From Actinomycetota bacterium (GTDB lineage: Bacteria; Actinomycetota; Actinomycetes; Mycobacteriales; Micromonosporaceae), in assembly GCA_005885555.1 (NCBI GenBank), contig VAWN01000022.1, positions 11,216-75,215 of the forward strand: a stretch of DNA of 64,000 bases, written 5' to 3'. This document shows positions 1 through 64,000 of this stretch, piece after piece (positions within the stretch are counted from its first letter, which is position 1; every line of letters starts with the position of its first letter). The notes beneath the pieces were generated by a model. It did no database searches and was not told where the DNA came from. It saw nothing but the letters and a program-made list of their open reading frames with translations. The position numbers and the translations under genes were made by a program.

Positions 1-176
1 TCTTCTTGTACACCGACGGAAGGCCGGACGACAGGAGAGAGCGATGCGCAAAATCAGCGGCTGGGGCTGACGGTCAGTTGGCCGGAAATCTGGCCACGGA
101 TCTGTAGGACTGTTGATCGGCGGCAAAGCCGCCTAGGCTGACTGCGTACGACAACCAGGGCCGACCACTACGGCGG
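1..176. other. Left window edge, upstream region of the GGDEF-EAL gene
   Basis: No complete gene is recognised here. All three forward frames are open from the window edge for 70 to 141 bases, so the tail of a preceding gene may be present but cannot be assigned. TAGGCT at 134-139 is a plausible -10 element for the next gene. TTGATC at 113-118 is a weak -35 candidate with a short 15-base spacer. Confidence 0.3.
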
Positions 177-2690
177 GTGATGAGCGCAGGCACCGACGAG
201 ACCGACCGGCGGTTGATGACGACCGTCGGTCTCGTCGTCGTTCTCGGAATGGTCTCGGTCAGCTGGGCGCTATGGAAAATCACGATTTCGGGCAGATCTG
301 AACATTCGCCATGGCTACCGATTGTCTGCGTTACGGCGGCATTGGCGGTTGCTAACCGCGTAACCCTACAAGTTCGGATCAAATCAGATCGCCATTTTAT
401 TGGAATGGAGGAGGTTGTCCTCCTCTTCGGTTTGGCGTTGCTTCCGGGCTATTGGCTCGTCGTGAGTACAGCCACAGCCGTTACGCTCGGACAGCTACTG
501 CGCAGGACGCCGCCGATCAAAACGTCCTTCAATGTCGCCAAACTTACGTGCATTGCCGCCTCAGGCGTTGCAGCGGCGGCTGCTTTTCATGTCTCCGGTC
601 CCTTTCCACCAAATGATCGTACATTGTGGGGGATCATCGCCGCCGCTCTCGCTATCCCGCTCGTCGACGAAGTGCTCTCGATTCCGGTGATTGCTTTGGC
701 AACAGGCACACCCGGATGGCAGCTGTTCCGGACAAATGTCGACGTTCGACTGGGCGGAATGATCGTCCGGTTGGTCCTCACAGTTATCGCATTGTTCGCG
801 ATCCCGAAGCAAATAGTGTTCGTCATCGTCGCCCCCCTGGTAATGGCGGCGATCCAGTTCATTTCATCGAACCGGCTCCGCGAGCGCGCCGAGCGGGCTG
901 CATGGCAGAAGCTGGCCCAGACCACCGACGAATTCAACGAAGTCGACCTAGATATCGTACTTCGGTCGGCGGTAAAGAGAGCCGCTGAGTTGTTCTCGGC
1001 GGACAAAGTGGATGTGAGGGTAGCCGTCCCGGTGGCCATGGACCGCTTGGTACTGGGCGACGCCGACGGCGTTCAATATGACGGTCCTGGAGGGCTTGCG
1101 CCGTCGACCGCCAGTCATCCGATTGCCGTGCCTTTGACGGGTCACGACGGAGCAACCGCGGGCGAGCTGCGACTGCTTTTCCGAGGCAACAAAGTGGCTC
1201 TGTCCGAGAGAGAACAGTTCACTCTACGTGCCTTTGCGGCGGCGCTGTCGACGGCAATACGCAACGCTTCGGCGTTCGCCGAGACCAAGCGCCTCGCCGC
1301 CGAGCATGAGCACGCCGCCAAGCACGACCCCCTCACCGGCCTCGCCAACCGCCGCCAGCTATACACCGTCGGCGACGATTTCCTCGCCGAACGGTCCGCC
1401 GAAGGCCAGATCGGCCTCCTCCTCATGGACCTGAACCACTTCAAGGAGGTCAACGACACCCTCGGTCACGTAGCCGGCGACGAGGTACTCCGCCAGGTCG
1501 CGGCCCGCCTCAAGGACACCTCCCCCGAAGAAGACCTCGTGGTGCGCCTCGGTGGCGACGAGTTCGCCGTACTCTTCATCGGCCTCCCCGCCCCGGCCCT
1601 CGCGGTACCCCGCGCCCGGGAGATCCTCGCCTCGCTCGACGAGCCCATGGAGGTCGACGGGATGCGCCTGGTCATCGAGGCCAGCGCCGGCGTCGCCCTC
1701 GCCCCCGCCCGGGGCGGCCTCGAAGAGCTCCTCCGCCGCGCCGACGTGGCGATGTACCAGGCCAAGCGCGCCGGTAACCGGATCTCGCTGTACAGCATGT
1801 CCCGCGACACCGCCGACATCGGCCGCCTGGCGCTCTCCGCCGACCTGCCCCGGGCGGTCGCCCGCCGCGAGTTCACCGTCAACTTCCAGCCGATCGTCGA
1901 CCTCGCCACCGGCCAGGTACTCGCCACCGAGGCCCTCGCCCGCTGGCACCACCCCGACCGCGGCGACCTGAACCCGACCCGGTTCCTCGACAAGGTCGAG
2001 CGCTCCGGCCTGCTCGCCGCGTTCAGCGAGAACGTCCTCGAACAGGCGCTGCACGCCGCCGGCAGGCTGCGCACCGAAGGCTTCCCGCTGCCGGTCGCGG
2101 TCAACGTCTCGCCGCGCAGCCTGCTCGACCCGACGTTCCCGGACGCGGTCGAGGAGCGGCTCCTCCTCGCCGAGGTCGCCCCCGAGGCGCTGACCATCGA
2201 GCTGACCGAGTCGCTCACCCTCAGCCAGCTCGACGTCGTCGACGAGGTGCTGCGTCGGCTGCGCGACCTCGGGGTACGCCTCGCTCTCGACGACTTCGGC
2301 ACCGGGTACTCGTCGCTGGCCACCCTCGCCCGGGTACCGGTCAACGAGCTGAAGATCGACCGTACCTTCGTCGACGCCATGGACTCCACCCAGGCCGACG
2401 CCGCCGTGGTCCGCTCCACGATCGACCTCGGTCGCAGCCTCGGCATGCTCGTGGTCGCCGAAGGGGTGGAGAGCGAAGACCAGCGCCGCCGGCTCTGGGA
2501 GGAGGGCTGCCCCGCCGGTCAGGGTCACCTCTTCGGCCGCCCGATGACGCTCGAACGCCTGCTCGCCGCGCTCAAACGGGGGTACGGCGACCGCCCGGCC
2601 ACCCTCGCCGCCCCGCTGCACGACTCGGCGTCGGTCATCCGGCTGCCCGCCCGGCGTTCCGTTCCCCAGCCGCGCCACGAGCTAGGCTGA
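177..2690 (+). CDS. Membrane-anchored GGDEF-EAL cyclic-di-GMP enzyme
   Basis: An 837-residue bifunctional c-di-GMP protein. The first 230 or so residues hold about six hydrophobic segments (MASE-like membrane sensor). A GAF-like stretch follows at about 245-365, then a GGDEF domain with the motif RLGGDEFAVLF and an EAL domain with ATEALARWHH, ELTESL and DDFGTGYSSL. Both catalytic signatures look intact, so it could make and degrade c-di-GMP. The RxxD inhibitory site five residues before GGDEF is replaced by PEED, so product inhibition is probably absent. The start is GTG at 177, with ATG at 180 equally possible. Bases 177 to about 1,270 are clearly AT-richer than the GGDEF-EAL half, suggesting that the sensor half was acquired or swapped. 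No partner gene is adjacent. Confidence 0.9.
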   Translation: MMSAGTDETDRRLMTTVGLVVVLGMVSVSWALWKITISGRSEHSPWLPIVCVTAALAVANRVTLQVRIKSDRHFIGMEEVVLLFGLALLPGYWLVVSTATAVTLGQLLRRTPPIKTSFNVAKLTCIAASGVAAAAAFHVSGPFPPNDRTLWGIIAAALAIPLVDEVLSIPVIALATGTPGWQLFRTNVDVRLGGMIVRLVLTVIALFAIPKQIVFVIVAPLVMAAIQFISSNRLRERAERAAWQKLAQTTDEFNEVDLDIVLRSAVKRAAELFSADKVDVRVAVPVAMDRLVLGDADGVQYDGPGGLAPSTASHPIAVPLTGHDGATAGELRLLFRGNKVALSEREQFTLRAFAAALSTAIRNASAFAETKRLAAEHEHAAKHDPLTGLANRRQLYTVGDDFLAERSAEGQIGLLLMDLNHFKEVNDTLGHVAGDEVLRQVAARLKDTSPEEDLVVRLGGDEFAVLFIGLPAPALAVPRAREILASLDEPMEVDGMRLVIEASAGVALAPARGGLEELLRRADVAMYQAKRAGNRISLYSMSRDTADIGRLALSADLPRAVARREFTVNFQPIVDLATGQVLATEALARWHHPDRGDLNPTRFLDKVERSGLLAAFSENVLEQALHAAGRLRTEGFPLPVAVNVSPRSLLDPTFPDAVEERLLLAEVAPEALTIELTESLTLSQLDVVDEVLRRLRDLGVRLALDDFGTGYSSLATLARVPVNELKIDRTFVDAMDSTQADAAVVRSTIDLGRSLGMLVVAEGVESEDQRRRLWEEGCPAGQGHLFGRPMTLERLLAALKRGYGDRPATLAAPLHDSASVIRLPARRSVPQPRHELG
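2683..2688 (+). promoter_or_regulatory. Leaderless-type -10 (TAGGCT)
   Basis: TAGGCT lies 5 bases before the GTG at 2694 and overlaps the end of the upstream gene. The spacing fits a leaderless transcript starting at or next to the start codon. No clear -35 is seen. Confidence 0.4.
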
Positions 2691-2693
2691 CGC

Positions 2694-3965
2694 GTGCCCG
2701 ACCGCCCCGGCCCGGCCCTCCGCAGCCGGGCCGCCGCCCTCGACTCCGCCGCTCTCGACGCAGCCGCCGCCCTCGACGCAGCCGCTGGCGGTCTGGCCGT
2801 CGACCTCGGGCTGTACGCCCTCTCCGCCGTCTTCGCACTGATCACCGCCCTCGCCGCCACGCTGCCGACGCACCATACGTGGGGCTGGATCGCCACCGCC
2901 GGCTACACCGCGGCCGCCCTCGTCGTCGTCGGCCAGCTGGCCACCCGGCGCGCCGACGTCACCAGCCGGGCCGCGCTCACGCTGGCCACCTGGGCCACCA
3001 CCGCTCTCGTACCGCTCGTCGTCGAAGCGGTACGGGGCCAGGCGCAGGAGGAGGTCATCACCGTCGAGCACGGGGGAGAGCGGCTGCTGCACACCGGTAC
3101 CCCGTACCTCGCCCACGACGCCATCGCCGCCCTCCCGGCCGGCGACCGCCTGCTCGCATACCTGCCGTACCAGCCGGGTATGGCCGTCTTCGGCCTGCCC
3201 CGCGCGACCCTCGGTACCCACTGGTGGACCGACGCCCGCGTCGGCTTCGCCGCCGTCACCGCACTGGCGCTCGCCCTCGCGATCCGGCAACTGCCCCGGT
3301 CGCCGCGCACCATCCGGGCGCTGCAGGTCGCGACCGTACTCCCCGTCTGCGCCCTCACCCTCGCCGTCGGCGGCGACGACCTGCCCGTCCTCGCCCTCTG
3401 CCTGCTCGCGCTCGCCTACGCCAGCCGCAACCGCGCCGCCGCGGCCGGCGTCGCCGTCGGCCTCGCCGGCGCGCTCAAGCTGTTCGCCTGGCCGGTCGCG
3501 ATCGTCGCGCTGTTCCTGCCGATGAACCGCCGCCGGTACGCGATCGGCGCCTTCGGCATCCCGATCCTCGCGCTCATCCCCGCGTTCCTCGTCGACCCCG
3601 ACGCCGCCGTCGAAAACGTCGTCCGCTTCACCCTCGGCCGCGGCCTGGCCCACAGCACGGCGGCGACCAACTTCCCCGGCCACCTGATCGCCCTCGCCAG
3701 CCCGGCCGCCGCCGTCGCGCTCCTCGTCGCCGCCGGCATCGCGATCGCCGTCTGGCTGGTCCGCCGCCCGCCCCGCGACGCACGCGGCGCGGCCGCCATC
3801 TGCGCCGCCGGCCTGCTCACCGCGATCCTGCTGATGCCGGCGACCCGCTTCGGATACCTGCTCTACCCGGCCGCCTACGCGGTCTGGGCCACGGCACTGC
3901 CGACAGCAGCGGCAGCCCGCACGCGATCAGCCACGCCGCCGGTACCAGCCTGTACCGGTCCATGA
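2694..3965 (+). CDS. Polytopic membrane protein, GT87/DUF2029-like glycosyltransferase
   Basis: A 423-residue hydrophobic protein with about ten membrane segments separated by short loops. A loop containing LPYQPGMAVFG and HWWTDARVG follows the third or fourth segment. Aspartates and a proline-rich loop after early helices, and the AGALKLFAWP segment, resemble GT-C polyprenyl-phosphate-dependent mannosyltransferases (GT87). These act on the outer face of the membrane in actinobacterial envelope glycan synthesis. The N-terminus is an Ala/Asp-rich cytoplasmic tail. The GTG start lies 3 bases after the preceding stop. The fold assignment is by pattern only, and the acceptor is unknown. Confidence 0.7.
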   Translation: MPDRPGPALRSRAAALDSAALDAAAALDAAAGGLAVDLGLYALSAVFALITALAATLPTHHTWGWIATAGYTAAALVVVGQLATRRADVTSRAALTLATWATTALVPLVVEAVRGQAQEEVITVEHGGERLLHTGTPYLAHDAIAALPAGDRLLAYLPYQPGMAVFGLPRATLGTHWWTDARVGFAAVTALALALAIRQLPRSPRTIRALQVATVLPVCALTLAVGGDDLPVLALCLLALAYASRNRAAAAGVAVGLAGALKLFAWPVAIVALFLPMNRRRYAIGAFGIPILALIPAFLVDPDAAVENVVRFTLGRGLAHSTAATNFPGHLIALASPAAAVALLVAAGIAIAVWLVRRPPRDARGAAAICAAGLLTAILLMPATRFGYLLYPAAYAVWATALPTAAAARTRSATPPVPACTGP

Positions 3966-4047
3966 CCAGGCCGTCCAGCACCTGACCGGCACAAGCCAAA
4001 GCCCGCGAAACCCTCGCCACCATCCGCAAAGAGCACACACTGGAGAC

Positions 4048-4671
4048 GTGACCGGGTACCTCGACCGCGCACACGCCGGCGATCTCCTCGCCGACGAACT
4101 GTCCGCGTACCGGAGCAGACCCGACGTCACCGTCCTCGGTCTCGTCCGCGGCGGTGTACCCGTGGCGGTCCGTGTCGCGCTGGCTCTCGCGGTACCCCTT
4201 GATGTTCTTGTCGTGCGCAAGCTCGGCGTGCCGTGGGCGCCGGAGGTAGCGTTCGGCGCGCTCGGCCCGGGCGGCGTGCAGGTGCTCAACCCGGAGGTCG
4301 CCGGCCGGCTCGACGAGCGCGACATCGCCGCGGTCGTCGCCGCCGAGGCGGCGGAGCTGGAGCGGCGCGAGCGGACCTACCGCGCCGGCCGCCCGCCGCT
4401 GGATCTCGCGGGCCGGACCGCGATCCTCGTCGACGACGGCCTGGCCACCGGGGCGACGGCCTGCGCCGCGGTGGCGGTGGCCCGCGGCCTGGGCGCGGCG
4501 TGGGTGGTCATGGCGGTGCCCGTGGGTGCGCCGGATGCGGTGCGCCGCCTGGCCGCGGCGGCGGACGAGGTGCACTGCCCGTTGGTACCGCGACACTTCG
4601 GCGCGGTCAGCCGCTTCTACGGCAACTTCGGGCAGGTCAGCACCGACGAAGTCGTCGCGCTGCTGCGGTAG
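4048..4671 (+). CDS. Phosphoribosyltransferase family protein
   Basis: A 207-residue PRTase-fold protein. The PRPP-binding loop is ILVDDGLATGAT (about residues 128-139), with two acidic residues followed by the Gly/Thr loop. The N-terminal VLGLVRGGVPVAV and VRKLGVPWAPEVAFGA segments match stand-alone actinobacterial phosphoribosyltransferases of unknown substrate. In some genomes these are fused to dienelactone hydrolase-like domains. Start is GTG, with GGAG 5 bases upstream. It stands alone, with the preceding GT87 gene 82 bases away. The nucleobase substrate cannot be read from sequence. Confidence 0.85.
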   Translation: MTGYLDRAHAGDLLADELSAYRSRPDVTVLGLVRGGVPVAVRVALALAVPLDVLVVRKLGVPWAPEVAFGALGPGGVQVLNPEVAGRLDERDIAAVVAAEAAELERRERTYRAGRPPLDLAGRTAILVDDGLATGATACAAVAVARGLGAAWVVMAVPVGAPDAVRRLAAAADEVHCPLVPRHFGAVSRFYGNFGQVSTDEVVALLR

Positions 4672-4723
4672 GAGCGGGCTCGCCCCGCCGCGCACTAATC
4701 TCGGGGCCAGGGATGGAGGCGCC

Positions 4724-5179
4724 ATGGCGGACATCGACAGCTTCGAGACGTGCCCCACCGATATCGTTCACGCATCGCCGGAGCGGGTCTGGGAGCTGCT
4801 GACCGTTCCGGCCCGGCTCGACGGCTGGCTCGGCGTGAAGGTCATCGAGGCGCCCGCGCATAACCTCGCGGTCGGCGATCGGCTGGTCTTCGGGCCCGCA
4901 CCCGGGTTGCGCTTGTCGTGGCAGGTGCTGTCCGTCGAGCCGCCGCGCACGCTCGAACTCGACGTCAAGGCGCCGTTCGGCATCAGGAACCACGAGGTCG
5001 TCGTCGTGTCGCCGGTCGGCACCGACAGTTGCCGCGTCACGTTCAATTGAGACTTCAGCTTCCTTCCAGGTTGGCGGGGACGGTTCATCCGCCGCGTCGT
5101 GCGGCGTGAGCTGGTCAACGACCCGGCCCGGGCGTTGGCGCGGCTCAAGAAGGCGGCCGAGTCCAGCGGGCTGCGGTAA
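4724..5179 (+). pseudogene. SRPBCC-family gene interrupted by in-frame TGA
   Basis: The ATG at 4724 opens a 108-residue reading with the START/SRPBCC pattern (IVHASPERVWELL, DGWLGVKV, GDRLVF, LSWQVLSVEPPRTLEL, then a C-terminal beta strand ending SCRVTFN). It stops at TGA 5048-5050. The same frame stays open beyond the stop for 42 codons (DFSFLPGWRG, then a basic helix LARLKKAAESSGLR), ending in TAA at 5177. That is exactly the missing C-terminal helix of the fold, so the TGA looks like a single nonsense change in a roughly 151-residue gene. Sequencing error is possible. No SECIS-like element is apparent. An adjacent decayed gene supports local decay. Confidence 0.75.
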
Positions 5180-5280
5180 TCGCGTTGCCGGCCGGGCTGG
5201 GTCGGAAGCATCATGGCAGCCATGCGGTGACCGCGACATTCCCGGTGATCTATTCGGTCGATGTCGCGGAGGTTCGTGCC

Positions 5281-6079
5281 TTGTTGAAGGCTGTCAATCT
5301 TTCTATGTCCTACGACGGCGGCGCCCTCTTCCGGGGCGTGTCGTTCACGCTGTCCGGGCGTGACCAGGTCGGCCTGGTCGGGCCGCACGGGGTCGGCATG
5401 TCGACGCTGCTGCGGGTCCTCGCTGGCGAGCTCAAGCCGCAACGCGGCGCGGTCACCGTCCGCGGCACGCTGGGCTACTACCCCCAGCAGGTACCGGACC
5501 CGAGCGCCACCATCGACGCATTCCTCGCCGACTTCCCGGGGGCGCTGCTCGTCGTCGCGCACGACCGGGCGTTCCTCAACCGCGTCGTCGGCGCCGTCAT
5601 CGAGCTGGACGGCATCCACGGCGAGCCGCGGTTCCATGCCGGCAACTACACCGCGTACCGCATCGAGAAGGAGCACCGCTGGCAGCGGCTGCTGCTCGGC
5701 TTCGAGGCACCGGAGAAGGCGCGCATCCGGCTGGTCGCCGACATCGAGTGGACCCGGGCGCAGGCCGGGCCGGTCGAGCGCACGGTCCGCCGTGGGCTGG
5801 GCGCCTGCGGTACGCCAGGAAGGTGGCCCGCACGGCCAGGGCGCGCGAGGGACGGCTACGCCGGAAGATGCTGTCCGCCGGGTGGGTGGCCGCATCGCAG
5901 ACCCAGCCGGTACTGGCACTGGCGTTCCCGCCGACGGTGACCGACGCAGAGGTGGTCGCCGAGCAGTCCTGCTGCTCCTCGACGAGCCGACCGACCACCT
6001 CGACTTCGACTCGCTCGACGTGGTGGAGGCGGTACCTGGCCCGGGCCGTCGAGCGTACCCGCCGGCTCGTCCTACGTGA
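5281..6079 (+). pseudogene. Decayed ABC-F ATPase gene
   Basis: Remnants of an antibiotic-resistance/ribosome-rescue type ABC-F protein are spread over three frames. Frame 1 (from about 5281) carries AVNLSMSYDGGALFRGVSF, a Walker A loop GPHGVGMST whose lysine is replaced by methionine, and VVAHDRAFLNRVV followed by ELDG. The signature and first Walker B region before it is missing. Near 5,810 homology moves to frame 3 (ARKVARTARAREGRL). Near 5,955 it moves to frame 2 (LLLLDEPTDHLDFDSLDVVE, a second Walker B), and near 6,035 back to frame 3 (LARAVERTRRLVLRDGHVDE). At least three frameshifts and a deletion make function implausible. The 3' end runs into the dnaB stop. Confidence 0.85.
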
Positions 6080-7484
6080 CGGCCATGTCGACGAACCGGG
6101 ACAGGTGCAGCTGGGCGGCCACGGTGACGGTGTCGGTGGGCCCGTTGCGGTGCTTGGCGACGATGAAGTCCGCCTCCCCGGCGCGGGGTGACTCCTTGTC
6201 GTAGTAGTCGTCCCGGTGCAGCAGGATGACAACGTCTGCATCCTGTTCAATAGAGCCAGATTCCCGCAGGTCGGACAGTTGCGGTCGCTTGTCGGTGCGC
6301 TGCTCGGGACCGCGGTTGAGCTGGCTGACCGCGACCACCGGGCAGTCGACCTCCTTGGCCAGCAGCTTCAGCCCACGCGACAGCTCGGCGACCTCCTGCT
6401 GGCGGCTCTCCACCCGCTTCGGCGAGGTCATCAGCTGCAGGTAGTCGACGACGACGAGCTTGAGGTCGTGCCGCTGCTTGAGCCGTCGGGACTTGGCCCG
6501 GATCTCCATCAGGCTCATGTTGGGCGTGTCGTCGACGAACAGCGGCGCCTCGCTGATCTCGCCCATCCGCCGGGCGAGCTTGGTCCAGTCGTCGTCGGAG
6601 AGCTGTCCGGACCGCAGGACGTGCAGCGGTACCCGCGCCTCGGCGGCGAGCAGTCGCATGACGATTTCGACCTTGCTCATTTCCAGCGAGAAGATCGCGC
6701 TGGCGAAGTTGTGCCGGACCGACGTCGCCCGCGCGAAATCCATCGCCGCCGTGGACTTCCCCAAGCCGGGCCGGCCGGCCACGATGATCAACTGACCGGG
6801 GTGCAGCCCGTTGAGCAACCGGTCGAGGTCGGTGAACCCGGTCGGTACCCCGGTCATCAAGCCGCCCTGCGACCCGACCGCCTCGATCTCGTCAAGGGTC
6901 GGCTGAAGCAGCTCGGACAGCACCGCGAAGTCTTCGCTGACCCGCCGCTCGGTCACGTCGTAGACGGCCTGCTGCGCCAGGTCGACCAGGTCGTCGACGT
7001 CGCGGCCGGTGCCGGTCGCCGACCCGTAGCCGAGCTGCACGATCCGGGTGCCCGCCTCGATGAGCCGGCGCAGCACCGCCCGCTCGGACACGATCCGGGC
7101 GTAGAAGGCCGCGTTGGCGGCGGTCGGCACGCTGGAGATCAGCGTGTGCAGGTATGGCGCCCCGCCGACCCGGCCGAGGTGCCCCGCGTCGGCGAGCGCC
7201 GCGGCCACGGTGATCGCGTCGGCCGGCTCGCCACGCCCGTACAGGTCGAGGACCGCGTCGAAGATCGTCGCATGGGTCGGCCGGTAGAAGTCACCGGTCT
7301 TGAGGATCTCCACGACGTCGGCGATGGCGTCCTTGGACAGCAGCATCCCGCCGAGTACGCACTGCTCGGCGGCGACGTCCTGGGGCGGCGAACGGTCGTA
7401 GGACACGTCGTCCGACCGCGCCTCGGTGGGCCGCGGCTCCGCGAACCGCGACTCGACCGACCGCGCGTCGTCGGTGACCGACAC
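6072..7484 (-). CDS. dnaB: Replicative DNA helicase DnaB
   Basis: The hexameric 5'-3' helicase of the replication fork (470 residues from this start). The N-terminal primase-interacting domain has AAEQCVLGGMLL. The RecA-like motor has Walker A GRPGLGKST (about residue 225), VVVDYLQLM as Walker B, SQLNRGPEQR, and the arginine region AKHRNGPT. There is no intein at the Walker A site, where actinobacterial DnaB inteins often sit. The GTG at 7484 is preferred: it begins VSVTDD, as in related Micromonosporaceae proteins, and follows a G-rich ribosome-binding stretch. An ATG at 7520 would add 12 residues but lacks such a site. It is last in the rpsF-ssb-rpsR-rplI neighbourhood, though separated from it by a plus-strand gene. 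Confidence 0.97.
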   Translation of the reverse strand: MSVTDDARSVESRFAEPRPTEARSDDVSYDRSPPQDVAAEQCVLGGMLLSKDAIADVVEILKTGDFYRPTHATIFDAVLDLYGRGEPADAITVAAALADAGHLGRVGGAPYLHTLISSVPTAANAAFYARIVSERAVLRRLIEAGTRIVQLGYGSATGTGRDVDDLVDLAQQAVYDVTERRVSEDFAVLSELLQPTLDEIEAVGSQGGLMTGVPTGFTDLDRLLNGLHPGQLIIVAGRPGLGKSTAAMDFARATSVRHNFASAIFSLEMSKVEIVMRLLAAEARVPLHVLRSGQLSDDDWTKLARRMGEISEAPLFVDDTPNMSLMEIRAKSRRLKQRHDLKLVVVDYLQLMTSPKRVESRQQEVAELSRGLKLLAKEVDCPVVAVSQLNRGPEQRTDKRPQLSDLRESGSIEQDADVVILLHRDDYYDKESPRAGEADFIVAKHRNGPTDTVTVAAQLHLSRFVDMAVT

Positions 7485-7808
7485 CGCTGACCCACCCCCA
7501 ATGTCCTCCGCGGAAGCCATGATCCGCGCTGGGTACGACAGAATCCTCAGCGCGGCGGCGCCCACCGCAGGACAACGCAGGAACGATACGGAGGCTGCGG
7601 GGCCGGGCACAAACATCGCTGTTGACGGTGTTCTGGACAACCTGTGGACCACGCGGCCGCACGATGTGGGTCATGCTGTGCACAGCTTGTGGATCGTGCT
7701 GGGGATGATTCGCCGATAGCACGCTGACCAGCGCAGACGTTTCCCACAGCCTGTGCCTGACAGAAACTTGCGTCGGCGTGTCGCGCCAGCCCAGGTACCC
7801 TCGTTGGC
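7485..7808. promoter_or_regulatory. dnaB upstream region with DnaA-box-like sites
   Basis: Intergenic space between divergent dnaB and the next gene. Several 9-mers related to the DnaA box occur: TCTGGACAA at 7632-7640, TGTGGACCA at 7643-7651 and TGTGGATCG at 7688-7696, besides CCCACAG at 7744-7750. None is a perfect consensus. They may indicate DnaA-linked control of dnaB, but such sites are partly expected this near the origin. No terminator or small gene is evident. Confidence 0.35.
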
Positions 7809-8561
7809 GTGACCACGTGGCGGACCGAGCGGCGCTTCGACGACGCCGCGCCCGACCCGTGGAACGAGGAACCACCGCCCCGCAGGCCGATGTCGCCACG
7901 CGAGCGGTTCAGCCCGCCGGTGCCGATCTCACCGCCGGTCTCCCCGGTGGTGCCGCCGGTACAGCGGCGGGTGCCGCAACCACCCGCACCCGGCCGGCCG
8001 GTGCCGCAACCACCCGCGATGCGCCCGGTACCCGCGCGGTCCGCGCCGCCTGCGCAGCCGCCCGCGCTGCGCGCCCTACCCGCACCGCCCGCGCTGCGCC
8101 CGGCGCCGGTGCCCCCGCCGACGGCGCCGCCGGGCCGGCACGGCCGCCGCCGCGCCCCGCGCAACCGGTACGACTGGCGGGTCACCCGGCACGCCGCCCG
8201 CCCGGTCGAGGTCGAGGACGACGAGAAGCACTACCTGGCCACGTTCGGCTGGGTGGCGGCCTGGTTCGCGGTGCCGTACGCGCTGTTCGCCGCGTGGACG
8301 CTGACCTTTCCGTCCAGCCCCGGCACGGCCTGCGCGCGGCCGACCGGCAACGCCTGCCCGTCGCCGCGCAGCCTGGCCCTGACCACGCTGATCCACAGCC
8401 TGCCCCGGGTCGGCTTCGCCCTCGGCCTCGCCCTGATCATCGCCGGGCTGATCCGGCTCGGAAGCGCCGCATGGCGCCCGGCCACCGCCGCCTTCTCGGC
8501 GGCGATCATCGGCGCGGGCGCCGCGACGGTGCTCTACTCAGTGATCAATTCCTCCGGCTGA
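7809..8561 (+). CDS. Hypothetical proline-rich membrane protein
   Basis: A 250-residue protein not recognised as a named family. Residues 15-110 are a Pro/Val/Arg-rich low-complexity tail with internal duplications; the 17-base stretch GTGCCGCAACCACCCGC occurs twice within it. The C-terminal half has three hydrophobic segments (around FGWVAAWFAVPYALFAAWTL, LTTLIHSLPRVGFALGLALIIAG and AAFSAAIIGAGAATVLYSV). An extracytoplasmic loop between the first two contains two cysteines (GTACARPTGNACPS) that could form a disulfide. It starts at GTG and is divergent from dnaB. A membrane role is likely, but the function is unknown. Confidence 0.7.
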   Translation: MTTWRTERRFDDAAPDPWNEEPPPRRPMSPRERFSPPVPISPPVSPVVPPVQRRVPQPPAPGRPVPQPPAMRPVPARSAPPAQPPALRALPAPPALRPAPVPPPTAPPGRHGRRRAPRNRYDWRVTRHAARPVEVEDDEKHYLATFGWVAAWFAVPYALFAAWTLTFPSSPGTACARPTGNACPSPRSLALTTLIHSLPRVGFALGLALIIAGLIRLGSAAWRPATAAFSAAIIGAGAATVLYSVINSSG

Positions 8562-8655
8562 TCCGGGCCGCGCCGCGCCTCCCGATCGCTGCGTGGGGCG
8601 CCTTGGTCCGCTCACCGGGCCCCGCTTCGCTCGGTGCGCGGCGGGACTCCCGCGG

Positions 8656-8709
8656 CGAGATCTTGGACGCCGGTACCCCCTGCAGGGGGTGGAGGTGTCC
8701 AAGATCTCG
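8656..8709. repeat. Nested palindromic element (GATCTTGGAC type)
   Basis: A 13-base perfect inverted repeat (8656-8668 and 8697-8709; arm CGAGATCTTGGAC) encloses a second 16-base perfect palindrome, ACCCCCTGCAGGGGGT, at 8675-8690. It lies in the spacer after the 7809-8561 gene. Its arm shares GATCTTGGA with a second extragenic inverted repeat at 28886-28961, suggesting a dispersed REP-like family. It could fold as a strong cruciform or RNA hairpin. Confidence 0.7.
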
Positions 8710-8778
8710 GAGGCTCGGCGCAACCAGTACCCGGTGAGACCAGCCAGCGCCAGCGGTGCGACACGGCCGCGGACAGCA

Positions 8779-8809
8779 CGAGGCGCCCCGCGTCCTGCGG
8801 GGCGCCTCG
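8779..8809 (-). terminator. Hairpin terminator after rplI
   Basis: A 13-base perfect stem (8779-8791 with 8797-8809; arm CGAGGCGCCCCGC) and a 5-base loop lie 13 bases past the rplI stop on the minus strand. There is no U-tract, which is usual for actinobacterial terminators. It could also stop the plus-strand gene ending at 8561. Confidence 0.7.
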
Positions 8810-8822
8810 CTGAGGTACCGAC

Positions 8823-9272
8823 CTACTTGGCGGCGACCACGTCCAGCGCGAACTTGGCGGTGACCTCCGGATGCAGGCGCACCTGCACCTGGTAGGCCCC
8901 GACCGCCTTGATGTGCCCGGGCAGCTCGACCCGGCGCCGGTCCAGCTCGGGACCGCCGGCCGACCTGACCGCGCTGACGACCTCGCCGGTGGTGATCGAA
9001 CCGAACAGCCGGCCGCCGCTGCCTGCACGGGCGGACAGCCGCACGGTGAGCTTCTCCAGCCGCTCCCTGACCTCGTTGGCGTGGCCGAGGTCGCGGATCT
9101 CCCGGGCCGAACGGGCCCGCTTGATCAGCGCGATCTGCTTCTCCCCGCCCTTGGTCCACCGGATCGCGAACCCCTGGGGGAGCAGGTAGTTGCGCCCGTA
9201 GCCGTCCTTGACCTCGACGACGTCGCCGGGCGCGCCGAGGCCGGTGACCTCCTGGGTAAGGATGATCTTCAT
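8823..9272 (-). CDS. rplI: 50S ribosomal protein bL9
   Basis: A 149-residue bL9. The N-terminal domain has the signature [34 protein letters not shown], ending in the conserved GYxRNYLxP rRNA-binding loop. A long connecting helix ([18 protein letters not shown]) and a C-terminal domain with [12 protein letters not shown] follow. The length is normal. It is the last gene of the rpsF-ssb-rpsR-rplI operon, 14 bases after rpsR, with a strong hairpin beyond its stop. A GAGAGGAGG site precedes the ATG. Confidence 0.97.
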
Positions 9273-9286
9273 CTGCCGGCCTCCTC

Positions 9287-9526
9287 TCAGCGCGTCGTGG
9301 CCGTGTACGGCAGGAGCGCCATCTCGCGGGCGTTCTTGACCGCACGGGCGATCTGGCGCTGCTGCTGGGCACTGACGCCGGTCACCCGCCGAGCGCGGAT
9401 CTTGCCGCGGTCGGAGATGAACTTGCGCAGCAGCGCGGTGTCCTTGTAATCGATGTAGGTGATCCCCTCCTTGTCGAGCGGATTCACCTTCTTCTTCGGC
9501 TTGCGCAGGGCAGCGGCCTTAGGCAT
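9287..9526 (-). CDS. rpsR: 30S ribosomal protein bS18
   Basis: A 79-residue bS18 with the family core [22 protein letters not shown] and [29 protein letters not shown]. It contains no cysteine, so it is a zinc-independent (C-minus) form. It binds bS6 in the 30S platform. It lies 20 bases after ssb and 14 bases before rplI, in the conserved order. Confidence 0.97.
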
Positions 9527-9546
9527 TGCTATCTACTCCGGTTGCG

Positions 9547-10068
9547 TTAGAAAGGTGGCTCATCGTCGAAGTTGCCCCCACCGCCGCCGCCACTGGGTGC
9601 CGGGGTGGCGGTCGCCCAGGGATCGTCGCTGGCGTACCCGCCACCGCCGCCGCCCTGGCCACCGCCCGAGGAGCCGAACCCGCCACTGCCACCGCCCGAG
9701 CTGCGCGACATCTTCTGCACCTTCGCCGTGGCGTACCGCAGCGACGGGCCGATCTCGTCAACTTCCAGCTCGATGACGGTGCGCTTCTCGCCTTCCCGGG
9801 TCTCGTACGACCGCTGGCGCAGCCGACCCGAGACGATCACGCGAGAGCCGCGCTGCAGCGACTCGGCGACGTTCTCCGCCGCCTGCCGCCACACCGAACA
9901 GGCCAGGAACAGCGGCTCGCCGTCCTTCCACTCGCCGGACGCGCGGTCCAGGGTCCGCGGCGTCGAGGCGATCCGGAACTTGGCGACCGCGGCACCCGAC
10001 GGGGTGAAGCGCAGTTCGGGGTCGTCGGTCAGGTTGCCGATGACCGTGATGGTGGTCTCTCCTGCCAT
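9547..10068 (-). CDS. ssb: Single-stranded DNA-binding protein
   Basis: A 173-residue SSB. An N-terminal OB fold (about 1-110; [30 protein letters not shown], then [30 protein letters not shown]) is followed by a Gly/Ser-rich linker and the acidic tip FDDEPPF that recruits replication and repair partners. It lies in the conserved operon between rpsF and rpsR. The linker is moderately long and glycine-rich, typical of actinobacteria. Confidence 0.97.
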
Positions 10069-10144
10069 CGCCTACTCCTCGTTTCGATCCACGCGTCGCC
10101 AGACTCGCACATCCGTATGACAGATCGCGTGGGGGCGCCGTTCG

Positions 10145-10435
10145 TCAGCGGACGTCCGGCCGGATCACCTTGGTGCGCAGTACCGACTCGTTGAGTCGCA
10201 ACTGCCGGTCCAGCTCGGCCACCGCTTCCGGGGTCGCCTGCAGGTCGATCACCGCGTAGATGCCTTCGGCCTTCTTCTCGATCTCGTAGGCCAGGCGCCG
10301 GCGGCCCCACACGTCGAGCTTCTCCACCGAGCCGCCCGCCGTCCGGATGACGTTCAGGTACGTGTCGAGGGACGGAGCGACGGTGCGCTCCTCCAGGCTG
10401 GCGTCGAGGATCACCATGATTTCGTAATGACGCAA
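10145..10435 (-). CDS. rpsF: 30S ribosomal protein bS6, TTG start
   Basis: A 96-residue bS6 ([44 protein letters not shown]). The start is TTG at 10435: a perfect AGGAGGT lies 9 bases upstream, and the family begins MRHYE. First gene of the rpsF-ssb-rpsR-rplI operon. bS6 with bS18 commonly represses this operon by binding its leader RNA, and the upstream region here contains candidate structures. Confidence 0.96.
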
Positions 10436-10440
10436 GACTT

Positions 10441-10676
10441 ACTCACCTCCTCTGGGCTAGCGGCCACGGTCGGTCCGTGGCAGGAGGTCTGGCGTCTGTC
10501 CGTACCACGCCTGCCGCGCGAAAGCCCGGCTGGGCGGAAGACGAACCCGACCAGGATACCTGGCCGGTACAGAAGAGAGCCGCGGGGCGTCTATCCGTCT
10601 GCCTGGGTGGGACCTGGGGAGGAACGACCACACCGACGAGCTGGATGAACGACGCCCCGCGGAGCTTGGATACTTC
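10441..10676 (-). promoter_or_regulatory. rpsF operon leader region with inverted repeats
   Basis: No gene is seen. On the minus strand, a hairpin with arms GCCACGG/CCGTGGC (10463-10469, 10475-10481) sits directly before the AGGAGGT of rpsF. Further upstream, a 12-base perfect inverted repeat CCGCGGGGCGTC (10580-10591) pairs with 10651-10662 across 59 bases. Structured leaders here are known to bind the bS6:bS18 complex in many bacteria. Assigning these stems to that role is inference. Confidence 0.35.
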
Positions 10677-11405
10677 TTATGTGGCAACCGACCGGATTGC
10701 CCGTTGAGCGATGATAGCCCGAGTTGCCGCTACTGACACGCCAACCACGCAGATCGCAGCGACAAAAATCAGCAGCCCGGCCGGGCGGCGACGACCGGGT
10801 GGGCCGGGGACCGCGGTACCGACCGAAACAGCGTCGATCCCGGGTACCCCCGCACCGGCTCCGGCCAGCGCGTCGGCTGACGGCGCGGTACCACCGGCGG
10901 GTGCTGGCGCCGCAGGATCGCCGGAGGCCGCCAGCGCACCCGGCACCGCAGAGGCGCTGGGCGTGGCCTTGGCCTCGGGGGACCTCCCGGCCCGCGGGGA
11001 CGGCGACCCGGCCCCGGCGGGCGAGCCGGCGTCAGCCGTGACAGCGACCGTCACGTAACCCACGTCGCCCCCACCGCCGACCAGGCAGCCGGGCAGCATC
11101 GTGACGCTCACCCGGCCCTGCCGGAACAGGACGGCGACCTGGTTGTCCCGCGGGACGACACCGCGGTCGGCGCCATTGATGATCAGGTGGGCCGGCTGGC
11201 CGAGGTGGTTCACGAAGGTCACCGTGCCGCCGGAGCGCACCGCCACCGAACCGGCGTCCGGATGCGACGAGGCGCCAACCCCGAGCAGGCCGCAGCCGCC
11301 CTGGAAGGCGACGGTCGGCGACGCCGCGACGGCGGTACCCGGAGCGAACAGCACGGCACCGGCGCAGGCGGCGGCCAGTACCGGCGCGAGCCGCTTACCT
11401 AGCAT
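10677..11405 (-). CDS. Secreted cupredoxin-like protein with C-terminal membrane anchor
   Basis: A 242-residue protein. A signal peptide (MLGKRLAPVLAAACAGAVLF, cleavage near AVA-AS) is followed by a beta-rich domain of about 100 residues (VRSGGTVTFVNHLGQPAHLIING ending near VSVTMLPGCLVG). That domain has the shape of a plastocyanin-like fold, with an N-H-x5-H pattern and a late Cys, though full copper ligation is not proven. An Ala/Pro/Gly linker and a C-terminal transmembrane helix plus basic tail follow. It is probably displayed on the outer membrane face. It lies upstream of rpsF on the same strand; no operon link is evident. Confidence 0.65.
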   Translation of the reverse strand: MLGKRLAPVLAAACAGAVLFAPGTAVAASPTVAFQGGCGLLGVGASSHPDAGSVAVRSGGTVTFVNHLGQPAHLIINGADRGVVPRDNQVAVLFRQGRVSVTMLPGCLVGGGGDVGYVTVAVTADAGSPAGAGSPSPRAGRSPEAKATPSASAVPGALAASGDPAAPAPAGGTAPSADALAGAGAGVPGIDAVSVGTAVPGPPGRRRPAGLLIFVAAICVVGVSVAATRAIIAQRAIRSVAT

Positions 11406-11599
11406 CCGCTGACTCCCAGGTCGGTGGGTGGCGTCCAGTCAACTAACGACGCGCGGGAGAAAGCGGTGACGCGGCTTGTACCGGGGCCGCCACGCGCCCC
11501 GCCTCGCCGGGTGCCGGCCGCGCCGCCTGCGCGGCCGCCCGCCCCGCCTGCGCGGGCGGCCGCCCACGCCCGCCGGGTGAGAGTGTCGGTGGGGAGTCG

Positions 11600-11605
11600 T
11601 AGGCT
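11600..11605 (+). promoter_or_regulatory. Leaderless-type -10 (TAGGCT) for nfo
   Basis: TAGGCT lies 7 bases before the nfo ATG at 11613. There is no ribosome-binding site between, fitting a leaderless mRNA. Confidence 0.45.
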
Positions 11606-11612
11606 CGTCGGC

Positions 11613-12389
11613 ATGCGAATCGGAGCGCATGTCGATCGGGACGACCCACTGGCCGAGGCCGCCGCGCGCAACGCCGAGGTGGTGCAGTTCTTCCTGACCG
11701 ATCCGCAGGGCTACAAGAACCCGCAGCCCAGGGCCGACGCCGACGCGCTGCGGGCGGCAAAGATTGACGTCTATGTCCACGCGCCTTACCTCGTCAACGT
11801 CGCGACGCCCAACAACCGCATCCGGATCCCGAGCCGCAAGCTGCTGCTCGCACACGCCGAGGCGGCCAAGGCGATCGGCGCGAAAGGGCTGATCGTCCAC
11901 GGTGGACACGTCGGCCGCACCGACGACCTCGCGGTCGGGATCGAAAACTGGCGAAAGACGTTCGTCTATGCGGAGAAGTCCGGTGGGCTGCCCACGCCGG
12001 TACTCATCGAAAACACCGCGGGCGGCGACAACGCGTGCGCCCGCAGGCTCGACGCGCTGGCCCGGCTATGGGACGCGATCGGCGAGTTCGGCGTCGGCTT
12101 CTGCCTGGACACCTGCCACGCCTACTCGGGCGGCGAGGACCTCGTCGACATCGTCGACCGGGTCAGAGCCATCACCGGCCGGATCGACCTGGTGCACGCG
12201 AACAGCTCGAAAGACGAGTTCGACTCCGGACGGGACAGGCACGAGAACTTCACAACGGGCACCATCGACGCCAAACTGATCGTCGCGGTTGTCCGTGCCG
12301 CCGGTGCGCCGGTGGTCGTGGAGACTCCCGGAGGCGCCGAGGGCCAGGGAGCGGACATCGCCTACCTGCGGGAGCAGCTGGGCCAATGA
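11613..12389 (+). CDS. nfo: Deoxyribonuclease IV (AP endonuclease)
   Basis: A 258-residue Nfo-type TIM barrel that cleaves DNA 5' of abasic sites in base-excision repair using a trinuclear zinc centre. Ligand-bearing motifs visible in order: IGAHVDR, VHAPYLVN, VHGGHVGR, PVLIENTAGG, FCLDTCHAYSGG, DLVHANSSKDEFDSGRDRHENFTTG and VVETPGG. The start at ATG 11613 is set by the family N-terminus (MRIGAHV). The stop overlaps the next ATG by 4 bases (ATGA), so the two are probably co-transcribed. Confidence 0.95.
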   Translation: MRIGAHVDRDDPLAEAAARNAEVVQFFLTDPQGYKNPQPRADADALRAAKIDVYVHAPYLVNVATPNNRIRIPSRKLLLAHAEAAKAIGAKGLIVHGGHVGRTDDLAVGIENWRKTFVYAEKSGGLPTPVLIENTAGGDNACARRLDALARLWDAIGEFGVGFCLDTCHAYSGGEDLVDIVDRVRAITGRIDLVHANSSKDEFDSGRDRHENFTTGTIDAKLIVAVVRAAGAPVVVETPGGAEGQGADIAYLREQLGQ

Positions 12390-14587
12390 CAGAACAGGGC
12401 GTGGAGCAGGCCGCCGCGCAGACGCCGGCCGCCGAGCAGACCGGGACGGGTACGCCGGCGGCTGGCGACGAGAATCCGGCCGGCGCCGGTGCGGCCGGAA
12501 GTGACCCGGCCGCCGGTGCCGCCAGGGTTGACGCGGCGGCCGGTGCGGCCGGAAACGATTCGACGGCCGGTGCGGCCGGAAACGACGCGGGGGCCGGCGC
12601 CGCCGGGGTTGACGCCGCGGACGCCGGTGCCGCCGAGGTCGCGGAGACCGGGGCGGCGACCGGGAACACCGACCCGGGTGACCAGGCCGGTGCGGACCCG
12701 AGCGATGCCGCGGCCGCAGCGACCTCACCGGCCACCGCCCCGGCGGCCGCGGCCGCACCGGTCGCAGCACCGACCTCGCCGGCCACCGTGCGGGTCGCCG
12801 CACCCGCCGCCGAGGACAGCTGGGCGAATTTCGGCCCGGCGCCGGAGCGGGTCGTCGGCCGGCCCGGACGGATCCTGCGCCGCATCGGCCGGGTCCTGAC
12901 GCACGAGTGGTTCCTCGCCTGCCTGGGCGGGCTCGCGCTGGCGATGCTGATGCACTGGCGCTCGGTACTGCACCCGGCCACCACGATCCCGGCCGACATC
13001 TGGGACCCGACGCTGCAGGCCTGGCAGCTGGCGTGGTCCGGGCACGCGCTGCTCAGCGACCCGGCGAACCTGTGGAACGGCAATGCCTTCTACCCGGACA
13101 AGTACAGCTACGTCTTCTCCGACACGCTGTTCGGGTACTTCCCGGCGGGGCTGTTCGGCAACGGTCCGTCGGCCGCGCTGGTGCGGTACAACGTCGTGTT
13201 CATCCTGCTGCACGCGCTGGCGTTCATCGGGCCGTACGCGCTGGTACGGCAGCTCGGTGCCGGGCGTACCGCGGCGGCGCTGGCCGGGGCCGCGTTCGCC
13301 TACGCGCCCTGGCGCTGGGGCCAGGCCGGGCACATGCACGTGCTGTCCAACGGCGGGATCGTGCTGGCGCTGGCGATGCTCGCGCGGGGGCACGGGTACT
13401 CGTTCACGCGGGGCTTCGAACGCGGCCGCACCCGGGTCGGCTGGGTGATCGCCGGCTGGTGCGTGGCCGCCTGGCAGGTCAGCCTCGGCTTCGGCATCGG
13501 CCTGCCGTTCGCCTACGTGCTCGCCGCGATCGCCTTCGTGGTCGGCGTGCGTTGGCTGGTCCGGTGGCTGCGCGGCCGGCCGGTACCGGGCCGCTGGGTA
13601 CTGGCCGCCAACGCGATCGGCGTCGCGGTGTTCGTCGGCGTCGGTGTGTTCATGGCGCTCCCGTACTTCGCGGTCGCCAAGCTGCACCCGGAGGCCAAGC
13701 GCAGCGTCGGTGAGCTGGCGGTGTACTCGCCGACGCTGACCGCGTTCATCACCGCGCCGGCACAGTCGTGGATGTGGGGACCGGCGCACGACGCGGCCCG
13801 CGCGGCGATGCCGGCACCGGCGGAGACCACGCTGCTGCCCGGGTTCATGCTGATCGGGCTCGCCGTGGCCGGGCTGTTCTTCTCCGTCTGGCGGCTACGG
13901 ATCCGGCTCTGGCTGCTCGCCGCGACGGTGGTCAGCGTGGCGCTCGCGTTGGGTACCCACTTCTTCGGCGGTACCTACGGCTACCTGCTGCTGTACGACT
14001 TCGCCCCGGGGTGGCAGGGCATCCGCACCCCCGGCCGGCTCATCATCTGGACCACGCTGCTGCTGGCGGTGCTCGCCGCCGGGGCGGTCGGCTCGCTGGT
14101 GAGCCGCTCGTACGAGCTGGCCGCCGAGCGGCCGCCCTACCGGCCCAGCCTGCTCATGCGCCTGGGCACGCTGATACCGCTGCTGCTGGTACTCGTCGAG
14201 GGCGCGAACAAGGTCGACCATCCCGTCGTACCGTCGCAGCCGGTCGCGGTACGCGACGCGATCGGGCCGATGGTCGTGCTGCCCACCGACCAGCTCACCG
14301 ACGAGAACATCATGTTGTGGTCGACCACCCGTTTCCAGCCGATGATCAATGGTGGCAGCGGCTTCTACCCCGACGACCAGACCGCCGCCCGCGACGCGCT
14401 CAAGTCGTTTCCGGACGCGTCGAGCGTGGAACTGCTGCACCAGCTCGGCGTCAAGACGGTGGTCGTGCTGAAGGACCGGGTCGCCGGTACCGACTACGCG
14501 CACGCCGCCACGCCGGACCCGTCAGCCCGCGGCCTGGGTCTGGACTGGCGCGACGAGGGCCAGGCCATCATCTTCACGCTCGGGTGA
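12386..14587 (+). CDS. Large polytopic membrane protein with repetitive N-terminal tail
   Basis: A 733-residue protein. Residues 1 to about 140 are an Ala/Gly/Asp-rich disordered tail built from degenerate GAAGND-like repeats. The rest contains about 11 membrane segments with a long first periplasmic loop (TTIPADIWDPTLQAWQLAWSGHALLSDPANLWNGNAFYP, quoted in parts). That layout is typical of GT-C glycosyltransferases or YfhO-like proteins: DPTLQAW and FYPDKYSYVFSD resemble the acidic catalytic loop. A C-terminal soluble region of about 120 residues carries VVLPTDQL and FQPMINGGSGFYPDD. It overlaps nfo by 4 bases and its convergent neighbour by 14. The substrate is unknown, but lipid-linked sugar transfer is plausible. 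Confidence 0.7.
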   Translation: MTEQGVEQAAAQTPAAEQTGTGTPAAGDENPAGAGAAGSDPAAGAARVDAAAGAAGNDSTAGAAGNDAGAGAAGVDAADAGAAEVAETGAATGNTDPGDQAGADPSDAAAAATSPATAPAAAAAPVAAPTSPATVRVAAPAAEDSWANFGPAPERVVGRPGRILRRIGRVLTHEWFLACLGGLALAMLMHWRSVLHPATTIPADIWDPTLQAWQLAWSGHALLSDPANLWNGNAFYPDKYSYVFSDTLFGYFPAGLFGNGPSAALVRYNVVFILLHALAFIGPYALVRQLGAGRTAAALAGAAFAYAPWRWGQAGHMHVLSNGGIVLALAMLARGHGYSFTRGFERGRTRVGWVIAGWCVAAWQVSLGFGIGLPFAYVLAAIAFVVGVRWLVRWLRGRPVPGRWVLAANAIGVAVFVGVGVFMALPYFAVAKLHPEAKRSVGELAVYSPTLTAFITAPAQSWMWGPAHDAARAAMPAPAETTLLPGFMLIGLAVAGLFFSVWRLRIRLWLLAATVVSVALALGTHFFGGTYGYLLLYDFAPGWQGIRTPGRLIIWTTLLLAVLAAGAVGSLVSRSYELAAERPPYRPSLLMRLGTLIPLLLVLVEGANKVDHPVVPSQPVAVRDAIGPMVVLPTDQLTDENIMLWSTTRFQPMINGGSGFYPDDQTAARDALKSFPDASSVELLHQLGVKTVVVLKDRVAGTDYAHAATPDPSARGLGLDWRDEGQAIIFTLG
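12466..12660 (+). repeat. Degenerate coding tandem repeats (GGTGCGGCCGGAAA type)
   Basis: Several copies of GGTGCGGCCGGAAACGA-like units, and diverged GCCGCCGGGGTTGACGC versions, are spaced 36 to 45 bases apart. They encode Gly-Ala-Ala-Gly-Asn/Val-Asp. The array forms the disordered N-terminus of the 12386-14587 protein and is likely to vary in copy number. Confidence 0.6.
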
Positions 14588-16085
14588 GGACCGCCTCGTC
14601 GGGAAACGGTTCGCGCCCGCCGAGCGAGCCGAACGGGTCGTTGAGCACGCCGCCGTCGGGATCCCCGCCGCCGTAGGAGGTGCGGACCGCGTCCCGCTCG
14701 GGGCGCAGGATGTCGCGCACCACGTACCCGGCGAAGACCACGACGGTGACCAGCCGCGCCAGGGCGGCCAGGTCGAAGACGGTCTCCGGGAAGATCTGCC
14801 GGCCCGATGCCGCCATCAGCTCGCCGTAGAACGCGCAGAAGTACAGCACCTCGGCGGCCTGCCAGGCGAGGAACACTCCCCAGCGGGGCCGGGCCAGTAC
14901 CGCCAGCGGCAGCAGCCACAGCACGTACTGCTGTGACCAGACCTTCGAGAAGACCAGGAACCCGGCCAGTACCAGGAAGCCCAGCTGGGCGAGCCTCGGC
15001 GGCTGGGGTGCGACGAAGACCAGTACCCCGACGCCGACGCAGCACAGCCCGAACAGCGCGTAGGTGACCAGGTTCAGCACGCCGATGTGCCCGTCGAACC
15101 AGTTCACCCCGGGCAGTGACCCGATGAAGGGGAAGTGCTCGCCGAGGTACCAGAGGGTGCCCCAGTCGATCGCCCGGCTGTTGTTGAACTTGAAGAACGT
15201 CCACCAGGACTCGGAGTACCCGAACAGGACCGGCAGGTTGACCGCGGTCCACGCCACGATGCCGGCGGTACCGGCGACCAGCGTGTCCGGGAACCGCCGG
15301 GCACGAAGGCCGAGCAGCAGCAGCGGGATGAACAGGAAACCCGGCCACAGCTTGGCCGCGGTGCCGAGACCGAGCAGCACCCCGGCCAGTACCGGATGTC
15401 GTTTCGCCCACGCGTACAGGCCGAACACCGCGAACGCGACGGCGAGCAGGTCCCAGTTGACGGTCGCGGTCAGGAACAGCGCGGGGGAGAGGGCGAACAG
15501 CGCGACGTCCCAGGGCCGGCGCCGGCGCAGCGCGAGCATGCAGGCGACGCTGGCGATCGTGAGCCCGCCGAGGACCAGCGCGTTGGTGTTGTAGAACCAC
15601 TGGCCCTGGTTGATCTCCGGGTGGTCCTTGCCGAGCTGGTGTACCGGCAGCCCGAGCAGCCCCATGAACGCCCCGGTGAGCACCGGGTACTCGACGGGGT
15701 GCTGGGCGTACGGGATCTTCCCGTCGGACAGGCCCTCGTTGTAGTACAGCGCGAGCACGTCGGTGTAGCACATCTCGCGGTACTGCTTGAGGTCGCTCCA
15801 CGCGCCGTCCTGGCACGGCGACTTCTGCACCCAGTGCGCGGCGAGGGTCAGACAGACCAGGGCGAGGACGATGCGGGCCACGGTGTAGTACCGCGCGCCG
15901 CCCGACGAGCGGGTCGCGTGGGTACCGAGCGGGCCGCCGATCGCCTCGGACAGCCCGCGCACGAACTCGTCGGAGCGGGCGGGCTGGTCAACCGGCGGCG
16001 GTGCGGCCGGGCGCATACCGTCGTGAGCCAGCACCTGGGCTGGATCAGCAAGGCGGCGCTCAAGAGTCACCGGTACATCCTGCAC
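14574..16085 (-). CDS. GT87-like polytopic membrane glycosyltransferase
   Basis: A 503-residue protein with about 11 membrane helices after a roughly 65-residue cytoplasmic tail. The first extracellular loop has CQDGAWSDLKQYREMCYTDV and GKIPYAQHPVEYPVLTG, and a later segment LGLGTAAKLWPGFLFIPLLL. This is the pattern of actinobacterial GT87 (polyprenyl-phosphate-mannose-dependent) enzymes. The GTG at 16085 gives the full frame; an ATG at 16016 (MRPAAPPPV) is a credible alternative, and neither has a strong ribosome-binding site. It lies 36 bases downstream of the PBP gene on the same strand, and its 3' end overlaps the convergent 12386-14587 gene by 14 bases. A cell-envelope role is inferred from this pairing. 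Confidence 0.75.
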   Translation of the reverse strand: MQDVPVTLERRLADPAQVLAHDGMRPAAPPPVDQPARSDEFVRGLSEAIGGPLGTHATRSSGGARYYTVARIVLALVCLTLAAHWVQKSPCQDGAWSDLKQYREMCYTDVLALYYNEGLSDGKIPYAQHPVEYPVLTGAFMGLLGLPVHQLGKDHPEINQGQWFYNTNALVLGGLTIASVACMLALRRRRPWDVALFALSPALFLTATVNWDLLAVAFAVFGLYAWAKRHPVLAGVLLGLGTAAKLWPGFLFIPLLLLGLRARRFPDTLVAGTAGIVAWTAVNLPVLFGYSESWWTFFKFNNSRAIDWGTLWYLGEHFPFIGSLPGVNWFDGHIGVLNLVTYALFGLCCVGVGVLVFVAPQPPRLAQLGFLVLAGFLVFSKVWSQQYVLWLLPLAVLARPRWGVFLAWQAAEVLYFCAFYGELMAASGRQIFPETVFDLAALARLVTVVVFAGYVVRDILRPERDAVRTSYGGGDPDGGVLNDPFGSLGGREPFPDEAVLTRA

Positions 16086-16121
16086 TGCGGGAAACCCGAC
16101 GTGTGTCCGGGGCGGCCCCGG

Positions 16122-18806
16122 TCAGCCATGCTTGGACTGCGACGGCAGCGGTACCGGGTTGGACGGTGTCGGTATGCAGGCCGGCGGCACGTTCGGCGGG
16201 GTACACGGCGGCAGGTTGCCGTTACCGTTGCCGTCCTGGTTGCCGTTGCCGTCCGGCGGGTTGGACGGCGGCGGGGGACTGGGCGCCAGCGGGTCGCCCT
16301 TGTCCGTGTCGCCTACCCGCGGCGCGTCCGGGAAGCCCTTCTTCGGCTGGCCGTTCAGGACGCTGTCCATGAACTTCTTCCAGATGTCGCCCGGCAGGTT
16401 GATGCCGAACATGTTCGACTCTTTCTTGCTCCCGCCCTGGTAGTACCCGATCGTGACGTTCTTGGGGTCGGTGCTGCCGATGTGCACGACCGTCGCCAGC
16501 TGCGGGGTGAACCCGGCGTACCAGGCGTCGCGGTTCTTGCCGACCCAGTCCGGGTGGTCGGGGCACTGGTTGCGCTGCGCGCAGGCCTCCCAGGTACCGG
16601 TCTTGCTGGCTCCGGGCCGCCCGCCGGCCAGCTTGTTCTTGCCGCCGGAGTTTTCAATGACCGTCGACATCGCCCACGTCTCGTCGGCGATCTCGGGCTG
16701 GGTCAGGCCGACCGTCGAAGCGAGCTTGGTGGTCGGGAAGGCCTCTGCGTAGACGGTCTGGCCGCCGCGGGTCACCTTCTCCACGAAGTGCGTGTCGACG
16801 TGCACGCCACCGTTGGCGATGGTGGCGACGCCGGTCGCGTTGTCCTGCACGGTGATGCCGTACTGGCCGATCGCGACCTCGGGACTGATGTGCGACGGGA
16901 ACAGCTGCGGGCCGGTCCAGGTGGTCGTGCCGTCGCCCTGGTCGCTCAGGTCGTACCGCTTGCCCTCGACGTCGTTCCACAGGTGCTGGATCCCCATGGC
17001 GTGCGCCATGTCGATCACCTTGTCGGGATGCGCCGCCAGGCCGACCGCGTAGTACACGGTGTTGGTGGACAGCTTCAGCGCCTGCTGCAGCGTGCAGTAG
17101 CTGCCGTTGGACTTCGGGCAGGCGTCGCCCTCGTCGTTGGTGACCGGCGGGGTCGCCTTGGTCGGCTTGCCGTTCTGGTCGGCGCCACGGCCGGGGAACG
17201 TCCGGGACGCCGGCCCGTACCACTGCGAGTCGATCGAGTACTTCTGGCTCAGCGCGGTCGCCAGCGTGTACATCTTGAACGTCGAACCGGGCGAGAAGTG
17301 CTCGCCGTACCAGCACGGCGGCGCCGGCTGGTTGGGGCCGCAGTCGGTGTCGTTCTGCAGCACCGGGTCGCGCCACACCCCGGCCGCGTCGAGGCCGGCG
17401 CCGTTGTGGCCGCCGAAGTATGCCATCACCCGGCCGGTGCGCGGCTCGATCGACACCAGGGCGGCCTGCAGCCGGGCCGGCTGGCCGGCGAGCGGCGAAC
17501 CCTGCTGGGTCGCGTCGGCGAACTTGATCGCCGCGTCCTCGTACCGCTTGTCGATCGTCGTCGTGATGGTGTAGCCACCGCTCTTCAGGTCCTGCGCGGT
17601 GAACCGGCCGTTGGTGTGGTACAGCAGCTCGTCCATGACGTGATGCACGACGAACGCCGTCGGCGTGTCCTTGCCGTACTGGCCGGCGCTGGTCGTGTCG
17701 GGCTTGCGGATGTTCGTCGGGTACACCAGCTTGTCCGCGTCGGGCTGGCTGAGGTAGCCGAGCTTGACCATGCTCGGCTTGACGTAGTTGGTCCACCGGT
17801 CCTTGGCGTTGACCAGGTTCTTGTTGGGGTTGAACCCGTTGGCGCCCTCGGGATCCTTGATCACCGCGGCGAGCACCATGGCCTCGGCCGGGGTCAGGTC
17901 CTTGGCGTCCTTGCCGAAGTAGGACTCCGCGGCCGCCTCGATGCCGTACGCCCCCTGCCCGAAGTAGACGGTGTTCAGGTAGAAGCCGAGGATCTGGTCC
18001 TTGGAGTAGCTCTGGTCGATCTTCATCGCCATGACGGCTTCGCGCAGCTTGCGGGCGTACGAGACGCCCTCCAGGTCGAACGCCTTGCGCACGTACTGCT
18101 GGGTGATCGTCGAAGCGCCCTGCGTGTCGCCGCCGGTCACGTTGTTCCACCCGGCGCGGATGATGCCGCGCAGGTCGACGCCGTGGTTGGTGTAGAAGGT
18201 CTGGTCCTCGGTGGCGACGACGGCCTTCTTGAGGATGTCGGGGATCTGGTTGTCCGGCAGGATCGTGCGGTTGGTGTCGCCGAGCTTGGCCATCGGCGTC
18301 TTGCCGTCGGCGTACGTGATCACCGAGGACTGTGGCAGTGGGATGTCGTTGGGCAGCTTGACGCTGTCGAAGTAGTAGCCGCCGCCGACCACGGCGCCGC
18401 CGGCGAGCATGATGAACACCGCGAGGCTGGCCAGGATGATGTTGCGCCGGCGGGCCTTCTTGCTGCGCGGGCCCTTGCGGCCCGGACCGCCGCCGGCGGG
18501 ACCGCCAGGTCCGTCGCCGCCGGGGCCGCTGGGTCCGCCCGCGCCGGGAACCAGGTCCGGCGGCGCGCCGAAGGTTCCTGGCGCCGCGGCCGACGCGCGG
18601 CCGACGCTGGCCCGCCCGGTGGCCGAGGCCCGGCCGGGCGGTGCGCCGCCGACCGGGGCGCTGCCGACCCCACCGGTACCGGCGCCGACCGGCGCCCGTC
18701 CGGGCGGCGGGCCGGGCACCGCGTCCGGGTCGTAGCCACCACCGGTTCCCGGTACCCGCGCCCTGCCCTGCGCAGAGTTGGACGGGTCACCGAAAGACGG
18801 TCTCAT
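16122..18806 (-). CDS. Class A penicillin-binding protein (PBP1-type)
   Basis: An 894-residue bifunctional peptidoglycan synthase. Order: a Pro/Gly-rich cytoplasmic tail of about 120 residues, one transmembrane helix (about 125-147), a GT51 transglycosylase (catalytic Glu in VVATEDQTFYTNHGVD near 200; GASTITQQYVR; FYLNTVYFGQGAYGIEAAA), and a transpeptidase with SPGSTFK (Ser near 508), STNT (near 580) and KTGT (near 735). A tail rich in Pro, Asn and Gly follows. All catalytic motifs are intact, so it should polymerise and cross-link glycan strands. Upstream on the same strand is a DUF5318-type gene; downstream is a GT87 protein. This trio resembles the ponA neighbourhood of other actinobacteria. 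Confidence 0.95.
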   Translation of the reverse strand: MRPSFGDPSNSAQGRARVPGTGGGYDPDAVPGPPPGRAPVGAGTGGVGSAPVGGAPPGRASATGRASVGRASAAAPGTFGAPPDLVPGAGGPSGPGGDGPGGPAGGGPGRKGPRSKKARRRNIILASLAVFIMLAGGAVVGGGYYFDSVKLPNDIPLPQSSVITYADGKTPMAKLGDTNRTILPDNQIPDILKKAVVATEDQTFYTNHGVDLRGIIRAGWNNVTGGDTQGASTITQQYVRKAFDLEGVSYARKLREAVMAMKIDQSYSKDQILGFYLNTVYFGQGAYGIEAAAESYFGKDAKDLTPAEAMVLAAVIKDPEGANGFNPNKNLVNAKDRWTNYVKPSMVKLGYLSQPDADKLVYPTNIRKPDTTSAGQYGKDTPTAFVVHHVMDELLYHTNGRFTAQDLKSGGYTITTTIDKRYEDAAIKFADATQQGSPLAGQPARLQAALVSIEPRTGRVMAYFGGHNGAGLDAAGVWRDPVLQNDTDCGPNQPAPPCWYGEHFSPGSTFKMYTLATALSQKYSIDSQWYGPASRTFPGRGADQNGKPTKATPPVTNDEGDACPKSNGSYCTLQQALKLSTNTVYYAVGLAAHPDKVIDMAHAMGIQHLWNDVEGKRYDLSDQGDGTTTWTGPQLFPSHISPEVAIGQYGITVQDNATGVATIANGGVHVDTHFVEKVTRGGQTVYAEAFPTTKLASTVGLTQPEIADETWAMSTVIENSGGKNKLAGGRPGASKTGTWEACAQRNQCPDHPDWVGKNRDAWYAGFTPQLATVVHIGSTDPKNVTIGYYQGGSKKESNMFGINLPGDIWKKFMDSVLNGQPKKGFPDAPRVGDTDKGDPLAPSPPPPSNPPDGNGNQDGNGNGNLPPCTPPNVPPACIPTPSNPVPLPSQSKHG

Positions 18807-18841
18807 TCCTCACACCTCGCCGGTCAGGGCGGGGCGGGCAC

Positions 18842-19282
18842 TCATTCCGCGACCCCGCGCCGTCGTCGGATCCCGGTCGCGCCATCGGCGGACCGGCCGG
18901 TGCCGGTGGCACCGACCAGGCCGTCGCGGCCCAGCAGGTACTGCTCCACCAGATGGTTCCAGCCGCATCCGCGGCACACCTCCACCACGTAGACCTGGAA
19001 CTCGCTGAACGTCATCGCCAGTACCGGCAACTCCGTCCGGGACCGGGCCTGCCCGGCCGACTGCTTGAGTTCATCGCCAAATACGTAGTGGACGTGGGTG
19101 AGGTTCTCCCGGCGGCAGACGGGGCACCGGGAGTCGGTGGGTTCACCGTGGAAACGCGCGGCGCTGATCAGGTACGGCGAGGCGTCACAGACCTCGTACG
19201 TGCCGACCCGACCCGAGTGGACCTCACGCAGCAGCGCCCGCTTCTGGAGCGAGTAGTCCACCACCTGCCGCTGCGTGCGCAT
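18842..19282 (-). CDS. DUF5318-like zinc-ribbon protein
   Basis: A 146-residue small protein with two Cys pairs, CPVCRRE (about 53-56) and CRGCGWN (about 103-106), that could bind one zinc ion. An N-terminal segment RQVVDYSLQKRALLREVHSGRVGTYEVCDA is quoted in part; its shape matches the DUF5318 family, conserved next to class A PBP genes in actinobacteria. No catalytic motif is seen. It is transcribed with the PBP gene (35-base gap) and divergently from padR. The function is unknown, though regulation of wall synthesis is a reasonable guess from linkage. Confidence 0.75.
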   Translation of the reverse strand: MRTQRQVVDYSLQKRALLREVHSGRVGTYEVCDASPYLISAARFHGEPTDSRCPVCRRENLTHVHYVFGDELKQSAGQARSRTELPVLAMTFSEFQVYVVEVCRGCGWNHLVEQYLLGRDGLVGATGTGRSADGATGIRRRRGVAE

Positions 19283-19393
19283 GCGGAAGAGGGTACGCGT
19301 CTCGGCGCGGGGCGGCGACTCCGGTCACCGAAGGTGAGCGCGGCACACGGTACGCGCCAGGTTGCCTTCCCGGAGGGTACCGGGATACCGTGG

Positions 19394-19416
19394 CGATGTA
19401 TCGGCCCGATACATCG
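19394..19416. promoter_or_regulatory. PadR-type operator palindrome
   Basis: An 11-base perfect inverted repeat with a single central base: arms CGATGTATCGG and CCGATACATCG around C. It lies 10-40 bases before the padR start, between divergent genes. PadR boxes commonly contain ATGTAT/ATACAT half-sites like these, so autoregulation is likely. The site could also act on the DUF5318/PBP direction. Confidence 0.75.
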
Positions 19417-19434
19417 GAGGGAGGCGTGGCCGGC

Positions 19435-20025
19435 ATGCTCGATCTCGCCATCCTCGGCCTCCTCCACGAATCCGCCATGCACGGGTACGAGCTGCGCAAG
19501 CAGTTGACCGCGAAGCTGGGCGCGTTCCGCGCGGCCATCTCCTACGGCTCGCTGTACCCGACGCTGCGCCGCCTGCAGTCCGGTGGCCTGATCACGGAAG
19601 AGTCGTCGACGACGGCGGTACCCCCGCTGACCAGTCGCCGCGGCCGGGTCGTTTACAAGATCACCGCCGAGGGCAAGGAGCGGTTCCAGGAGCTTCTCGC
19701 CCACGCCGGTCCGGAGACGTTCGACGACCCCGGTTTCGGGGTGCACTTCGCGTTCTTCTCGCGGACCGACCAGGCCACCCGGCTGCGCATTCTCGAAGGC
19801 CGGCGGCGCCGGATCGAGGAGCGCCGGGAAGGTCTGCGCAACACTCTGGCCCGGGCCGCCGAACGGCTCGACGCCTACACCCTGGAACTGCAGCGGCACG
19901 GGCTCGACGCCTGTGATCGTGAGGTCCGCTGGCTGGACGAGCTGATCGCGACCGAGCGCTCCGGCGGCCAGCCCGGCCGAGGTACCACCACCAGTACCCC
20001 GCTCGACCCCCCCGAGCGGCCGTGA
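19435..20025 (+). CDS. PadR-family transcriptional regulator
   Basis: A 196-residue regulator. The N-terminal winged helix has [23 protein letters not shown], then [20 protein letters not shown] and [15 protein letters not shown], the classic PadR layout. A C-terminal helical dimerisation arm ([23 protein letters not shown]) follows. ATG 19435 is chosen because the family begins MLDLAILG; a GTG at 19426 with GGAGG 5 bases upstream would add three residues. It is followed 20 bases later by the inositol-phosphate synthase gene. The same padR-ino1 pairing exists in mycobacteria, so control of inositol synthesis is likely. Confidence 0.92.
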
Positions 20026-20045
20026 TGAAGAAGGAGGCACACGCG

Positions 20046-21125
20046 ATGGGCTCCGTCCGCGTGGCCGTCGTCGGCGTGGGCAACTGCGCCTCGTCCCTGA
20101 TCCAGGGCGTGGAGTACTACCGCGACGCCGATCCGAGCGAACGCGTCCCGGGTCTCATGCACGTTACCTTCGGCGAGTACCACGTCTCCGACGTGCAGTT
20201 CGTCGCCGCGTTCGACGTGGACGCCAAGAAGGTCGGCCGGGACCTGGCTGAGGCGATCGTGGCCAGTGAGAACAACACCATCAAGATCTGCGACGTACCC
20301 CCGACCGGGGTCACCGTCCAGCGCGGCCCGACCCTCGACGGGCTGGGCCGGTACTACAAGGAGACGATCGAGGAGTCCGACGAGGAACCGGTCGACGTGG
20401 CCCAGGCGCTGCGCGACGCCCGCGTGGACGTCGTCGTCTCGTACCTGCCGGTCGGCTCCGAGGCGGCGGACAAGTTCTACGCGCAGGCCGCCATCGACGC
20501 CGGTTGCGGGTTCGTCAACGCGCTGCCGGTGTTCATCGCCTCCGACCCGACCTGGGCGCGCAGGTTCGAGGACGCCGGGCTGCCGATCGTCGGCGACGAC
20601 ATCAAGAGCCAGGTCGGCGCGACCATCGTGCACCGGATGCTGGCCAAGCTGTTCGAGGACCGCGGTGTCGAGCTGCAGCGCACGTACCAGCTCAACTTCG
20701 GCGGCAACATGGACTTCATGAACATGCTGGAGCGCGAGCGGCTGATCTCCAAGAAGATCTCCAAGACCCAGTCGGTCACCTCGCAGATCCCGCACGAGAT
20801 GGAGAAGGCGAACGTCCACATCGGACCGTCCGACCACGTGCCGTGGCTGCTGGACCGCAAGTGGGCGCACATCCGGCTGGAGGGCAAGGCGTTCGGCGAC
20901 GTACCGCTCAACGTCGACCTCAAGCTGGAGGTCTGGGACTCGCCCAACTCCGCCGGCATCATCATCGACGCGATCCGCGCCTGCAAGATCGGGCTGGACC
21001 GGAAGATCGGCGGGCCGCTGCTGTCGCCGTCGAGCTACTTCATGAAGTCGCCGCCGGTGCAGTACTCCGACAGCGAGGCGCGCGACGCGGTCGAGCGGTA
21101 CATCGCCGGCGACCTGCCGCGCTGA
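20046..21125 (+). CDS. ino1: Inositol-3-phosphate synthase
   Basis: A 359-residue NAD-dependent enzyme converting glucose 6-phosphate to inositol 3-phosphate, the first step towards phosphatidylinositol and mycothiol. It has the Rossmann loop [16 protein letters not shown], then [55 protein letters not shown] and [17 protein letters not shown]. The length matches the short actinobacterial/archaeal type. Start ATG 20046 ([10 protein letters not shown]) has AAGGAGG upstream. It lies in a probable operon with padR. Confidence 0.96.
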
Positions 21126-21234
21126 CCGGTCACCGGGCCGGGGGCACCACCGGTGTCCCCGGCCGCGGTTTCCGGCACGTCAAATCGCCCCTAGGTGCTG
21201 GACCTGCCAACACGCGCTGGTCATAGTGATGGGC

Positions 21235-21693
21235 ATGGCCAAATCCGCCGTGCTCGACCGGGTCGCCGCCGACCTCGCCCGGGGGTACACCACACCGGCG
21301 ATACGGCGGTTGTCCAGCCTCGTCGCCGTCCATCCGACCGACCTCGACCTGCGGCGGCGGCTGGCGGCGGTACACCGGATGGTGGGCAACCGGGTCGAGG
21401 CCGGGCGGTGGGGGTACCTCCTGCAGGAGACCGAGGCGACGGAGACCGCGGCGTTCGAGCGGGCCTACCCGCAGCCGGCCGTCCGCCTGCGCAAGCTGCG
21501 GTGGCCCGCGCACGGCCAGGCGGCGACCGAGTTCGCCCGCGGCCGTCTCGCCGCACTCGCCGGCGGCGCCGCACCACCGACCGGGTCGCGCCCGGCGGAC
21601 CGGCGCCCGCGCTGGCGGCTGGTCGCCCTCGCGCTGGCGGCACCGTTCGTCGTTGTCGGCGCGTTCACCGTCGTGCAGTGGCTCGTTGGCTGA
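21235..21693 (+). CDS. DUF6584-like membrane-anchored protein, copy 1
   Basis: A 152-residue protein. A helical N-terminal region (AKSAVLDRVAADLARGYTTPAIRRLSSL, quoted in part) has the layout of two TPR-like helices: LRRRLAAVHRMVGNRVEAGRWGYLL, then AFERAYPQPAVRLRKLRW. It ends with a single C-terminal membrane helix. It is clearly paralogous to the next gene (shared RAKRDLAQG/RVAADLARG, the EAGRWGYL motif, and AFERA-P). Starts at 21226 (GTG), 21229 and 21235 are all in frame; 21235 matches the start of its paralogue. The function is unknown. Confidence 0.75.
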   Translation: MAKSAVLDRVAADLARGYTTPAIRRLSSLVAVHPTDLDLRRRLAAVHRMVGNRVEAGRWGYLLQETEATETAAFERAYPQPAVRLRKLRWPAHGQAATEFARGRLAALAGGAAPPTGSRPADRRPRWRLVALALAAPFVVVGAFTVVQWLVG

Positions 21694-21744
21694 TCGTTAT
21701 CTGCCTTGCTGGCGCCGTCCAGCGTGCTGACCGACCATCGGATC

Positions 21745-22269
21745 GTGGCTAAGCCGGACGTGCTCGCGCGAGCGAAACGGGATCTCGCGCAGGGGCACAC
21801 CGACCTGGCGATCCGGCGGCTGCGGGGGTACCTCGCCACCGAGCCGAACAGCCTGGAGGTCCGCCGGGTCCTCGCGGCGATCTACCGGCAGACCGGCAAC
21901 TACGCCGAGGCGGGCCGCTGGGGATACCTCACCGCGGACGTGCGGCCGGTGGAGCTGACCGCGTTCGAGCGGGCCAACCCGTCGCCGTTCGTGCGGTTGC
22001 GGATGCTGAACTTCACCGCCGACCCGCGCCACCTGCCACCCGCCGCGCAGGACCGGTTGCGGGTGCTGACCGTGCAGGCCGACCGGGTCGGTCCGCCGCC
22101 CGGCTGGCAGCAGCGGCCGCCGTCGCCCGCGCAGGAGCCGGAGCCGGACGTGCCGAAGCGGCGCAGCAACACCGTTCCGTGCCTGTACGTGGCGATCGCG
22201 CTGACGGTACTCGCGGCACTGGCGGCGATCGGCGTCTATCGCATGATCATGTGGATCATCGCGCTGTGA
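21745..22269 (+). CDS. DUF6584-like membrane-anchored protein, copy 2
   Basis: A 174-residue tandem paralogue of the preceding gene, 51 bases downstream. It has the same order: a helical region (AKPDVLARAKRDLAQGHTDLAIRRL), VRRVLAAIYRQTGNYAEAGRWGYL, AFERANPSPFVRLRMLNF, then a Pro-rich linker and a C-terminal membrane helix. The GTG at 21745 is chosen by alignment with copy 1; a TTG at 21706 would add 13 unlike residues. Its end overlaps convergent ogt by 14 bases. The function is unknown. Confidence 0.75.
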   Translation: MAKPDVLARAKRDLAQGHTDLAIRRLRGYLATEPNSLEVRRVLAAIYRQTGNYAEAGRWGYLTADVRPVELTAFERANPSPFVRLRMLNFTADPRHLPPAAQDRLRVLTVQADRVGPPPGWQQRPPSPAQEPEPDVPKRRSNTVPCLYVAIALTVLAALAAIGVYRMIMWIIAL

Positions 22270-22756
22270 AGGTGTGCTCGATGAGCACGCGGGCCTCCAG
22301 TTCCAGCAGGTACCGCTTGCGGTGCAGCCCGCCGCCGAAGCCGACCAGCTTGCCGTCGGCGCCGATGACGCGGTGGCAGGGTACGACGATCGGCAGCGGG
22401 TTGCGGTTGCAGGCGACGCCGACCGCGCGCGCCGCGTCCGGCTCGCCGACCAGCGTGGCGATCCGGCCGTAGGTCTGCGTTTCGCCGTACGGGATGGCCG
22501 TGATCGCCGCCCAGACCGCGCGCTCGAAGTCGGTACCCCCGGCGGCCGCCAGCGGCAGCGTGAACTCGGTCCGGTCGCCGGCGAAGTACCCGGTGAGCTG
22601 CCCCGCGGCCAGATCGAGCAGCGGGTGGTCGAGCGGCGGGTGAGGGGCGCCGGCCGGATGGGCCGGTGGACCGGCGAACCGGACCTCCCGGATGGCGTCG
22701 CCGTCGGCCGCCACGCCGAGCGGGCCGATCGGGGACGGTACCGCGGTCCAGTCCAT
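22256..22756 (-). CDS. ogt: Methylated-DNA-protein-cysteine methyltransferase
   Basis: A 166-residue suicide repair enzyme for O6-alkylguanine. The C-terminal DNA-binding domain carries IPYGETQTYGRIA, RAVGVACNRNPLPIVVPCHRVIG (acceptor Cys in PCHRV) and KRYLLELE. The N-terminal half is a short Ogt-type domain. Start is ATG 22756 (MDWTAVPSPIGPLGV); the frame is open further upstream to 22804 without family resemblance. It stands alone, convergent with the DUF6584-like pair. Confidence 0.95.
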   Translation of the reverse strand: MDWTAVPSPIGPLGVAADGDAIREVRFAGPPAHPAGAPHPPLDHPLLDLAAGQLTGYFAGDRTEFTLPLAAAGGTDFERAVWAAITAIPYGETQTYGRIATLVGEPDAARAVGVACNRNPLPIVVPCHRVIGADGKLVGFGGGLHRKRYLLELEARVLIEHTFTAR

Positions 22757-22954
22757 CCGTCGATTATCCCGCGGGTGGCCGAAAGGGGACCGTGGCGCGT
22801 GCACCGGGGTTCTACTCTCGATCTCGGGTCGGTCGCGGTCCTCGCCGCCGGCCCGGGCGCGAGGAGGCGCCCACCGGATGAGCGCGCCTTGGCAAGCGAA
22901 TCATGGGCTCAGCGCTTCGCGAATGCGCGCCGCCCTACGGAGTGGGGCGGCGGA

Positions 22955-23524
22955 ATGAGCGGGATTGTCCTCACCTTTCTCGCGCTCGGCGGTTTCGCCC
23001 TGCTCATGCTGATCCTGTCGATGGTCGGCGGCCACCTGCACCTGGGCCACCTGCACATCGGGCACGTCCATCTGCACATCGGGCACGGACACTTCCACCT
23101 CGGCCACGGCGACGCCGGCACCGACCTGTCGCTGCCCGTGATCGCCGGGTTCCTCGGAGCGCTGGGATTCGGCGGTGCCATCGGCGCCACCCTGGCCGGC
23201 AGTACCGGCGCGATCGCACTTGTCGTCGGGCTGGTGGTCGGGCTGGTCGCTGCGGTACCGACCGCGTTCCTCGCCGGCAAGCTGGTCAACGCGGCGATGA
23301 ACATGGCCACCGACGGCACGCTGACCAGCAGCGATCTCCTCGGTATGTCCGGCGTGGTCATCACGCCGGTACCGGTCGGCGGGTACGGCGAGGTCAGGCT
23401 CGCGGTCGCCGGCCAGCAGATCAAGTTCAACGCGCGGGCGAACGAGCCGCTCGCACTCGGTACCCGCGTCTTCGTGATCGAGGTACCCAGCCCGACCAGC
23501 GTTCTGGTCGAGCCCACTGCGTGA
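22955..23524 (+). CDS. NfeD-like membrane protein with histidine-rich loop
   Basis: A 189-residue protein: one membrane helix (about 4-24), then a loop at about 26-52 with 11 histidines alternating as H-L-H / H-I-G-H (for example HLHIGHVHLHIGHGH). Two further helices (about 58-106) and a C-terminal beta-barrel region (GMSGVVITPVPVGGYGEVRLAV, then PLALGTRVFVIEV) follow, matching the NfeD OB-fold. NfeD proteins partner with flotillins, and the next gene (12 bases on) is a flotillin, like yuaF-yuaG in Bacillus. The histidine loop is not a normal NfeD feature and suggests metal binding or pH sensing. ATG 22955 follows a G-rich stretch. Confidence 0.8.
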   Translation: MSGIVLTFLALGGFALLMLILSMVGGHLHLGHLHIGHVHLHIGHGHFHLGHGDAGTDLSLPVIAGFLGALGFGGAIGATLAGSTGAIALVVGLVVGLVAAVPTAFLAGKLVNAAMNMATDGTLTSSDLLGMSGVVITPVPVGGYGEVRLAVAGQQIKFNARANEPLALGTRVFVIEVPSPTSVLVEPTA

Positions 23525-23536
23525 GAGAAGGAGCAA

Positions 23537-25036
23537 ATGTCCTCCCTGATCATCGCGATCGTCGGCGCCGTCCTGCTGGTGCTGTTCATCGCCATGTTCG
23601 TCCTGTCCCGGATCAAGGTGGCCGGACCCAACGAGGCGTTCATCGTGACCGGGCGCAAGGGCCGCGCGATACGGGCGGCCGACGGCAGCATGATCACTGA
23701 CCTGTCCGGCCAGAAGGTCGTGATGGGCGCGGCCGTCTTCGTGATGCCGGTCGTCCAGCGGATGCACAAGCTGGACCTGTCCAGCCGGGAGATCCCGGTG
23801 CAGATCACCGGCGCGGTCAGCGCCCAGGGCATCCGCTGCGACGCCGACGCGGTCGCGATCGTGAAGGTCGGCGGCACCGCGGAGATGATCCGCCCGGCTG
23901 CCCAGCGCTTCCTGCACCAGCAGGAACGCATCGAGCAGTTCACCGCGCAGGTACTCTCCGGTGCCCTGCGCGCCGTCGTGGGCCGGCTCACCGTCGAGCA
24001 GATCATCCGCGACCGGGCGGCGTTCGCCGCGCACGTCGCCGAGGAGGCCGAGCGCGCGCTGACCCACCAGGGCCTGATCCTCGACGCCTTCCAGCTTGAG
24101 GACATCCGCACCGCCGGCTCGTACCTGCACGACCTCGGCCGGCCGGAAGCCGCCCGGGTGCTCAAGGCGGCCGCCATCGCCGAGGCGCAGGCCCGGCAGA
24201 CCGCCGAGACCGAGCGGATGAAGGCGGAGGAGGCCATCGCCGAATCCGCGCGCAACCTGTCGCTCAAGCAGGCCGAGGTACAGGCGGAGATCGACGCGGC
24301 CAAGGCGCGGTCGGCGGCGGCCGGCCCGCTCGCCGAGGCCGAACGGCAGCAGGCGATCCTGACCGAGCAGCAGAAGGTGGCCGAGCGCAACGCCGAACTC
24401 AAGGAACGGCAGCTGGACACCGAGGTACGCAAGCCGGCCGACGCGGCACGGTACAAGGTGGAGCAGGAGGCCGAGGCGGCGCGCAAGGCCGCGGTGCTGC
24501 GGGCCGACGCCGAGCGGCAGGCCACCATCGCGGCGGCCCAGGCCGCCGCCGAACAGGCCCGGCTGATCGGTGAGGGCGAGCGCTCGCGGCGGGCCGCGCT
24601 CGCCGAGGCCGCCGCCATCGAAGGCGCCAAGCAGGGTGAGGCCGAGCAGCGCCGGCGCACGGCCGTGGCCGACGCGGTCGAACGCGAGGGTACCGCCGAA
24701 GCGTCCGCGATCCTGGCCCGCGGCCAGGCCGAGGCGGAGGCGATGCAGGCCAAGGCGGAGGCGTTCAACCAGTACGGCGAGGCCGCGGTACTGGACCTGC
24801 TGGTGCGGGTACTGCCGCAGGTCGTCGAGAAGGCGGCCGCCCCGATGTCGGCGATCGACAAGCTGACCGTGATCAGCACCGACGGCGCGTCCGCGCTGAC
24901 CAGGAACGTGGCGGCCAACGTCGCGCAGGGCATGCAACTGGGTACCGACCTGACCGGTATCGACCTCGCCGCGCTGCTTGCCAAGCTCGGCAAGGGCAAC
25001 GGCGCCACCGAACCCAAGGCGGTCGAGGCCAAGTAA
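23537..25036 (+). CDS. Flotillin / SPFH-domain protein
   Basis: A 499-residue membrane-scaffold protein. An N-terminal membrane segment (about 4-24) and an SPFH domain (AGPNEAFIVTGRKGRAIRAADGS, then EIPVQITGAVSAQGIRCDADAVAIVKVGG, quoted in parts) are followed by an alanine/glutamate-rich coiled coil (about 210-420) with repeated AEA/EAE heptads. The C-terminal region has LDLLVRVLPQVVEKAAAPMS. It organises membrane microdomains. It is probably co-transcribed with the histidine-rich NfeD-like gene just upstream, with AGAAGGAG before the ATG. Confidence 0.93.
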   Translation: MSSLIIAIVGAVLLVLFIAMFVLSRIKVAGPNEAFIVTGRKGRAIRAADGSMITDLSGQKVVMGAAVFVMPVVQRMHKLDLSSREIPVQITGAVSAQGIRCDADAVAIVKVGGTAEMIRPAAQRFLHQQERIEQFTAQVLSGALRAVVGRLTVEQIIRDRAAFAAHVAEEAERALTHQGLILDAFQLEDIRTAGSYLHDLGRPEAARVLKAAAIAEAQARQTAETERMKAEEAIAESARNLSLKQAEVQAEIDAAKARSAAAGPLAEAERQQAILTEQQKVAERNAELKERQLDTEVRKPADAARYKVEQEAEAARKAAVLRADAERQATIAAAQAAAEQARLIGEGERSRRAALAEAAAIEGAKQGEAEQRRRTAVADAVEREGTAEASAILARGQAEAEAMQAKAEAFNQYGEAAVLDLLVRVLPQVVEKAAAPMSAIDKLTVISTDGASALTRNVAANVAQGMQLGTDLTGIDLAALLAKLGKGNGATEPKAVEAK

Positions 25037-25083
25037 CGGAAGGCGGCGTCCCGGCTGTGCGATCCGGGGCGCCGCCGAACCCG

Positions 25084-25089
25084 TAGGCT
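25084..25089 (+). promoter_or_regulatory. Leaderless-type -10 (TAGGCT)
   Basis: TAGGCT lies 6 bases before the GTG of the MFS gene at 25096. There is no ribosome-binding site between. Confidence 0.45.
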
Positions 25090-25095
25090 CAGAGC

Positions 25096-26415
25096 GTGTC
25101 GTCGAGCCGCAGCCTGCGTGCCGTCCTGGGCAGCCGGCCCTTCCGTCACCTGCTCGGCGTGCGGGTGATCAGCCAGTTCGGGGACGGCCTCTTCCAGTCC
25201 GCGCTCGCCGGCAGCCTGCTGTTCAGCCCGGAGAAGGCGCCGGACGGCATCCGGGTGGCGACCGCGTTCGCGGTGCTGCTGCTGCCGTACTCGATCGTCG
25301 GGCCGTTCGTCGGGGTCTTCCTCGACCGGTGGAGCCGGCGCAACGTGATCTACGCGGCCAACCTGGTCCGCACCGGCATCGTGGTACCCATGGCGCTGCT
25401 GACCTGGTACGCCGCCGAAGGGGTACCGGTCTACGCGCTCGGGGCGCTGCTCATCATCGGCATCAACCGGTTCGTGCTCGCCGGTCTGTCCGCGGCGCAG
25501 CCGCACGTGGTACCCGAGGAGCGGCTGGTCACCGCGAACGCGGTGGCGACCACGCTGGGCACGGTGCACTACACGCTCGGGCTCGGGGTCGCCGGGCTGT
25601 TGCTGAGCACGGTGCTGGGCAAGACGCACCACGGGTATGCGGTGCTGGCGGCGAGCGGCGCGCTCGGGTACATCGGGTCGGCGCTGCTGGCGTACTTCTC
25701 GTTCAGCCGCACCGACCTGGGCCCCGACGACATTCCGACCGACCCGTTGCGGGCCGCGCTCGCCCTGGTGGTGCGCGGCATGGTGGCCGGGCTCCGGCAC
25801 CTGCGCAGCCGCCCGGTCGCCGCGTACCCGATGGTCGCACAGGGCGCCTTCCGCGTGCTCTACGGCATCCTCGCCCTGAGCACGCTGCTGCTGTACCGCC
25901 GCTACTTCTATCCCGGCGACCCGACGGCGGCGCTCGGCGGCCTGACCCAGGTGGTCGCGGCCGGCGGTGTCGGCTCGCTGCTCGCCGCGTTCGTGACCCC
26001 GCCGGCCACCCGCCGGTTCGGCGGCCGGCGCTGGATCGCCGGCTCGGTGGCCGGGGTCGGTGTCCTGGTGCTCGCGCTGGGCCTGCCGTTCATCCCGCTG
26101 CTACTGGTGGTCGCGACGTTCGGGATGAGCCTGGCCGCGCAAGGTATCAAGATCGTCGTCGACACCCGGATCCAGACCGAGTGCCACGACGACTTCCGCG
26201 GGCGGGTGTTCAGCGTCAACGACACCACGTACAACATGTGTTTCGTGACCGGGCTGTTCGTCGCCGCGCTCGCGCTGCCGGACAACGGCCGGTCCACGGC
26301 GGCGATCGTGCTGGTCGGCGCCGGGTACCTCGCCCTGGCCGGATGGTTCGCGGTGGCCGCCGGGCGGGTCGCCGACCGGGCACACACGCACCTCGCGGTT
26401 ACGGCGAATCGCTGA
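25096..26415 (+). CDS. Major facilitator superfamily transporter
   Basis: A 439-residue carrier with about 12 membrane helices. It has FRHLLGVRVISQFGDGLFQSAL at the N-terminus, the MFS motif A-like loop FVGVFLDRWSRRNVIYAAN after helix 2, and VTANAVATTLG in helix 5. This resembles the MFS_3-type (EntS-like) exporters. Substrate and direction cannot be told from sequence. The GTG start follows a leaderless-type -10. Its 3' end overlaps the convergent zinc-ribbon gene by 17 bases. Confidence 0.88.
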   Translation: MSSSRSLRAVLGSRPFRHLLGVRVISQFGDGLFQSALAGSLLFSPEKAPDGIRVATAFAVLLLPYSIVGPFVGVFLDRWSRRNVIYAANLVRTGIVVPMALLTWYAAEGVPVYALGALLIIGINRFVLAGLSAAQPHVVPEERLVTANAVATTLGTVHYTLGLGVAGLLLSTVLGKTHHGYAVLAASGALGYIGSALLAYFSFSRTDLGPDDIPTDPLRAALALVVRGMVAGLRHLRSRPVAAYPMVAQGAFRVLYGILALSTLLLYRRYFYPGDPTAALGGLTQVVAAGGVGSLLAAFVTPPATRRFGGRRWIAGSVAGVGVLVLALGLPFIPLLLVVATFGMSLAAQGIKIVVDTRIQTECHDDFRGRVFSVNDTTYNMCFVTGLFVAALALPDNGRSTAAIVLVGAGYLALAGWFAVAAGRVADRAHTHLAVTANR

Positions 26416-27232
26416 TCTTCGTCATCGTGACGTCGTAGTGGTCGGTGTGCTCGGTCGCCGTCTTGCCCTGGCAGCTGTACTGCACCGGGTCGTTGCTGAC
26501 GTCCAGCGGCACCGCACTGCCGACCGGCTGCCCGTCGACCTTGTAGGACACCGAGCCGTTGGCCTTGACGTCGTGGAAGGTCAGCGTGCCGCCCGCGGTG
26601 GTGATGCGCGACGTCACGGTACCGGTGACCGTCATCGTGATCGAGTGTCCGTTGTACGACCCGGTGTACGGGCTGGTCTTCGAGTAGTCGTCGGTGACCG
26701 AACCGTCCGCGCTCACGTGGCTGATCTCGCCCTGCCCGATCAGCGTCACCGGCCCGACGTCGGGGTAGTCCTGCTGCTGGTGCTCGCTGGTGGCCTGCCA
26801 GGTGCCGACCAGGCATGGGTCGATCGCCGCGCTGGGGCCGGGCGGCACGGTGGTCGAGTCGGCGACCGGGGTACCGTCTGGCTTCTTGCCGCCCCGGGCG
26901 AGCGCGACCACGACGATCGCGCCGATCAGCACGACCACCAGCGCGCTCGCGGCGATCAGGATGAGCGTGACCGGTCGGCGCTGCTGCTGCGGCGGCTGGG
27001 TGTATCCGGGGGTGCCCGACACCGGCGGCCCGGAGAACGGGTACGGCGCGGCACTGCCCTGGCCGGGCCAGGGTGCGCCGCTCGCCGGTGCCTGCTGCGG
27101 GCCGGCGTACGGGTACCCGGACTGCGGCGCGCCGCTGACCGGTTGGGTGGGCTGACCGCGGAAGGTACCGCACTGGGTGCAGTAGCCGTTCTGGTCGACG
27201 GCCATGCCCCCACAAACCTGGCACGGCTGCAT
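26399..27232 (-). CDS. Zinc-ribbon membrane-anchored protein
   Basis: A 277-residue protein: an N-terminal zinc ribbon CQVCGG...CTQCG (residues 4-22), a Pro/Gly/Tyr-rich linker, and one membrane helix at about 85-110 (VTLILIAASALVVVLIGAIVVVALARGG, quoted in part). An extracellular beta-rich domain follows (CLVGTWQATSEHQQQD, GQGEISHVSADGSVTDDYS, TSRITTAGGTLTFHDVKA, NDPVQYSCQGKTATEHTD). The layout, with a lipocalin-like domain opening at GTWQ, is common in actinobacteria without known function. The start at ATG 27232 has GGAGG upstream. Confidence 0.7.
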   Translation of the reverse strand: MQPCQVCGGMAVDQNGYCTQCGTFRGQPTQPVSGAPQSGYPYAGPQQAPASGAPWPGQGSAAPYPFSGPPVSGTPGYTQPPQQQRRPVTLILIAASALVVVLIGAIVVVALARGGKKPDGTPVADSTTVPPGPSAAIDPCLVGTWQATSEHQQQDYPDVGPVTLIGQGEISHVSADGSVTDDYSKTSPYTGSYNGHSITMTVTGTVTSRITTAGGTLTFHDVKANGSVSYKVDGQPVGSAVPLDVSNDPVQYSCQGKTATEHTDHYDVTMTKISDSP

Positions 27233-27346
27233 AACCTGACCTCCACCATCGCCGCGTCGTGGTGCGCCTTGCGACGGTAGCGAACCCTGTCCAGCCGGCG
27301 TACCGGCCAAAACGGCGAACCTCGCCCACGGTTCGGCCGGCGCCGC

Positions 27347-28807
27347 CTACGGCCGGTGTTCGATGCCGTGCTGCTCGGCCCACCGGTACAGCTCGGCGAC
27401 GGCTTCGTCGTGGTCGAGCGGGCCGCGTTCCAGGCGCAGCTCCTTGAGGTACCGCCACGCCTGGCCGACCACCGGGCCCGGCGCGATACCGAGCAGTTCC
27501 ATGATCGCGTTGCCGTCCAGGTCCGGCCGTACCCGGGCCAGGTCCTCCTCCTCCTGCAGGCGGGCGATCCGCACTTCGAGCGCGTCGTAGTCGGCCGCGA
27601 GCGCCGCCGCCTTGCGCCGGTTGCGGGTGGTGCAGTCCGACCGGGTCAGCTTGTGCAGCCGGTCCAGCAGGGGACCGGCGTCGGTGACGTAGCGGCGTAC
27701 CGCGGAGTCGGTCCACTCGCCCCGCCCGTACCCGTAGAACCGCAGGTGCAGCGCGACCAGCTCGGACACCTCGCTGATCGTGTCCTTCGGGTATTTGAGC
27801 GCCTTCATCCGCTGCCGGGTCAGCCGCGCGCCGACCACCTCGTGGTGATGGAAGCTGACCCGGCCGTCCGGCCCGACCGCCTTGGTCGCCGGCTTGCCGA
27901 CGTCGTGCATCAGCGCGGCCATCCGCAGCACGAAGTCCGGGCCGCCGTCCTCCAGCCGGATCGCGTTGCGCACCACGGTCAGCGTGTGTTCGTACACGTC
28001 CTTGTGCTGGGCATGCTCGTCGATCGCGAGCTTCAGCCCGGGCAGCTCGGGCAGGAACCGGTCGGCGAGGCCGGTATCGACGAGCAGGCGCAGCGCCGGT
28101 ACCGGATCGGCGCCGCACAGCAGCTTGGTGAACTCGTCACGGACCCGTTCCGCGGTGATCCGGTCCAGGTCGGCGGCCATGCTCCTGATGGCGGCCAGTA
28201 CCGGCGGGTCGACCGCGAACCTCAGCTGCGCCACGAACCGGGCGGCGCGCAACATCCGCAGCGGGTCGTCACCGAAACTCTGCTGCGGGGTACCGGGGGT
28301 GCGCAGCCGTCGTTCGGCGAGGTCGGCCAGGCCGCCGTACGGGTCGGTGAACGCGTGTCCGGGTACCGACACCGCCATCGCGTTCACGGTGAAGTCGCGC
28401 CGCTGCAGGTCGTCGAGCAGGCTGCTGCCGTACCGGACGACGGGGTTGCGGGTGACGCCGTCGTACGCCTCGGCGCGGTACGTGGTGATCTCCAGGCGCA
28501 GGCCGCGGCGGGCCGCACCGATCGTGCCGAACTCGCGGCCGGTCTCCCACGTCGACTCGGCCCAGCCCTTGAGGACCCCGAGCGTCTCGTCGGGTGTCGC
28601 GCTGGTGGCGAAGTCCAGGTCGTCACCGAGGCGGCCGAGCAGCGCGTCGCGCACCGAGCCGCCGACCAGGTGCAGGTCGTGGCCGCGCTTGGCGAACCGG
28701 GCGCCGAGCTCGTCGACGACCGGGAACACGCGCAGCAACTCGGTGATGGCGGTGCGTTGGACCTCGGTGAGTTCGCGGGACAGTCCCGCCGCAGCTGACT
28801 CCGACAT
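27347..28807 (-). CDS. cca: tRNA CCA-adding enzyme (nucleotidyltransferase)
   Basis: A 486-residue class II nucleotidyltransferase that completes tRNA 3' CCA ends. The catalytic head has DLHLVGGSVRDALLGRLGDDLDFATSA (quoted in part; the DD pair binds metal), then RRDFTVNAMA, DPLRMLRAARFVAQL and DRITAERVRDEF. A C-terminal HD domain (LRMAALMHDVGKPATK, FHHHEVVGA) is typical of the actinobacterial PcnA-like form. ATG 28807 (MSESAAAGLSREL) is chosen; the frame is open further upstream but low in similarity. In relatives this gene lies beside the NUDIX-murJ block. Here a sugar cluster intervenes. Confidence 0.95.
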   Translation of the reverse strand: MSESAAAGLSRELTEVQRTAITELLRVFPVVDELGARFAKRGHDLHLVGGSVRDALLGRLGDDLDFATSATPDETLGVLKGWAESTWETGREFGTIGAARRGLRLEITTYRAEAYDGVTRNPVVRYGSSLLDDLQRRDFTVNAMAVSVPGHAFTDPYGGLADLAERRLRTPGTPQQSFGDDPLRMLRAARFVAQLRFAVDPPVLAAIRSMAADLDRITAERVRDEFTKLLCGADPVPALRLLVDTGLADRFLPELPGLKLAIDEHAQHKDVYEHTLTVVRNAIRLEDGGPDFVLRMAALMHDVGKPATKAVGPDGRVSFHHHEVVGARLTRQRMKALKYPKDTISEVSELVALHLRFYGYGRGEWTDSAVRRYVTDAGPLLDRLHKLTRSDCTTRNRRKAAALAADYDALEVRIARLQEEEDLARVRPDLDGNAIMELLGIAPGPVVGQAWRYLKELRLERGPLDHDEAVAELYRWAEQHGIEHRP

Positions 28808-28885
28808 AGCGCCGGCCAGAATATCGGTCGGCTGGCCAGGCCCGCCGCTCGGTTCCGCCCGCACCGCCAGCCACGCCGCCGACCG

Positions 28886-28961
28886 CGCCGATCTTGGAGT
28901 TATGTCCGCGACAAAAGGCGCGTATCTCCGCGAGTCGGGCACCACAAGTCCAAGATCGGCG
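28886..28961. repeat. Extragenic inverted repeat (GATCTTGGA type)
   Basis: 13-base arms CGCCGATCTTGGA (28886-28898) and its complement (28949-28961) enclose 50 bases, in the spacer between cca and the alpha-galactosidase gene. The arm shares GATCTTGGA with the palindrome at 8656-8709. It marks the left edge of the inserted sugar cluster. Confidence 0.65.
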
Positions 28962-29013
28962 GGGGCTGCGGGGGGCGGAGGCCGGTGAGGGGCGGAGGCG
29001 GCGGGGCGGTGGG

Positions 29014-30339
29014 CTAGGGCACGAACGGGGTGGGGGGTGGGGTTTCTTCGAGCAGGCGGCGGGTGGTCGCCATGCCCCAGTCGTCCAGGTCCGCGATCCG
29101 GTCGGACGAGATGCGCAGGCCGCCGTACCGGTCGACCACCTCGGCCCACTCCTCACGGCGCTCGATCGCCGGGCGGGCCACGATGCAGTCCGGGTCGTTG
29201 ACCCAGAACCGGCCGTGCTGGAACGCCCGGCCGACCGTGGAGAACGCCGCGCCCTGCTGGGACGGCTGTGCCGGGTCGCCGTCCAGCGGCGCCCAGTGCG
29301 GCGCCACGTCGGCGGAGACCCGCATCGCGTCGAACAGGCCGACGCTGGGCAGGATCGGGGCGCCGCAGCCGAGGAGGTACGCGTCGGGACCGATCGTCTC
29401 GCGGATCAGCTGTACCCCGGAACGGTACGCGGTTATCGGGTCGGCACCGGAGTACCGGGGACCGTCCAGCGCGCCCGCGTAGATGAAGTCGATTTTGAAG
29501 TAGTCGATGCCGGCCTGGCGCAGCATGGTGAACGTGCGGCGCAGGTAGTCGCGGGCACCGGGGTGGGTGGCGTCCAGGCCGTAGGTGTCCTGGTTCCAGT
29601 TGTTGCCCGCGCGCACGCCCTGGATCAGCCAGTCGGGATGCTCGGCGAACACCCGGGACTTCGCGCCGACGAGGAACGGCGCGACCCAGATCCCGGTGCG
29701 CCGGCCGGTACCGGCGATCCGCTCGGTCAGCGCTTCCAGCGAGCTGAACCGGCCGGACAGGGTGAGCCAGTCGCCGATCTCGGACTCCCAGCCGTCGTCG
29801 ATCTGGATGACGTCGACGGGCAGGTCCCGGGCGTGGATCGCGGCGACGTTCTCCTCGATGTCGGCCGCGGTGACGTCGGTGAAGTAGTGGTACCACGAGC
29901 ACCAGCCGGTCGGTGCCGGGCGGATGGTGCCCACGCCGAGCGCCGCCGCGTACCCGTCGGCCCACGCGGCCAGCCCTTCCTCGATCGTGGTGGCCGGCGC
30001 GGCGCTGACCGGCCCGTCCGCGCTGACGACCAGGTGGCCGTCGACGAGTGCGGCGCGCACCGACGGTACCGTCGTGCCGGGAGAAGCCCCGAAGACGGTG
30101 ACCGGGTCGCCCGTGCCGGGGTCGACGGCGAGCAGGCCCTCACCCTGGAACCCGCTGTCCGGCGCGGGCCTGCCGGGACGGTAGCTCTGGTTCTGGGAGA
30201 CCGGCCGGACCGGCCGGTAGCTGGACGCGACGTCGGCCGGGTAGCTGCCCGACGGGCTCCAGCTCTGCCAGCCGTGCTCGTAGACGCGCGCGGTACCACC
30301 GTCGACCTTGATCGACGCGAGCTCTTCGAACGACACCAT
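29014..30339 (-). CDS. Alpha-galactosidase-type glycoside hydrolase (GH36)
   Basis: A 441-residue cytoplasmic hydrolase. The GH36/clan-D barrel has WCSWYHYFTDV, PVDVIQIDDGWES, RTGIWVAPFLVG, NQDTYGLDATHPGARDY, YFKIDFIYAG (nucleophile Asp in KIDF) and RVSADVAPHW (likely acid/base Asp). The N-terminal beta domain is short (YEHGWQSWSPSGSY). No signal peptide is seen, so it should act on imported oligosaccharides such as raffinose or melibiose. Its start is directly adjacent to the stop of the upstream permease gene, and it is the last gene of the solute-binding protein operon. The exact glycosidic specificity is inferred. Confidence 0.9.
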   Translation of the reverse strand: MVSFEELASIKVDGGTARVYEHGWQSWSPSGSYPADVASSYRPVRPVSQNQSYRPGRPAPDSGFQGEGLLAVDPGTGDPVTVFGASPGTTVPSVRAALVDGHLVVSADGPVSAAPATTIEEGLAAWADGYAAALGVGTIRPAPTGWCSWYHYFTDVTAADIEENVAAIHARDLPVDVIQIDDGWESEIGDWLTLSGRFSSLEALTERIAGTGRRTGIWVAPFLVGAKSRVFAEHPDWLIQGVRAGNNWNQDTYGLDATHPGARDYLRRTFTMLRQAGIDYFKIDFIYAGALDGPRYSGADPITAYRSGVQLIRETIGPDAYLLGCGAPILPSVGLFDAMRVSADVAPHWAPLDGDPAQPSQQGAAFSTVGRAFQHGRFWVNDPDCIVARPAIERREEWAEVVDRYGGLRISSDRIADLDDWGMATTRRLLEETPPPTPFVP

Positions 30340-31278
30340 CTACCCCTTGCTGGCGCCCAGCGTAAGTCCGGAGATGAACTGCTTCTGGAGCGCGAAGAAC
30401 ACGACCAGGCTCGGCAGCGCGACGATCATCGCGGCGGCGGCCAACAGGTTGTTGTTGATGTACAACGACTGCTTGAGGTTGTTCAGCGAGGTGGTGATCG
30501 GGTACTTGTCGCCGGTCGTCATCAGCACCAGCGCCCAGAGGAAGTCGTTGTAGATCCAGGTGAACTCCAGCGTCGCGAGGGCGCCGAGGGCGGGCCGGAT
30601 GACCGGCAGGATGACCTGCCAGTACTGCCGCCAGACGCTGGCACCGTCCACAATGGACGCCTCGGTCAGCTCGATCGGGATCGTGAGCATGTAGTTGTAG
30701 AGCACGAACACGCAGAACCCGGTCTGGAACGCCACGTGGATCAGGATGACGCCGAAGTACGTGTCGTAGACCGACCCCGAACTGGACAGCCAGGTGGGCA
30801 GGTGGACGTTGTAGTACAGCGTGTACAGCGGCGTAACGATGATCTGCGGCGGCAGCAGGTTACCCGCGGTGAACAGCACCAGCAGGGTACGCCGGAACGG
30901 GATCTTCACCCGGGTCAGCGCGAACGCCAGGAACGACGCCAGGAACAGCGTGATGATCACGCCCGGTATCGCGACGTAGAGCGTGTTCAGGAAGTGCCGG
31001 CCCATCGAGCCGCCGGTCCACGCCTGGCTGTAGTAGTCGAGGTTCAGCTTGTGCGGCAGGGAGAAGTACCCGTCCTTCTGGGTCTCCGCGTACGGGCGCA
31101 GCGACGCGTACAGGAGCAGGAAGATCGGCAGGATCCACAGGATCGCCATGAACCAGAGGAACGCGTGCAGCACCATCCGGGCCGGCCTGGTCCGGTGCTT
31201 GTGCACCGGCACCTGACGACCCGGCCGGGTCGCCGGTCGGCCGTCGGTCGACGACGCGTCGGTGGCGACGGTGGTCAT
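30340..31278 (-). CDS. Carbohydrate ABC transporter permease (MalG-type)
   Basis: A 312-residue CUT1 permease with a basic N-terminal tail and six membrane helices. The EAA loop ELTEASIVDGASVWRQYWQVILP couples to the ATPase. It ends FISGLTLGASKG, a typical MalG tail. It overlaps the upstream permease gene by 4 bases and abuts the alpha-galactosidase start. No ATPase gene is present in the cluster. Confidence 0.94.
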   Translation of the reverse strand: MTTVATDASSTDGRPATRPGRQVPVHKHRTRPARMVLHAFLWFMAILWILPIFLLLYASLRPYAETQKDGYFSLPHKLNLDYYSQAWTGGSMGRHFLNTLYVAIPGVIITLFLASFLAFALTRVKIPFRRTLLVLFTAGNLLPPQIIVTPLYTLYYNVHLPTWLSSSGSVYDTYFGVILIHVAFQTGFCVFVLYNYMLTIPIELTEASIVDGASVWRQYWQVILPVIRPALGALATLEFTWIYNDFLWALVLMTTGDKYPITTSLNNLKQSLYINNNLLAAAAMIVALPSLVVFFALQKQFISGLTLGASKG

Positions 31279-32231
31279 CGGCTCTCCTCGCGGCGCAGGA
31301 TCTGGGTCAGGTACGTGATCACGAAGCCGGTCGTCAGGATCAGCAGGATCACGGCGACCGCCGACCCGTACCCGATCCGGCTGGCCTCGCCGATGATGTT
31401 GTCAACCACCATGACGGCAAGCAGTTCCAGTCCGTTGCGGCCGCCGTTGATCACGTAGACGAGGTCGAACGCGCGCAACGCCTCGATCACGGTGATCACC
31501 AGGATGATCACGTTGATCGGCCGCATGGTCGGGAAGACCACGCGGAAGAACGTCTGCACCGGGCTGGCCCCGTCGACGATCGCCGCCTCCTTCAACGCGG
31601 GATCGACGGACTTCAGGCCGGCCAGGTAGATGATCATTACGTACCCGGTGTGCCGCCAGCCGGCGAACGCCAACGCCAGCCAGATGTTGAGGTGCGGGTT
31701 GCCGATGAAGTCGATGCCGTTGCCGTGGGTACGGCCGAGGATCGCGTTGATCACGCCCTGATCGGCGGACCCGACCAGCTGGACCAGGAAGCCGACCACG
31801 GCGAAGGAGAGCGTCACCGGCAGGTACAACGAGCTCTGGTAGAAGCGGCTGAACCGCAGCTGCCGATCCAGCAGGACCGCCATCAGCAAGCCGAGTGGGG
31901 TCGCCACCAGGCCGAGGAAAGCGAGCCAGAGCACGTTGTGCTCGAACGCCGGCCAGAATGTGGGGTCGATCGTGAACAGGTTGTGGTAGTTCGTCGTCCC
32001 GACGTAGCGGGGCGTGCCGATCCCTTCGTACGCGGTGAACGACAGGAAGATCGACGCGATCGACGTTCCCCAGATCAGCGCGAGATCGATGATGACGGTG
32101 AGGCCGACGACCACCGACAGCACGATGATGTCGCGGGTCTCCAACCGCCGCCGCCGGCGGCGGCCCCGCCGGACCGCGGGGGTCCGGGGGGCCGTCGTCT
32201 CGGCCGTGGGTACGGGGGTTGCTACCACCAC
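31275..32231 (-). CDS. Carbohydrate ABC transporter permease (MalF-type)
   Basis: A 318-residue CUT1 permease. After an Arg-rich tail (RRGRRRRRRLETRD) it has six membrane helices, with the EAA loop PALKEAAIVDGASPVQTFFRVVFP and downstream VIEALRAFDLVYVINGG. Start GTG 32231 (VVVATPVP) lies 7 bases after the solute-binding protein stop. The longer open frame upstream lies inside that gene and is not used. Confidence 0.93.
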   Translation of the reverse strand: MVVATPVPTAETTAPRTPAVRRGRRRRRRLETRDIIVLSVVVGLTVIIDLALIWGTSIASIFLSFTAYEGIGTPRYVGTTNYHNLFTIDPTFWPAFEHNVLWLAFLGLVATPLGLLMAVLLDRQLRFSRFYQSSLYLPVTLSFAVVGFLVQLVGSADQGVINAILGRTHGNGIDFIGNPHLNIWLALAFAGWRHTGYVMIIYLAGLKSVDPALKEAAIVDGASPVQTFFRVVFPTMRPINVIILVITVIEALRAFDLVYVINGGRNGLELLAVMVVDNIIGEASRIGYGSAVAVILLILTTGFVITYLTQILRREESR

Positions 32232-32238
32232 ACCGACC

Positions 32239-33576
32239 TTAGGAAACCGGTTGGGAGAAGATGGCCTTCGCCTGATCCTGCATGCTCTTGCAGAGAGCGT
32301 CAATGTCGCTCTTGCTGTGCTTGTCGATGAAGCTCTGGAACGCCTTGATGACAACGGTCTGGGCGAAGTCCGGCCGGGTGTCCCGGTCGAGGTACTGCGA
32401 GATGTGCTTCGCCGAGGCGGCCAGCGCCGCGGAGTCCTTCTGCAGTTGCTCGTACCCGCTGGTGTCGGCGTTGGAGTTCACCGCGATGTTGCTGTTGTCG
32501 ACCTTGAGGTAGGCGTTCTCGGCGTCCGGGGTGCCGATGTACTTCAGCAGGTCCTTGCCGCCCTCCTTGTTCTTGGCCTTCTTGGGCAGCATGAAGCCGT
32601 CGATCGGCGCCTCGACCGAGTCGGTGCCGTTGGCCTCGTCGATGATCGGGAACGGGGTGATCCCGATGTCGGCGTGGTCGGCCTGCGGCGTCTGCAGGGC
32701 GACGTGCGGGGTACCGAACACCACCATGGCGACCTCCTTCTTGGCGAAGGAGGTGCCGGCCTGCTCCCAGGTGCGGCCGTTGGCACCGGGCTGGTACAGG
32801 CCCTGGTCGAACAGGCTGGCCCACAGCCCGAAGACGTCCTTGACCTTCTGGTCTTCCCAGGACTGCTTGCCGGCCATCAGGTCGACGTGGAACTGGTAGC
32901 CGTTCTTGCGCATGTTGATGTAGTCGAACGTGCCCATCGCCGGCCAGCCGTCCTGGTCGGAGAAGCCGATCGGGACGCCACCGTCCGCCTTGATCTTCTT
33001 GGCCAGCGCGATGTAGTCGTCCCAGTTCTTCGGGGGCTGGTAGCCCTTCTGCTGGAACGTGCTCTTCCGGTAGAACAGCGCCCACGTGTAGTTGTAGATC
33101 GGCACGAAGTACTGCTTGCCGTCCGCGCCGGTCGAGGCGGCCTTGAGCGCGTCGGTGAAGCCGTTCAGGCCGCTCCAGACGTCGCTGATGTCCTCGAGGT
33201 AGCCCTTCTGGGCGAAGAACTGCATCCGGTACCCGGCGAACCAGGCGGCCACGTCGTCCGGGTTGGCCTGCAGGTACCGGGTGATGTTCGTCTGATAGTC
33301 GTTGTGCGCCACGGTGTTTACCTTGACCGTGTTGCCCGACTTCTTCGTGTAGCCGTCCACCACCGCCTGCAGCGCCTTCATCGGCGTCGGGTCGGAGTAG
33401 TTCGAGCCGAAGGTGATGTTCTGCTGCTTGGCGCCACCGCTACCGCCGCTGCTCCCGCCGCCTCCCGAGCACGCCGCGAGCAGTCCGGGCACGGTGACCA
33501 CACCTGCGCCAAGAGCCGCGCCACGGAGGAGAGAGCGCCGCGAAAGCTGGCTAGGGGTGAGCAAGGACTGCGTCAT
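32239..33576 (-). CDS. Sugar-binding lipoprotein of ABC transporter (Tat-type signal)
   Basis: A 445-residue extracellular solute-binding protein family 1. The signal SRRSLLRGAALGAGVV has a twin-arginine motif, and a lipobox PGLLAAC follows, so it is probably exported folded by Tat and lipid-anchored. A Gly/Ser linker and the binding domain (NITFGSNYSDPTPMKAL, VKVNTVAHNDYQTNITRYL, YFVPIYNYTWALFYRKSTF, GVPIGFSDQDGWPAMGTFDY) follow. ATG 33576 has GGAGG upstream. First gene of the operon with the two permeases and GH36 enzyme. It gives the importer its specificity, presumably for alpha/beta-galactosides. Confidence 0.94.
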   Translation of the reverse strand: MTQSLLTPSQLSRRSLLRGAALGAGVVTVPGLLAACSGGGGSSGGSGGAKQQNITFGSNYSDPTPMKALQAVVDGYTKKSGNTVKVNTVAHNDYQTNITRYLQANPDDVAAWFAGYRMQFFAQKGYLEDISDVWSGLNGFTDALKAASTGADGKQYFVPIYNYTWALFYRKSTFQQKGYQPPKNWDDYIALAKKIKADGGVPIGFSDQDGWPAMGTFDYINMRKNGYQFHVDLMAGKQSWEDQKVKDVFGLWASLFDQGLYQPGANGRTWEQAGTSFAKKEVAMVVFGTPHVALQTPQADHADIGITPFPIIDEANGTDSVEAPIDGFMLPKKAKNKEGGKDLLKYIGTPDAENAYLKVDNSNIAVNSNADTSGYEQLQKDSAALAASAKHISQYLDRDTRPDFAQTVVIKAFQSFIDKHSKSDIDALCKSMQDQAKAIFSQPVS

Positions 33577-33648
33577 TACCCCTCCTACGTTCAGAAAGAA
33601 TGGCGGATTGGTTGGGGGATTCCAACGGAACCATTCAAAACTCACCAC

Positions 33649-33677
33649 AGTCCAGCGCCCGAGTGGTCGGATGTCAA
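33649..33677 (-). promoter_or_regulatory. Candidate promoter of the sugar-import operon
   Basis: On the minus strand, TTGACA (complement of 33672-33677), a 17-base spacer and TGGACT (complement of 33649-33654) form a good housekeeping-type promoter about 75 bases before the lipoprotein ATG. A TGCGGGG-N10-CCCCGCA inverted repeat at 33771-33794 in the same divergent spacer is a possible operator. Confidence 0.5.
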
Positions 33678-33848
33678 GGGGCTAGGTCCTCTTCGTTTCA
33701 AGTCCGTGACATGAACGTGGCTGGTGAGCGGCGCGATCGCGGACGGTGAGCGATCAAGAGTGGTCGGACCTGCGGGGCGTCGGCCATCCCCGCAAATCCG
33801 TGTTTCCTCTTGTTGACTAGTGGTGAATCAAGGCGGCACCCTGTGGAC

Positions 33849-35846
33849 ATGCCGTCGCTCACCCCGCGTCCGGTCGGCCTACTGTACGGCGGTGACTACA
33901 ACCCCGAACAGTGGCCCGAACGTGTCTGGGAGGAGGACGTCCGGCTGATGCGCGAGGCCGGGGTCAACCTGGTCACCGTCGGGGTCTTCGCGTGGGCATG
34001 GCTGGAACCGGCACCCGGCCGGTACCAGTTCGGCTGGCTGGACCGGGTGCTGGAACTGTTGCGGCGCAACGAGATCGCCGTCGACCTGGCCACCGCGACC
34101 GCGTCGCCGCCGCCGTGGTTCCCGCACCGGTACCCCAAGTCACTGCCCGTCGACACCGACGGCCGCCGGCTGTGGTACGGCAGCCGTCAGTCGTTCTGCG
34201 CCAGCTCGCCGGAGTACCGCGACGTCGCGCTGCATCTGGTCGACCGGCTCGCCAGCCGGTACCACGACCACCCGGCCCTGGCGATGTGGCACATCCACAA
34301 CGAGTACGGCTGCCACAACCTGCACTGCTACTGCGACGTGTCGGCGGCCGCCTTCCGCGTCTGGCTGCGCAACCGGTACGGCGACCTCGGCGGGCTCAAC
34401 GACGCCTGGGGCACCGCGTTCTGGTCCCAGTGGTACACCGACTGGGCGCAGGTACTGCCGCCGCGCGCGACCACCACGATCGGCAATCCCGCACAGGCGC
34501 TGGACTTCCGGCGGTTCTCCAGCGACGCGCTGCTCGCGCTGTGCACCGCCGAGCGCGAGGCGCTGCGGCAGATCACGCCCGGCATCCCGGCCACCACCAA
34601 CCTGATGACCGGCAACTTCTTCGGCCTGGACTACTGGCGCTGGGCGCGCGTGCTCGACTTCGTCGCCACCGACAACTACCTGGTCGGCACCAGCACCGCG
34701 CCGCACGTCGACGTGGCATACGCGGCCGACATCGCGCGCTCGCTGGGCCGCGGCCGGCCGTGGCTGCTGATGGAGCACTCGACCAGCGCGGTCAACTGGC
34801 AGCCGCGCAACCTCGCCAAGCCGCCGGGAATGTTGCGGCGCAACAGTTTGAGCCATGTCGCGCGGGGCAGCGACGGCGCGCTGTTCTTCCAGTGGCGGGC
34901 GTCGCGCTCCGGTGCGGAGAAGTGGCACTCGGCGATGCTGCCGCACGCCGGTACCGACAGCCGGGTGTGGCGCGAGGTCGTGGAGCTCGGCGCGGCGCTG
35001 AAGCGGCTGGCGCCCGTGGCGTCGTCCACAGTGGACGGTCAGGTCGCCGTGGTGCTGGACTACCCGAGCGGGTGGGCCGCCGAGGGGCGCGCGCAGCCGA
35101 GCGTGGACATGGGTACCTTCGACGAGGTACGGCGCTGGTACGGCGCGCTGTGGCGGGCCGGTGTGACCGCCGACTTCGCGCCGCCGGGCGCCGAGCTGTC
35201 CCGGTACCCGGTGGTGTTCGTACCGGCGCTGTACCTGGTCTCTGACAACGATGCCAACGCACTGGCGTCCTATGTGGACGGTGGCGGTACCCTGCTCGTC
35301 GGCCCGTACAGCGGCGTGGTCGACGAGTGCGACCGGGTCCGCCCCGGCGGGTACCCGGGTGCCTTCCGCGACCTGCTCGGCGTGCGGATCGAGGAGTTCT
35401 ACCCGATGCCGGCCGGCGGGTCGGTCAAGCTGTCCGGGGGCAGCGTCGGCCACGCCTGGCGGGAGCTCGGCCGGGCCACCGGCGCGGAGGTACTGGAGTC
35501 CTATGTGGACGGTCCGGTCGCCGGCTCGCCGGCGGTGACCCGCAACGGGCGCGCCTGGTACGTCGGCACCCGGCTGGACGACGACGGCCTCGACCAGCTG
35601 GTGGCGCAGGTGCTCGCCGCCGCCGGGGTCGCCGCGCTGGTCGCCGACCGGCCGCCCGGGCTCGAAGCGGTACGGCGCCGGCATCCCGACGGCACCGCAT
35701 ACCTGTTCCTGGTCAACCACGCCGACGCGCCCGCCACGGTGGCCGCGACCGGCACCGACCTGCTCACCGGGGCCGACAGCGCCGGTGAGGTGACCGTTCC
35801 GCCGGGCGGCGTCGTGGTACTCCGCAGCAGCGGCGAGGAGGAATGA
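33849..35846 (+). CDS. Beta-galactosidase (GH42)
   Basis: A 665-residue three-domain GH42 enzyme. The barrel opens PVGLLYGGDYNPEQWPE and has the acid/base Glu in AMWHIHNEYGCHN, the nucleophile Glu in PWLLMEHSTSAVNW, and a cysteine cluster (CHNLHCYCD) like the zinc site of thermophilic GH42 enzymes. Domain B (trimerisation; VVFVPALYLVSDNDANAL) and a small C-terminal beta domain (YLFLVNHADAPATV) follow. No signal peptide is seen. Start ATG 33849 (MPSLTPRPVGLLY). It is divergent from the importer operon and overlaps the DeoR gene by 4 bases, so it acts on sugars brought in by that importer. Confidence 0.95.
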   Translation: MPSLTPRPVGLLYGGDYNPEQWPERVWEEDVRLMREAGVNLVTVGVFAWAWLEPAPGRYQFGWLDRVLELLRRNEIAVDLATATASPPPWFPHRYPKSLPVDTDGRRLWYGSRQSFCASSPEYRDVALHLVDRLASRYHDHPALAMWHIHNEYGCHNLHCYCDVSAAAFRVWLRNRYGDLGGLNDAWGTAFWSQWYTDWAQVLPPRATTTIGNPAQALDFRRFSSDALLALCTAEREALRQITPGIPATTNLMTGNFFGLDYWRWARVLDFVATDNYLVGTSTAPHVDVAYAADIARSLGRGRPWLLMEHSTSAVNWQPRNLAKPPGMLRRNSLSHVARGSDGALFFQWRASRSGAEKWHSAMLPHAGTDSRVWREVVELGAALKRLAPVASSTVDGQVAVVLDYPSGWAAEGRAQPSVDMGTFDEVRRWYGALWRAGVTADFAPPGAELSRYPVVFVPALYLVSDNDANALASYVDGGGTLLVGPYSGVVDECDRVRPGGYPGAFRDLLGVRIEEFYPMPAGGSVKLSGGSVGHAWRELGRATGAEVLESYVDGPVAGSPAVTRNGRAWYVGTRLDDDGLDQLVAQVLAAAGVAALVADRPPGLEAVRRRHPDGTAYLFLVNHADAPATVAATGTDLLTGADSAGEVTVPPGGVVVLRSSGEEE

Positions 35847-36616
35847 TGCTCGCACAGCAGCGGCAACAGGCGATCCACGAGATGGTGCAGCGCCTGGGCG
35901 GGGTCCGGGTCGGTGACCTGGTCCGCGAGTTCGGCGTCTCCGACATGACGATCCGCCGCGACCTGGAGGCACTGGCCGAACGCGGCCTGGTCGCCAAGGT
36001 GCACGGCGGTGCCACCACCCTCGACCAGCATTCGACCGACGAGCCCGGGTTCGCCGCGAAGCTGGTCCGGCAGCAGGGGGAGAAGGAGGCCATCGCGCGG
36101 CGGGCCGCCAAGCTGGTCGCGCCGGGTACCGCGATCGCGCTGTCCGCGGGTACCACCACGTGCATGCTGGCCAACCTGCTGCTCGACGTTCCCGGGCTGA
36201 CCGTGGTGACCAACTCGGTACCGGTCGCCGACGTCTTCTACAAGGCCCGCCGGTCCGACCAGACGGTGGTGCTCACCGGCGGCATCCGTACCCCGTCCGA
36301 CGCGCTGGTCGGGCCGTTCGCGGTCAACGCGATCCGCTCGCTGAACGTGGACATGCTGTTCATGGGGGTACACGGGATGAGTACCCACGCCGGCTTCACC
36401 ACCCCGAACCTCATGGAGGCGGAGACCGACCGGGCGCTGGTGAGCGCGGCCCGCCGGCTGGTGGTCGTGGCCGACCACACCAAGTGGGAGCTGGTCGGCA
36501 TCTCCACCATCGCGGCGCTGCACGACGCGCACACGATGATCAGTGACTCGGGCCTGTCCGGTACCGCCCGGGACGCCCTCGCGGGCGAGGTCGGCGAGCT
36601 GGTCATCGCCGACTGA
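35843..36616 (+). CDS. DeoR/GlpR-family sugar-phosphate regulator
   Basis: A 257-residue repressor. The N-terminal DeoR helix-turn-helix (RQQAIHEMVQRLGGVRVGDLVREFGVSDMTIRRDLEAL, quoted in part; VHGGA) is followed by an isomerase-like effector domain (LSAGTTTCMLANLL, VVTNSVPVADVF, LTGGIRTPSDALVG, VVVADHTKWELVG). ATG 35843 overlaps the beta-galactosidase stop, and ATG 35846 is better spaced from GGAGG. Local control of both divergent units is inferred from position. The effector is probably a phosphorylated galactose or tagatose metabolite. Confidence 0.92.
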   Translation: MMLAQQRQQAIHEMVQRLGGVRVGDLVREFGVSDMTIRRDLEALAERGLVAKVHGGATTLDQHSTDEPGFAAKLVRQQGEKEAIARRAAKLVAPGTAIALSAGTTTCMLANLLLDVPGLTVVTNSVPVADVFYKARRSDQTVVLTGGIRTPSDALVGPFAVNAIRSLNVDMLFMGVHGMSTHAGFTTPNLMEAETDRALVSAARRLVVVADHTKWELVGISTIAALHDAHTMISDSGLSGTARDALAGEVGELVIAD

Positions 36617-36629
36617 CGTACCGAACCGC

Positions 36630-36635
36630 TAGGGT
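36630..36635 (+). promoter_or_regulatory. Leaderless-type -10 (TAGGGT) for murJ
   Basis: TAGGGT lies 7 bases before the murJ ATG at 36643. No ribosome-binding site intervenes. Confidence 0.45.
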
Positions 36636-36642
36636 CGCGGGC

Positions 36643-38391
36643 ATGGAGGGGAAGCACGCCGCCGGGCCGGATCCGGACGAGACCGTCGTGATGCAGGCGG
36701 TCGATCCGGACGCGACGGTGCTGCTGCCCGCGTTCCAGCCGACCGCGGCGACGGTCCCCGGCCCGCCGCCCGCCGCGGAGGACAGCACCGCCTCGGTGAC
36801 CCGCAACAGCGCGGTGATGGCGGTGGGCAGCCTGGTCAGCCGGCTGACCGGGTTCGTCCGCACGGTCGCGATCGGCGCGGCGATCGGCGCCAAGGCGTTC
36901 TCCGACGACTACACGCTGGCCAACACGCTGCCGAACATGGTCTACGAGCTGCTGCTCGGTGGGGTACTGGCCAGCGTCGTCGTACCGCTGCTGGTGCGCG
37001 CCCGCACCCGCGACACCGACCGTGGCGAGGCGTACACGCAGCGGCTGCTCAGCCTCGCCACCGCCTTCCTGGCCGGCGCGACGGTGCTCGCGGTCCTGCT
37101 CGCGCCGCTGCTGACCGAGCTGGTCGCCGGCAGCTCCAGCGCGGCGAACAAGCACCTGACGACGGCGCTCGGCTATCTGCTGTTGCCGGAAATATTCTTC
37201 TACGGGATCGCGGCGCTCCTCGCGGCGATTCTGAACACGCGCGGTCACTTCGCCGCGCCGATGTGGACCCCGATCCTCAACAACATCGTGGTCATCGCGA
37301 CCGCGGGCGCGTTCATCCTGATCTGGTCGGACGCCCGCGAGCTGACCCCCGAGCAGGTCACCGCCGGCCAGATCCTGGTGCTCGGGGTCGGCACCACGCT
37401 GGGCATCGTGGTCCAGGCCGCGGGGCTGGTACCGGCGCTGCGCAGGGTCGGGTTCCGCTGGCGGTGGCGCTGGGACTGGCGCGAGCTGCGCGTGCGCGAG
37501 CTGGGGCGGGTGGGCTCCTGGATGCTTGTGTACGTCGCGGTCAGCCAGGTCGCGTTGCTGGTCGTGCTGCGGCTGGCGAAGATGGCGGCCGACCGGGGCG
37601 GACCCGGTCCGATGATCTTCAACAACGCGTACCTCATCTTCATGATGGCGCACGGCATCGTCGCCGTCTCGATCATCACCGCGCTGCTGCCCCGCATGTC
37701 GGCGTTCGCCGCCGAGCACCGGTACCGCGACGTGGCCGCCCAGCTGTCCCTCGGTACCCGGCTGTCCGCGGTGATCCTGGTCCCGGCCACCGCGGTATAC
37801 ATCCTGCTGGGCCGGCAACTGGGCGTCGCGCTGTTCCAGTTCCGCAGCTACGGCCACGCCGACTCGGTCGCCACCGGCTGGGTGATCGCCGCCGCCGGTA
37901 TCGGGCTGGTCCCGTTCGCCATCAGCCAGTTGCAGATCTTCGCGTTCTACGCGCTACCCGACACGAAGACGCCGGCCCTGCTCAACATCCCGGTCGCCGT
38001 GCTGCGGATCCTGCTCGACGTGCTGCTGTACGTCCTGCTCGCGGCCGGTGCGGTCGCCGCCGGGCTCATGATCGGAAACGCCGTCTCGTTCCTCGCGTCA
38101 TGCGCCATCGGGTACTGGCTGCTGCGCCGCCGGCTCGGCCCGCTGGGCCTGCGGGAGGTGGCGAAGACGCTGGGCCGGCTCGGCGTGGCGGTGGTCATCG
38201 CGGCGGTACCGACGTTCCTCATCACCCTGCTGCTGACCCACGTGCTCGGGCTGGGCAAGCTGGCCAGCGTCGTCGAGCTGGTCGTCGGCGGCGTGATGCT
38301 CGTCATCGTGTACCTCGCCGCCGGGGTCAGCCTTCGTATACGGGAAGTGAACGACGTCTGGGGGATGGTGCGCGGCCGGCTGCGCCGGTGA
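36643..38391 (+). CDS. murJ: Lipid II flippase MurJ (MviN)
   Basis: A 582-residue MOP-superfamily flippase that moves peptidoglycan precursors across the membrane. An N-terminal cytoplasmic tail of about 50 residues is followed by about 14 helices: NSAVMAVGSLVSRLTGFVRTV, FSDDYTLANTLPNMVYELLLGGVLASVVVPLLVRA (quoted in part), LLPEIFFYGIAALLAAILNTRGHF, then ISQLQIFAFYALPDTKTPALLNIPV. Mycobacterial MviN is fused to a C-terminal pseudokinase. Here the protein stops after the membrane part, and the pseudokinase is the next gene. It begins the conserved murJ-to-cwlM block and has a leaderless-type promoter. Confidence 0.95.
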   Translation: MEGKHAAGPDPDETVVMQAVDPDATVLLPAFQPTAATVPGPPPAAEDSTASVTRNSAVMAVGSLVSRLTGFVRTVAIGAAIGAKAFSDDYTLANTLPNMVYELLLGGVLASVVVPLLVRARTRDTDRGEAYTQRLLSLATAFLAGATVLAVLLAPLLTELVAGSSSAANKHLTTALGYLLLPEIFFYGIAALLAAILNTRGHFAAPMWTPILNNIVVIATAGAFILIWSDARELTPEQVTAGQILVLGVGTTLGIVVQAAGLVPALRRVGFRWRWRWDWRELRVRELGRVGSWMLVYVAVSQVALLVVLRLAKMAADRGGPGPMIFNNAYLIFMMAHGIVAVSIITALLPRMSAFAAEHRYRDVAAQLSLGTRLSAVILVPATAVYILLGRQLGVALFQFRSYGHADSVATGWVIAAAGIGLVPFAISQLQIFAFYALPDTKTPALLNIPVAVLRILLDVLLYVLLAAGAVAAGLMIGNAVSFLASCAIGYWLLRRRLGPLGLREVAKTLGRLGVAVVIAAVPTFLITLLLTHVLGLGKLASVVELVVGGVMLVIVYLAAGVSLRIREVNDVWGMVRGRLRR

Positions 38392-38528
38392 CGCGAGTCC
38401 GACCGTGTGACGGCCGTGATCGAACTGGCGCGTACCCGCCGCACGGCGAAGAATGACCCCTCAGTTACCGTGCGCCGCCCAGGTAAGGTCAGTACTGGCA
38501 GCGGTGGGCTCGACCGGGAGGAGGACGG

Positions 38529-40058
38529 GTGACCCAGGTGGACGAAGGTCCAGAGTCGCCCGGGACGCCTGGGGTGCTGACCTTCGGCACGCCTACCGTC
38601 GGCGAGGTCCTCGCCGAACGGTACGAGCTCCAGGAGCACATCAACAACGACGCCTTCGGCCGGCAGGTCTGGCGGGGCGTCGACGTGGTGCTGCGCCGTC
38701 CCGTCGCGGTCGTCATGCGGTACCCGGGCGGTGCGGCCGCCGTCGAGATGCTGGACGCCGCCGTGGCCGCCAGCCGGGTGGTCCACCCGAACCTCGTCGA
38801 CGTCTACGACGCGATCGACGAGAACACCCGCGCCTACGTCGTCCGCGAGTGGGTCGACGGCGGCTCACTGCGCGAGTACGTCGCCGAGGCGCCGCTGGAG
38901 CCCGACCGCGCGCTGGCCGTGGCCAGTGCGATCGCCAGCGCGATCGCGGCCATCCACGCCACCGGGACGGCGCACGGCAACGTGCACCCGGGCACGGTAC
39001 TGATCGCGTCGGACGGTCGCGTGGTGCTCTCCGACGCGCGCGCCGACGAGGCCGCCACGCCCGACGCCGACGTGCGCGCGGTGGGCGCGGTGCTGTACTG
39101 CGCGTTGACCGGGCACTGGCCGCGCGCCGAGGCGGGCGTGTCCCCGGTACCCGACGCGGTGCGCGACGAGTCCGGCGCGCTCACCCCACCCCGACAGGTC
39201 CGCGGCGGGGTACCCGGTCACCTGTCCGACCTGGCCACCGACCTGCTCGACCCGAACGTCGCACCGCCCTCCGCGGACGTTCTCGCCGCCGACCTCGGCC
39301 GGCTGGAAGGCGACCGGGAGGAGCCGTACTTCAGCGTCGGCAGCCCGCTCGACTTCGACCACCAGACCTACCCGACCGCGCCGCTGGCCGAGCCGCCCCG
39401 GTCGGTCCGCAAGCTGGTCATCGGCGTCGCCGTACTACTGGTCCTCGCGCTGGTCGGCATCCTGCTCACGGTCAACGCGCTGTCCGGGCACCGGTCCAAC
39501 ACCACCACGGTGACCCCGCCGGCCGGCGGGGGTACCCCGAGCACCGGTGCCCAGGCCAACCCGAAGCCGGTCCCGATCGCGGCCGACCAGGTGCGCATCG
39601 TCGACCCCGACGGCAACCGCCAGGAACTGAGCGGCGCCGCGAAGACCGTGGACAACGACCCCAACACCGCCTGGTCCAGCAACCACTACTTCGCCAGCGG
39701 ACCAAACTCGCCCGGCGGACCCGGCTTCGGCGGGATCAAACGGGGCATGGGCATCCTCATCGACCTCGGCAGCGCGAAGCAGGTGGCTGCGGTACAGGTG
39801 ATGGTGAGCCCGGGCGCCACCATCGAGCTGCGCACCGGTAGCAGCGACCCGGGCAGCAGCAAGGCCGGCGACCAGCAGATCTTCACCGACTACACCCCGC
39901 AGGGCCAGCCGAAGACCGCGGGCTCCGGCACCACGGTCCTCGCCGGGCCGGGCGACCCGGTGCGGTACCTGCTGGTGTGGATCAGCAAGCTGCCGCAGAC
40001 CACGGACAACGGCCAGTACGTCGTCCAGGTGCAGGACATCAAGGTTCTGGTCACCTGA
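38529..40058 (+). CDS. Membrane pseudokinase (MurJ-partner type)
   Basis: A 509-residue protein. A kinase-like fold at about 28-260 lacks catalytic residues: the HRD position reads AHGNVHP, the DFG position reads LSDARAD, and the lysine strand reads RPVAVVMRYPG. One membrane helix (about 298-320) and an extracellular beta domain (QVRIVDPDGNRQELSGAAKTVDNDPNTAW, quoted in part; GILIDLGSAKQVAAVQVMV; YLLVWISKLP) follow. The latter resembles a discoidin-like sugar-binding fold. In mycobacteria this module is fused to MviN, where the phosphorylated pseudokinase recruits FhaA to control wall synthesis. GTG 38529 has GGGAGGAGG upstream. Confidence 0.88.
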   Translation: MTQVDEGPESPGTPGVLTFGTPTVGEVLAERYELQEHINNDAFGRQVWRGVDVVLRRPVAVVMRYPGGAAAVEMLDAAVAASRVVHPNLVDVYDAIDENTRAYVVREWVDGGSLREYVAEAPLEPDRALAVASAIASAIAAIHATGTAHGNVHPGTVLIASDGRVVLSDARADEAATPDADVRAVGAVLYCALTGHWPRAEAGVSPVPDAVRDESGALTPPRQVRGGVPGHLSDLATDLLDPNVAPPSADVLAADLGRLEGDREEPYFSVGSPLDFDHQTYPTAPLAEPPRSVRKLVIGVAVLLVLALVGILLTVNALSGHRSNTTTVTPPAGGGTPSTGAQANPKPVPIAADQVRIVDPDGNRQELSGAAKTVDNDPNTAWSSNHYFASGPNSPGGPGFGGIKRGMGILIDLGSAKQVAAVQVMVSPGATIELRTGSSDPGSSKAGDQQIFTDYTPQGQPKTAGSGTTVLAGPGDPVRYLLVWISKLPQTTDNGQYVVQVQDIKVLVT

Positions 40059-40084
40059 GGCCGGTGCGGCGTGCCCGCGCCCGA

Positions 40085-40090
40085 TAGGGT
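40085..40090 (+). promoter_or_regulatory. Leaderless-type -10 (TAGGGT) for sigM
   Basis: TAGGGT lies 7 bases before GTG 40098. This supports 40098 rather than the upstream in-frame start at 40071. Confidence 0.45.
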
Positions 40091-40097
40091 GCAGGCC

Positions 40098-40694
40098 GTG
40101 GATCCGCAGCGGCCAGCCGACGACGCGGCACTGTTGCGCGCCCACGTAGCGGGTGACCGGGACGCGTTCGCCGAGCTGGTACGCCGGCACCGGGACCGGC
40201 TCTGGGCGGTAGCCCTGCGCACCCTCGGCGACCGGGAGGAGGCCGCCGACGCGGTACAGGAGGCGCTGATCTCGGCGTACCGGTCGGCGCACCGCTTCCG
40301 GGGTGACTCCGCGGTCACCACCTGGCTACACCGGATCGTGGTGAACGCCTGCCTGGACCGGGTACGGCGGCGCAGCGCGCGGCCGACGGTGCCGCTGGCC
40401 GACACCGAGCCGCTGCCGGTACCGGCCGTCGACTCCGACACCGCCCTCGACGTCCGGGCCGCCCTCGCCCGGCTGCCCGCCGACCAGCGCGCCGCCCTGG
40501 TGCTCGTCGACGTGCAGGGGTACTCGGTCGCGGAGGCCGCCACGATCCTGGAGATCGCCGAAGGCACCGTGAAGAGCCGCTGCTCCCGGGGCCGGGCGAG
40601 ACTTGCGGCACTCTTGGGGTACCTGCGGAACCCGGTACCCGGACCGGACGTCCCATCACAGACCGCGACAACCGGCGAGGAGGGCAGGAGGTGA
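40098..40694 (+). CDS. sigM: ECF sigma factor, SigM type
   Basis: A 198-residue extracytoplasmic-function sigma factor. Region 2 has FAELVRRHRDRLWAVALRTLGDREEAADAVQEALISAYRSAHRF (quoted in part; the DAVQEAL core binds polymerase). Region 4 has LPADQRAALVLVDVQGYSVAEAATILEIAEGTVKSRCSRGRARL (helix-turn-helix). The gene order sigM-anti-sigma-trxB-trxA matches the mycobacterial SigM locus. It overlaps the downstream regulator by 4 bases (GTGA), so the two are translationally coupled. Confidence 0.93.
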   Translation: MDPQRPADDAALLRAHVAGDRDAFAELVRRHRDRLWAVALRTLGDREEAADAVQEALISAYRSAHRFRGDSAVTTWLHRIVVNACLDRVRRRSARPTVPLADTEPLPVPAVDSDTALDVRAALARLPADQRAALVLVDVQGYSVAEAATILEIAEGTVKSRCSRGRARLAALLGYLRNPVPGPDVPSQTATTGEEGRR

Positions 40695-41515
40695 GCCCGA
40701 TCAACGACACCGATCTCGATCGGCTCGCCGACTACGCCGCCGGCCTGCTCGACCCGCAGGAGGAGCGCCGGGTCGACGAGCTGGTCCGCACCGACCCCGC
40801 CTGGCGGCAGGCGCACCAGGAGATCGCCGACGCGCAGCCCCGGATCGACGCCGCGCTGGCCGGTCTCGGGCCGGTCGCCATGCCGCAGGACGTCGCCGAC
40901 CGGCTCGACGCCGCGTTCGCGCGGGAGACCGGGCCGGCGGATCCCGGTACCGCCAAGGTCATCGACATTTCCCGGCGGCGGCGCTGGACCCGCCTCGCGG
41001 CCGGCACCACCGCGGCCGCCGCGGCGGTCGCCGCGATCTTCGCGGGCGTGGTCGCCCTGTCCGGCGGCGGCCTGCAGAACAACGCGGCACCCAGTTCCGG
41101 CCAGGGGGTCGCGGCACCCCGGCCGAACCTGCCGTCGCAGAACGCGCTCGCCCTGGGACCAGCGACGGTGCTGCACACCGGGACCGACTACACGCGGCGC
41201 AGCATCGGCGGCACCGCCGACGGCGACAAGACCGCGACGTCCGTGCCCGGCGGCGCGCCGAACGCGCAGACGAACCCCGACCTTTCCGCACCGGAGGACC
41301 TCGGGCGGCTCAACGACCCGGTGGCGCTGCGCGGCTGCCTGGCGGCGATCGTGGCGGTGCACGGGGGTACCCCGTCGGTGGTGGACTACGCGCGGTTCGA
41401 GGGCCGGCCGGCGCTGGTCGTGATCCTCGTCGGTACCGGCGCCCGGCGCGTCGTCGTCGTCGGACCGCAGTGTGGCGTGGCCGGCCCAGCGGAGATCTAC
41501 ACGGCCACGCAGTGA
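40691..41515 (+). CDS. Probable anti-sigma-M factor
   Basis: A 274-residue single-pass membrane protein. A cytoplasmic N-terminal region (DLDRLADYAAGLLDPQEERRVDELVRTDPAW, quoted in part) has the helical layout of anti-sigma domains but no HxxxCxxC zinc motif. A membrane helix at about 98-123 is followed by an extracellular domain (VALRGCLAAIVAVHGGTPSVVDYARFEGRPALVVIL, quoted in part; VVVGPQCG, giving two cysteines). Overlap with sigM and the conserved neighbourhood support its role. The two periplasmic cysteines could sense thiol stress. Confidence 0.85.
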   Translation: MSPINDTDLDRLADYAAGLLDPQEERRVDELVRTDPAWRQAHQEIADAQPRIDAALAGLGPVAMPQDVADRLDAAFARETGPADPGTAKVIDISRRRRWTRLAAGTTAAAAAVAAIFAGVVALSGGGLQNNAAPSSGQGVAAPRPNLPSQNALALGPATVLHTGTDYTRRSIGGTADGDKTATSVPGGAPNAQTNPDLSAPEDLGRLNDPVALRGCLAAIVAVHGGTPSVVDYARFEGRPALVVILVGTGARRVVVVGPQCGVAGPAEIYTATQ

Positions 41516-41600
41516 CCTCCCGCACCGGGCGGCGCGCGGCGGGAATTCCCCGTTCGTACCATGGGTTTGCGTCTGAGCGAACCAGCGAGGAGTCGAAACC

Positions 41601-42533
41601 GTGAGCGACGTCCGCAATCTCATCATCATCGGCTCGGGCCCGGCCGGCTACACCGCCGCCGTCTACGCGGCGCGGGCGAACCTGCGGCCGCTCGTCGTGG
41701 AGGGCGGGCAGTCCGGTGGCGCGTTGATGACCACCACCGAGGTGGAGAACTTCCCCGGCTTTCCGGACGGCATTCTCGGTCCCGAGCTGATGGACAACAT
41801 GCGCAAGCAGGCCGAGCGCTTCGGCGCGGAGTACATCACCGACGACGTCACCCGGGTGGAGCTGGCCGGACCGGTCAAGCGGGTGTGGATCGGCGACAGC
41901 GAGCACCGGGCGAAGGCGGTCATCCTGGCCACCGGTTCGGCGTGGCGGCCGCTGGGCGTACCGGGCGAGCAGGAGCTGCTCGGCCACGGCGTGTCCTCGT
42001 GCGCCACCTGCGACGGGTTCTTCTTCCGGGGGCAGCACATCGCCGTGATCGGTGGCGGCGACTCGGCGATGGAGGAGGCGACGTTCCTCACCCGGTTCGG
42101 CGACACGGTGACGATCGTCCACCGGCGCGACGAGTTCCGCGCGAGCAAGATCATGGTGGAGCGCGCGCTGTCCAACCCGAAGATCAGCGTGCGGTGGAAC
42201 AGCGTGGTGACCGAGATCGTCGGTGCGGACGGCAAGGTGGCTTCGGTACGGCTGCGCGACACGGCGACCGGCGAGCAGTCCTCGCTGGAGACCAACGCGG
42301 TGTTCGTCGCGATCGGTCACGACCCGCGCAGTGACCTGTTCCGCGGGCAGGTCGACGTGGACGACAACGGGTACGTGCTGGTGGACGCGCCCAGCACGCG
42401 CACCAGCCAGCCGGGCGTGTTCGCCGCCGGTGACCTGGTCGACCACACCTACCAGCAGGCGGTCACCGCCGCCGGTACCGGTTCGGCCGCCGCGCTGGAC
42501 GCCGAGCGGTACATCGCCGCGCTGGAGCAGTGA
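41601..42533 (+). CDS. trxB: Thioredoxin reductase
   Basis: A 310-residue NADPH- and FAD-dependent reductase. It has the FAD loop [21 protein letters not shown], redox-active CATCDGFFF, the NADPH loop [18 protein letters not shown] with HRRDEFRAS, and the C-terminal FAD site [31 protein letters not shown] (quoted in part). It reduces TrxA, encoded 203 bases downstream. GTG 41601 has GAGGAG upstream. It is probably in the SigM thiol-stress regulon by synteny. Confidence 0.96.
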
Positions 42534-42589
42534 CCGCGCGATCGGTGTCGCGCGCAGCAGTGGCCGCGCGAGTGGTGACCGCGCGCGGC
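42530..42589 (+). repeat. Four tandem 15-bp units after trxB
   Basis: Four consecutive 15-base units beginning GTG and sharing the CGCGCG core: GTGACCGCGCGATCG, GTGTCGCGCGCAGCA, GTGGCCGCGCGAGTG and GTGACCGCGCGCGGC. The array starts on the last bases of trxB (its TGA lies in unit 1) and lies upstream of trxA. It may be a transcription attenuator, a binding array or simple slippage. Confidence 0.6.
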
Positions 42590-42736
42590 ACCGGTCACGC
42601 TTGACACGCGCCACAAACGCTTTGCCGGCGCCGTCACGCGCGGAGAATGGACGACGCGGAACGGCGCGCGAAGCACCGGCCCGATCACCTACCCGCCGGC
42701 CGGGCCGGCGCTGATTCGAGAACTGGAGCACCTTCC

Positions 42737-43060
42737 ATGGGAGCCACCAAGGCGGTCACCGACGACACCTTCGTCAGCGAGGTCCTGCAGTCCGACACCC
42801 CGGTCCTGGTCGATTTCTGGGCCGAGTGGTGCGGGCCGTGCCTGCGGGTGGCACCGGTACTCGAGGAGATCGCCAACGAGCTCGGCGACAAGGTGAAGGT
42901 CGTGAAGCTGGACATCGACGCGAACCCGAACACCGCGCGGGATTACCGGGTGCTGTCGGTACCGACGTTGACCGTCTTCAAGGACGGTGAGCCGGTCCAG
43001 TCGGTGGCCGGCGCCCGGCCCAAGGGCGATCTGATGCGCCTGATCGAGTCGGCCCTCTGA
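42737..43060 (+). CDS. trxA: Thioredoxin
   Basis: A 107-residue thioredoxin with active site WAEWCGPCLRVAPVLEEIA, the cis-proline loop VLSVPTLTVFKDGE, and buried Asp in LVDFWAEW. It is reduced by TrxB and supplies electrons to ribonucleotide reductase and methionine sulfoxide reductases. ATG 42737 has GGAG upstream. TTGACA at 42602-42607 could be a -35, without a good -10. Confidence 0.96.
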   Translation: MGATKAVTDDTFVSEVLQSDTPVLVDFWAEWCGPCLRVAPVLEEIANELGDKVKVVKLDIDANPNTARDYRVLSVPTLTVFKDGEPVQSVAGARPKGDLMRLIESAL

Positions 43061-43146
43061 TCCGGGCACCGCTGGCCCGGCCACGATACGCTCCGGGTTA
43101 GTCTCCGGCCTGCGCAACAAGCCGGACGGCAGGCGAGGGAGGCTGG

Positions 43147-44310
43147 ATGCGGACGATCAGGCGGGGCGAACGAGGCGCCGCGGTCGCGGAGATCCGGGCC
43201 GTGCTGCGCAGCCTTGAGCTGCTGCCCGCCCTGCTGCCGCCCGACGACGCTGAGTTCGAGGAACAGACGGAGCTGGCGGTCCGCACGTTCCAGCAGAGCC
43301 GCGGGCTGTCGGCCGACGGGCGGGTCGGCGAGGAGACGTGGCGGGCACTGGAGGCGGCCCGCTGGCGGCTCGGCTCGCGCACGCTCTACCAGTCGGTACC
43401 CGAGCCGCTGATCGGCGATGACGTGCGGCAGCTGCAGGAGCGGCTGCTGGAGATGGGGTACGACGTCGGCCGCGCGGACGCGATCTACGGCGCGCAGACC
43501 GCGCGCGCGGTCGCCACGTTCCAGCGCGAGGTCGGCCTCGTTCCGGACGGCACCTGCGGCCCGCAGACCATGCACGCGCTGCGCCGCCTCGGCCGCAAGG
43601 TGACCGGCGGCGCCCCGCTCGCGCTGCGGGAGATCACGAAGCTGCACGGTTCCGGCCGCGCGCTCGTCGGCAAGACGATCGTGATCGACCCGGGGCACGG
43701 CGGGCCGGATCTCGGCGCCACGGTACCGGAGGGCCTGCTCCGCTGGACCGAGGCGGACCTCGCGTTCGACCTCGCGCTGCGGCTGGAGGGCCGGCTCGGC
43801 GCGGCCGGTATGCGGGTGTACCTGACCCGCGGCCCGTCGCCCGAGCACGAGCTGACCGACCGGGAACGCGCGCAGCTGGCCAACGACCTGGGCGCCGACC
43901 TGTTGATCTCGTTGCACATCGACCGCCACCCGAATCCGGCGGCGCACGGCGTGGCGACGTACCACTACGGCTCCGACAGCGGCATCACGTCGACGGTCGG
44001 CGAGCGGCTGGCCGGGCTGGTACAGCGGGAGATCGCCATGCGGACCGGGCTGGCCAACTGCCAGACCCACGCGAAGACCTGGGACCTGCTGCGGCTGACC
44101 CGGATGCCGGCGGTACGCGTCGAGGTCGGGTACCTCACCTCGCCCGACGACCGTGCCAAGCTGGTCGATCCGCACTTCCGCGACCGCGTCGTCGAGGCGA
44201 TCATGGCCGCCGTCCAGCGGATGTACTTCCCGGTGGAGGACGACGTACCGACCGGCTCGATCGACGTGTCGTCGATCCGCGCCGCGGTGTCGGCCACCTC
44301 GACGGTCTGA
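43147..44310 (+). CDS. cwlM: Peptidoglycan amidase-like regulator CwlM
   Basis: A 387-residue protein without signal peptide: two peptidoglycan-binding (PGB1) repeats at about 8-75 (VAEIRAVLRSLELL, AVRTFQQSRGLSADGRVGEETW) and 88-155 (VRQLQERLLEMGYDVGRADAIYG), then an Amidase_3 domain (TIVIDPGHGGPDLGA, TEADLAFDLALRL, LLISLHIDRHPNP, VRVEVGYLTS). The zinc ligands His, Glu and His and the catalytic Glu all appear present. In mycobacteria CwlM is cytoplasmic and, when phosphorylated, activates MurA and binds MurJ and FhaA. Location next to trxA agrees. GGGAGG precedes the ATG. Confidence 0.93.
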   Translation: MRTIRRGERGAAVAEIRAVLRSLELLPALLPPDDAEFEEQTELAVRTFQQSRGLSADGRVGEETWRALEAARWRLGSRTLYQSVPEPLIGDDVRQLQERLLEMGYDVGRADAIYGAQTARAVATFQREVGLVPDGTCGPQTMHALRRLGRKVTGGAPLALREITKLHGSGRALVGKTIVIDPGHGGPDLGATVPEGLLRWTEADLAFDLALRLEGRLGAAGMRVYLTRGPSPEHELTDRERAQLANDLGADLLISLHIDRHPNPAAHGVATYHYGSDSGITSTVGERLAGLVQREIAMRTGLANCQTHAKTWDLLRLTRMPAVRVEVGYLTSPDDRAKLVDPHFRDRVVEAIMAAVQRMYFPVEDDVPTGSIDVSSIRAAVSATSTV

Positions 44311-44342
44311 CGCTATATCGACGGTGACGCTATATCGACGGT
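44309..44342. repeat. 17-bp perfect tandem duplication at convergent gene ends
   Basis: GACGCTATATCGACGGT occurs twice head-to-tail (44309-44325 and 44326-44342). It starts on the last bases of the cwlM stop and runs through the stop codon of the convergent GNAT gene. It looks like a recent slippage duplication. Confidence 0.75.
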
Positions 44343-45025
44343 CTGACGAGGCCTGACGTCGACCGGGTCGCCGGCCGCACCGGCCGCAGCAGCGACTCCG
44401 GGCTCATCGAACCGAGCAGCTTCTCCAGCGCGTACTCGACGTCGGACTTCCAGGACAGCGCGGTGCGTAGCTCCAGCCGAAGCCGCGGGTACCGGGGGTG
44501 TGGCCGGACGGTCTTGAAGCCCACCGAGAGGAAGAAGTCGGCCGGCGCGAGGCAGCCGGTGCCGCCCTTGCCACCCGGCCCGACCTCGCTCGGCTCGCCG
44601 AACTTCGCGTCACCGAACGCCTCGATCGCCTTGATGCCGCGCTTGGTCAGATCGCGCGCGACGCCCTGGACCAGCATCCGGCCCAGCCCGCCGCCGGCGA
44701 ACGCCGGGACCACGTGTGCGGTCATCAACAGGGCGGCATCGGCGGAAACCGGCGAGGTGGGAAATGCCATTGATCGCGGTACATATGCGGGCGGGGCGAA
44801 CATGACGTACCCGGCGGGCATTCCGTCCACGTAGGCGAGCTTGCCGCAGGAACCCCACTCCAGCAGCGTCTGGGAGACCCACGCCTCCTTCTCCAGGCCC
44901 GGGTCGCCGGCGGCGCAGGCGCGCTCGGCGGCAACCGGATCCAGCTCCCAGTAGACGCAGAGCCGGCACGGCCGGGGAAGATCTTCAAGAGTGTCGAGCG
45001 TCAAATTGACAAGGCGTCGCGACAT
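44330..45025 (-). CDS. GNAT-family N-acetyltransferase
   Basis: A 231-residue acetyltransferase-fold protein with acetyl-CoA loop FAGGGLGRMLVQGVARDL and strand MPAGYVMFAPPAYVPRS. The N-terminal CRLCVYWELDPV contributes two cysteines. It is conserved at this position, between cwlM and parB, in many actinobacteria. The substrate is unknown. Start ATG 45025. Its 3' end overlaps the tandem duplication, which may have altered its last codons. Confidence 0.85.
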   Translation of the reverse strand: MSRRLVNLTLDTLEDLPRPCRLCVYWELDPVAAERACAAGDPGLEKEAWVSQTLLEWGSCGKLAYVDGMPAGYVMFAPPAYVPRSMAFPTSPVSADAALLMTAHVVPAFAGGGLGRMLVQGVARDLTKRGIKAIEAFGDAKFGEPSEVGPGGKGGTGCLAPADFFLSVGFKTVRPHPRYPRLRLELRTALSWKSDVEYALEKLLGSMSPESLLRPVRPATRSTSGLVRPSI

Positions 45026-45257
45026 CCGCGCATCCCCACAGTTCCCACACCACCGCAGTGCCGTTGACCGGCGAGCTCCCCGGTGTCAGATCGTACGCGG
45101 GAAACGGCTCATGCGGGAGCGGTCTGCCAGAGTACGATCGGCGGACTGTCGCCGCGCGGCTCGGCGCCTGCGCCGGCCGGCCGGTCCGCCGGGCATTGGG
45201 CGCCGCGACCGACGCGGCGGCGCCGCACCCTACAGGCTGCAGGGAGGGTACCGGACC

Positions 45258-46598
45258 GTGACCGGGACGACGCTCGACGACTATACCGATCGGTACGCCC
45301 AACGAATGCGCGGCATGACCGCGTCCGAGATCCGGGCTCTGTTCGCCGTGACGGCGCGGCCCGAGGTGGTCTCGCTCGCCGGTGGCGCTCCCTTCGTCGC
45401 AGCACTCCCACTCGACGCGGTCGGCGAGATGATGGCCAAGCTCGGCGGCGAGCAGGGCGCGACCACGCTGCAGTACTCCGGCGGGCAGGGCGACCTGGCG
45501 CTGCGGGAGCGGATCTGCGAGGTCATGGCGCTGTCCGGGATCGACGCTTCCACCGGTGCGTCGCCCGACGACGTGGTGGTGACCGTCGGCGGCCAGCAGG
45601 CGCTCGATCTGGTGTCCCGCGTCTTCCTCGATCCCGGCGACGTGGTGCTCGCCGAAGGGCCGAGCTACGTCGGCGCGCTCGGCGTCTTCCAGGCGGCGCA
45701 GGCCGACGTGGTGCATGTACCGATCGACGACGACGGGCTCATCCCGGCCGCGCTCGCCGAGGCGCTGGAGACGGTCGCGCGGGCGGGAAAGCGGGCCAAG
45801 TTCCTCTATACAGTGCCCAACTACCACAATCCCGGGGGAGTCACCCTTTCCTCCGAGCGGCGCGACGAGATCCTCGCGATCGCCGAGCGCGCCCGGCTCC
45901 TCGTGATCGAGGACGACCCGTACGGGCTGCTCGGCTTCAGCGGGGAACCGATGCCCGCGCTGCGCGCCCGGCACCGCGACGGAGTGCTCTACGTCAGCAC
46001 GTTCTCCAAGACCTTCGCGCCGGGTCTGCGGGTCGGTTGGGTACTCGCGCCGCACGCGGTACGCGAGAAGCTGGTCATCGCCTCCGAGGCGCAGATCCTG
46101 TGCCCGAGCATGTTCGCGCAGACGGCGATCGCGACCTACTTCGCGACGATGCCGTGGAAGGAACAGGTCAAGACCTTCCGGCAGATCTATCAGGAGCGCC
46201 GTGACGCGTTGCTGTCCGCGCTGACCGAGCAGATGCCCGCCGGTACCCGCTGGACCCGGCCGGACGGCGGGTTCTACGTCTGGCTGACCCTGCCCGACGG
46301 GCTGCACTCGAAGGAGATGCTGCCGCGGGCGATCGCCGCCCGGGTCGCCTACGTTCCCGGCACCGGGTTCTACGCCGACGGTACCGGTGGCTCCCACCTC
46401 CGCCTGTCGTACTGCTTCCCGACCCCCGAGCGGATCCGCGAAGGGGTACGGCGGCTGGCCGGCGTCATCGAGAAGGAGACGTTGGTACGGGCGGAGTTCG
46501 GCACGGCGGCGGCACCGGCGCCGTCCCGGGTCACCTGGACCCACGCGACCCACCTCGGCCCGGCCGCCGGCCAGGCCCCCGCACCCGGACTGGAATGA
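45258..46598 (+). CDS. PLP-dependent aminotransferase (class I/II)
   Basis: A 446-residue fold-type I aminotransferase. It has VVSLAGGAPFVAALP, VTVGGQQALDLVSRVFLDPGD, FLYTVPNYHNPGGVTLS, LLVIEDDPYGLLGF, the PLP lysine in YVSTFSKTFAPGLRVGWVL, and HLRLSYCFPTPERIREGV near the end. It resembles MocR/AAT-like 2-aminoadipate aminotransferases without the helix-turn-helix domain. GTG 45258 has AGGGAGGG upstream, and the frame before it is not conserved. It overlaps the Ddl-like gene by 4 bases, suggesting a two-gene operon for amino-donor supply, though the substrate is not fixed. Confidence 0.9.
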   Translation: MTGTTLDDYTDRYAQRMRGMTASEIRALFAVTARPEVVSLAGGAPFVAALPLDAVGEMMAKLGGEQGATTLQYSGGQGDLALRERICEVMALSGIDASTGASPDDVVVTVGGQQALDLVSRVFLDPGDVVLAEGPSYVGALGVFQAAQADVVHVPIDDDGLIPAALAEALETVARAGKRAKFLYTVPNYHNPGGVTLSSERRDEILAIAERARLLVIEDDPYGLLGFSGEPMPALRARHRDGVLYVSTFSKTFAPGLRVGWVLAPHAVREKLVIASEAQILCPSMFAQTAIATYFATMPWKEQVKTFRQIYQERRDALLSALTEQMPAGTRWTRPDGGFYVWLTLPDGLHSKEMLPRAIAARVAYVPGTGFYADGTGGSHLRLSYCFPTPERIREGVRRLAGVIEKETLVRAEFGTAAAPAPSRVTWTHATHLGPAAGQAPAPGLE

Positions 46599-47551
46599 TC
46601 CCCGTCATGGAACCCCATGTGCTGATCCTCGCCGGCGGTCTCTCGTACGAGCGCGAGGTGTCGCTCCGCTCCGGCCGCCGGGTACTCGACGCGCTGCGCG
46701 CGGTCGGCGTCGACGCGACGGTACGGGACGCCGACACCACGCTGCTGCCGTCCTTCGCGGAGGTCCGGCCGGACGCGGTCATCATCGCGCTGCACGGCGC
46801 CACCGGTGAGGACGGTTCCCTCCGCGGTGTCCTCGATCTGTGCGGCATTCCCTACGTCGGCTCCGACGCGCAGAGCGCCCGGGTGGCGTGGGACAAGCCG
46901 TCGGCGAAAGCGGTGCTGCGGGAGGCGGGCATCCCGACGCCGGACTGGGTCGCCCTCCCGCACGACCGGTTCTCCGAACTCGGCGCCGGTGCGGTCCTCG
47001 AACGCATCGTCGACCGGCTCGGCCTGCCACTGATGGTGAAGCCGGCACAGGGCGGCTCCGGGCTCGGCGCGGCCGTGGTGCGCGATGCCGGCGAGCTTCC
47101 CGGTGCGATGGTCGGGTGCTTCGCGTACGACCAGACGGCGCTCGTCGAGCGGTACGTCGCCGGGGTGGACATCGCCGTCTCGGTGCTCGACGTCGGGGAG
47201 GGTCCGACCGCGCTGCCGGCCGTGGAGATCGTCCCCCAGAACGGGGTGTACGACTACGCGGCCCGGTACACCGCCGGGCTCACCACCTGGCACGTGCCGG
47301 CCCGGCTCGACGAGGAGATCGCGCAGCGGGTCGCCGTCACCGCGATCGCCGCGCACACCGCCCTCGGGCTGCGCGACCTGTCCCGGGTGGATCTCATCCT
47401 CGACGCGAGCGGCGACGCACACGTGCTCGAAGTCAACGTCGCGCCGGGGATGACCGAGACGTCGCTGCTGCCGATGGCGGTATCCGCGGCAGGGCTGGAC
47501 TTCGGCAAGGTACTCGCGAATCTGGTGACCCGCGCGGTCCAGCGCGGCTGA
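46595..47551 (+). CDS. D-alanine-D-alanine ligase-like ATP-grasp protein
   Basis: A 318-residue ATP-grasp ligase. It has LILAGGLSYEREVSLRSGRRV (Ddl-type N-terminus), IALHGATGEDGSLRGVLDLCGIPYVGS, LMVKPAQGGSGLGAAVV (ATP-binding lysine), TALVERYVAGVDIAV, LDLRDLSRVDLI-like ALGLRDLSRVDLILD, and VLEVNVAPGMTETSLLPMA (Mg-binding Glu and Asn). It could join D-Ala residues or another dipeptide; many genomes carry it here besides the main ddl. It is coupled to the aminotransferase by an ATGA overlap. A perfect palindrome containing parS follows its stop. Confidence 0.88.
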   Translation: MIPVMEPHVLILAGGLSYEREVSLRSGRRVLDALRAVGVDATVRDADTTLLPSFAEVRPDAVIIALHGATGEDGSLRGVLDLCGIPYVGSDAQSARVAWDKPSAKAVLREAGIPTPDWVALPHDRFSELGAGAVLERIVDRLGLPLMVKPAQGGSGLGAAVVRDAGELPGAMVGCFAYDQTALVERYVAGVDIAVSVLDVGEGPTALPAVEIVPQNGVYDYAARYTAGLTTWHVPARLDEEIAQRVAVTAIAAHTALGLRDLSRVDLILDASGDAHVLEVNVAPGMTETSLLPMAVSAAGLDFGKVLANLVTRAVQRG

Positions 47552-47565
47552 ACGACTGAACGGCT

Positions 47566-47597
47566 CCGGGCGATGTTTCACGTGAAACATCGCCCGG
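47566..47597. terminator. 32-bp perfect palindrome with central parS site
   Basis: Bases 47566-47597 form an uninterrupted 32-base palindrome between the convergent Ddl-like and HIT-like genes, followed by ATTCTTTG. Its centre (47574-47589) is TGTTTCACGTGAAACA, the exact consensus ParB-binding parS site. The outer GC-rich bases (CCGGGCGA) extend the symmetry. As RNA it could fold into a long hairpin and act as a bidirectional terminator. The parS identity is strong; the terminator role is inference. Confidence 0.9.
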
Positions 47598-47616
47598 ATT
47601 CTTTGTCGGCCCGGCC

Positions 47617-48351
47617 TCAGGTCACGGGTGCGGCCACGACCGGTAACGAGGTCGGATCGCGTGGCGCCGGTACCGGAGCGGGTGCGGCATGCTCCTCGAC
47701 CGCCGGGCCGGCGACCTCGTCCACGTCGTCGTCGAATCGAATCGGGTTCGAGTCGGTGAGCGTCGCCGGCGCCTGCCACGCGATGCGCGGCGGCTCGGCG
47801 AGTGCCCGGCCGCCGAACTCGGCGAGCCAGGCCGCGACGAGCGCGAGGTTCTCCCGCCACCGTTCCTCGGCGATCGGCGGCAGGATGTCGTCCCACAGCG
47901 ACAGGAACGAACCGCGGAGCTGGAGCTGTCCGTGTGGCCGGGCGAGGAACCACAGATGCAGATGGGCCGCGCCGTCGCCGTACCGGTTCACGTGAACCCG
48001 GGCGACGCCGTCGAGCGACCGGACCGCGCGCTCCAGCCGGACGGTCATCACGCCGAGCTCGGCGGCGAGGAGGTTGGGTAGGTCGCCGAGATCCAGATGC
48101 GATCGGGACTCGAGGATCAGGACCATCGGGAGGCCGGTCGGCTTGTCCATCGCGCGTACCCGCCAGCGATCGCTGACCCAGATGTACGCGTCGTCCTTCG
48201 CGGCGCACGCCACACAGCCGTTGCCGTCCTCGCCCTGCCGTGCGGGCTCGGTCGCGACCACCGGATCCAGCGGCTTGACCCTCAGGTCACCTTCGAACGG
48301 AAAGCTAGGCCAGGAAACAAAATCGGGGAGATCAAGGGGGGCTTCGGGCAC
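47617..48351 (-). CDS. HIT-like protein
   Basis: A 244-residue protein. A region at about 40-175 has the HIT-fold layout: CVACAAKDDAYIWVSDRWRVRAM, GLPMVLILESRSHLDLGDL, and the histidine triad-like VNRYGDGAAHLHLWFLARP (H-L-H-L-W, one histidine short of the canonical triad). A CxxC pair near residue 46 may bind zinc. The C-terminal 60 residues are Pro/Ala/Asp-rich and disordered. It may bind nucleotides, but catalysis is uncertain. It lies 10 bases after the neighbouring GNAT gene on the same strand. Confidence 0.75.
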   Translation of the reverse strand: MPEAPLDLPDFVSWPSFPFEGDLRVKPLDPVVATEPARQGEDGNGCVACAAKDDAYIWVSDRWRVRAMDKPTGLPMVLILESRSHLDLGDLPNLLAAELGVMTVRLERAVRSLDGVARVHVNRYGDGAAHLHLWFLARPHGQLQLRGSFLSLWDDILPPIAEERWRENLALVAAWLAEFGGRALAEPPRIAWQAPATLTDSNPIRFDDDVDEVAGPAVEEHAAPAPVPAPRDPTSLPVVAAPVT

Positions 48352-48361
48352 GAAAAAGACC

Positions 48362-49138
48362 CTAGCGGAGTGCTTCGCCCCTGTCGTCCTCCTTGTGGTT
48401 GGGCCACCACCAAACGGCCTTGCTCACGGCCGTGAAGCCGAACGACTCGTACAGCGGCCGACCCTGGTCGGTGGCGGTCAGCGTGACCGTGTCGTGCGGG
48501 TACCCGCGGAGGATGGCGGTCAGCAGCGCCCGCCCGACGCCGTGGCCACGGTGCTCCGGGAGGGTACCGAACTGGTACAGCCCGAGGGTCGAACCGTCGT
48601 GGTACGTGTACGCGGCCGCGGCCGGCACCCCTTCGCGGTACCCGAGCCAGACCAGCCACCCGTCGATCCCGAGTACCCGCACCGGCTGGATGCGACCGTG
48701 CGGATCCTCCGTGACGGAGGCCGGCGGGAACACCGAGATGAGGATCCGCTCGGCGGCGGCGAGCCGCCCCGGATCCCGGGCCACCACCACCCGAACGTCG
48801 GGAGGCGCCGGACGACCGGGGAGCGGACCGACCGCGCGCGACATCACCGTCATCCGGAACCGCTGATCCAGGCCGCACCCGCTCAGGTCGAGTTCACCGC
48901 TCGGATCCTCGACCACCCGGCGCCTGAAGCCGGACTCCACCAGGACGGTATCCACGATCGACGCGATCGTCGCCGGCCGGTTCACCGAGGGGTCGAGCAC
49001 GATGGCGCGCAGCGCGTGGTACGGCGACGGCGCGACAATCCGCACCTGCGCGTTATCCACAAGGAGGGCGCCGTGCCCCTTGGCAAGGGCCTCCCACATC
49101 GCCGCCGCATTGCGCGCGTGCACCCCGTAATCCGTCAC
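48362..49138 (-). CDS. GNAT-family N-acetyltransferase
   Basis: A 258-residue protein whose C-terminal half is a GNAT domain: LYQFGTLPEHRGHGVGRALLTAIL (acetyl-CoA loop RGHGVG) and TDQGRPLYESFGFTAVSKAVWWW. The N-terminal half (DYGVHARNAAAMWEALAKGHGALLV, quoted in part) is less conserved. GTG 49138 is chosen; the frame is open far upstream into the parB side but lacks similarity there. A perfect DnaA box TTATCCACA lies inside it at 49053-49061. Probably co-transcribed with the HIT-like gene. The substrate is unknown. Confidence 0.8.
   Translation of the reverse strand: MTDYGVHARNAAAMWEALAKGHGALLVDNAQVRIVAPSPYHALRAIVLDPSVNRPATIASIVDTVLVESGFRRRVVEDPSGELDLSGCGLDQRFRMTVMSRAVGPLPGRPAPPDVRVVVARDPGRLAAAERILISVFPPASVTEDPHGRIQPVRVLGIDGWLVWLGYREGVPAAAAYTYHDGSTLGLYQFGTLPEHRGHGVGRALLTAILRGYPHDTVTLTATDQGRPLYESFGFTAVSKAVWWWPNHKEDDRGEALR
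49053..49061 (+). promoter_or_regulatory. DnaA box (TTATCCACA)
   Basis: An exact match to the general DnaA-box consensus, within the GNAT coding region and about 155 bases from a second perfect box on the other strand (49216-49224). Confidence 0.6.
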
Positions 49139-49190
49139 GCCGGGCAGTTTCTCATCCGTCGTCCACAGGCGGCGACCCCCTTTCACACGC

Positions 49191-49206
49191 GGTTTCACGT
49201 GAAACG
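49191..49206. promoter_or_regulatory. parS site 2
   Basis: GGTTTCACGTGAAACG matches the parS consensus at 14 of 16 positions with the full GTTTCACGTGAAAC core. It lies downstream of parB, between parB and the GNAT gene, and binds ParB. Confidence 0.9.
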
Positions 49207-49215
49207 GCGGGCCCC

Positions 49216-49237
49216 TGTGGATAACTTCTGTGGACAG
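49216..49237. promoter_or_regulatory. Paired DnaA boxes next to parS
   Basis: TGTGGATAA (49216-49224; complement of TTATCCACA) is followed 4 bases later by TGTGGACAG (49229-49237). The pair sits 10 bases from parS site 2. Confidence 0.6.
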
Positions 49238-49253
49238 CCGGCGGCCGAAAAGT

Positions 49254-49282
49254 CGAGGCCACCCGGAATCCGGATGGCCTCG
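49254..49282 (-). terminator. Terminator hairpin of the parAB operon
   Basis: Arms CGAGGCCA (49254-49261) and TGGCCTCG (49275-49282) enclose a further CCGGAATCCGG inverted repeat. It lies 22 bases past the parB stop on the minus strand. Confidence 0.7.
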
Positions 49283-49304
49283 TGTCGCGCGCGAAGACTG
49301 GTCG

Positions 49305-50276
49305 CTATTCCAGCGGGCGTTCCTTTTCCACACCGATGATGCCGACGATACGTTCGAGGTCGTCCACGGTCGCGAACTCGATGGTGATCTTCCCCTTGCT
49401 CCGGCCGATGTCCACCTTGACCCTCGTGTCGAACCGGTCGGAGAGGCGCTCGGCGAGGTCGGCCAGCGCCGGCGCGTGCGGCTTCGCCCGCCGCTTCGGC
49501 GCCGCCTCCTTCGCCGGGCCGTCGGAGAGCGCGAGAGCGACCAGCTCCTCGGTCGCCCGTACCGACAGCCCTTCGGCCACGATCCGCTGCGCGAAGGTCT
49601 CCTGCTGATCGGTATTCTCCAGGCCGAGCAGTGCCCGGGCATGGCCGGCGGACAGCACGCCCGCCGCCACCCGCCGCTGTACCACCGTCGGCAGGTTCAG
49701 CAATCGGATCGTGTTGGAGATCTGCGGGCGGCTGCGGCCGATCCGGCGGGCGAGCTCCTCGTGGGTCGCGCCGAACTCGTCGAGCAGTTGCTGGTATGCG
49801 GCCGCCTCTTCGAGCGGATTCAGGTCGGCGCGGTGGATGTTCTCCAGAAGAGCGTCGCGCAGCATCGCGTCATCGCGGGTGTCCCGGATGATCGCGGGGA
49901 TCGTCTCCCGGCCGAGCGCCTGCGCCGCGCGCCAGCGCCGTTCGCCCATCACGAGTTCGTACCGCTCGGGTCCGGCCTCACGTACCACGATCGGCTGAAG
50001 GAACCCGACCTCCTCGATGGAGGCCTTCAGCTCGTCCAGCGCCTCCTCGTCGAAGACGGTCCGGGGCTGCTTCGGGTTCGCCACGATCCCCTCGACCGGG
50101 ATGTCGGCGAACCGCGCCCCGGGTACCGGAGCCAGGTCCCAGGTCTCGATGGCGGCCGGGGTACCGCCGTCACGCGCGGCCGGTACCGCTACTTCGGGCG
50201 GCGGGGGAGGAGGCGGCGGGGTACTCGGGATCAGCGCGCCCAGCCCCCGGCCGAGCCCGCCACGGACCTTGCTCAC
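49305..50276 (-). CDS. parB: Chromosome-partitioning protein ParB
   Basis: A 323-residue CTP-dependent DNA clamp that loads at parS. A poorly conserved N-terminus ([12 protein letters not shown]) is followed by the CTPase domain ([35 protein letters not shown], quoted in part; [17 protein letters not shown]), a helix-turn-helix (TNTIRLLNL region: [18 protein letters not shown]), [12 protein letters not shown] and a C-terminal dimerisation domain. It overlaps parA by 4 bases. Three parS sites lie within 3.6 kb: one downstream, one after the Ddl-like gene and one inside parA. Confidence 0.97.
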
Positions 50277-51514
50277 GCTCCGGCCTCCCTCACCCGCGCA
50301 CCCCGTTCGGCGATCTCCTGGGCGGCCTCGAAGTAGCTCATGGCGCCCCGGGATCCGGGGTCGTAGGTCATCACCGACTGGCTGTAGCTCGGCGCCTCGG
50401 ACACCCGGACGTTGCGCGGGATGACGGCGTTGAGGACCTTGTCACCGAAGTGGTTGCGGACGTCCTGCTCGACGAGGTCGGCCAGGCGGGTACGCCGGTC
50501 GTACATGGTCAGCAGCACGGTGGAGATGTCCAGCGTCGGGTTCAGGTGCGACCGTACGAGCGCGATGTTGCTCGTCAGCGCCTGCACGCCTTCGAGGGCG
50601 TAGTACTCGCACTGGATCGGGATCAGCACCTCCTGCGCGGCGACGAGCGCGTTGACGGTGAGCAGTCCGAGGGACGGCGGGCAGTCGACGAAGATGTAGT
50701 CGTACTCGACCGGACAGGCCTGGATCGCCCGGGCCAGCCGGGACTCGCGGGCCACCACGGAGACGAGTTCGATCTCGGCGCCGGCGAGGTCGATGGTCGC
50801 CGGTATGCACGACAGGTTCGGGATACCGTCCACCGGCTGGGTCACGTCGACGAGCGGGGCGCCCTCGATGAGGCAGTCGTACACGTCGGGTACCCCGGCG
50901 TGGTGCGGCACGTTCAGACCCGTCGACGCGTTGCCCTGCGGGTCGAGGTCGATCACCAGTACCCGGTTGCCGTGCAGCGCCAGGGCGACCGCGATGTTCA
51001 CCGCGGTGGTCGTCTTGCCGACCCCGCCCTTCTGGTTCGCTACGCAGATGATCCGGCGCCGGACCGGGCGGGGCATGGTGATCTCACCGCTGGGGTTCAG
51101 TATCTCCACGGCCCGCTTCGCCTCCTGTGCCAGCGGTGGATCTTCGGTTTCACGTGAAACAACGACTTCCTTTTCGGGAGTACCCGCCGGGGCATGCGGG
51201 CGAGGAGCCGGCGACATCCGACCGTCGGCGGACGCGGTGTACTCGGCCGACACCCGGTCCCCGGCCGACACCGTCTCCTCGGCGGACGCGATGTCCCCGG
51301 CCGAGTATGACCCGCCGGAGTGCGGCTCGCCCGGGGAGAGCGCGGGGGACTGGTCCATCGCCTGGGATACCGCGGGGATGGGTATCGTCGGTCCGACCGC
51401 GAACCCGGTACCGGTGCGTGGATGGGGGACGGCCTGGGGGTCGGAAGGGACCGGCCAGCCGTTGGGTCCGGGCTGGCTCAGTCGGTAACTGTCGTAGCTG
51501 CCACTCTCGTGCAC
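50273..51514 (-). CDS. parA: Chromosome-partitioning ATPase ParA (Soj)
   Basis: A 413-residue ParA/MinD-type ATPase. It has deviant Walker [52 protein letters not shown] (Walker B), then [20 protein letters not shown]. The first 150 or so residues are an unusually long disordered tail with five hexapeptide repeats starting Ser-Ala (about 51216-51305). A parS site lies in the coding sequence for VVSRETE at 51146-51161. GTG 51514 ([14 protein letters not shown]) is chosen with AGGGA upstream; ATG 51592 is possible. It drives origin segregation with ParB. Confidence 0.95.
51146..51161. promoter_or_regulatory. parS site 3 (inside parA)
   Basis: GGTTTCACGTGAAACA matches parS at 15 of 16 positions and lies within the 5' part of the parA coding sequence. 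Confidence 0.9.
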
Positions 51515-51648
51515 AGTGTCATCCCTGCCCGCTTGAATGGGGTGCGCCCCGCCTCGTTCGCCGTTCGTGTCGCGCCGGCGGGTACGACTCACTGAGGGAA
51601 CCGTACTAGCGATGCGCCGTCAGCGTACGGCGGCCCGCCCAGGCGAAG

Positions 51649-52368
51649 CTACCGCGTCCCGCGGCGACGCGGGTGCCCGGCGGACGAACGCGGCATCGCG
51701 ACCGGCCGGCGCTCTTGGACGATCCGCTCCCGGACGATCTCCACGACCGTGGCCGGTTCGTCGAGCAACCCGACGCCGCAGTGGCGGACGGTCGGGGTAC
51801 CCCCGCCCAGGCGAGCGATCACCGCGCGGTGCGCGGCGGCCTCCTCGGCCGCGCCCACCCCCTTGATCGCGAACAGCCGGCCTCCCGTGGCGGCGAGCGG
51901 CAGGCACCAGGCGGCCAGCCGGTCGAGCGGCGCGACCGCCCGGGCGGTGACCACGTCGGCGGGGGCGAGTTCGGCGGCGAGCTCCTCGGCCCGTCCCCGC
52001 ACGACCGACACCTGGTCGGCCAGGCCGAGCGCCGTCACCACCTCGGTCAGGAAGGTGGTGCGGCGGGCCAGCGAGTCGACGAGTACCACCGCCAGATCCG
52101 GGCGGGCGATCGCCAGCGCCAGACCCGGCAAACCAGCACCGGAGCCCACATCGGTGACGGAAGACTTATCCGGGATGATTTCCGCCACGGTGGCGCAGTT
52201 GAGCAGGTGCCGGTCCCAGATCCGCGGCGCCTCGCGCGGCCCGATCAGGCCGCGGACGACGCCGTCGGTGGCGAGCATCTCGGCGTACCGCCGGGCGAGC
52301 GGCAGCCGCCGGGCAAAGAGAACCCGAGCCGCCGGTACCAGCGGCTCGGGTACGTCGACCTCGGGCAC
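51649..52368 (-). CDS. rsmG: 16S rRNA (guanine527-N7)-methyltransferase
   Basis: A 239-residue RsmG/GidB. It has ARRYAEMLATDGVVRGLIGPREAPRIWDRHLLNCATVAE (quoted in part), SAM loop SVTDVGSGAGLPGLALAIARP, VVLVDSLARRTTFL, and ADVVTARAVAPLDRLAAW. Loss of this enzyme gives low-level streptomycin resistance in actinobacteria. GTG 52368 (VPEVDVPEPLVPAARVLFA) lies 4 bases after the khpB stop. It is in the conserved rpmH-to-parB block. Confidence 0.94.
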   Translation of the reverse strand: MPEVDVPEPLVPAARVLFARRLPLARRYAEMLATDGVVRGLIGPREAPRIWDRHLLNCATVAEIIPDKSSVTDVGSGAGLPGLALAIARPDLAVVLVDSLARRTTFLTEVVTALGLADQVSVVRGRAEELAAELAPADVVTARAVAPLDRLAAWCLPLAATGGRLFAIKGVGAAEEAAAHRAVIARLGGGTPTVRHCGVGLLDEPATVVEIVRERIVQERRPVAMPRSSAGHPRRRGTR

Positions 52369-52372
52369 CGGG

Positions 52373-52906
52373 TCAGTCCACAGCCCGAACCACGATCCGG
52401 CGCTGCGGCTCGACCCCCTCGGACTCGCTCTCCACGCCGGCGAGCGCATTGATCACGTCGTGCACGCACTTGCGCTCGAACGCGGACATCGGCTCCAGGC
52501 GTACCGGCTCGCCGTACTCCTTGACCTTCTCGGCCGCGTTCTTCGCGATCGCGCCCAATTCCTTGCGCCGCGCGGCACGGTACCCGCCGACGTCGAGCAG
52601 CAACCGGCTCGGCGTACCGGTACGCCGGAAGATGGCCAGCCGGGTCAGCTCCTGCAGCGCCTCGAGCGTCGCGCCGCGCTGGCCGACGAGCGGCTGCAGC
52701 CGGCTACCGAGGACCTCCACCACCGGCCGGCCGTTCTGCACCACCTCGTCGATGTCACCGTCGTAGTCGAGGATGTCGAGCAGGCCCTCCACGTAGTCTG
52801 CGGCGATCTCGCTCTCGTGGAAGAGGTCGGAGTCGGTCGCCTGCGGTGTGGGCTGCTCCGCGGTCTCGGTCTCCACCGCGGGTGAGCTCGTGTCGGTCAC
52901 TGTCAT
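52373..52906 (-). CDS. khpB: RNA-binding protein KhpB (Jag)
   Basis: A 177-residue protein with a KH-like domain (EGLLDILDYDGDIDEVVQ, then VEVLGSRLQPLVGQRGATLEALQELTRLAI, quoted in part) and an R3H domain (PVRLEPMSAFERKCVHDVINAL, Arg and His of the motif present). There is no N-terminal Jag_N extension, as is usual in actinobacteria; the N-terminus is acidic. It follows yidC in the conserved order, and binds RNA linked to cell elongation and division in other bacteria. Confidence 0.93.
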   Translation of the reverse strand: MTVTDTSSPAVETETAEQPTPQATDSDLFHESEIAADYVEGLLDILDYDGDIDEVVQNGRPVVEVLGSRLQPLVGQRGATLEALQELTRLAIFRRTGTPSRLLLDVGGYRAARRKELGAIAKNAAEKVKEYGEPVRLEPMSAFERKCVHDVINALAGVESESEGVEPQRRIVVRAVD

Positions 52907-53026
52907 CTCCGGAACGTCTGAACTTCACTTCCCCCGGAACTCGACGGGTGTGCCGCCGGTGCGAGGACGTCTACGGGTACGGGGCGCGCCGCCCGGCCGG
53001 TACGCGTGCGCCCGGCCGGGGTCGCA

Positions 53027-54190
53027 TCAGCCCGACGGGCGTTTGGCCCTGGGTGCCGTGCCGCGCTTGGCGGCCGACGCGCCCTGCCCTGCCGTGCCCT
53101 TGGCCTTCGCCGCGCCACCCTGGCTGGTGGCCCGACTGCCGTCGTCCGCCCGGCTGCCGGCAGCGCCCTGCGCGGCGGGGCTCTTGGCCGGGGTGCCCCG
53201 CTTCGGGTTCACCGGCTTGGCACCGGGCTTGGGCGCCAGCGCCTTGCCGTCCACCTTCGGGGCCCCGTTGGCGTTCGCCGCCGTACCCTTCGCCGCCGGC
53301 TTGGACTTCCGGCCGAGGATCATGTCGGTCAGCGAGCTCATAGCCGGAGCGGATGCGGTGCCCGCCCGGGCGGTGCCGGTCGCGGCCTTGCCTGCCGGTA
53401 CCGGCGGCGGGTACTTGCGCAGCACCCAGAACTGCTGGCCCAGCGAGAAGAGGTTGGTGGTCACCCAGTAGATCACCACACCGATCGGAAACACCGTGCC
53501 CGAGATGAGCAGCGAGATCGGGATGCCGTACAGCATCAGCCGCTGGATCATCCGCTGCTGCGGGTCTTCCGCCCAGCCGGTCTTGAGGATCATCTGCCGG
53601 CTGGTGAGGTAGGTCGTAATGATCATGATGGCGACGAGCGCACCCGCCACGATCTTCACGGTCGTGCCGTTGGCGTGCATGTCGGCCAGGTCCGCCGCGG
53701 TCGACTTGAACGACGCGGCGATCGGTGCGCCGAACAGCCGGGCGTTCGCGGCGCTGTCGAACTGGTTGATGGTCCAGCCGGAGATCTGCTTGGTGACGGC
53801 GGCCCGGTTCGGGTTCAGGTGGCGCAGCACGTGGAACAGCGCCCACATAACCGGGATCTGCACGACCATCGGCAGGCAGCCCATCAACGGGTTGGCCTTC
53901 TCCCGCTTGTACAGGTCCATCATCTCGCGCTGGAGCGTCTCGCGGTCGCCCTTGTGCTTCGCCTGTAGTTCCTTGATCTGCGGTGCGATCGCCTGCATGG
54001 CGCGCTGCGACTTGATCTGCTTGACGAACACCGGGAACAGCAGGGTGCGGATGGTCAGCACCAGGAAGACGATGGCGAGCACCCAGTCCCAGTTGGTCTT
54101 CAGGAACTCGCCGCCACCCAGGATCAGGTGCCACAACGCATGCCACTGGAGCATGATCCAGGAGATCGCCCAGTAAAGGGGTTCTAGCAC
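53027..54190 (-). CDS. yidC: Membrane protein insertase YidC (Oxa1)
   Basis: A 387-residue insertase of the Gram-positive type. Its first membrane helix is around MLEPLYWAISWIMLQWHALW. The core helices follow: NWDWVLAIVFLVLTIRTLLFPVFVKQIKSQRAMQ (quoted in part; Arg of the groove in IRTLLFP), NPLMGCLPMVVQIPVMWALFHVL, MIITTYLTSRQMI and PIGVVIYWVTTNLFSLGQQF. The last 130 residues are a Lys/Ala/Gly/Pro-rich cytoplasmic tail that can contact ribosomes. GTG 54190. Confidence 0.96.
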   Translation of the reverse strand: MLEPLYWAISWIMLQWHALWHLILGGGEFLKTNWDWVLAIVFLVLTIRTLLFPVFVKQIKSQRAMQAIAPQIKELQAKHKGDRETLQREMMDLYKREKANPLMGCLPMVVQIPVMWALFHVLRHLNPNRAAVTKQISGWTINQFDSAANARLFGAPIAASFKSTAADLADMHANGTTVKIVAGALVAIMIITTYLTSRQMILKTGWAEDPQQRMIQRLMLYGIPISLLISGTVFPIGVVIYWVTTNLFSLGQQFWVLRKYPPPVPAGKAATGTARAGTASAPAMSSLTDMILGRKSKPAAKGTAANANGAPKVDGKALAPKPGAKPVNPKRGTPAKSPAAQGAAGSRADDGSRATSQGGAAKAKGTAGQGASAAKRGTAPRAKRPSG

Positions 54191-54209
54191 GTCGCTACTC
54201 CAGTTGGGT

Positions 54210-54488
54210 TCACTTCTTGGGCGGCACCGGGTCGTACCCGCCGGGATGGAACGGTTGGCAGCGCAGCAGCCGCCACAGCGTCAGTCGCAGGCCCCGCCAC
54301 GCCCCGTGGGTCGCGAGCGCCTCCATGGCATACGCGCTACAGGACGGGTAGAACCGACACCGAGCCGGCAGTGCCGGGCTTATCCACCGACGGTACGCGA
54401 TGATGGGCAGCGCCAGCACGCGGGCACCGGGCGTCGTGGGCCGCGGCACGGTGGTGGGGCCGGGGGTCATGGCAGGGCCGGAGGTCAT
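54210..54488 (-). CDS. yidD: Membrane protein insertion efficiency factor YidD
   Basis: A 92-residue peripheral membrane protein with [30 protein letters not shown] (quoted in part) and [26 protein letters not shown], the conserved Cys/Pro-rich core. The N-terminus has a Thr/Pro extension. It overlaps rnpA by 4 bases, with yidC 19 bases downstream. Confidence 0.94.
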
Positions 54489-54847
54489 CGCGGGGCCGGC
54501 TTCCCGCGGCGGGCCGCCTCCAGCGCCGCGTCCAGGTCGGCGGCGAGGCCGCGGTACCCCCGGCGGGCCGCGGCGGGCAATGCCCGGACCACGACGTCGG
54601 TACCGGTGGGCAGCTGGCCCAGTCGCTCCCGGACCAGCTGGCGCAGGCGCCGCTTCACCTGGTTGCGGACGACCGCGCCGCCGATGGTCCGGGGCACCAC
54701 GAAACCGGCCCGGGCGGGCCGGCCGGAGTTTTCGGGATCGGGGAACTTCACGTGGACGACGAGCACACCTCGGGCCGCCCGGCGGCCTCCTCGTACCGCC
54801 GCGGCGAACTCACCGCGGCGCCGCAGGCGCTGCGCGGTGGCCAACAC
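54485..54847 (-). CDS. rnpA: Ribonuclease P protein component
   Basis: A 120-residue RnpA with the signature [34 protein letters not shown] (quoted in part; the RNR-type basic helix). It assists the RNase P RNA in tRNA 5' maturation. ATG 54847 ([23 protein letters not shown]). It lies 17 bases after rpmH, the classic pair. Confidence 0.96.
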
Positions 54848-54864
54848 CCGACCCTCCAGGTGCC

Positions 54865-55002
54865 TCAGGCGGAGAGCTCGGTGCGGCCCTTGGCCCGGCG
54901 CGCGGAGAGGATCGCGCGTCCGGCACGGGTGCGCATGCGCAGCCGGAAGCCGTGGGTCTTCGCGCGCCGGCGGTTGTTCGGCTGGAAGGTGCGCTTGCTC
55001 AC
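54865..55002 (-). CDS. rpmH: 50S ribosomal protein bL34
   Basis: A 45-codon gene encoding the basic bL34: it starts [20 protein letters not shown] and continues [20 protein letters not shown], ending TELSA. GTG start at 55002, stop at 54865-54867. It is first in the block rpmH-rnpA-yidD-yidC-khpB-rsmG-parA-parB and is transcribed away from the origin, divergently from dnaA. Confidence 0.97.
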
Positions 55003-55523
55003 GTCAGCTTCTCCGTCTTCATCGGCACGTCGTCATGCACACTACTGGGCCGCCTCACAAGACAGCCGTTCCAGAGTACGCGGACGGCGCGGACGGCGTC
55101 AAAATCGACCACCTGCTCGCTGGGCCTGCGCGTACCGCGATCATGCGGCAAACTTGGCGCAGCCACATACGGGGCGGGTGTGGACAACCGGAGCACAAGG
55201 ATGTGGACAGCCGTTGAGTAGGTGTGGACAGCCCTGTTAACCTGCCCGCTTGCCGGTCGCAACGGCGAGGCACCACTGTGCACATACTTAGGCAGAACCG
55301 GGCGAGGCACCCGATCGTTCGGCACGGTGAACCGCCACCATGAACGGCGTCACCGCGCCGGAACGCCGGATGGTGACGGCCCGCACCGGTGTCCTGATCA
55401 GCCCGTACACAGCCTGTGGAAAAGCTGTGTACAACGGTCGGGCGGTGTGGACGGGTTGTGGGCAACGGCGCCCACGCGGTGGGCATGCGACAGGCGACGC
55501 GACGAGCGATGGGGGTGACAGGG
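55003..55523. promoter_or_regulatory. rpmH-dnaA divergent regulatory region with DnaA boxes
   Basis: DnaA boxes on the plus strand read TGTGGACAA (55179-55187, exact complement of the actinobacterial consensus TTGTCCACA), TGTGGACAG (55202-55210 and 55223-55231) and TGTGGAAAA (55415-55423). A candidate dnaA promoter has TTGAGT (55214-55219), an 18-base spacer and TAACCT (55238-55243). The third box lies inside its spacer, which suggests autorepression. The leader to the dnaA start is about 280 bases and holds no gene. It may be part of a bipartite origin. Confidence 0.65.
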
Positions 55524-57083
55524 GTGTCAGACGGCCTCGACCTCGGCGCGGTGTGGACAGCGACGATCGAAGACCTGTCGGACGGGATCGACTCCGCTCA
55601 GCAGCGGGCGTACCTGAGGCTGACCCGGTTGCGGGCGATCGTCGAGGACACCGCGCTCATCGCCGTACCGGACGCGTTCACCAGGGACGTCATCGAGTCC
55701 AAGCTGCGCCCGGCGATCACCGAGGCGCTCTCCCGCCGGCTGGGCCGGCCCGTCCAGGTCGCGGTCACGGTACGCGCGCCGGAGGAGGCGCCGCCGGCCG
55801 GTTACCTGTCCGGCTACCCGCCGGTACCGCAGCAGCCGGAAGCGGTACCCCCGCCGCTGCCGCAGGTGCCCGCGGCCCGGGTGCCCGAGCCGACCCTGTT
55901 CGACGCGGCGCTGCTCGACGGCGGCGCGCACTACCCACGACCGCCGCTGGAGGCGCCACCGCCGGCGATGGCGGTACCCCCGCCGCCGCACCGCGCGCCG
56001 GTCGCCGCCGGCACCGGCCGCGACGACCGGCGGCCGCCGGCCGGCCCCGGCGACGGCAACCGGCTCAACCCCAAGTACATGTTCGAGACGTTCGTCATCG
56101 GCTCGTCCAACCGGTTCGCCCACGCGGCCTCGGTCGCGGTCGCCGAATCACCGGCGAAGGCCTACAACCCGCTGTTCATCTACGGCAGCTCCGGGCTGGG
56201 CAAGACGCACCTGCTGCACGCGATCGGGCACTACGCGACGACGCTGGGCAATGCCCGCTTCGTGCGGTACGTGTCCACCGAGGAATTCACCAACGACTTC
56301 ATCAACTCGCTGCGCGACGACAAGACCCAGGCGTTCCAGCGCCGGTACCGGGATGTGGACATCCTCCTGATCGACGACATCCAGTTCCTGGAGAACCGGG
56401 AGCGGACCCAGGAGGAGTTCTTCCACACCTTCAATACCCTGCACAACTCCAACAAGCAGCTGGTCATCACGTCGGACCGGTCACCCAAGCAGCTGGCCAC
56501 CCTGGAGGACCGGTTGCGCACCCGGTTCGAGTGGGGACTGCTCGCCGACATCCAGCCGCCGGACCTGGAGACCCGCATCGCGATCCTGCAGAAGAAGGCG
56601 GCGCAGGAGCGGTTGTCCGCGCCGCCGGACGTGCTGGAGTTCATCGCCTCCCGGATCGCCAACTCGATCCGGGAACTGGAGGGCGCGCTGATCCGGGTGA
56701 CCGCGTTCGCCAGCCTGACCCGCTCGCCGGTCCAGCTCGCGCTGGCCGAGGAGGTACTGCGCGACTTCATCCCGGACGGCTCCGGCCCGGAGATCAACGC
56801 CGACCAGATCATGGCGTCGACCGCCGACTACTTCGGGGTGAGCCTGGAGGACCTGCGCGGCCACTCGCGCTCGCGGGTACTGGTCAACGCCCGCCAGGTC
56901 GCCATGTACCTGTGCCGCGAGCTGACCGACCTGTCGCTGCCCCGGATCGGGCAGGCCTTCGGCGGCCGGGACCACACCACGGTGATGCACGCTGACCGCA
57001 AGATCCGTCAGCAGATGGCCGAGCGGCGCTCGCTCTACAACCAGATCGCCGAGCTGACCAACCGGATCAAGCAGACCTCCTGA
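55524..57083 (+). CDS. dnaA: Chromosomal replication initiator DnaA
   Basis: A 519-residue initiator. Domain I ([30 protein letters not shown], quoted in part) is followed by a long Pro-rich domain II linker (about 95-175), an AAA+ domain III (Walker [18 protein letters not shown]; Walker [25 protein letters not shown]), and DNA-binding domain IV with signature [18 protein letters not shown] 55524 is preferred: it aligns with family N-termini and follows GGGGGT; GTG 55515 adds three residues. It is flanked by DnaA boxes on both sides. Confidence 0.97.
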
Positions 57084-57634
57084 CGCCCGATCGGGTGACA
57101 CGTCGTTTCCACAATCTGTGGTTGATCGTCCACAGCATGCACAGGCCTGTCCACAGCTTGTGGAAAGCGCCTGGGGAGTTCGTGTGGACGTCGCCCGGAT
57201 CCGGTGGACGGGCTGTGGGCTACCCGGGGCGGCCTGTGGGCGACCTGTGGGCGGCCGATCCCCACACCTGGGGGTAACTCCTGGGAATTTCCGGTGGACA
57301 ACCTGTGGACGGCTGGGGACGGGCCGGGGACAACCGCCGGGCTGTGGACGGCGGGCCGGGTTACGCGACCGTCGTCCACACCGCCGGTACCCGAACGCAA
57401 CCGGCTCGGCCTCGGTAAACGCCGGCTGTCCACAGAATGCACAACAGCGAAGAAGACGATGAGAGAGATCTTCTAAGAGAACTCACAAGCAATCATCACG
57501 GCTGGGGGTTCAGGGATGCCAAAAACGCCGGTACCGGCTGCACGCGCAGGGCCCCGGCGCCATAGAGTTCGATAGGCACGCAGCGGGTCGATGCATGCTG
57601 CCACGCTTACTGCCAGGACCATGGAGGGCGGCCG
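57084..57634. other. oriC: Replication origin oriC
   Basis: The dnaA-dnaN intergenic region, 551 bases, without a gene. It is dense in DnaA-box-like 9-mers on both strands: TTTCCACAA (57107-57115), CTGTCCACA (57148-57156), TTGTGGAAA (about 57158-57166), GGTGGACAA (57294-57302), TCGTCCACA (57372-57380) and CTGTCCACA (57426-57434), besides several TGTGGACG/TGTGGGC variants. The stretch at about 57430-57495 is the most AT-rich of the region and a likely unwinding element. This arrangement matches known actinobacterial origins. Confidence 0.92.
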
Positions 57635-58765
57635 ATGAAGTTCCGAGTCGAGCGCGACGCGCTCGCCGATGCCGTGGCGTGGACCGCCAAGAGCCTGCCC
57701 AGCCGGCCGTCGGTACCCGTGCTCGCCGGTGTGCTGCTGCGGGTCTCCGGCGGGCGGCTGACCGTCTCGGGCTTCGACTACGAGGTTTCCAGCCAGGTCA
57801 GCACCGAGGTGCAGAGCGACGCCGACGGCGCGGCTCTGGTCTCCGGCCGGCTGCTCGCCGAGATCACCAAGGCGCTGCCGGCCAAGCCGGTCGACGTCGC
57901 CGCGGTCGGCTCGCACCTGGAGCTGGTCTGCGGCAGCGCCCGGTTCACGCTGCCCACCATGCCCGTCGAGGACTACCCGACGCTGCCGGAGATGCCGGCC
58001 ACCGCCGGTACCGTCGATGCCGGCGTGTTCGCCGCCGCGGTGTCGCAGGTCGCCGTCGCCGCCGGGCGCGACGACACGCTGCCGCTGCTGACCGGGGTCC
58101 GGGTGGAGCTCGAAGGGGCGCTGATGACCCTGCTGGCCACCGACCGGTACCGGTTGGCCATCAAGGAGCTGCCGTGGCATCCGGAGACGCCGGACGCGAG
58201 CCTGCAGGCGCTGGTACCGGCGAAGATCCTCGCGGACACCGCGAAGACCCTCGGCCCGCTCGGCGGCGACGTGACCGTGGCGCTGGCCCGCGGCGGGATC
58301 GGCGAGGGCATGATCGGGTTCGTCGGCGGTGCCCGGCGCACCACCAGCCGGCTGCTCGACGGCGACTTCCCCAAGGTGCGCAACCTGCTGCCCGACCACC
58401 ACAACGCGCAGGCCCGGATGCCGGTGGCCACGCTGGTCGAGGTGGTCCGCCGGGTCGCGCTGGTGGCCGAGCGGACCACCCCGATACGGCTGTCGTTCAG
58501 CGAGGACGGCCTGGTCGTCGAGGCCGGTGGCAGCGAGGACGCGCGGGCGAGTGAAGCGATGGAGGCCGGGTACGAGGGAGAACCGATGCAGGTCGCGTTC
58601 AACCCGGGCTACCTGCTCGACGGCCTCGCCGCGCTGGACGGTCCGACCGCGGTGCTGTCGCTGACCGACCCGCGCAAGCCGGCGGTACTCGCGCCGGCCG
58701 GCGAGGACGGCGAGATCGAGGCGGGGTACCGGTACCTGATCATGCCGATCCGCATCGGCTCCTGA
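57635..58765 (+). CDS. dnaN: DNA polymerase III beta sliding clamp
   Basis: A 376-residue clamp with three repeated domains: MKFRVERDALADAVAWTAKSLPSRPSVPVLAGVLL (quoted in part), MPVEDYPTLPEMP, then ATDRYRLAIKELPW and DGDFPKVRNLLPDHHNA, ending YLIMPIRIGS, the hydrophobic partner-binding pocket tail. ATG 57635 has GGAGGG upstream. First of the dnaN-gnd-recF-dciA run. Confidence 0.97.
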   Translation: MKFRVERDALADAVAWTAKSLPSRPSVPVLAGVLLRVSGGRLTVSGFDYEVSSQVSTEVQSDADGAALVSGRLLAEITKALPAKPVDVAAVGSHLELVCGSARFTLPTMPVEDYPTLPEMPATAGTVDAGVFAAAVSQVAVAAGRDDTLPLLTGVRVELEGALMTLLATDRYRLAIKELPWHPETPDASLQALVPAKILADTAKTLGPLGGDVTVALARGGIGEGMIGFVGGARRTTSRLLDGDFPKVRNLLPDHHNAQARMPVATLVEVVRRVALVAERTTPIRLSFSEDGLVVEAGGSEDARASEAMEAGYEGEPMQVAFNPGYLLDGLAALDGPTAVLSLTDPRKPAVLAPAGEDGEIEAGYRYLIMPIRIGS

Positions 58766-58792
58766 AACGTTCGCGAGACAAGGGAGAGCACC

Positions 58793-59662
58793 ATGCAGCT
58801 CGGTCTGATCGGTCTCGGCCGGATGGGTGGCAACATGCGGGAGCGGTTGCGCCGCGCCGGCCACGAGGTCATCGGGTACGACCCGAACCCGGATGTCACC
58901 GACGTACCCGGGCTCGGTCAGCTGGTCGAGCGGCTGGCCGCGCCGCGGCTCGTCTGGATCATGGTGCCGGTGCAGTTCACCGAGCCGACCATCGACCAGC
59001 TCAAGGAGCTGCTGTCGGCCGGCGACGTGGTGATCGACGGCGGTAACTCCCGGTTCAGCGACGACCCGCCGCGGGCGCAGAAGCTCGGCGAGCGCGGCAT
59101 CGGGTACCTCGACTGCGGGGTGTCCGGTGGGGTGTGGGGGCGGGAGTTCGGGTACGCGCTGATGGTCGGCGGCGACGCCGAGCACGTCGCCAAGGCGCAG
59201 CCGATCTTCGACGCGCTCAAGCCGGAGGGCGAGTTCGGCTTCGTGCACGCCGGGCCGGTCGGCGCCGGGCACTACGCGAAGATGGTGCACAACGGCATCG
59301 AGTACGGGCTGATGCACGCCTATGCCGAGGGGTACGAGCTGCTGGAGGCGTCGGAGTACGTGACCGACGTGCCGGCGGTCGTCAAGTCCTGGCGCGAGGG
59401 CACGGTCATCCGGTCCTGGCTGCTCGACCTGCTCGACCGGGCGCTGGAGGAGGACCCGAAGCTGGCGCAGCTGCGCGGGTACGCCGACGACACCGGCGAG
59501 GGCCGGTGGACCGTCGAGGAGTCGATCCGGCTCGCGGTACCGATGAACGTCATCGCCGCGTCGCTGTTCGCCCGCTTCCTGTCCCGGCAGGACGACTCGC
59601 CGGCGATGAAGGCGGTGGCCGCGCTGCGCAACCAGTTCGGCGGGCACGCCGTCCACAAGTAG
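58793..59662 (+). CDS. gnd: 6-phosphogluconate dehydrogenase (decarboxylating), short form
   Basis: A 289-residue short-type (GntZ/YqeC) dehydrogenase, lacking the long C-terminal domain of the 470-residue enzyme. It has LGLIGLGRMGGNMRERL (nucleotide loop), VVIDGGNSRFSDDPPRA, YLDCGVSGGVWGREFGYALM, HYAKMVHNGIEYGLMHAYAEG (catalytic Lys and Asn) and RWTVEESIRLAVPMNV. It converts 6-phosphogluconate to ribulose 5-phosphate. Position between dnaN and recF is conserved in Streptomyces and Micromonospora. recF begins 6 bases after its stop. Confidence 0.95.
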   Translation: MQLGLIGLGRMGGNMRERLRRAGHEVIGYDPNPDVTDVPGLGQLVERLAAPRLVWIMVPVQFTEPTIDQLKELLSAGDVVIDGGNSRFSDDPPRAQKLGERGIGYLDCGVSGGVWGREFGYALMVGGDAEHVAKAQPIFDALKPEGEFGFVHAGPVGAGHYAKMVHNGIEYGLMHAYAEGYELLEASEYVTDVPAVVKSWREGTVIRSWLLDLLDRALEEDPKLAQLRGYADDTGEGRWTVEESIRLAVPMNVIAASLFARFLSRQDDSPAMKAVAALRNQFGGHAVHK

Positions 59663-59668
59663 CTCGGC

Positions 59669-60790
59669 GTGTACGTCAGTCGGCTCGAACTCGTCGACTT
59701 CCGCTCGTACCCGCATCTCGTCGTCGAGTTCGAAGCCGGGTGCAGCGTGCTGGTCGGACCGAACGGGGTCGGCAAGACCAACCTCGTCGAGGCGCTGCAC
59801 TACCTGTCCACACTGGACAGTCACCGGGTGGCGGTGGACGCGCCGCTGGTACGGGCCGGCGCCACCACCGCCGTCATCCGCGGCGAGATCGTCCACGATG
59901 GACGGTCGCTGCTGGTGGAGCTGGCGGTGGAACCGGGCCGGGCCAACCGCGCGCGGTTGAACGGTGCGCCGGTGCGGCGGCCGCGCGAGGTACTCGGCGC
60001 GCTGCGCATGGTGCTGTTCGCGCCGGAGGACCTGGCCCTGGTACGGGGGGATCCGGCCGAGCGGCGGCGCTACCTCGACGACCTGCTGGTCGCGCGGCAG
60101 CCACGGTACGCCGGGGTACGGGCGGACTACGAGCGGGTGCTCAAGCAGCGCAACGCCCTGCTGCGCACCGCGTACCTCGCCCGCAAGGTCGGCGCCGGTG
60201 CGCGGGACCTGTCCACATTGGACGTGTGGGACCTGCACCTCGCGCAGCACGGTGCCGAACTCATGGCCGCACGGATGGAACTGTGCGCCGCGCTCGGTCC
60301 GCACGTCGCGAAGGCCTACGACGCGGTGGCCGCCGGCCGGGGCGCGGCGACGGTGGCGTACCGGCCCGGAGTCGAGGGCGGCCCGGACCGCGCGACCCTG
60401 GCGCAGGCGCTGTCCGACGCGCTCACGGCCGCCCGACCGTCCGAAGTGGACAGAGGTGTGACGCTGGTCGGTCCGCACCGCGACGACCTCACGCTGACGC
60501 TGGGCGAGCTGCCGGCGAAGGGGTACGCGAGCCACGGCGAGTCGTGGTCGTTCGCGCTGGCGCTGCGGCTGGCCGCGTACGAGCTGCTGCGTGCCGAGGG
60601 CGTGGAACCGGTACTGGCACTGGACGACGTGTTCGCCGAACTGGACACCGGGCGGCGGGACCGCCTCGCCGAACTGGTCGGCGGCGCGGCCCAGCTTCTG
60701 GTGACCTGCGCCGTGCCGCAGGACGTGCCGCAGCGGCTGGGCGGCGTACGGTACGACGTGGCGGAAGGAGCGCTACGCCGTGCCGGATGA
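59669..60790 (+). CDS. recF: DNA repair and replication protein RecF
   Basis: A 373-residue ABC-type ATPase that loads RecA at gaps. It has [23 protein letters not shown] at the N-terminus, Walker [18 protein letters not shown], signature region [20 protein letters not shown], and Walker [24 protein letters not shown] 59669. It overlaps dciA by 11 bases. Confidence 0.96.
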
Positions 60791-61277
60791 CGAGGAACTC
60801 AAGGGACCGGAGCTGGCCCGGGCGGTGCTCGACGCGGCGAAGACGAAGCGCTCGGCGGGCCCGAAGAAGAAACCGGCCACCGGGCGCCGGATGCGCGGGT
60901 ACTCCGGGCCGGGGCCGGACCCGCGCGACCCGCAGCCGTTCGGCGCGGTCCTGGCGAAGCTGGTCAGGTCGCGGGGCTGGGAGCGGCCGGCGGCCGAGGC
61001 GACGGTGTTCGGCGACTGGGCCAAGGTGGTCGGCGCCGACGTGGCCGAGCACTGCCGGCCGGTCAAGCTCGACGGCGGCGAGCTGACCGTCGAGGCGGAG
61101 TCCACCGCGTGGGCCACCCAGCTGCGGTTGCTGGCCGCCAAGCTGCTCGCCCGGATCGCCGCGCAGGTCGGCCACAACGTGGTGACGAAGCTGCACATCC
61201 ACGGTCCGGCCGCGCCGTCGTGGACGAAGGGGCCGCGCCGCGTCCGGGGGCGTGGGCCGCGGGATACCTACGGATAG
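60780..61277 (+). CDS. dciA: DciA-type helicase-loading protein (DUF721)
   Basis: A 165-residue DUF721 protein. A basic N-terminal tail ([22 protein letters not shown]) is followed by the KH-like DUF721 core ([51 protein letters not shown], quoted in parts; [18 protein letters not shown]). DciA is the ancestral loader of the DnaB helicase, and no dnaC/dnaI is seen here. GTG 60780 lies within the end of recF. Confidence 0.93.
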
Positions 61278-61318
61278 ACACGCGACGGGTCGTAGTCAGT
61301 CGAACACGAAGAGTCCCG

Positions 61319-61324
61319 TACACT
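61319..61324 (+). promoter_or_regulatory. Leaderless-type -10 (TACACT)
   Basis: TACACT lies 6 bases before GTG 61331. No ribosome-binding site intervenes. Confidence 0.4.
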
Positions 61325-61330
61325 CATCGC

Positions 61331-62419
61331 GTGATCCACCGCGAGGCTGCCGTACGCACCGTACGCTCGTCGAACGGCCAACCGGCCGGCAGCCGGCCGT
61401 GCGCGCACTGCGGGCGCCCGGTACCCCAGCCGTACAGCGGCAACCAGATTTTCCGGTACTGCCGGGACAACGAGGGCGCGTGCCAGCGGGCGGCCCGGCG
61501 GATCGGCCTGCACCGGGTCGGCGGCCCGGGCCTAGGCGACCACGTCGCCCGCGCGGTCGTGGTGACCGAGCGCCTGGAACACGTCGTCGACGCGCTGAAC
61601 GAGGCATTGCACGCCAACCTGTCGCCGGCCGGCGTCGAGCGGCAGATCGCCGCGGTGCGCGGTGAGGCGGCGGCGTCGGTCGCGGCCGCGCACGCCCAGC
61701 GCGACGAGGCCCGCCAGGAGGCGCACCAGGCGCGCGACGACGCCGAGCAGGCGCGTCGGGAGGCCGATCTGGCGCGCGACGACGCCCGGCAGGCGCGGGC
61801 CGAGGCCGCCACCGCCCAGGCGTGGGCGGACGAGGCGGCCGCGCGGGCCACGGTACAGGCCGAGGCGGTGGACCGGCTCACCGCGGAGCGCGACGCGGCC
61901 CACCGGGAGCTGGCACAGGTGCAGGTCGAGCGGGACCGCGCGGTGGCCGCGGCCGCGGAGCTGACCCGGGCCCGCGCGGAGGTCGCGCGCCTGCAGGCCG
62001 ACCTGGAACGGTCGCGTACCGACGCCGGCCGGCACAACAACCGGCTCACCGCGGCGGTCGCCTCGCTGCGCGAGGAGGTGGCCCGGTCCCAGCAGCACGG
62101 CTACGAGCAGGAGAGCGTCCGGCAGTCGGCGGAACGGCGCGCGGAGGCCCTCGCGGTGCGGCTGCGCGCCGCCGAGACCGAGCGCGACGCCGCGCGCGCC
62201 GAGCTGGACAGCGCCCGGTTCCAGGCGGCGCGCATCGACGAGCAGGTCAGCAACCTGGCCTCGGCGCTGGCCCGGCTGGGGACCGCCACCCGGGCCGACG
62301 TACCGGTGCCGATTGCGGCGGCTGCGCCCGTTGCGCCAGCTGCGCCGATTGCGGCGGCTGCGCCGATTGCCGCGGCCGGGCCGGCCGGCTGGGTGACGCG
62401 GGATCAGAAATCGGCGTAG
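61331..62419 (+). CDS. Zinc-finger plus long coiled-coil protein of unknown function
   Basis: A 362-residue protein. Near the N-terminus is a cysteine cluster CAHCGRPVPQPY...FRYCRDNEGACQRAARR (about residues 18-53), which looks like a treble-clef zinc finger with a basic tail suited to nucleic-acid binding. Residues from about 80 to 315 form an almost unbroken Ala/Glu/Arg/Gln-rich coiled coil with heptad spacing (QRDEARQEAHQARDDAEQAR). The tail has APIAAAAP-type repeats. The overall shape recalls KfrA-like coiled-coil DNA-binding proteins, but no family is recognised. It lies between dciA and gyrB and has its own likely leaderless promoter. Confidence 0.8.
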   Translation: MIHREAAVRTVRSSNGQPAGSRPCAHCGRPVPQPYSGNQIFRYCRDNEGACQRAARRIGLHRVGGPGLGDHVARAVVVTERLEHVVDALNEALHANLSPAGVERQIAAVRGEAAASVAAAHAQRDEARQEAHQARDDAEQARREADLARDDARQARAEAATAQAWADEAAARATVQAEAVDRLTAERDAAHRELAQVQVERDRAVAAAAELTRARAEVARLQADLERSRTDAGRHNNRLTAAVASLREEVARSQQHGYEQESVRQSAERRAEALAVRLRAAETERDAARAELDSARFQAARIDEQVSNLASALARLGTATRADVPVPIAAAAPVAPAAPIAAAAPIAAAGPAGWVTRDQKSA

Positions 62420-62961
62420 ACGGCGAAGCCGCGGTCGGCGCACCGGCGGTAGAAGTTGGCCAGTACCGACAGCTCGGTCAGCGTGAAGCTCCACTGCGGC
62501 GGTTCGTCGTGCTCGTCGCGCAGCGCGGCCAGCCGGTCGTCGAGCCAGCGCAGCTGCTGGTCGGCCAGCCGGCCGTTGGAGACGGCGTGGCGCAGCACCT
62601 CGCCGACCGACTCGACGGTGACCTCCTCGCCGAGCTCGGCGTGGCCGGCCACGAAGCGCTCCAGCCCGCCGGCGATCCACGCGCACCCGTCCGGATCGAT
62701 CACCGGGTCCTCGTCTTCCGCCTCGGCCTCGGTCGCGTAGAGCACCCCGTTGAGCCCGAGCAGGAGATCGACCAGCTGGCTGTACCCGGTGGCCCGGACG
62801 GTACCCGTCTCCGCGATGTGATCGGCCAGTGCCGCCGCGGGTGCCGCGGTCGCCGGTACCTTCTCGGCCAGCCTGGCGAAGTCGACGAACTCGGCCGGTG
62901 CCACCGGCTCGTAGAACCGGCCGGTGCGCGGCCACTGAACGGCGACGTTGTCCAGCCCCAT
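62404..62961 (-). CDS. Conserved hypothetical acidic protein
   Basis: A 185-residue soluble acidic protein, MGLDNVAVQWPRTGRFYEP at the start, with predicted helices throughout and no membrane or catalytic motif visible. It resembles actinobacterial proteins that begin MGLDN and are found next to gyrB, of unknown function. ATG 62961 is preceded by GAGGAGGG. Its 3' end overlaps the convergent coiled-coil gene by 16 bases. Confidence 0.75.
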   Translation of the reverse strand: MGLDNVAVQWPRTGRFYEPVAPAEFVDFARLAEKVPATAAPAAALADHIAETGTVRATGYSQLVDLLLGLNGVLYATEAEAEDEDPVIDPDGCAWIAGGLERFVAGHAELGEEVTVESVGEVLRHAVSNGRLADQQLRWLDDRLAALRDEHDEPPQWSFTLTELSVLANFYRRCADRGFAVYADF

Positions 62962-63396
62962 CGCACCCTTCCCTCCTCGTCGGCGCGTCCCCCGGTCCGC
63001 TCACCGCGCGTGTTGCTCCCCCTGCAGGTTCGCCGCGGAAGGGTACGGCACGCGACGGTCCGGCGCGACCCCCTGAACCGCCCGAGTTGGCGGCCGGCTC
63101 CGTGCGCCGGCCGCGTGCTTCATGGGGCCGGGTGCGTGGGGGGAGTTGTAGCCGGGCCCTTTCGGGGCGCTACGGCGATTTGAGGGGCGCCGCGTGCCGG
63201 TTCCAGGGCCCCGACACAGTAATATTGGACCGAGGCAGTTCAGCCGATCACGACCAGCGGGTTCGCCCGGGATCGGCGCGCCCCCTTCCACCGTCCGGTG
63301 CGGGGGGACTTCGCGTGCCGTGGCCGGTCCGGGCCCGCGTGACCCCGTCGGGGGGCGTCGCTACCAGCGACGGTACCGGCGAGAAAGCGATCGAGA
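62962..63396. promoter_or_regulatory. gyrB upstream region
   Basis: A 435-base spacer without a recognisable gene. TAATAT at 63220-63225 is a good -10 but has no clear -35 at the expected distance. It would give a gyrB leader of about 165 bases. Long leaders are common for supercoiling-regulated gyrB, but no structured RNA family is recognised. Confidence 0.35.
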
Positions 63397-64000
63397 GTGG
63401 CAGCGCCGAAGCAGCAGCCGGGCGATTACAACGCGTCATCTATCACGGTACTGGAAGGACTGGAAGCGGTCCGTAAGCGCCCGGGCATGTACATCGGCTC
63501 GACCGGTGAGCGCGGCCTGCACCATCTCGTCCAGGAGGTCGTCGACAACTCGGTCGACGAAGCGCTCGCCGGTTACTGCGACACGATCGAGGTGACCCTG
63601 CTCGCCGACGGCGGCGTCCGGGTGTCCGACAACGGCCGCGGCATCCCGGTCGACATGCACCCGGTGGAGAAGCGGCCGACCGTCGAGGTCGTGATGACCG
63701 TGCTGCACGCCGGCGGCAAGTTCGACGGCAAGGCCTACGCGGTCTCCGGCGGCCTGCACGGTGTCGGCATCTCCGTGGTCAACGCGCTGTCCACCCGGGT
63801 CGACCTGGTGATCTACAAGGACGGGTACGTCTGGCGGCAGGAGTACAACCACTCCAAGCCCGGCAAGCTGATGAAGGGCGAAGCGACCCGCCGGACGGGT
63901 ACCACCACGACGTTCTGGCCGGACCCGAAGATCTTCGAGAGCACCGAGTTCTCGTTCGAGACGATCTACCGCCGGCTGCAGGAGATGGCGTTCCTCAACC
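63397..64000 (+). CDS. gyrB: DNA gyrase subunit B (5' part, runs off window)
   Basis: The first 201 codons of gyrB, open at the window end. GTG 63397 starts [20 protein letters not shown]. The GHKL ATP-binding motifs are present: [57 protein letters not shown] (quoted in part), and [29 protein letters not shown] at the end. The ribosome-binding site is weak. With gyrA presumably downstream, it introduces negative supercoils and is the target of novobiocin-type drugs. Confidence 0.97.

Follow-up and report, generated by a model that had tools for sequence, protein, structure and literature searches.

The chromosomal parS site of the ParABS system is given as a 16-bp consensus, with the 16-bp site standing alone, in the available sections of two reports (PMC7022226, PMC2346475). 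In Mycobacterium bovis BCG, a parS site overlaps the promoter of gidB (PMC2346475, available part); in Pseudomonas aeruginosa, promoters adjoin parS3 and parS4 (PMC7022226, available part). Transcript 3' ends of Streptomyces clavuligerus have been mapped by Term-seq (PMC8269248). In its accessible sections, this study applied limits for structured and for U-rich ends; 182 of the 535 structured ends were U-rich, and the HS-U-lack class was likened to I-shaped terminators. No report of a parS within a terminator was found in the titles and abstract openings of the literature matches listed, which were mainly open papers, and prior notice is possible. The word "terminator" is absent from PMC7022226, PMC8410768, and PMC7083940. 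In the accessible parts of PMC12779278, PMC5521831, PMC2346475, and PMC7414963, it concerns unrelated matters, in two of them apparently vectors or references.

The window, meaning the whole stretch of 64,000 nucleotides analysed here, contains a parS site within a longer palindrome. An initial annotation had placed an exact parS 16-mer inside a palindrome between two convergent genes, and both the site and its position were borne out by the window scan and the open reading frames. The features are as follows:

46595 to 47551, plus strand: D-Ala-D-Ala ligase-like gene (Pfam PF07478, 8.3e-51; PF01820, 4.2e-17), with its stop codon 13 nt upstream of the stem
47565 to 47598, unstranded: 34-bp perfect palindrome TCCGGGCGATGTTTCACGTGAAACATCGCCCGGA, with a predicted 15-pair RNA hairpin closed by an ACGT loop
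47574 to 47589, unstranded: exact parS 16-mer TGTTTCACGTGAAACA, 0 mismatches in the window scan, at the hairpin apex
47599 to 47608, plus strand: T-rich tail TTCTTTGTCG 3' of the stem, for transcripts of the plus strand gene
47617 to 48351, minus strand: convergent gene without Pfam match, by eye with a HIT-like HLHLW stretch, stop codon 18 nt from the stem
49191 to 49206, unstranded: second parS, 98 nt beyond the end of the parB reading frame, with 2 mismatches to the 16-mer and without palindromic extension
49305 to 50276, minus strand: parB (TIGR00180, 205.6 bits, above the cut-off)
50273 to 51592, minus strand: parA, named by eye from its translation, with homologous stretches in 79 of 80 parB loci
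51146 to 51161, unstranded: third parS, 1 mismatch to the 16-mer, in the 5' part of the parA reading frame, without extension

With a probability of about 0.7, the two convergent genes would share an intrinsic terminator at their 3' ends, a hairpin with this parS as its tip.

Three parS-like 16-mers with up to 3 mismatches were found in the window, compared with 0.05 expected from shuffles; one alone is exact. The palindrome around it had been described as 32 bp long with 8 bases added on each side. It is a perfect palindrome, and its length is 34 bp, consisting of the parS 16-mer and 9 paired bases per side. Nine of the 15 stem pairs are G-C, and the loop has 4 nt. The folding energy of the 34-mer is -27.9 kcal/mol, compared with -3.9 for the 16-mer by itself, and folding of the surrounding 91 nt gives z-scores of -4.8 (plus strand) and -4.1 (minus strand). 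A terminator-like scan of positions 46500 to 48500 gave the palindrome as the sole match, on the plus strand only (1 match vs 0.3 expected in shuffles). A search of the same region for known Rfam RNA families gave one match up to E 1, at 24.5 bits and thus below the gathering score of 79, and such a family was rejected.

The tails differ between the two strands. The 8 nt past the stem contain 6 T on the plus strand (TTCTTTGT) and 2 T on the minus strand (GCCGTTCA). On the plus strand, all parts of an intrinsic terminator are present: a GC-rich stem, a short loop, a U-tract adjoining the stem, and a stop codon 13 nt before it. The canonical bidirectional form, with a U-tract on both strands, is absent, because the minus strand has 2 T in 8. 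The minus strand has the HS-U-lack or I-shaped form instead, with the -27.9 kcal/mol hairpin lying 18 nt after the stop codon and no U-tract. By the Term-seq limits of S. clavuligerus, the plus strand would be U-rich and the minus strand U-lacking; the structure limit there, in the accessible text, refers to the energy of the 40 nt upstream, and here to the hairpin alone (PMC8269248). A T-rich tail and a stop to transcription from both sides had been proposed at the outset. The plus strand has both the tail and the U-tract; the minus strand lacks the tail, and termination there would need a hairpin that acts without a U-tract.

Exact 14-mer parS cores occur three times in the 6.7-Mb genome, all inside 3.6 kb around parB and parA, and none elsewhere. 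With a 32-position model, the parS at 47574 scores 48.2 bits; the sites at 49191 and 51146 score 21.5 and 19.2 bits, as plain sites do. Since these two are plain, the extension is not a general feature of the parS in this genome. A fourth site (GTTTCACGTGAATC), with one mismatch to the 14-mer, was also seen on a small contig of the same genome (G000:C184:2317-2330). That one of the three exact cores is extended would agree with a coincidence, in which the site would be an unremarkable parS, located in a quiet intergenic stretch, that happens to have a GC stem and a T-rich tail. This explanation is barely credible, as it is contradicted by the recurrence, the covariation, and the flank-shuffle test described below.

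Recurrence was analysed in several sets of sites. Set A comprises 80 Micromonosporaceae parB loci (one metagenome-assembled) and the window, and was chosen by ParB similarity. Set B represents the genus g15, set C the Streptomyces-like genus g50, and set E all parS of four g50 genomes with fully listed positions. Because sets B, C, D, and F were picked for having palindromes, no prevalence can be read from their rates. Set D (8 loci) was kept out of the main tests, because 6 of the 8 loci belong to family f26, in which the 14-mer occurs over 100 times in each of three genomes and may not be parS. It was included in the context comparison with other 14-nt palindromes (sets A-F). Sites were called extended with at least 6 Watson-Crick pairs outward from the 14-mer, and plain with 0-2 pairs; sites with 3-5 pairs were excluded from the tests of convergent position in sets A-D and from the facing-stop and T-tail tests. 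Sites identical in flanks, stems, or context entered the counts once, and contig-edge sites were excluded from the class tests.

Among the 371 Micromonosporaceae cores of the 80 loci, the uninterrupted pairs beyond the 14-mer number 0 in 272, 1 in 54, 2 in 19, 3 in 8, 4 in 4, 5 in 1, and 6-18 in 13. The extended parS form a separate class, and are no mere tail of the distribution. Set A has 14 extended sites in 374 when the window is included (13 of 371 in the 80 loci). Shuffling of the right flanks of 302 distinct set A sites gave 0.4 extended sites as expectation and 5 as the maximum in 2000 trials, compared with the 14 observed. Shuffling of distinct flanks was also applied to set B (14 of 62 sites observed; 3.9 expected, maximum 10), set C (21 of 54; 0.75, maximum 5), and set D (18 of 38; 0.64, maximum 4). 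A chance palindrome was ruled out by these tests in sets A and C.

A covariance model was built from an alignment of 14 parS-centred palindromes. It matched 125 of 354 Micromonosporaceae genomes at E 0.001, and 50 of 396 evenly drawn Actinomycetota genomes at E 0.0001; 256 of the same 396 contain one or more exact cores. Of the g50 genomes, 98 of 101 matched at E 0.0001. The 646 strand matches there represent about 323 sites, compared with 1704 exact cores in the same genomes, which is about 19% of parS. At least 6 uninterrupted pairs are present in 6 of the 62 sites of set E; this fraction is lower because the covariance model takes interrupted stems too. Judged by sequence comparison, fused parS sites are a recurrent class in Actinomycetota, the phylum to which the claim is confined.

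Some genomes contain unusually many sites. Three genomes of family f26 (G495, G623, and G698; 3.4-4.0 Mb) have 114, 110, and 135 exact GTTTCACGTGAAAC sites, respectively, with 0 for the reversed-pattern control. The f26 loci with such sites are L247-L250, L252-L255, L257-L260, and L262-L265. Among the matches listed, the sites of G495 range from 0.10 to 2.12 Mb, and several pairs are 34-36 bp apart. This abundance is either an extreme spread of parS, or due to a second protein on the same operator. In Micromonosporaceae, the genome G325 has 47 exact parS cores, 26 of them inside 18 kb of contig C16 (~185.7-203.7 kb).

The position of the extended sites was compared with the surrounding genes; some gene calls, including those of the four g50 genomes of set E, came from a codon-usage caller rather than from annotation. 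Among the distinct sites of sets A-C, 27 of 43 extended and 24 of 301 plain sites are in convergent position (odds ratio 19.5, p 1.8e-15). The corresponding values in set E are 5 of 6 extended sites and 13 of 56 others (p 0.006); set D alone gives no significant difference (3 of 14 extended vs 1 of 14). Across sets A-F, parS is extended by at least 6 pairs in 56 of 97 convergent, 31 of 374 tandem, and 2 of 12 divergent positions, and in 4 of 42 inside genes. Other 14-nt palindromes of these sets are so extended in 1 of 12 convergent, 7 of 67 tandem, and 0 of 20 divergent positions, and in 0 of 231 inside genes. The remaining 41 of the 97 parS at convergent junctions are unfused. Unextended parS number 41 in 38.7 kb of convergent gaps and 343 in 332.7 kb of tandem gaps. 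These densities are about equal; thus, the extension follows convergence, not parS itself.

These counts also bear on neutral growth of the palindrome, by template switching or quasi-palindrome correction, without any termination function. The stems are almost purely Watson-Crick, as such growth would produce. Moreover, at the parS that follows parB, the final 7 bases of the left arm are identical in L026 and L067, and the complementary right arm is present in L026 only. However, neutral growth would leave the dependence on context unexplained, with parS extended in 56 of 97 convergent positions vs 4 of 42 inside genes, and other palindromes in 0 of 231 inside genes; nor does it predict T tails on the sense strand. 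It is highly improbable as an alternative to termination. Mutational palindrome growth may be the origin of the perfect stems, and their context dependence is not explained by it.

Facing stop codons and T tails were compared in sets A, B, C, E, and F. A facing stop codon within 100 nt is found at 41 of 42 extended and 28 of 36 plain sites in convergent position, and at 8 of 17 extended and 37 of 277 plain sites in tandem position. The sense-strand T fraction in the 8 nt past the stem is 0.237 at extended and 0.172 at plain convergent sites (p 0.005); it is 0.279 and 0.165 at tandem sites, respectively (p 0.0014). The A fraction in the same 8 nt is 0.141 vs 0.155 (convergent) and 0.088 vs 0.162 (tandem) for extended and plain sites. 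The limits of the S. clavuligerus Term-seq study were applied to the extended sites. Folding energies of -23 kcal/mol or lower were calculated for 48 of 57 distinct extended sites. At least 3 U in 8 follow the stem at 26 of 97 gene-facing ends, and the other 71 fall short.

The ends below 3 U of 8 (71 of 97) leave room for another helper. This could be ParB itself, acting as a roadblock that ends transcription, with a hairpin that just aids release or keeps exonucleases off the 3' end; ParB site and hairpin share one centre, as this explanation would have it. However, hairpins of the same kind are often found in convergent junctions without parS in the same loci (set B, 11 of 19; set C, 8 of 16; set D, 3 of 6; though 5 of 74 in set A). 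The hairpin alone therefore seems to be a usual solution there, and a ParB roadblock is unlikely. In convergent gaps that bear parS, hairpins are present in 24 of 26 (set B), 22 of 23 (set C), 2 of 3 (set A), and 2 of 3 (set D); 42 of these 50 hairpins are parS-centred with the ACGT loop, in sets of which three of the four were picked for such palindromes. Hairpins that overlap parS with an offset occur at 15 of 622 distinct sites, compared with 21 of 2488 control places. Thirteen of these 15 are neighbouring parS copies that pair together; the remaining two are L006 and L238.

Two further arrangements were observed. In six g50 loci (L164, L167, L171-L173, and L175), a single convergent junction contains two parS-centred palindromes at a distance of 43-84 bp. 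Each is near the stop codon of one gene, as though the two genes were served by separate parS-terminators. In several Micromonosporaceae loci (L045:6849, L026:6904, L062:6970, L080:6920, and L066:6967), a parS-centred palindrome starts 13-126 nt past the parB stop codon. By their position, these palindromes 3' of parB may terminate the parAB operon itself.

The junction of the ligase-like gene and the convergent gene was compared in genus g15, of which 20 of 22 genomes were taken; the convergent gene lay within the stretch in 19. A parS-centred palindrome is present at this junction in the window and in 15 of the 19 testable g15 loci. Twenty-two parS sites with both genes verified, fused or not, were aligned (the window, 19 from g15, L006, and L045), giving 19 distinct rows. 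Changes on both sides are seen in 11 of the 12 variable pairs. The covariation score is 0.319, compared with 0.115 (sd 0.019) for shuffled rows and at most 0.108 with slid partners; the rows are mostly of one genus, so that the cells are not independent events and the covariation leans largely on g15. The initial annotation had named flanks that are not conserved as evidence against its proposal. The letters of the flanks do vary, but their pairing is kept, as the covariation at the junction indicates.

Other loci show different arrangements around these genes. In L022, L104, L112, and L192, a parS-centred palindrome with a different stem lies downstream of the convergent gene, and the ligase-like gene was not found opposite. 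L045, L147, L156, and L163 have a junction parS without a parS-centred hairpin, and the hairpin of L159 is interrupted. A separate 20-pair hairpin is present in the L045 junction. In Rugosimonospora africana (L006:8735-8780), an offset 15-pair hairpin uses the right half of parS (GAAAC) as its base, with GTTTC at the far end; parS and the hairpin share a third of the site and are not concentric. Among the set A loci with both genes, 5 of 62 have a perfect hairpin with arms of at least 8 in the gap. The convergent gene had no match in the sole other genome of the window's genus, which is 77% complete. Among the 20 g15 loci, many (such as L144:5066 and L145:6328) have a further parS at a gene start, which would be that of parA by position; its stem is GAGGCCAAT...ATTGGCCTC. 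This stem is constant and possibly coding, and is therefore uninformative on covariation.

The flanking bases might also enlarge the ParB site at the DNA level, by flank recognition or as a cruciform, with termination being incidental. The palindrome is the same on both strands, as a DNA site would be. The outward bases +1 to +3 are ATC in 32 of 68 extended flanks of sets B and C and in 18 of 36 of set D, compared with 21 of 100 plain flanks of sets B and C. Plain parS of sets B and C likewise favour ATC/GAT flanks, so that the three bases next to the site may contribute at the DNA level. G-U and A-C mismatches, whose balance could tell RNA pairing from DNA pairing, are few and equal in number at tandem sites (3 vs 3). 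However, set A shows no preference for the ATC flank, and the stems further out diverge with the pairing retained. A role in DNA binding does not predict the concentration at gene 3' ends, or the T tails downstream at tandem sites. These differences make a purely DNA-level role of the extension quite unlikely.

The preferred reading is that of a parS at the apex of a terminator hairpin. In such a process, parS might have become, or been kept as, the hairpin apex at the shared 3' end. Fusion may be favoured by parS because it is already a perfect inverted repeat, which gives the stem tip and the 4-nt loop. In double-stranded DNA, the central 16 bp would load ParB. In the transcript of the ligase-like gene, the 34-mer would fold into the 15-pair hairpin followed by a U-rich tail, leading to termination. 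The opposite transcript would contain the same hairpin without a U-tract, and its termination may be weaker or I-shaped. Selection for termination might extend the stem outward from parS. Form and position, together with the comparison (recurrence, covarying stems, and gene 3' ends), point to an element that may double as a terminator, as was first suggested; termination itself is a prediction. The initial annotation also had the element keep polymerases away from the ParB loading site, which it might do. From the sequence data, we infer termination, the binding of ParB at the site, and termination as the selected function.

A broader proposal can be considered, which is possible though doubtful. 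The parS-terminators might represent a dual DNA/RNA class that couples centromere loading and transcription termination via one palindrome. ParB on parS might raise termination or keep converging polymerases apart; the hairpin might limit polymerase traffic over the loading site; and the segregation state and 3'-end formation near oriC might be interdependent. If such sites are widespread, the removal or relocation of parS in Streptomyces and its relatives can alter transcript ends too, and Term-seq and ParB ChIP-seq data would be best interpreted jointly. The roughly one-fifth of parS that is fused in the Streptomyces-like genus may serve as a natural set, with fused and plain sites in one cell, for the study of the interplay between transcription and ParB loading.

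In summary, the site in the window resembles the known systems in part. Like other chromosomal parS of ParABS systems, it is an exact 16-mer beside parB, with three copies in 3.6 kb. The described sites are 16 bp long in the available sections of PMC7022226 and PMC2346475, whereas the site here has 9 more paired bases per side, and these would give a long hairpin. The bidirectional and HS-U-lack ends of S. clavuligerus are also similar, being strong hairpins without a U-tract and ends common to genes on opposite strands; in the accessible text, they are discussed for XRE-DUF397 genes, and parS is unmentioned there (PMC8269248). As with the gidB parS and parS3/parS4, as described in the available parts of those reports, the parS here shares bases or place with a transcription signal. 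However, those sites act at transcript starts, whereas the window parS would overlap transcript 3' ends. The element is similar to an intrinsic (Rho-independent) terminator in its GC-rich stem soon after a stop codon, its 4-nt loop, and its U-rich tail on the plus strand. Unlike in such a terminator, the loop and the upper stem are fixed here as parS, and are not free to vary.
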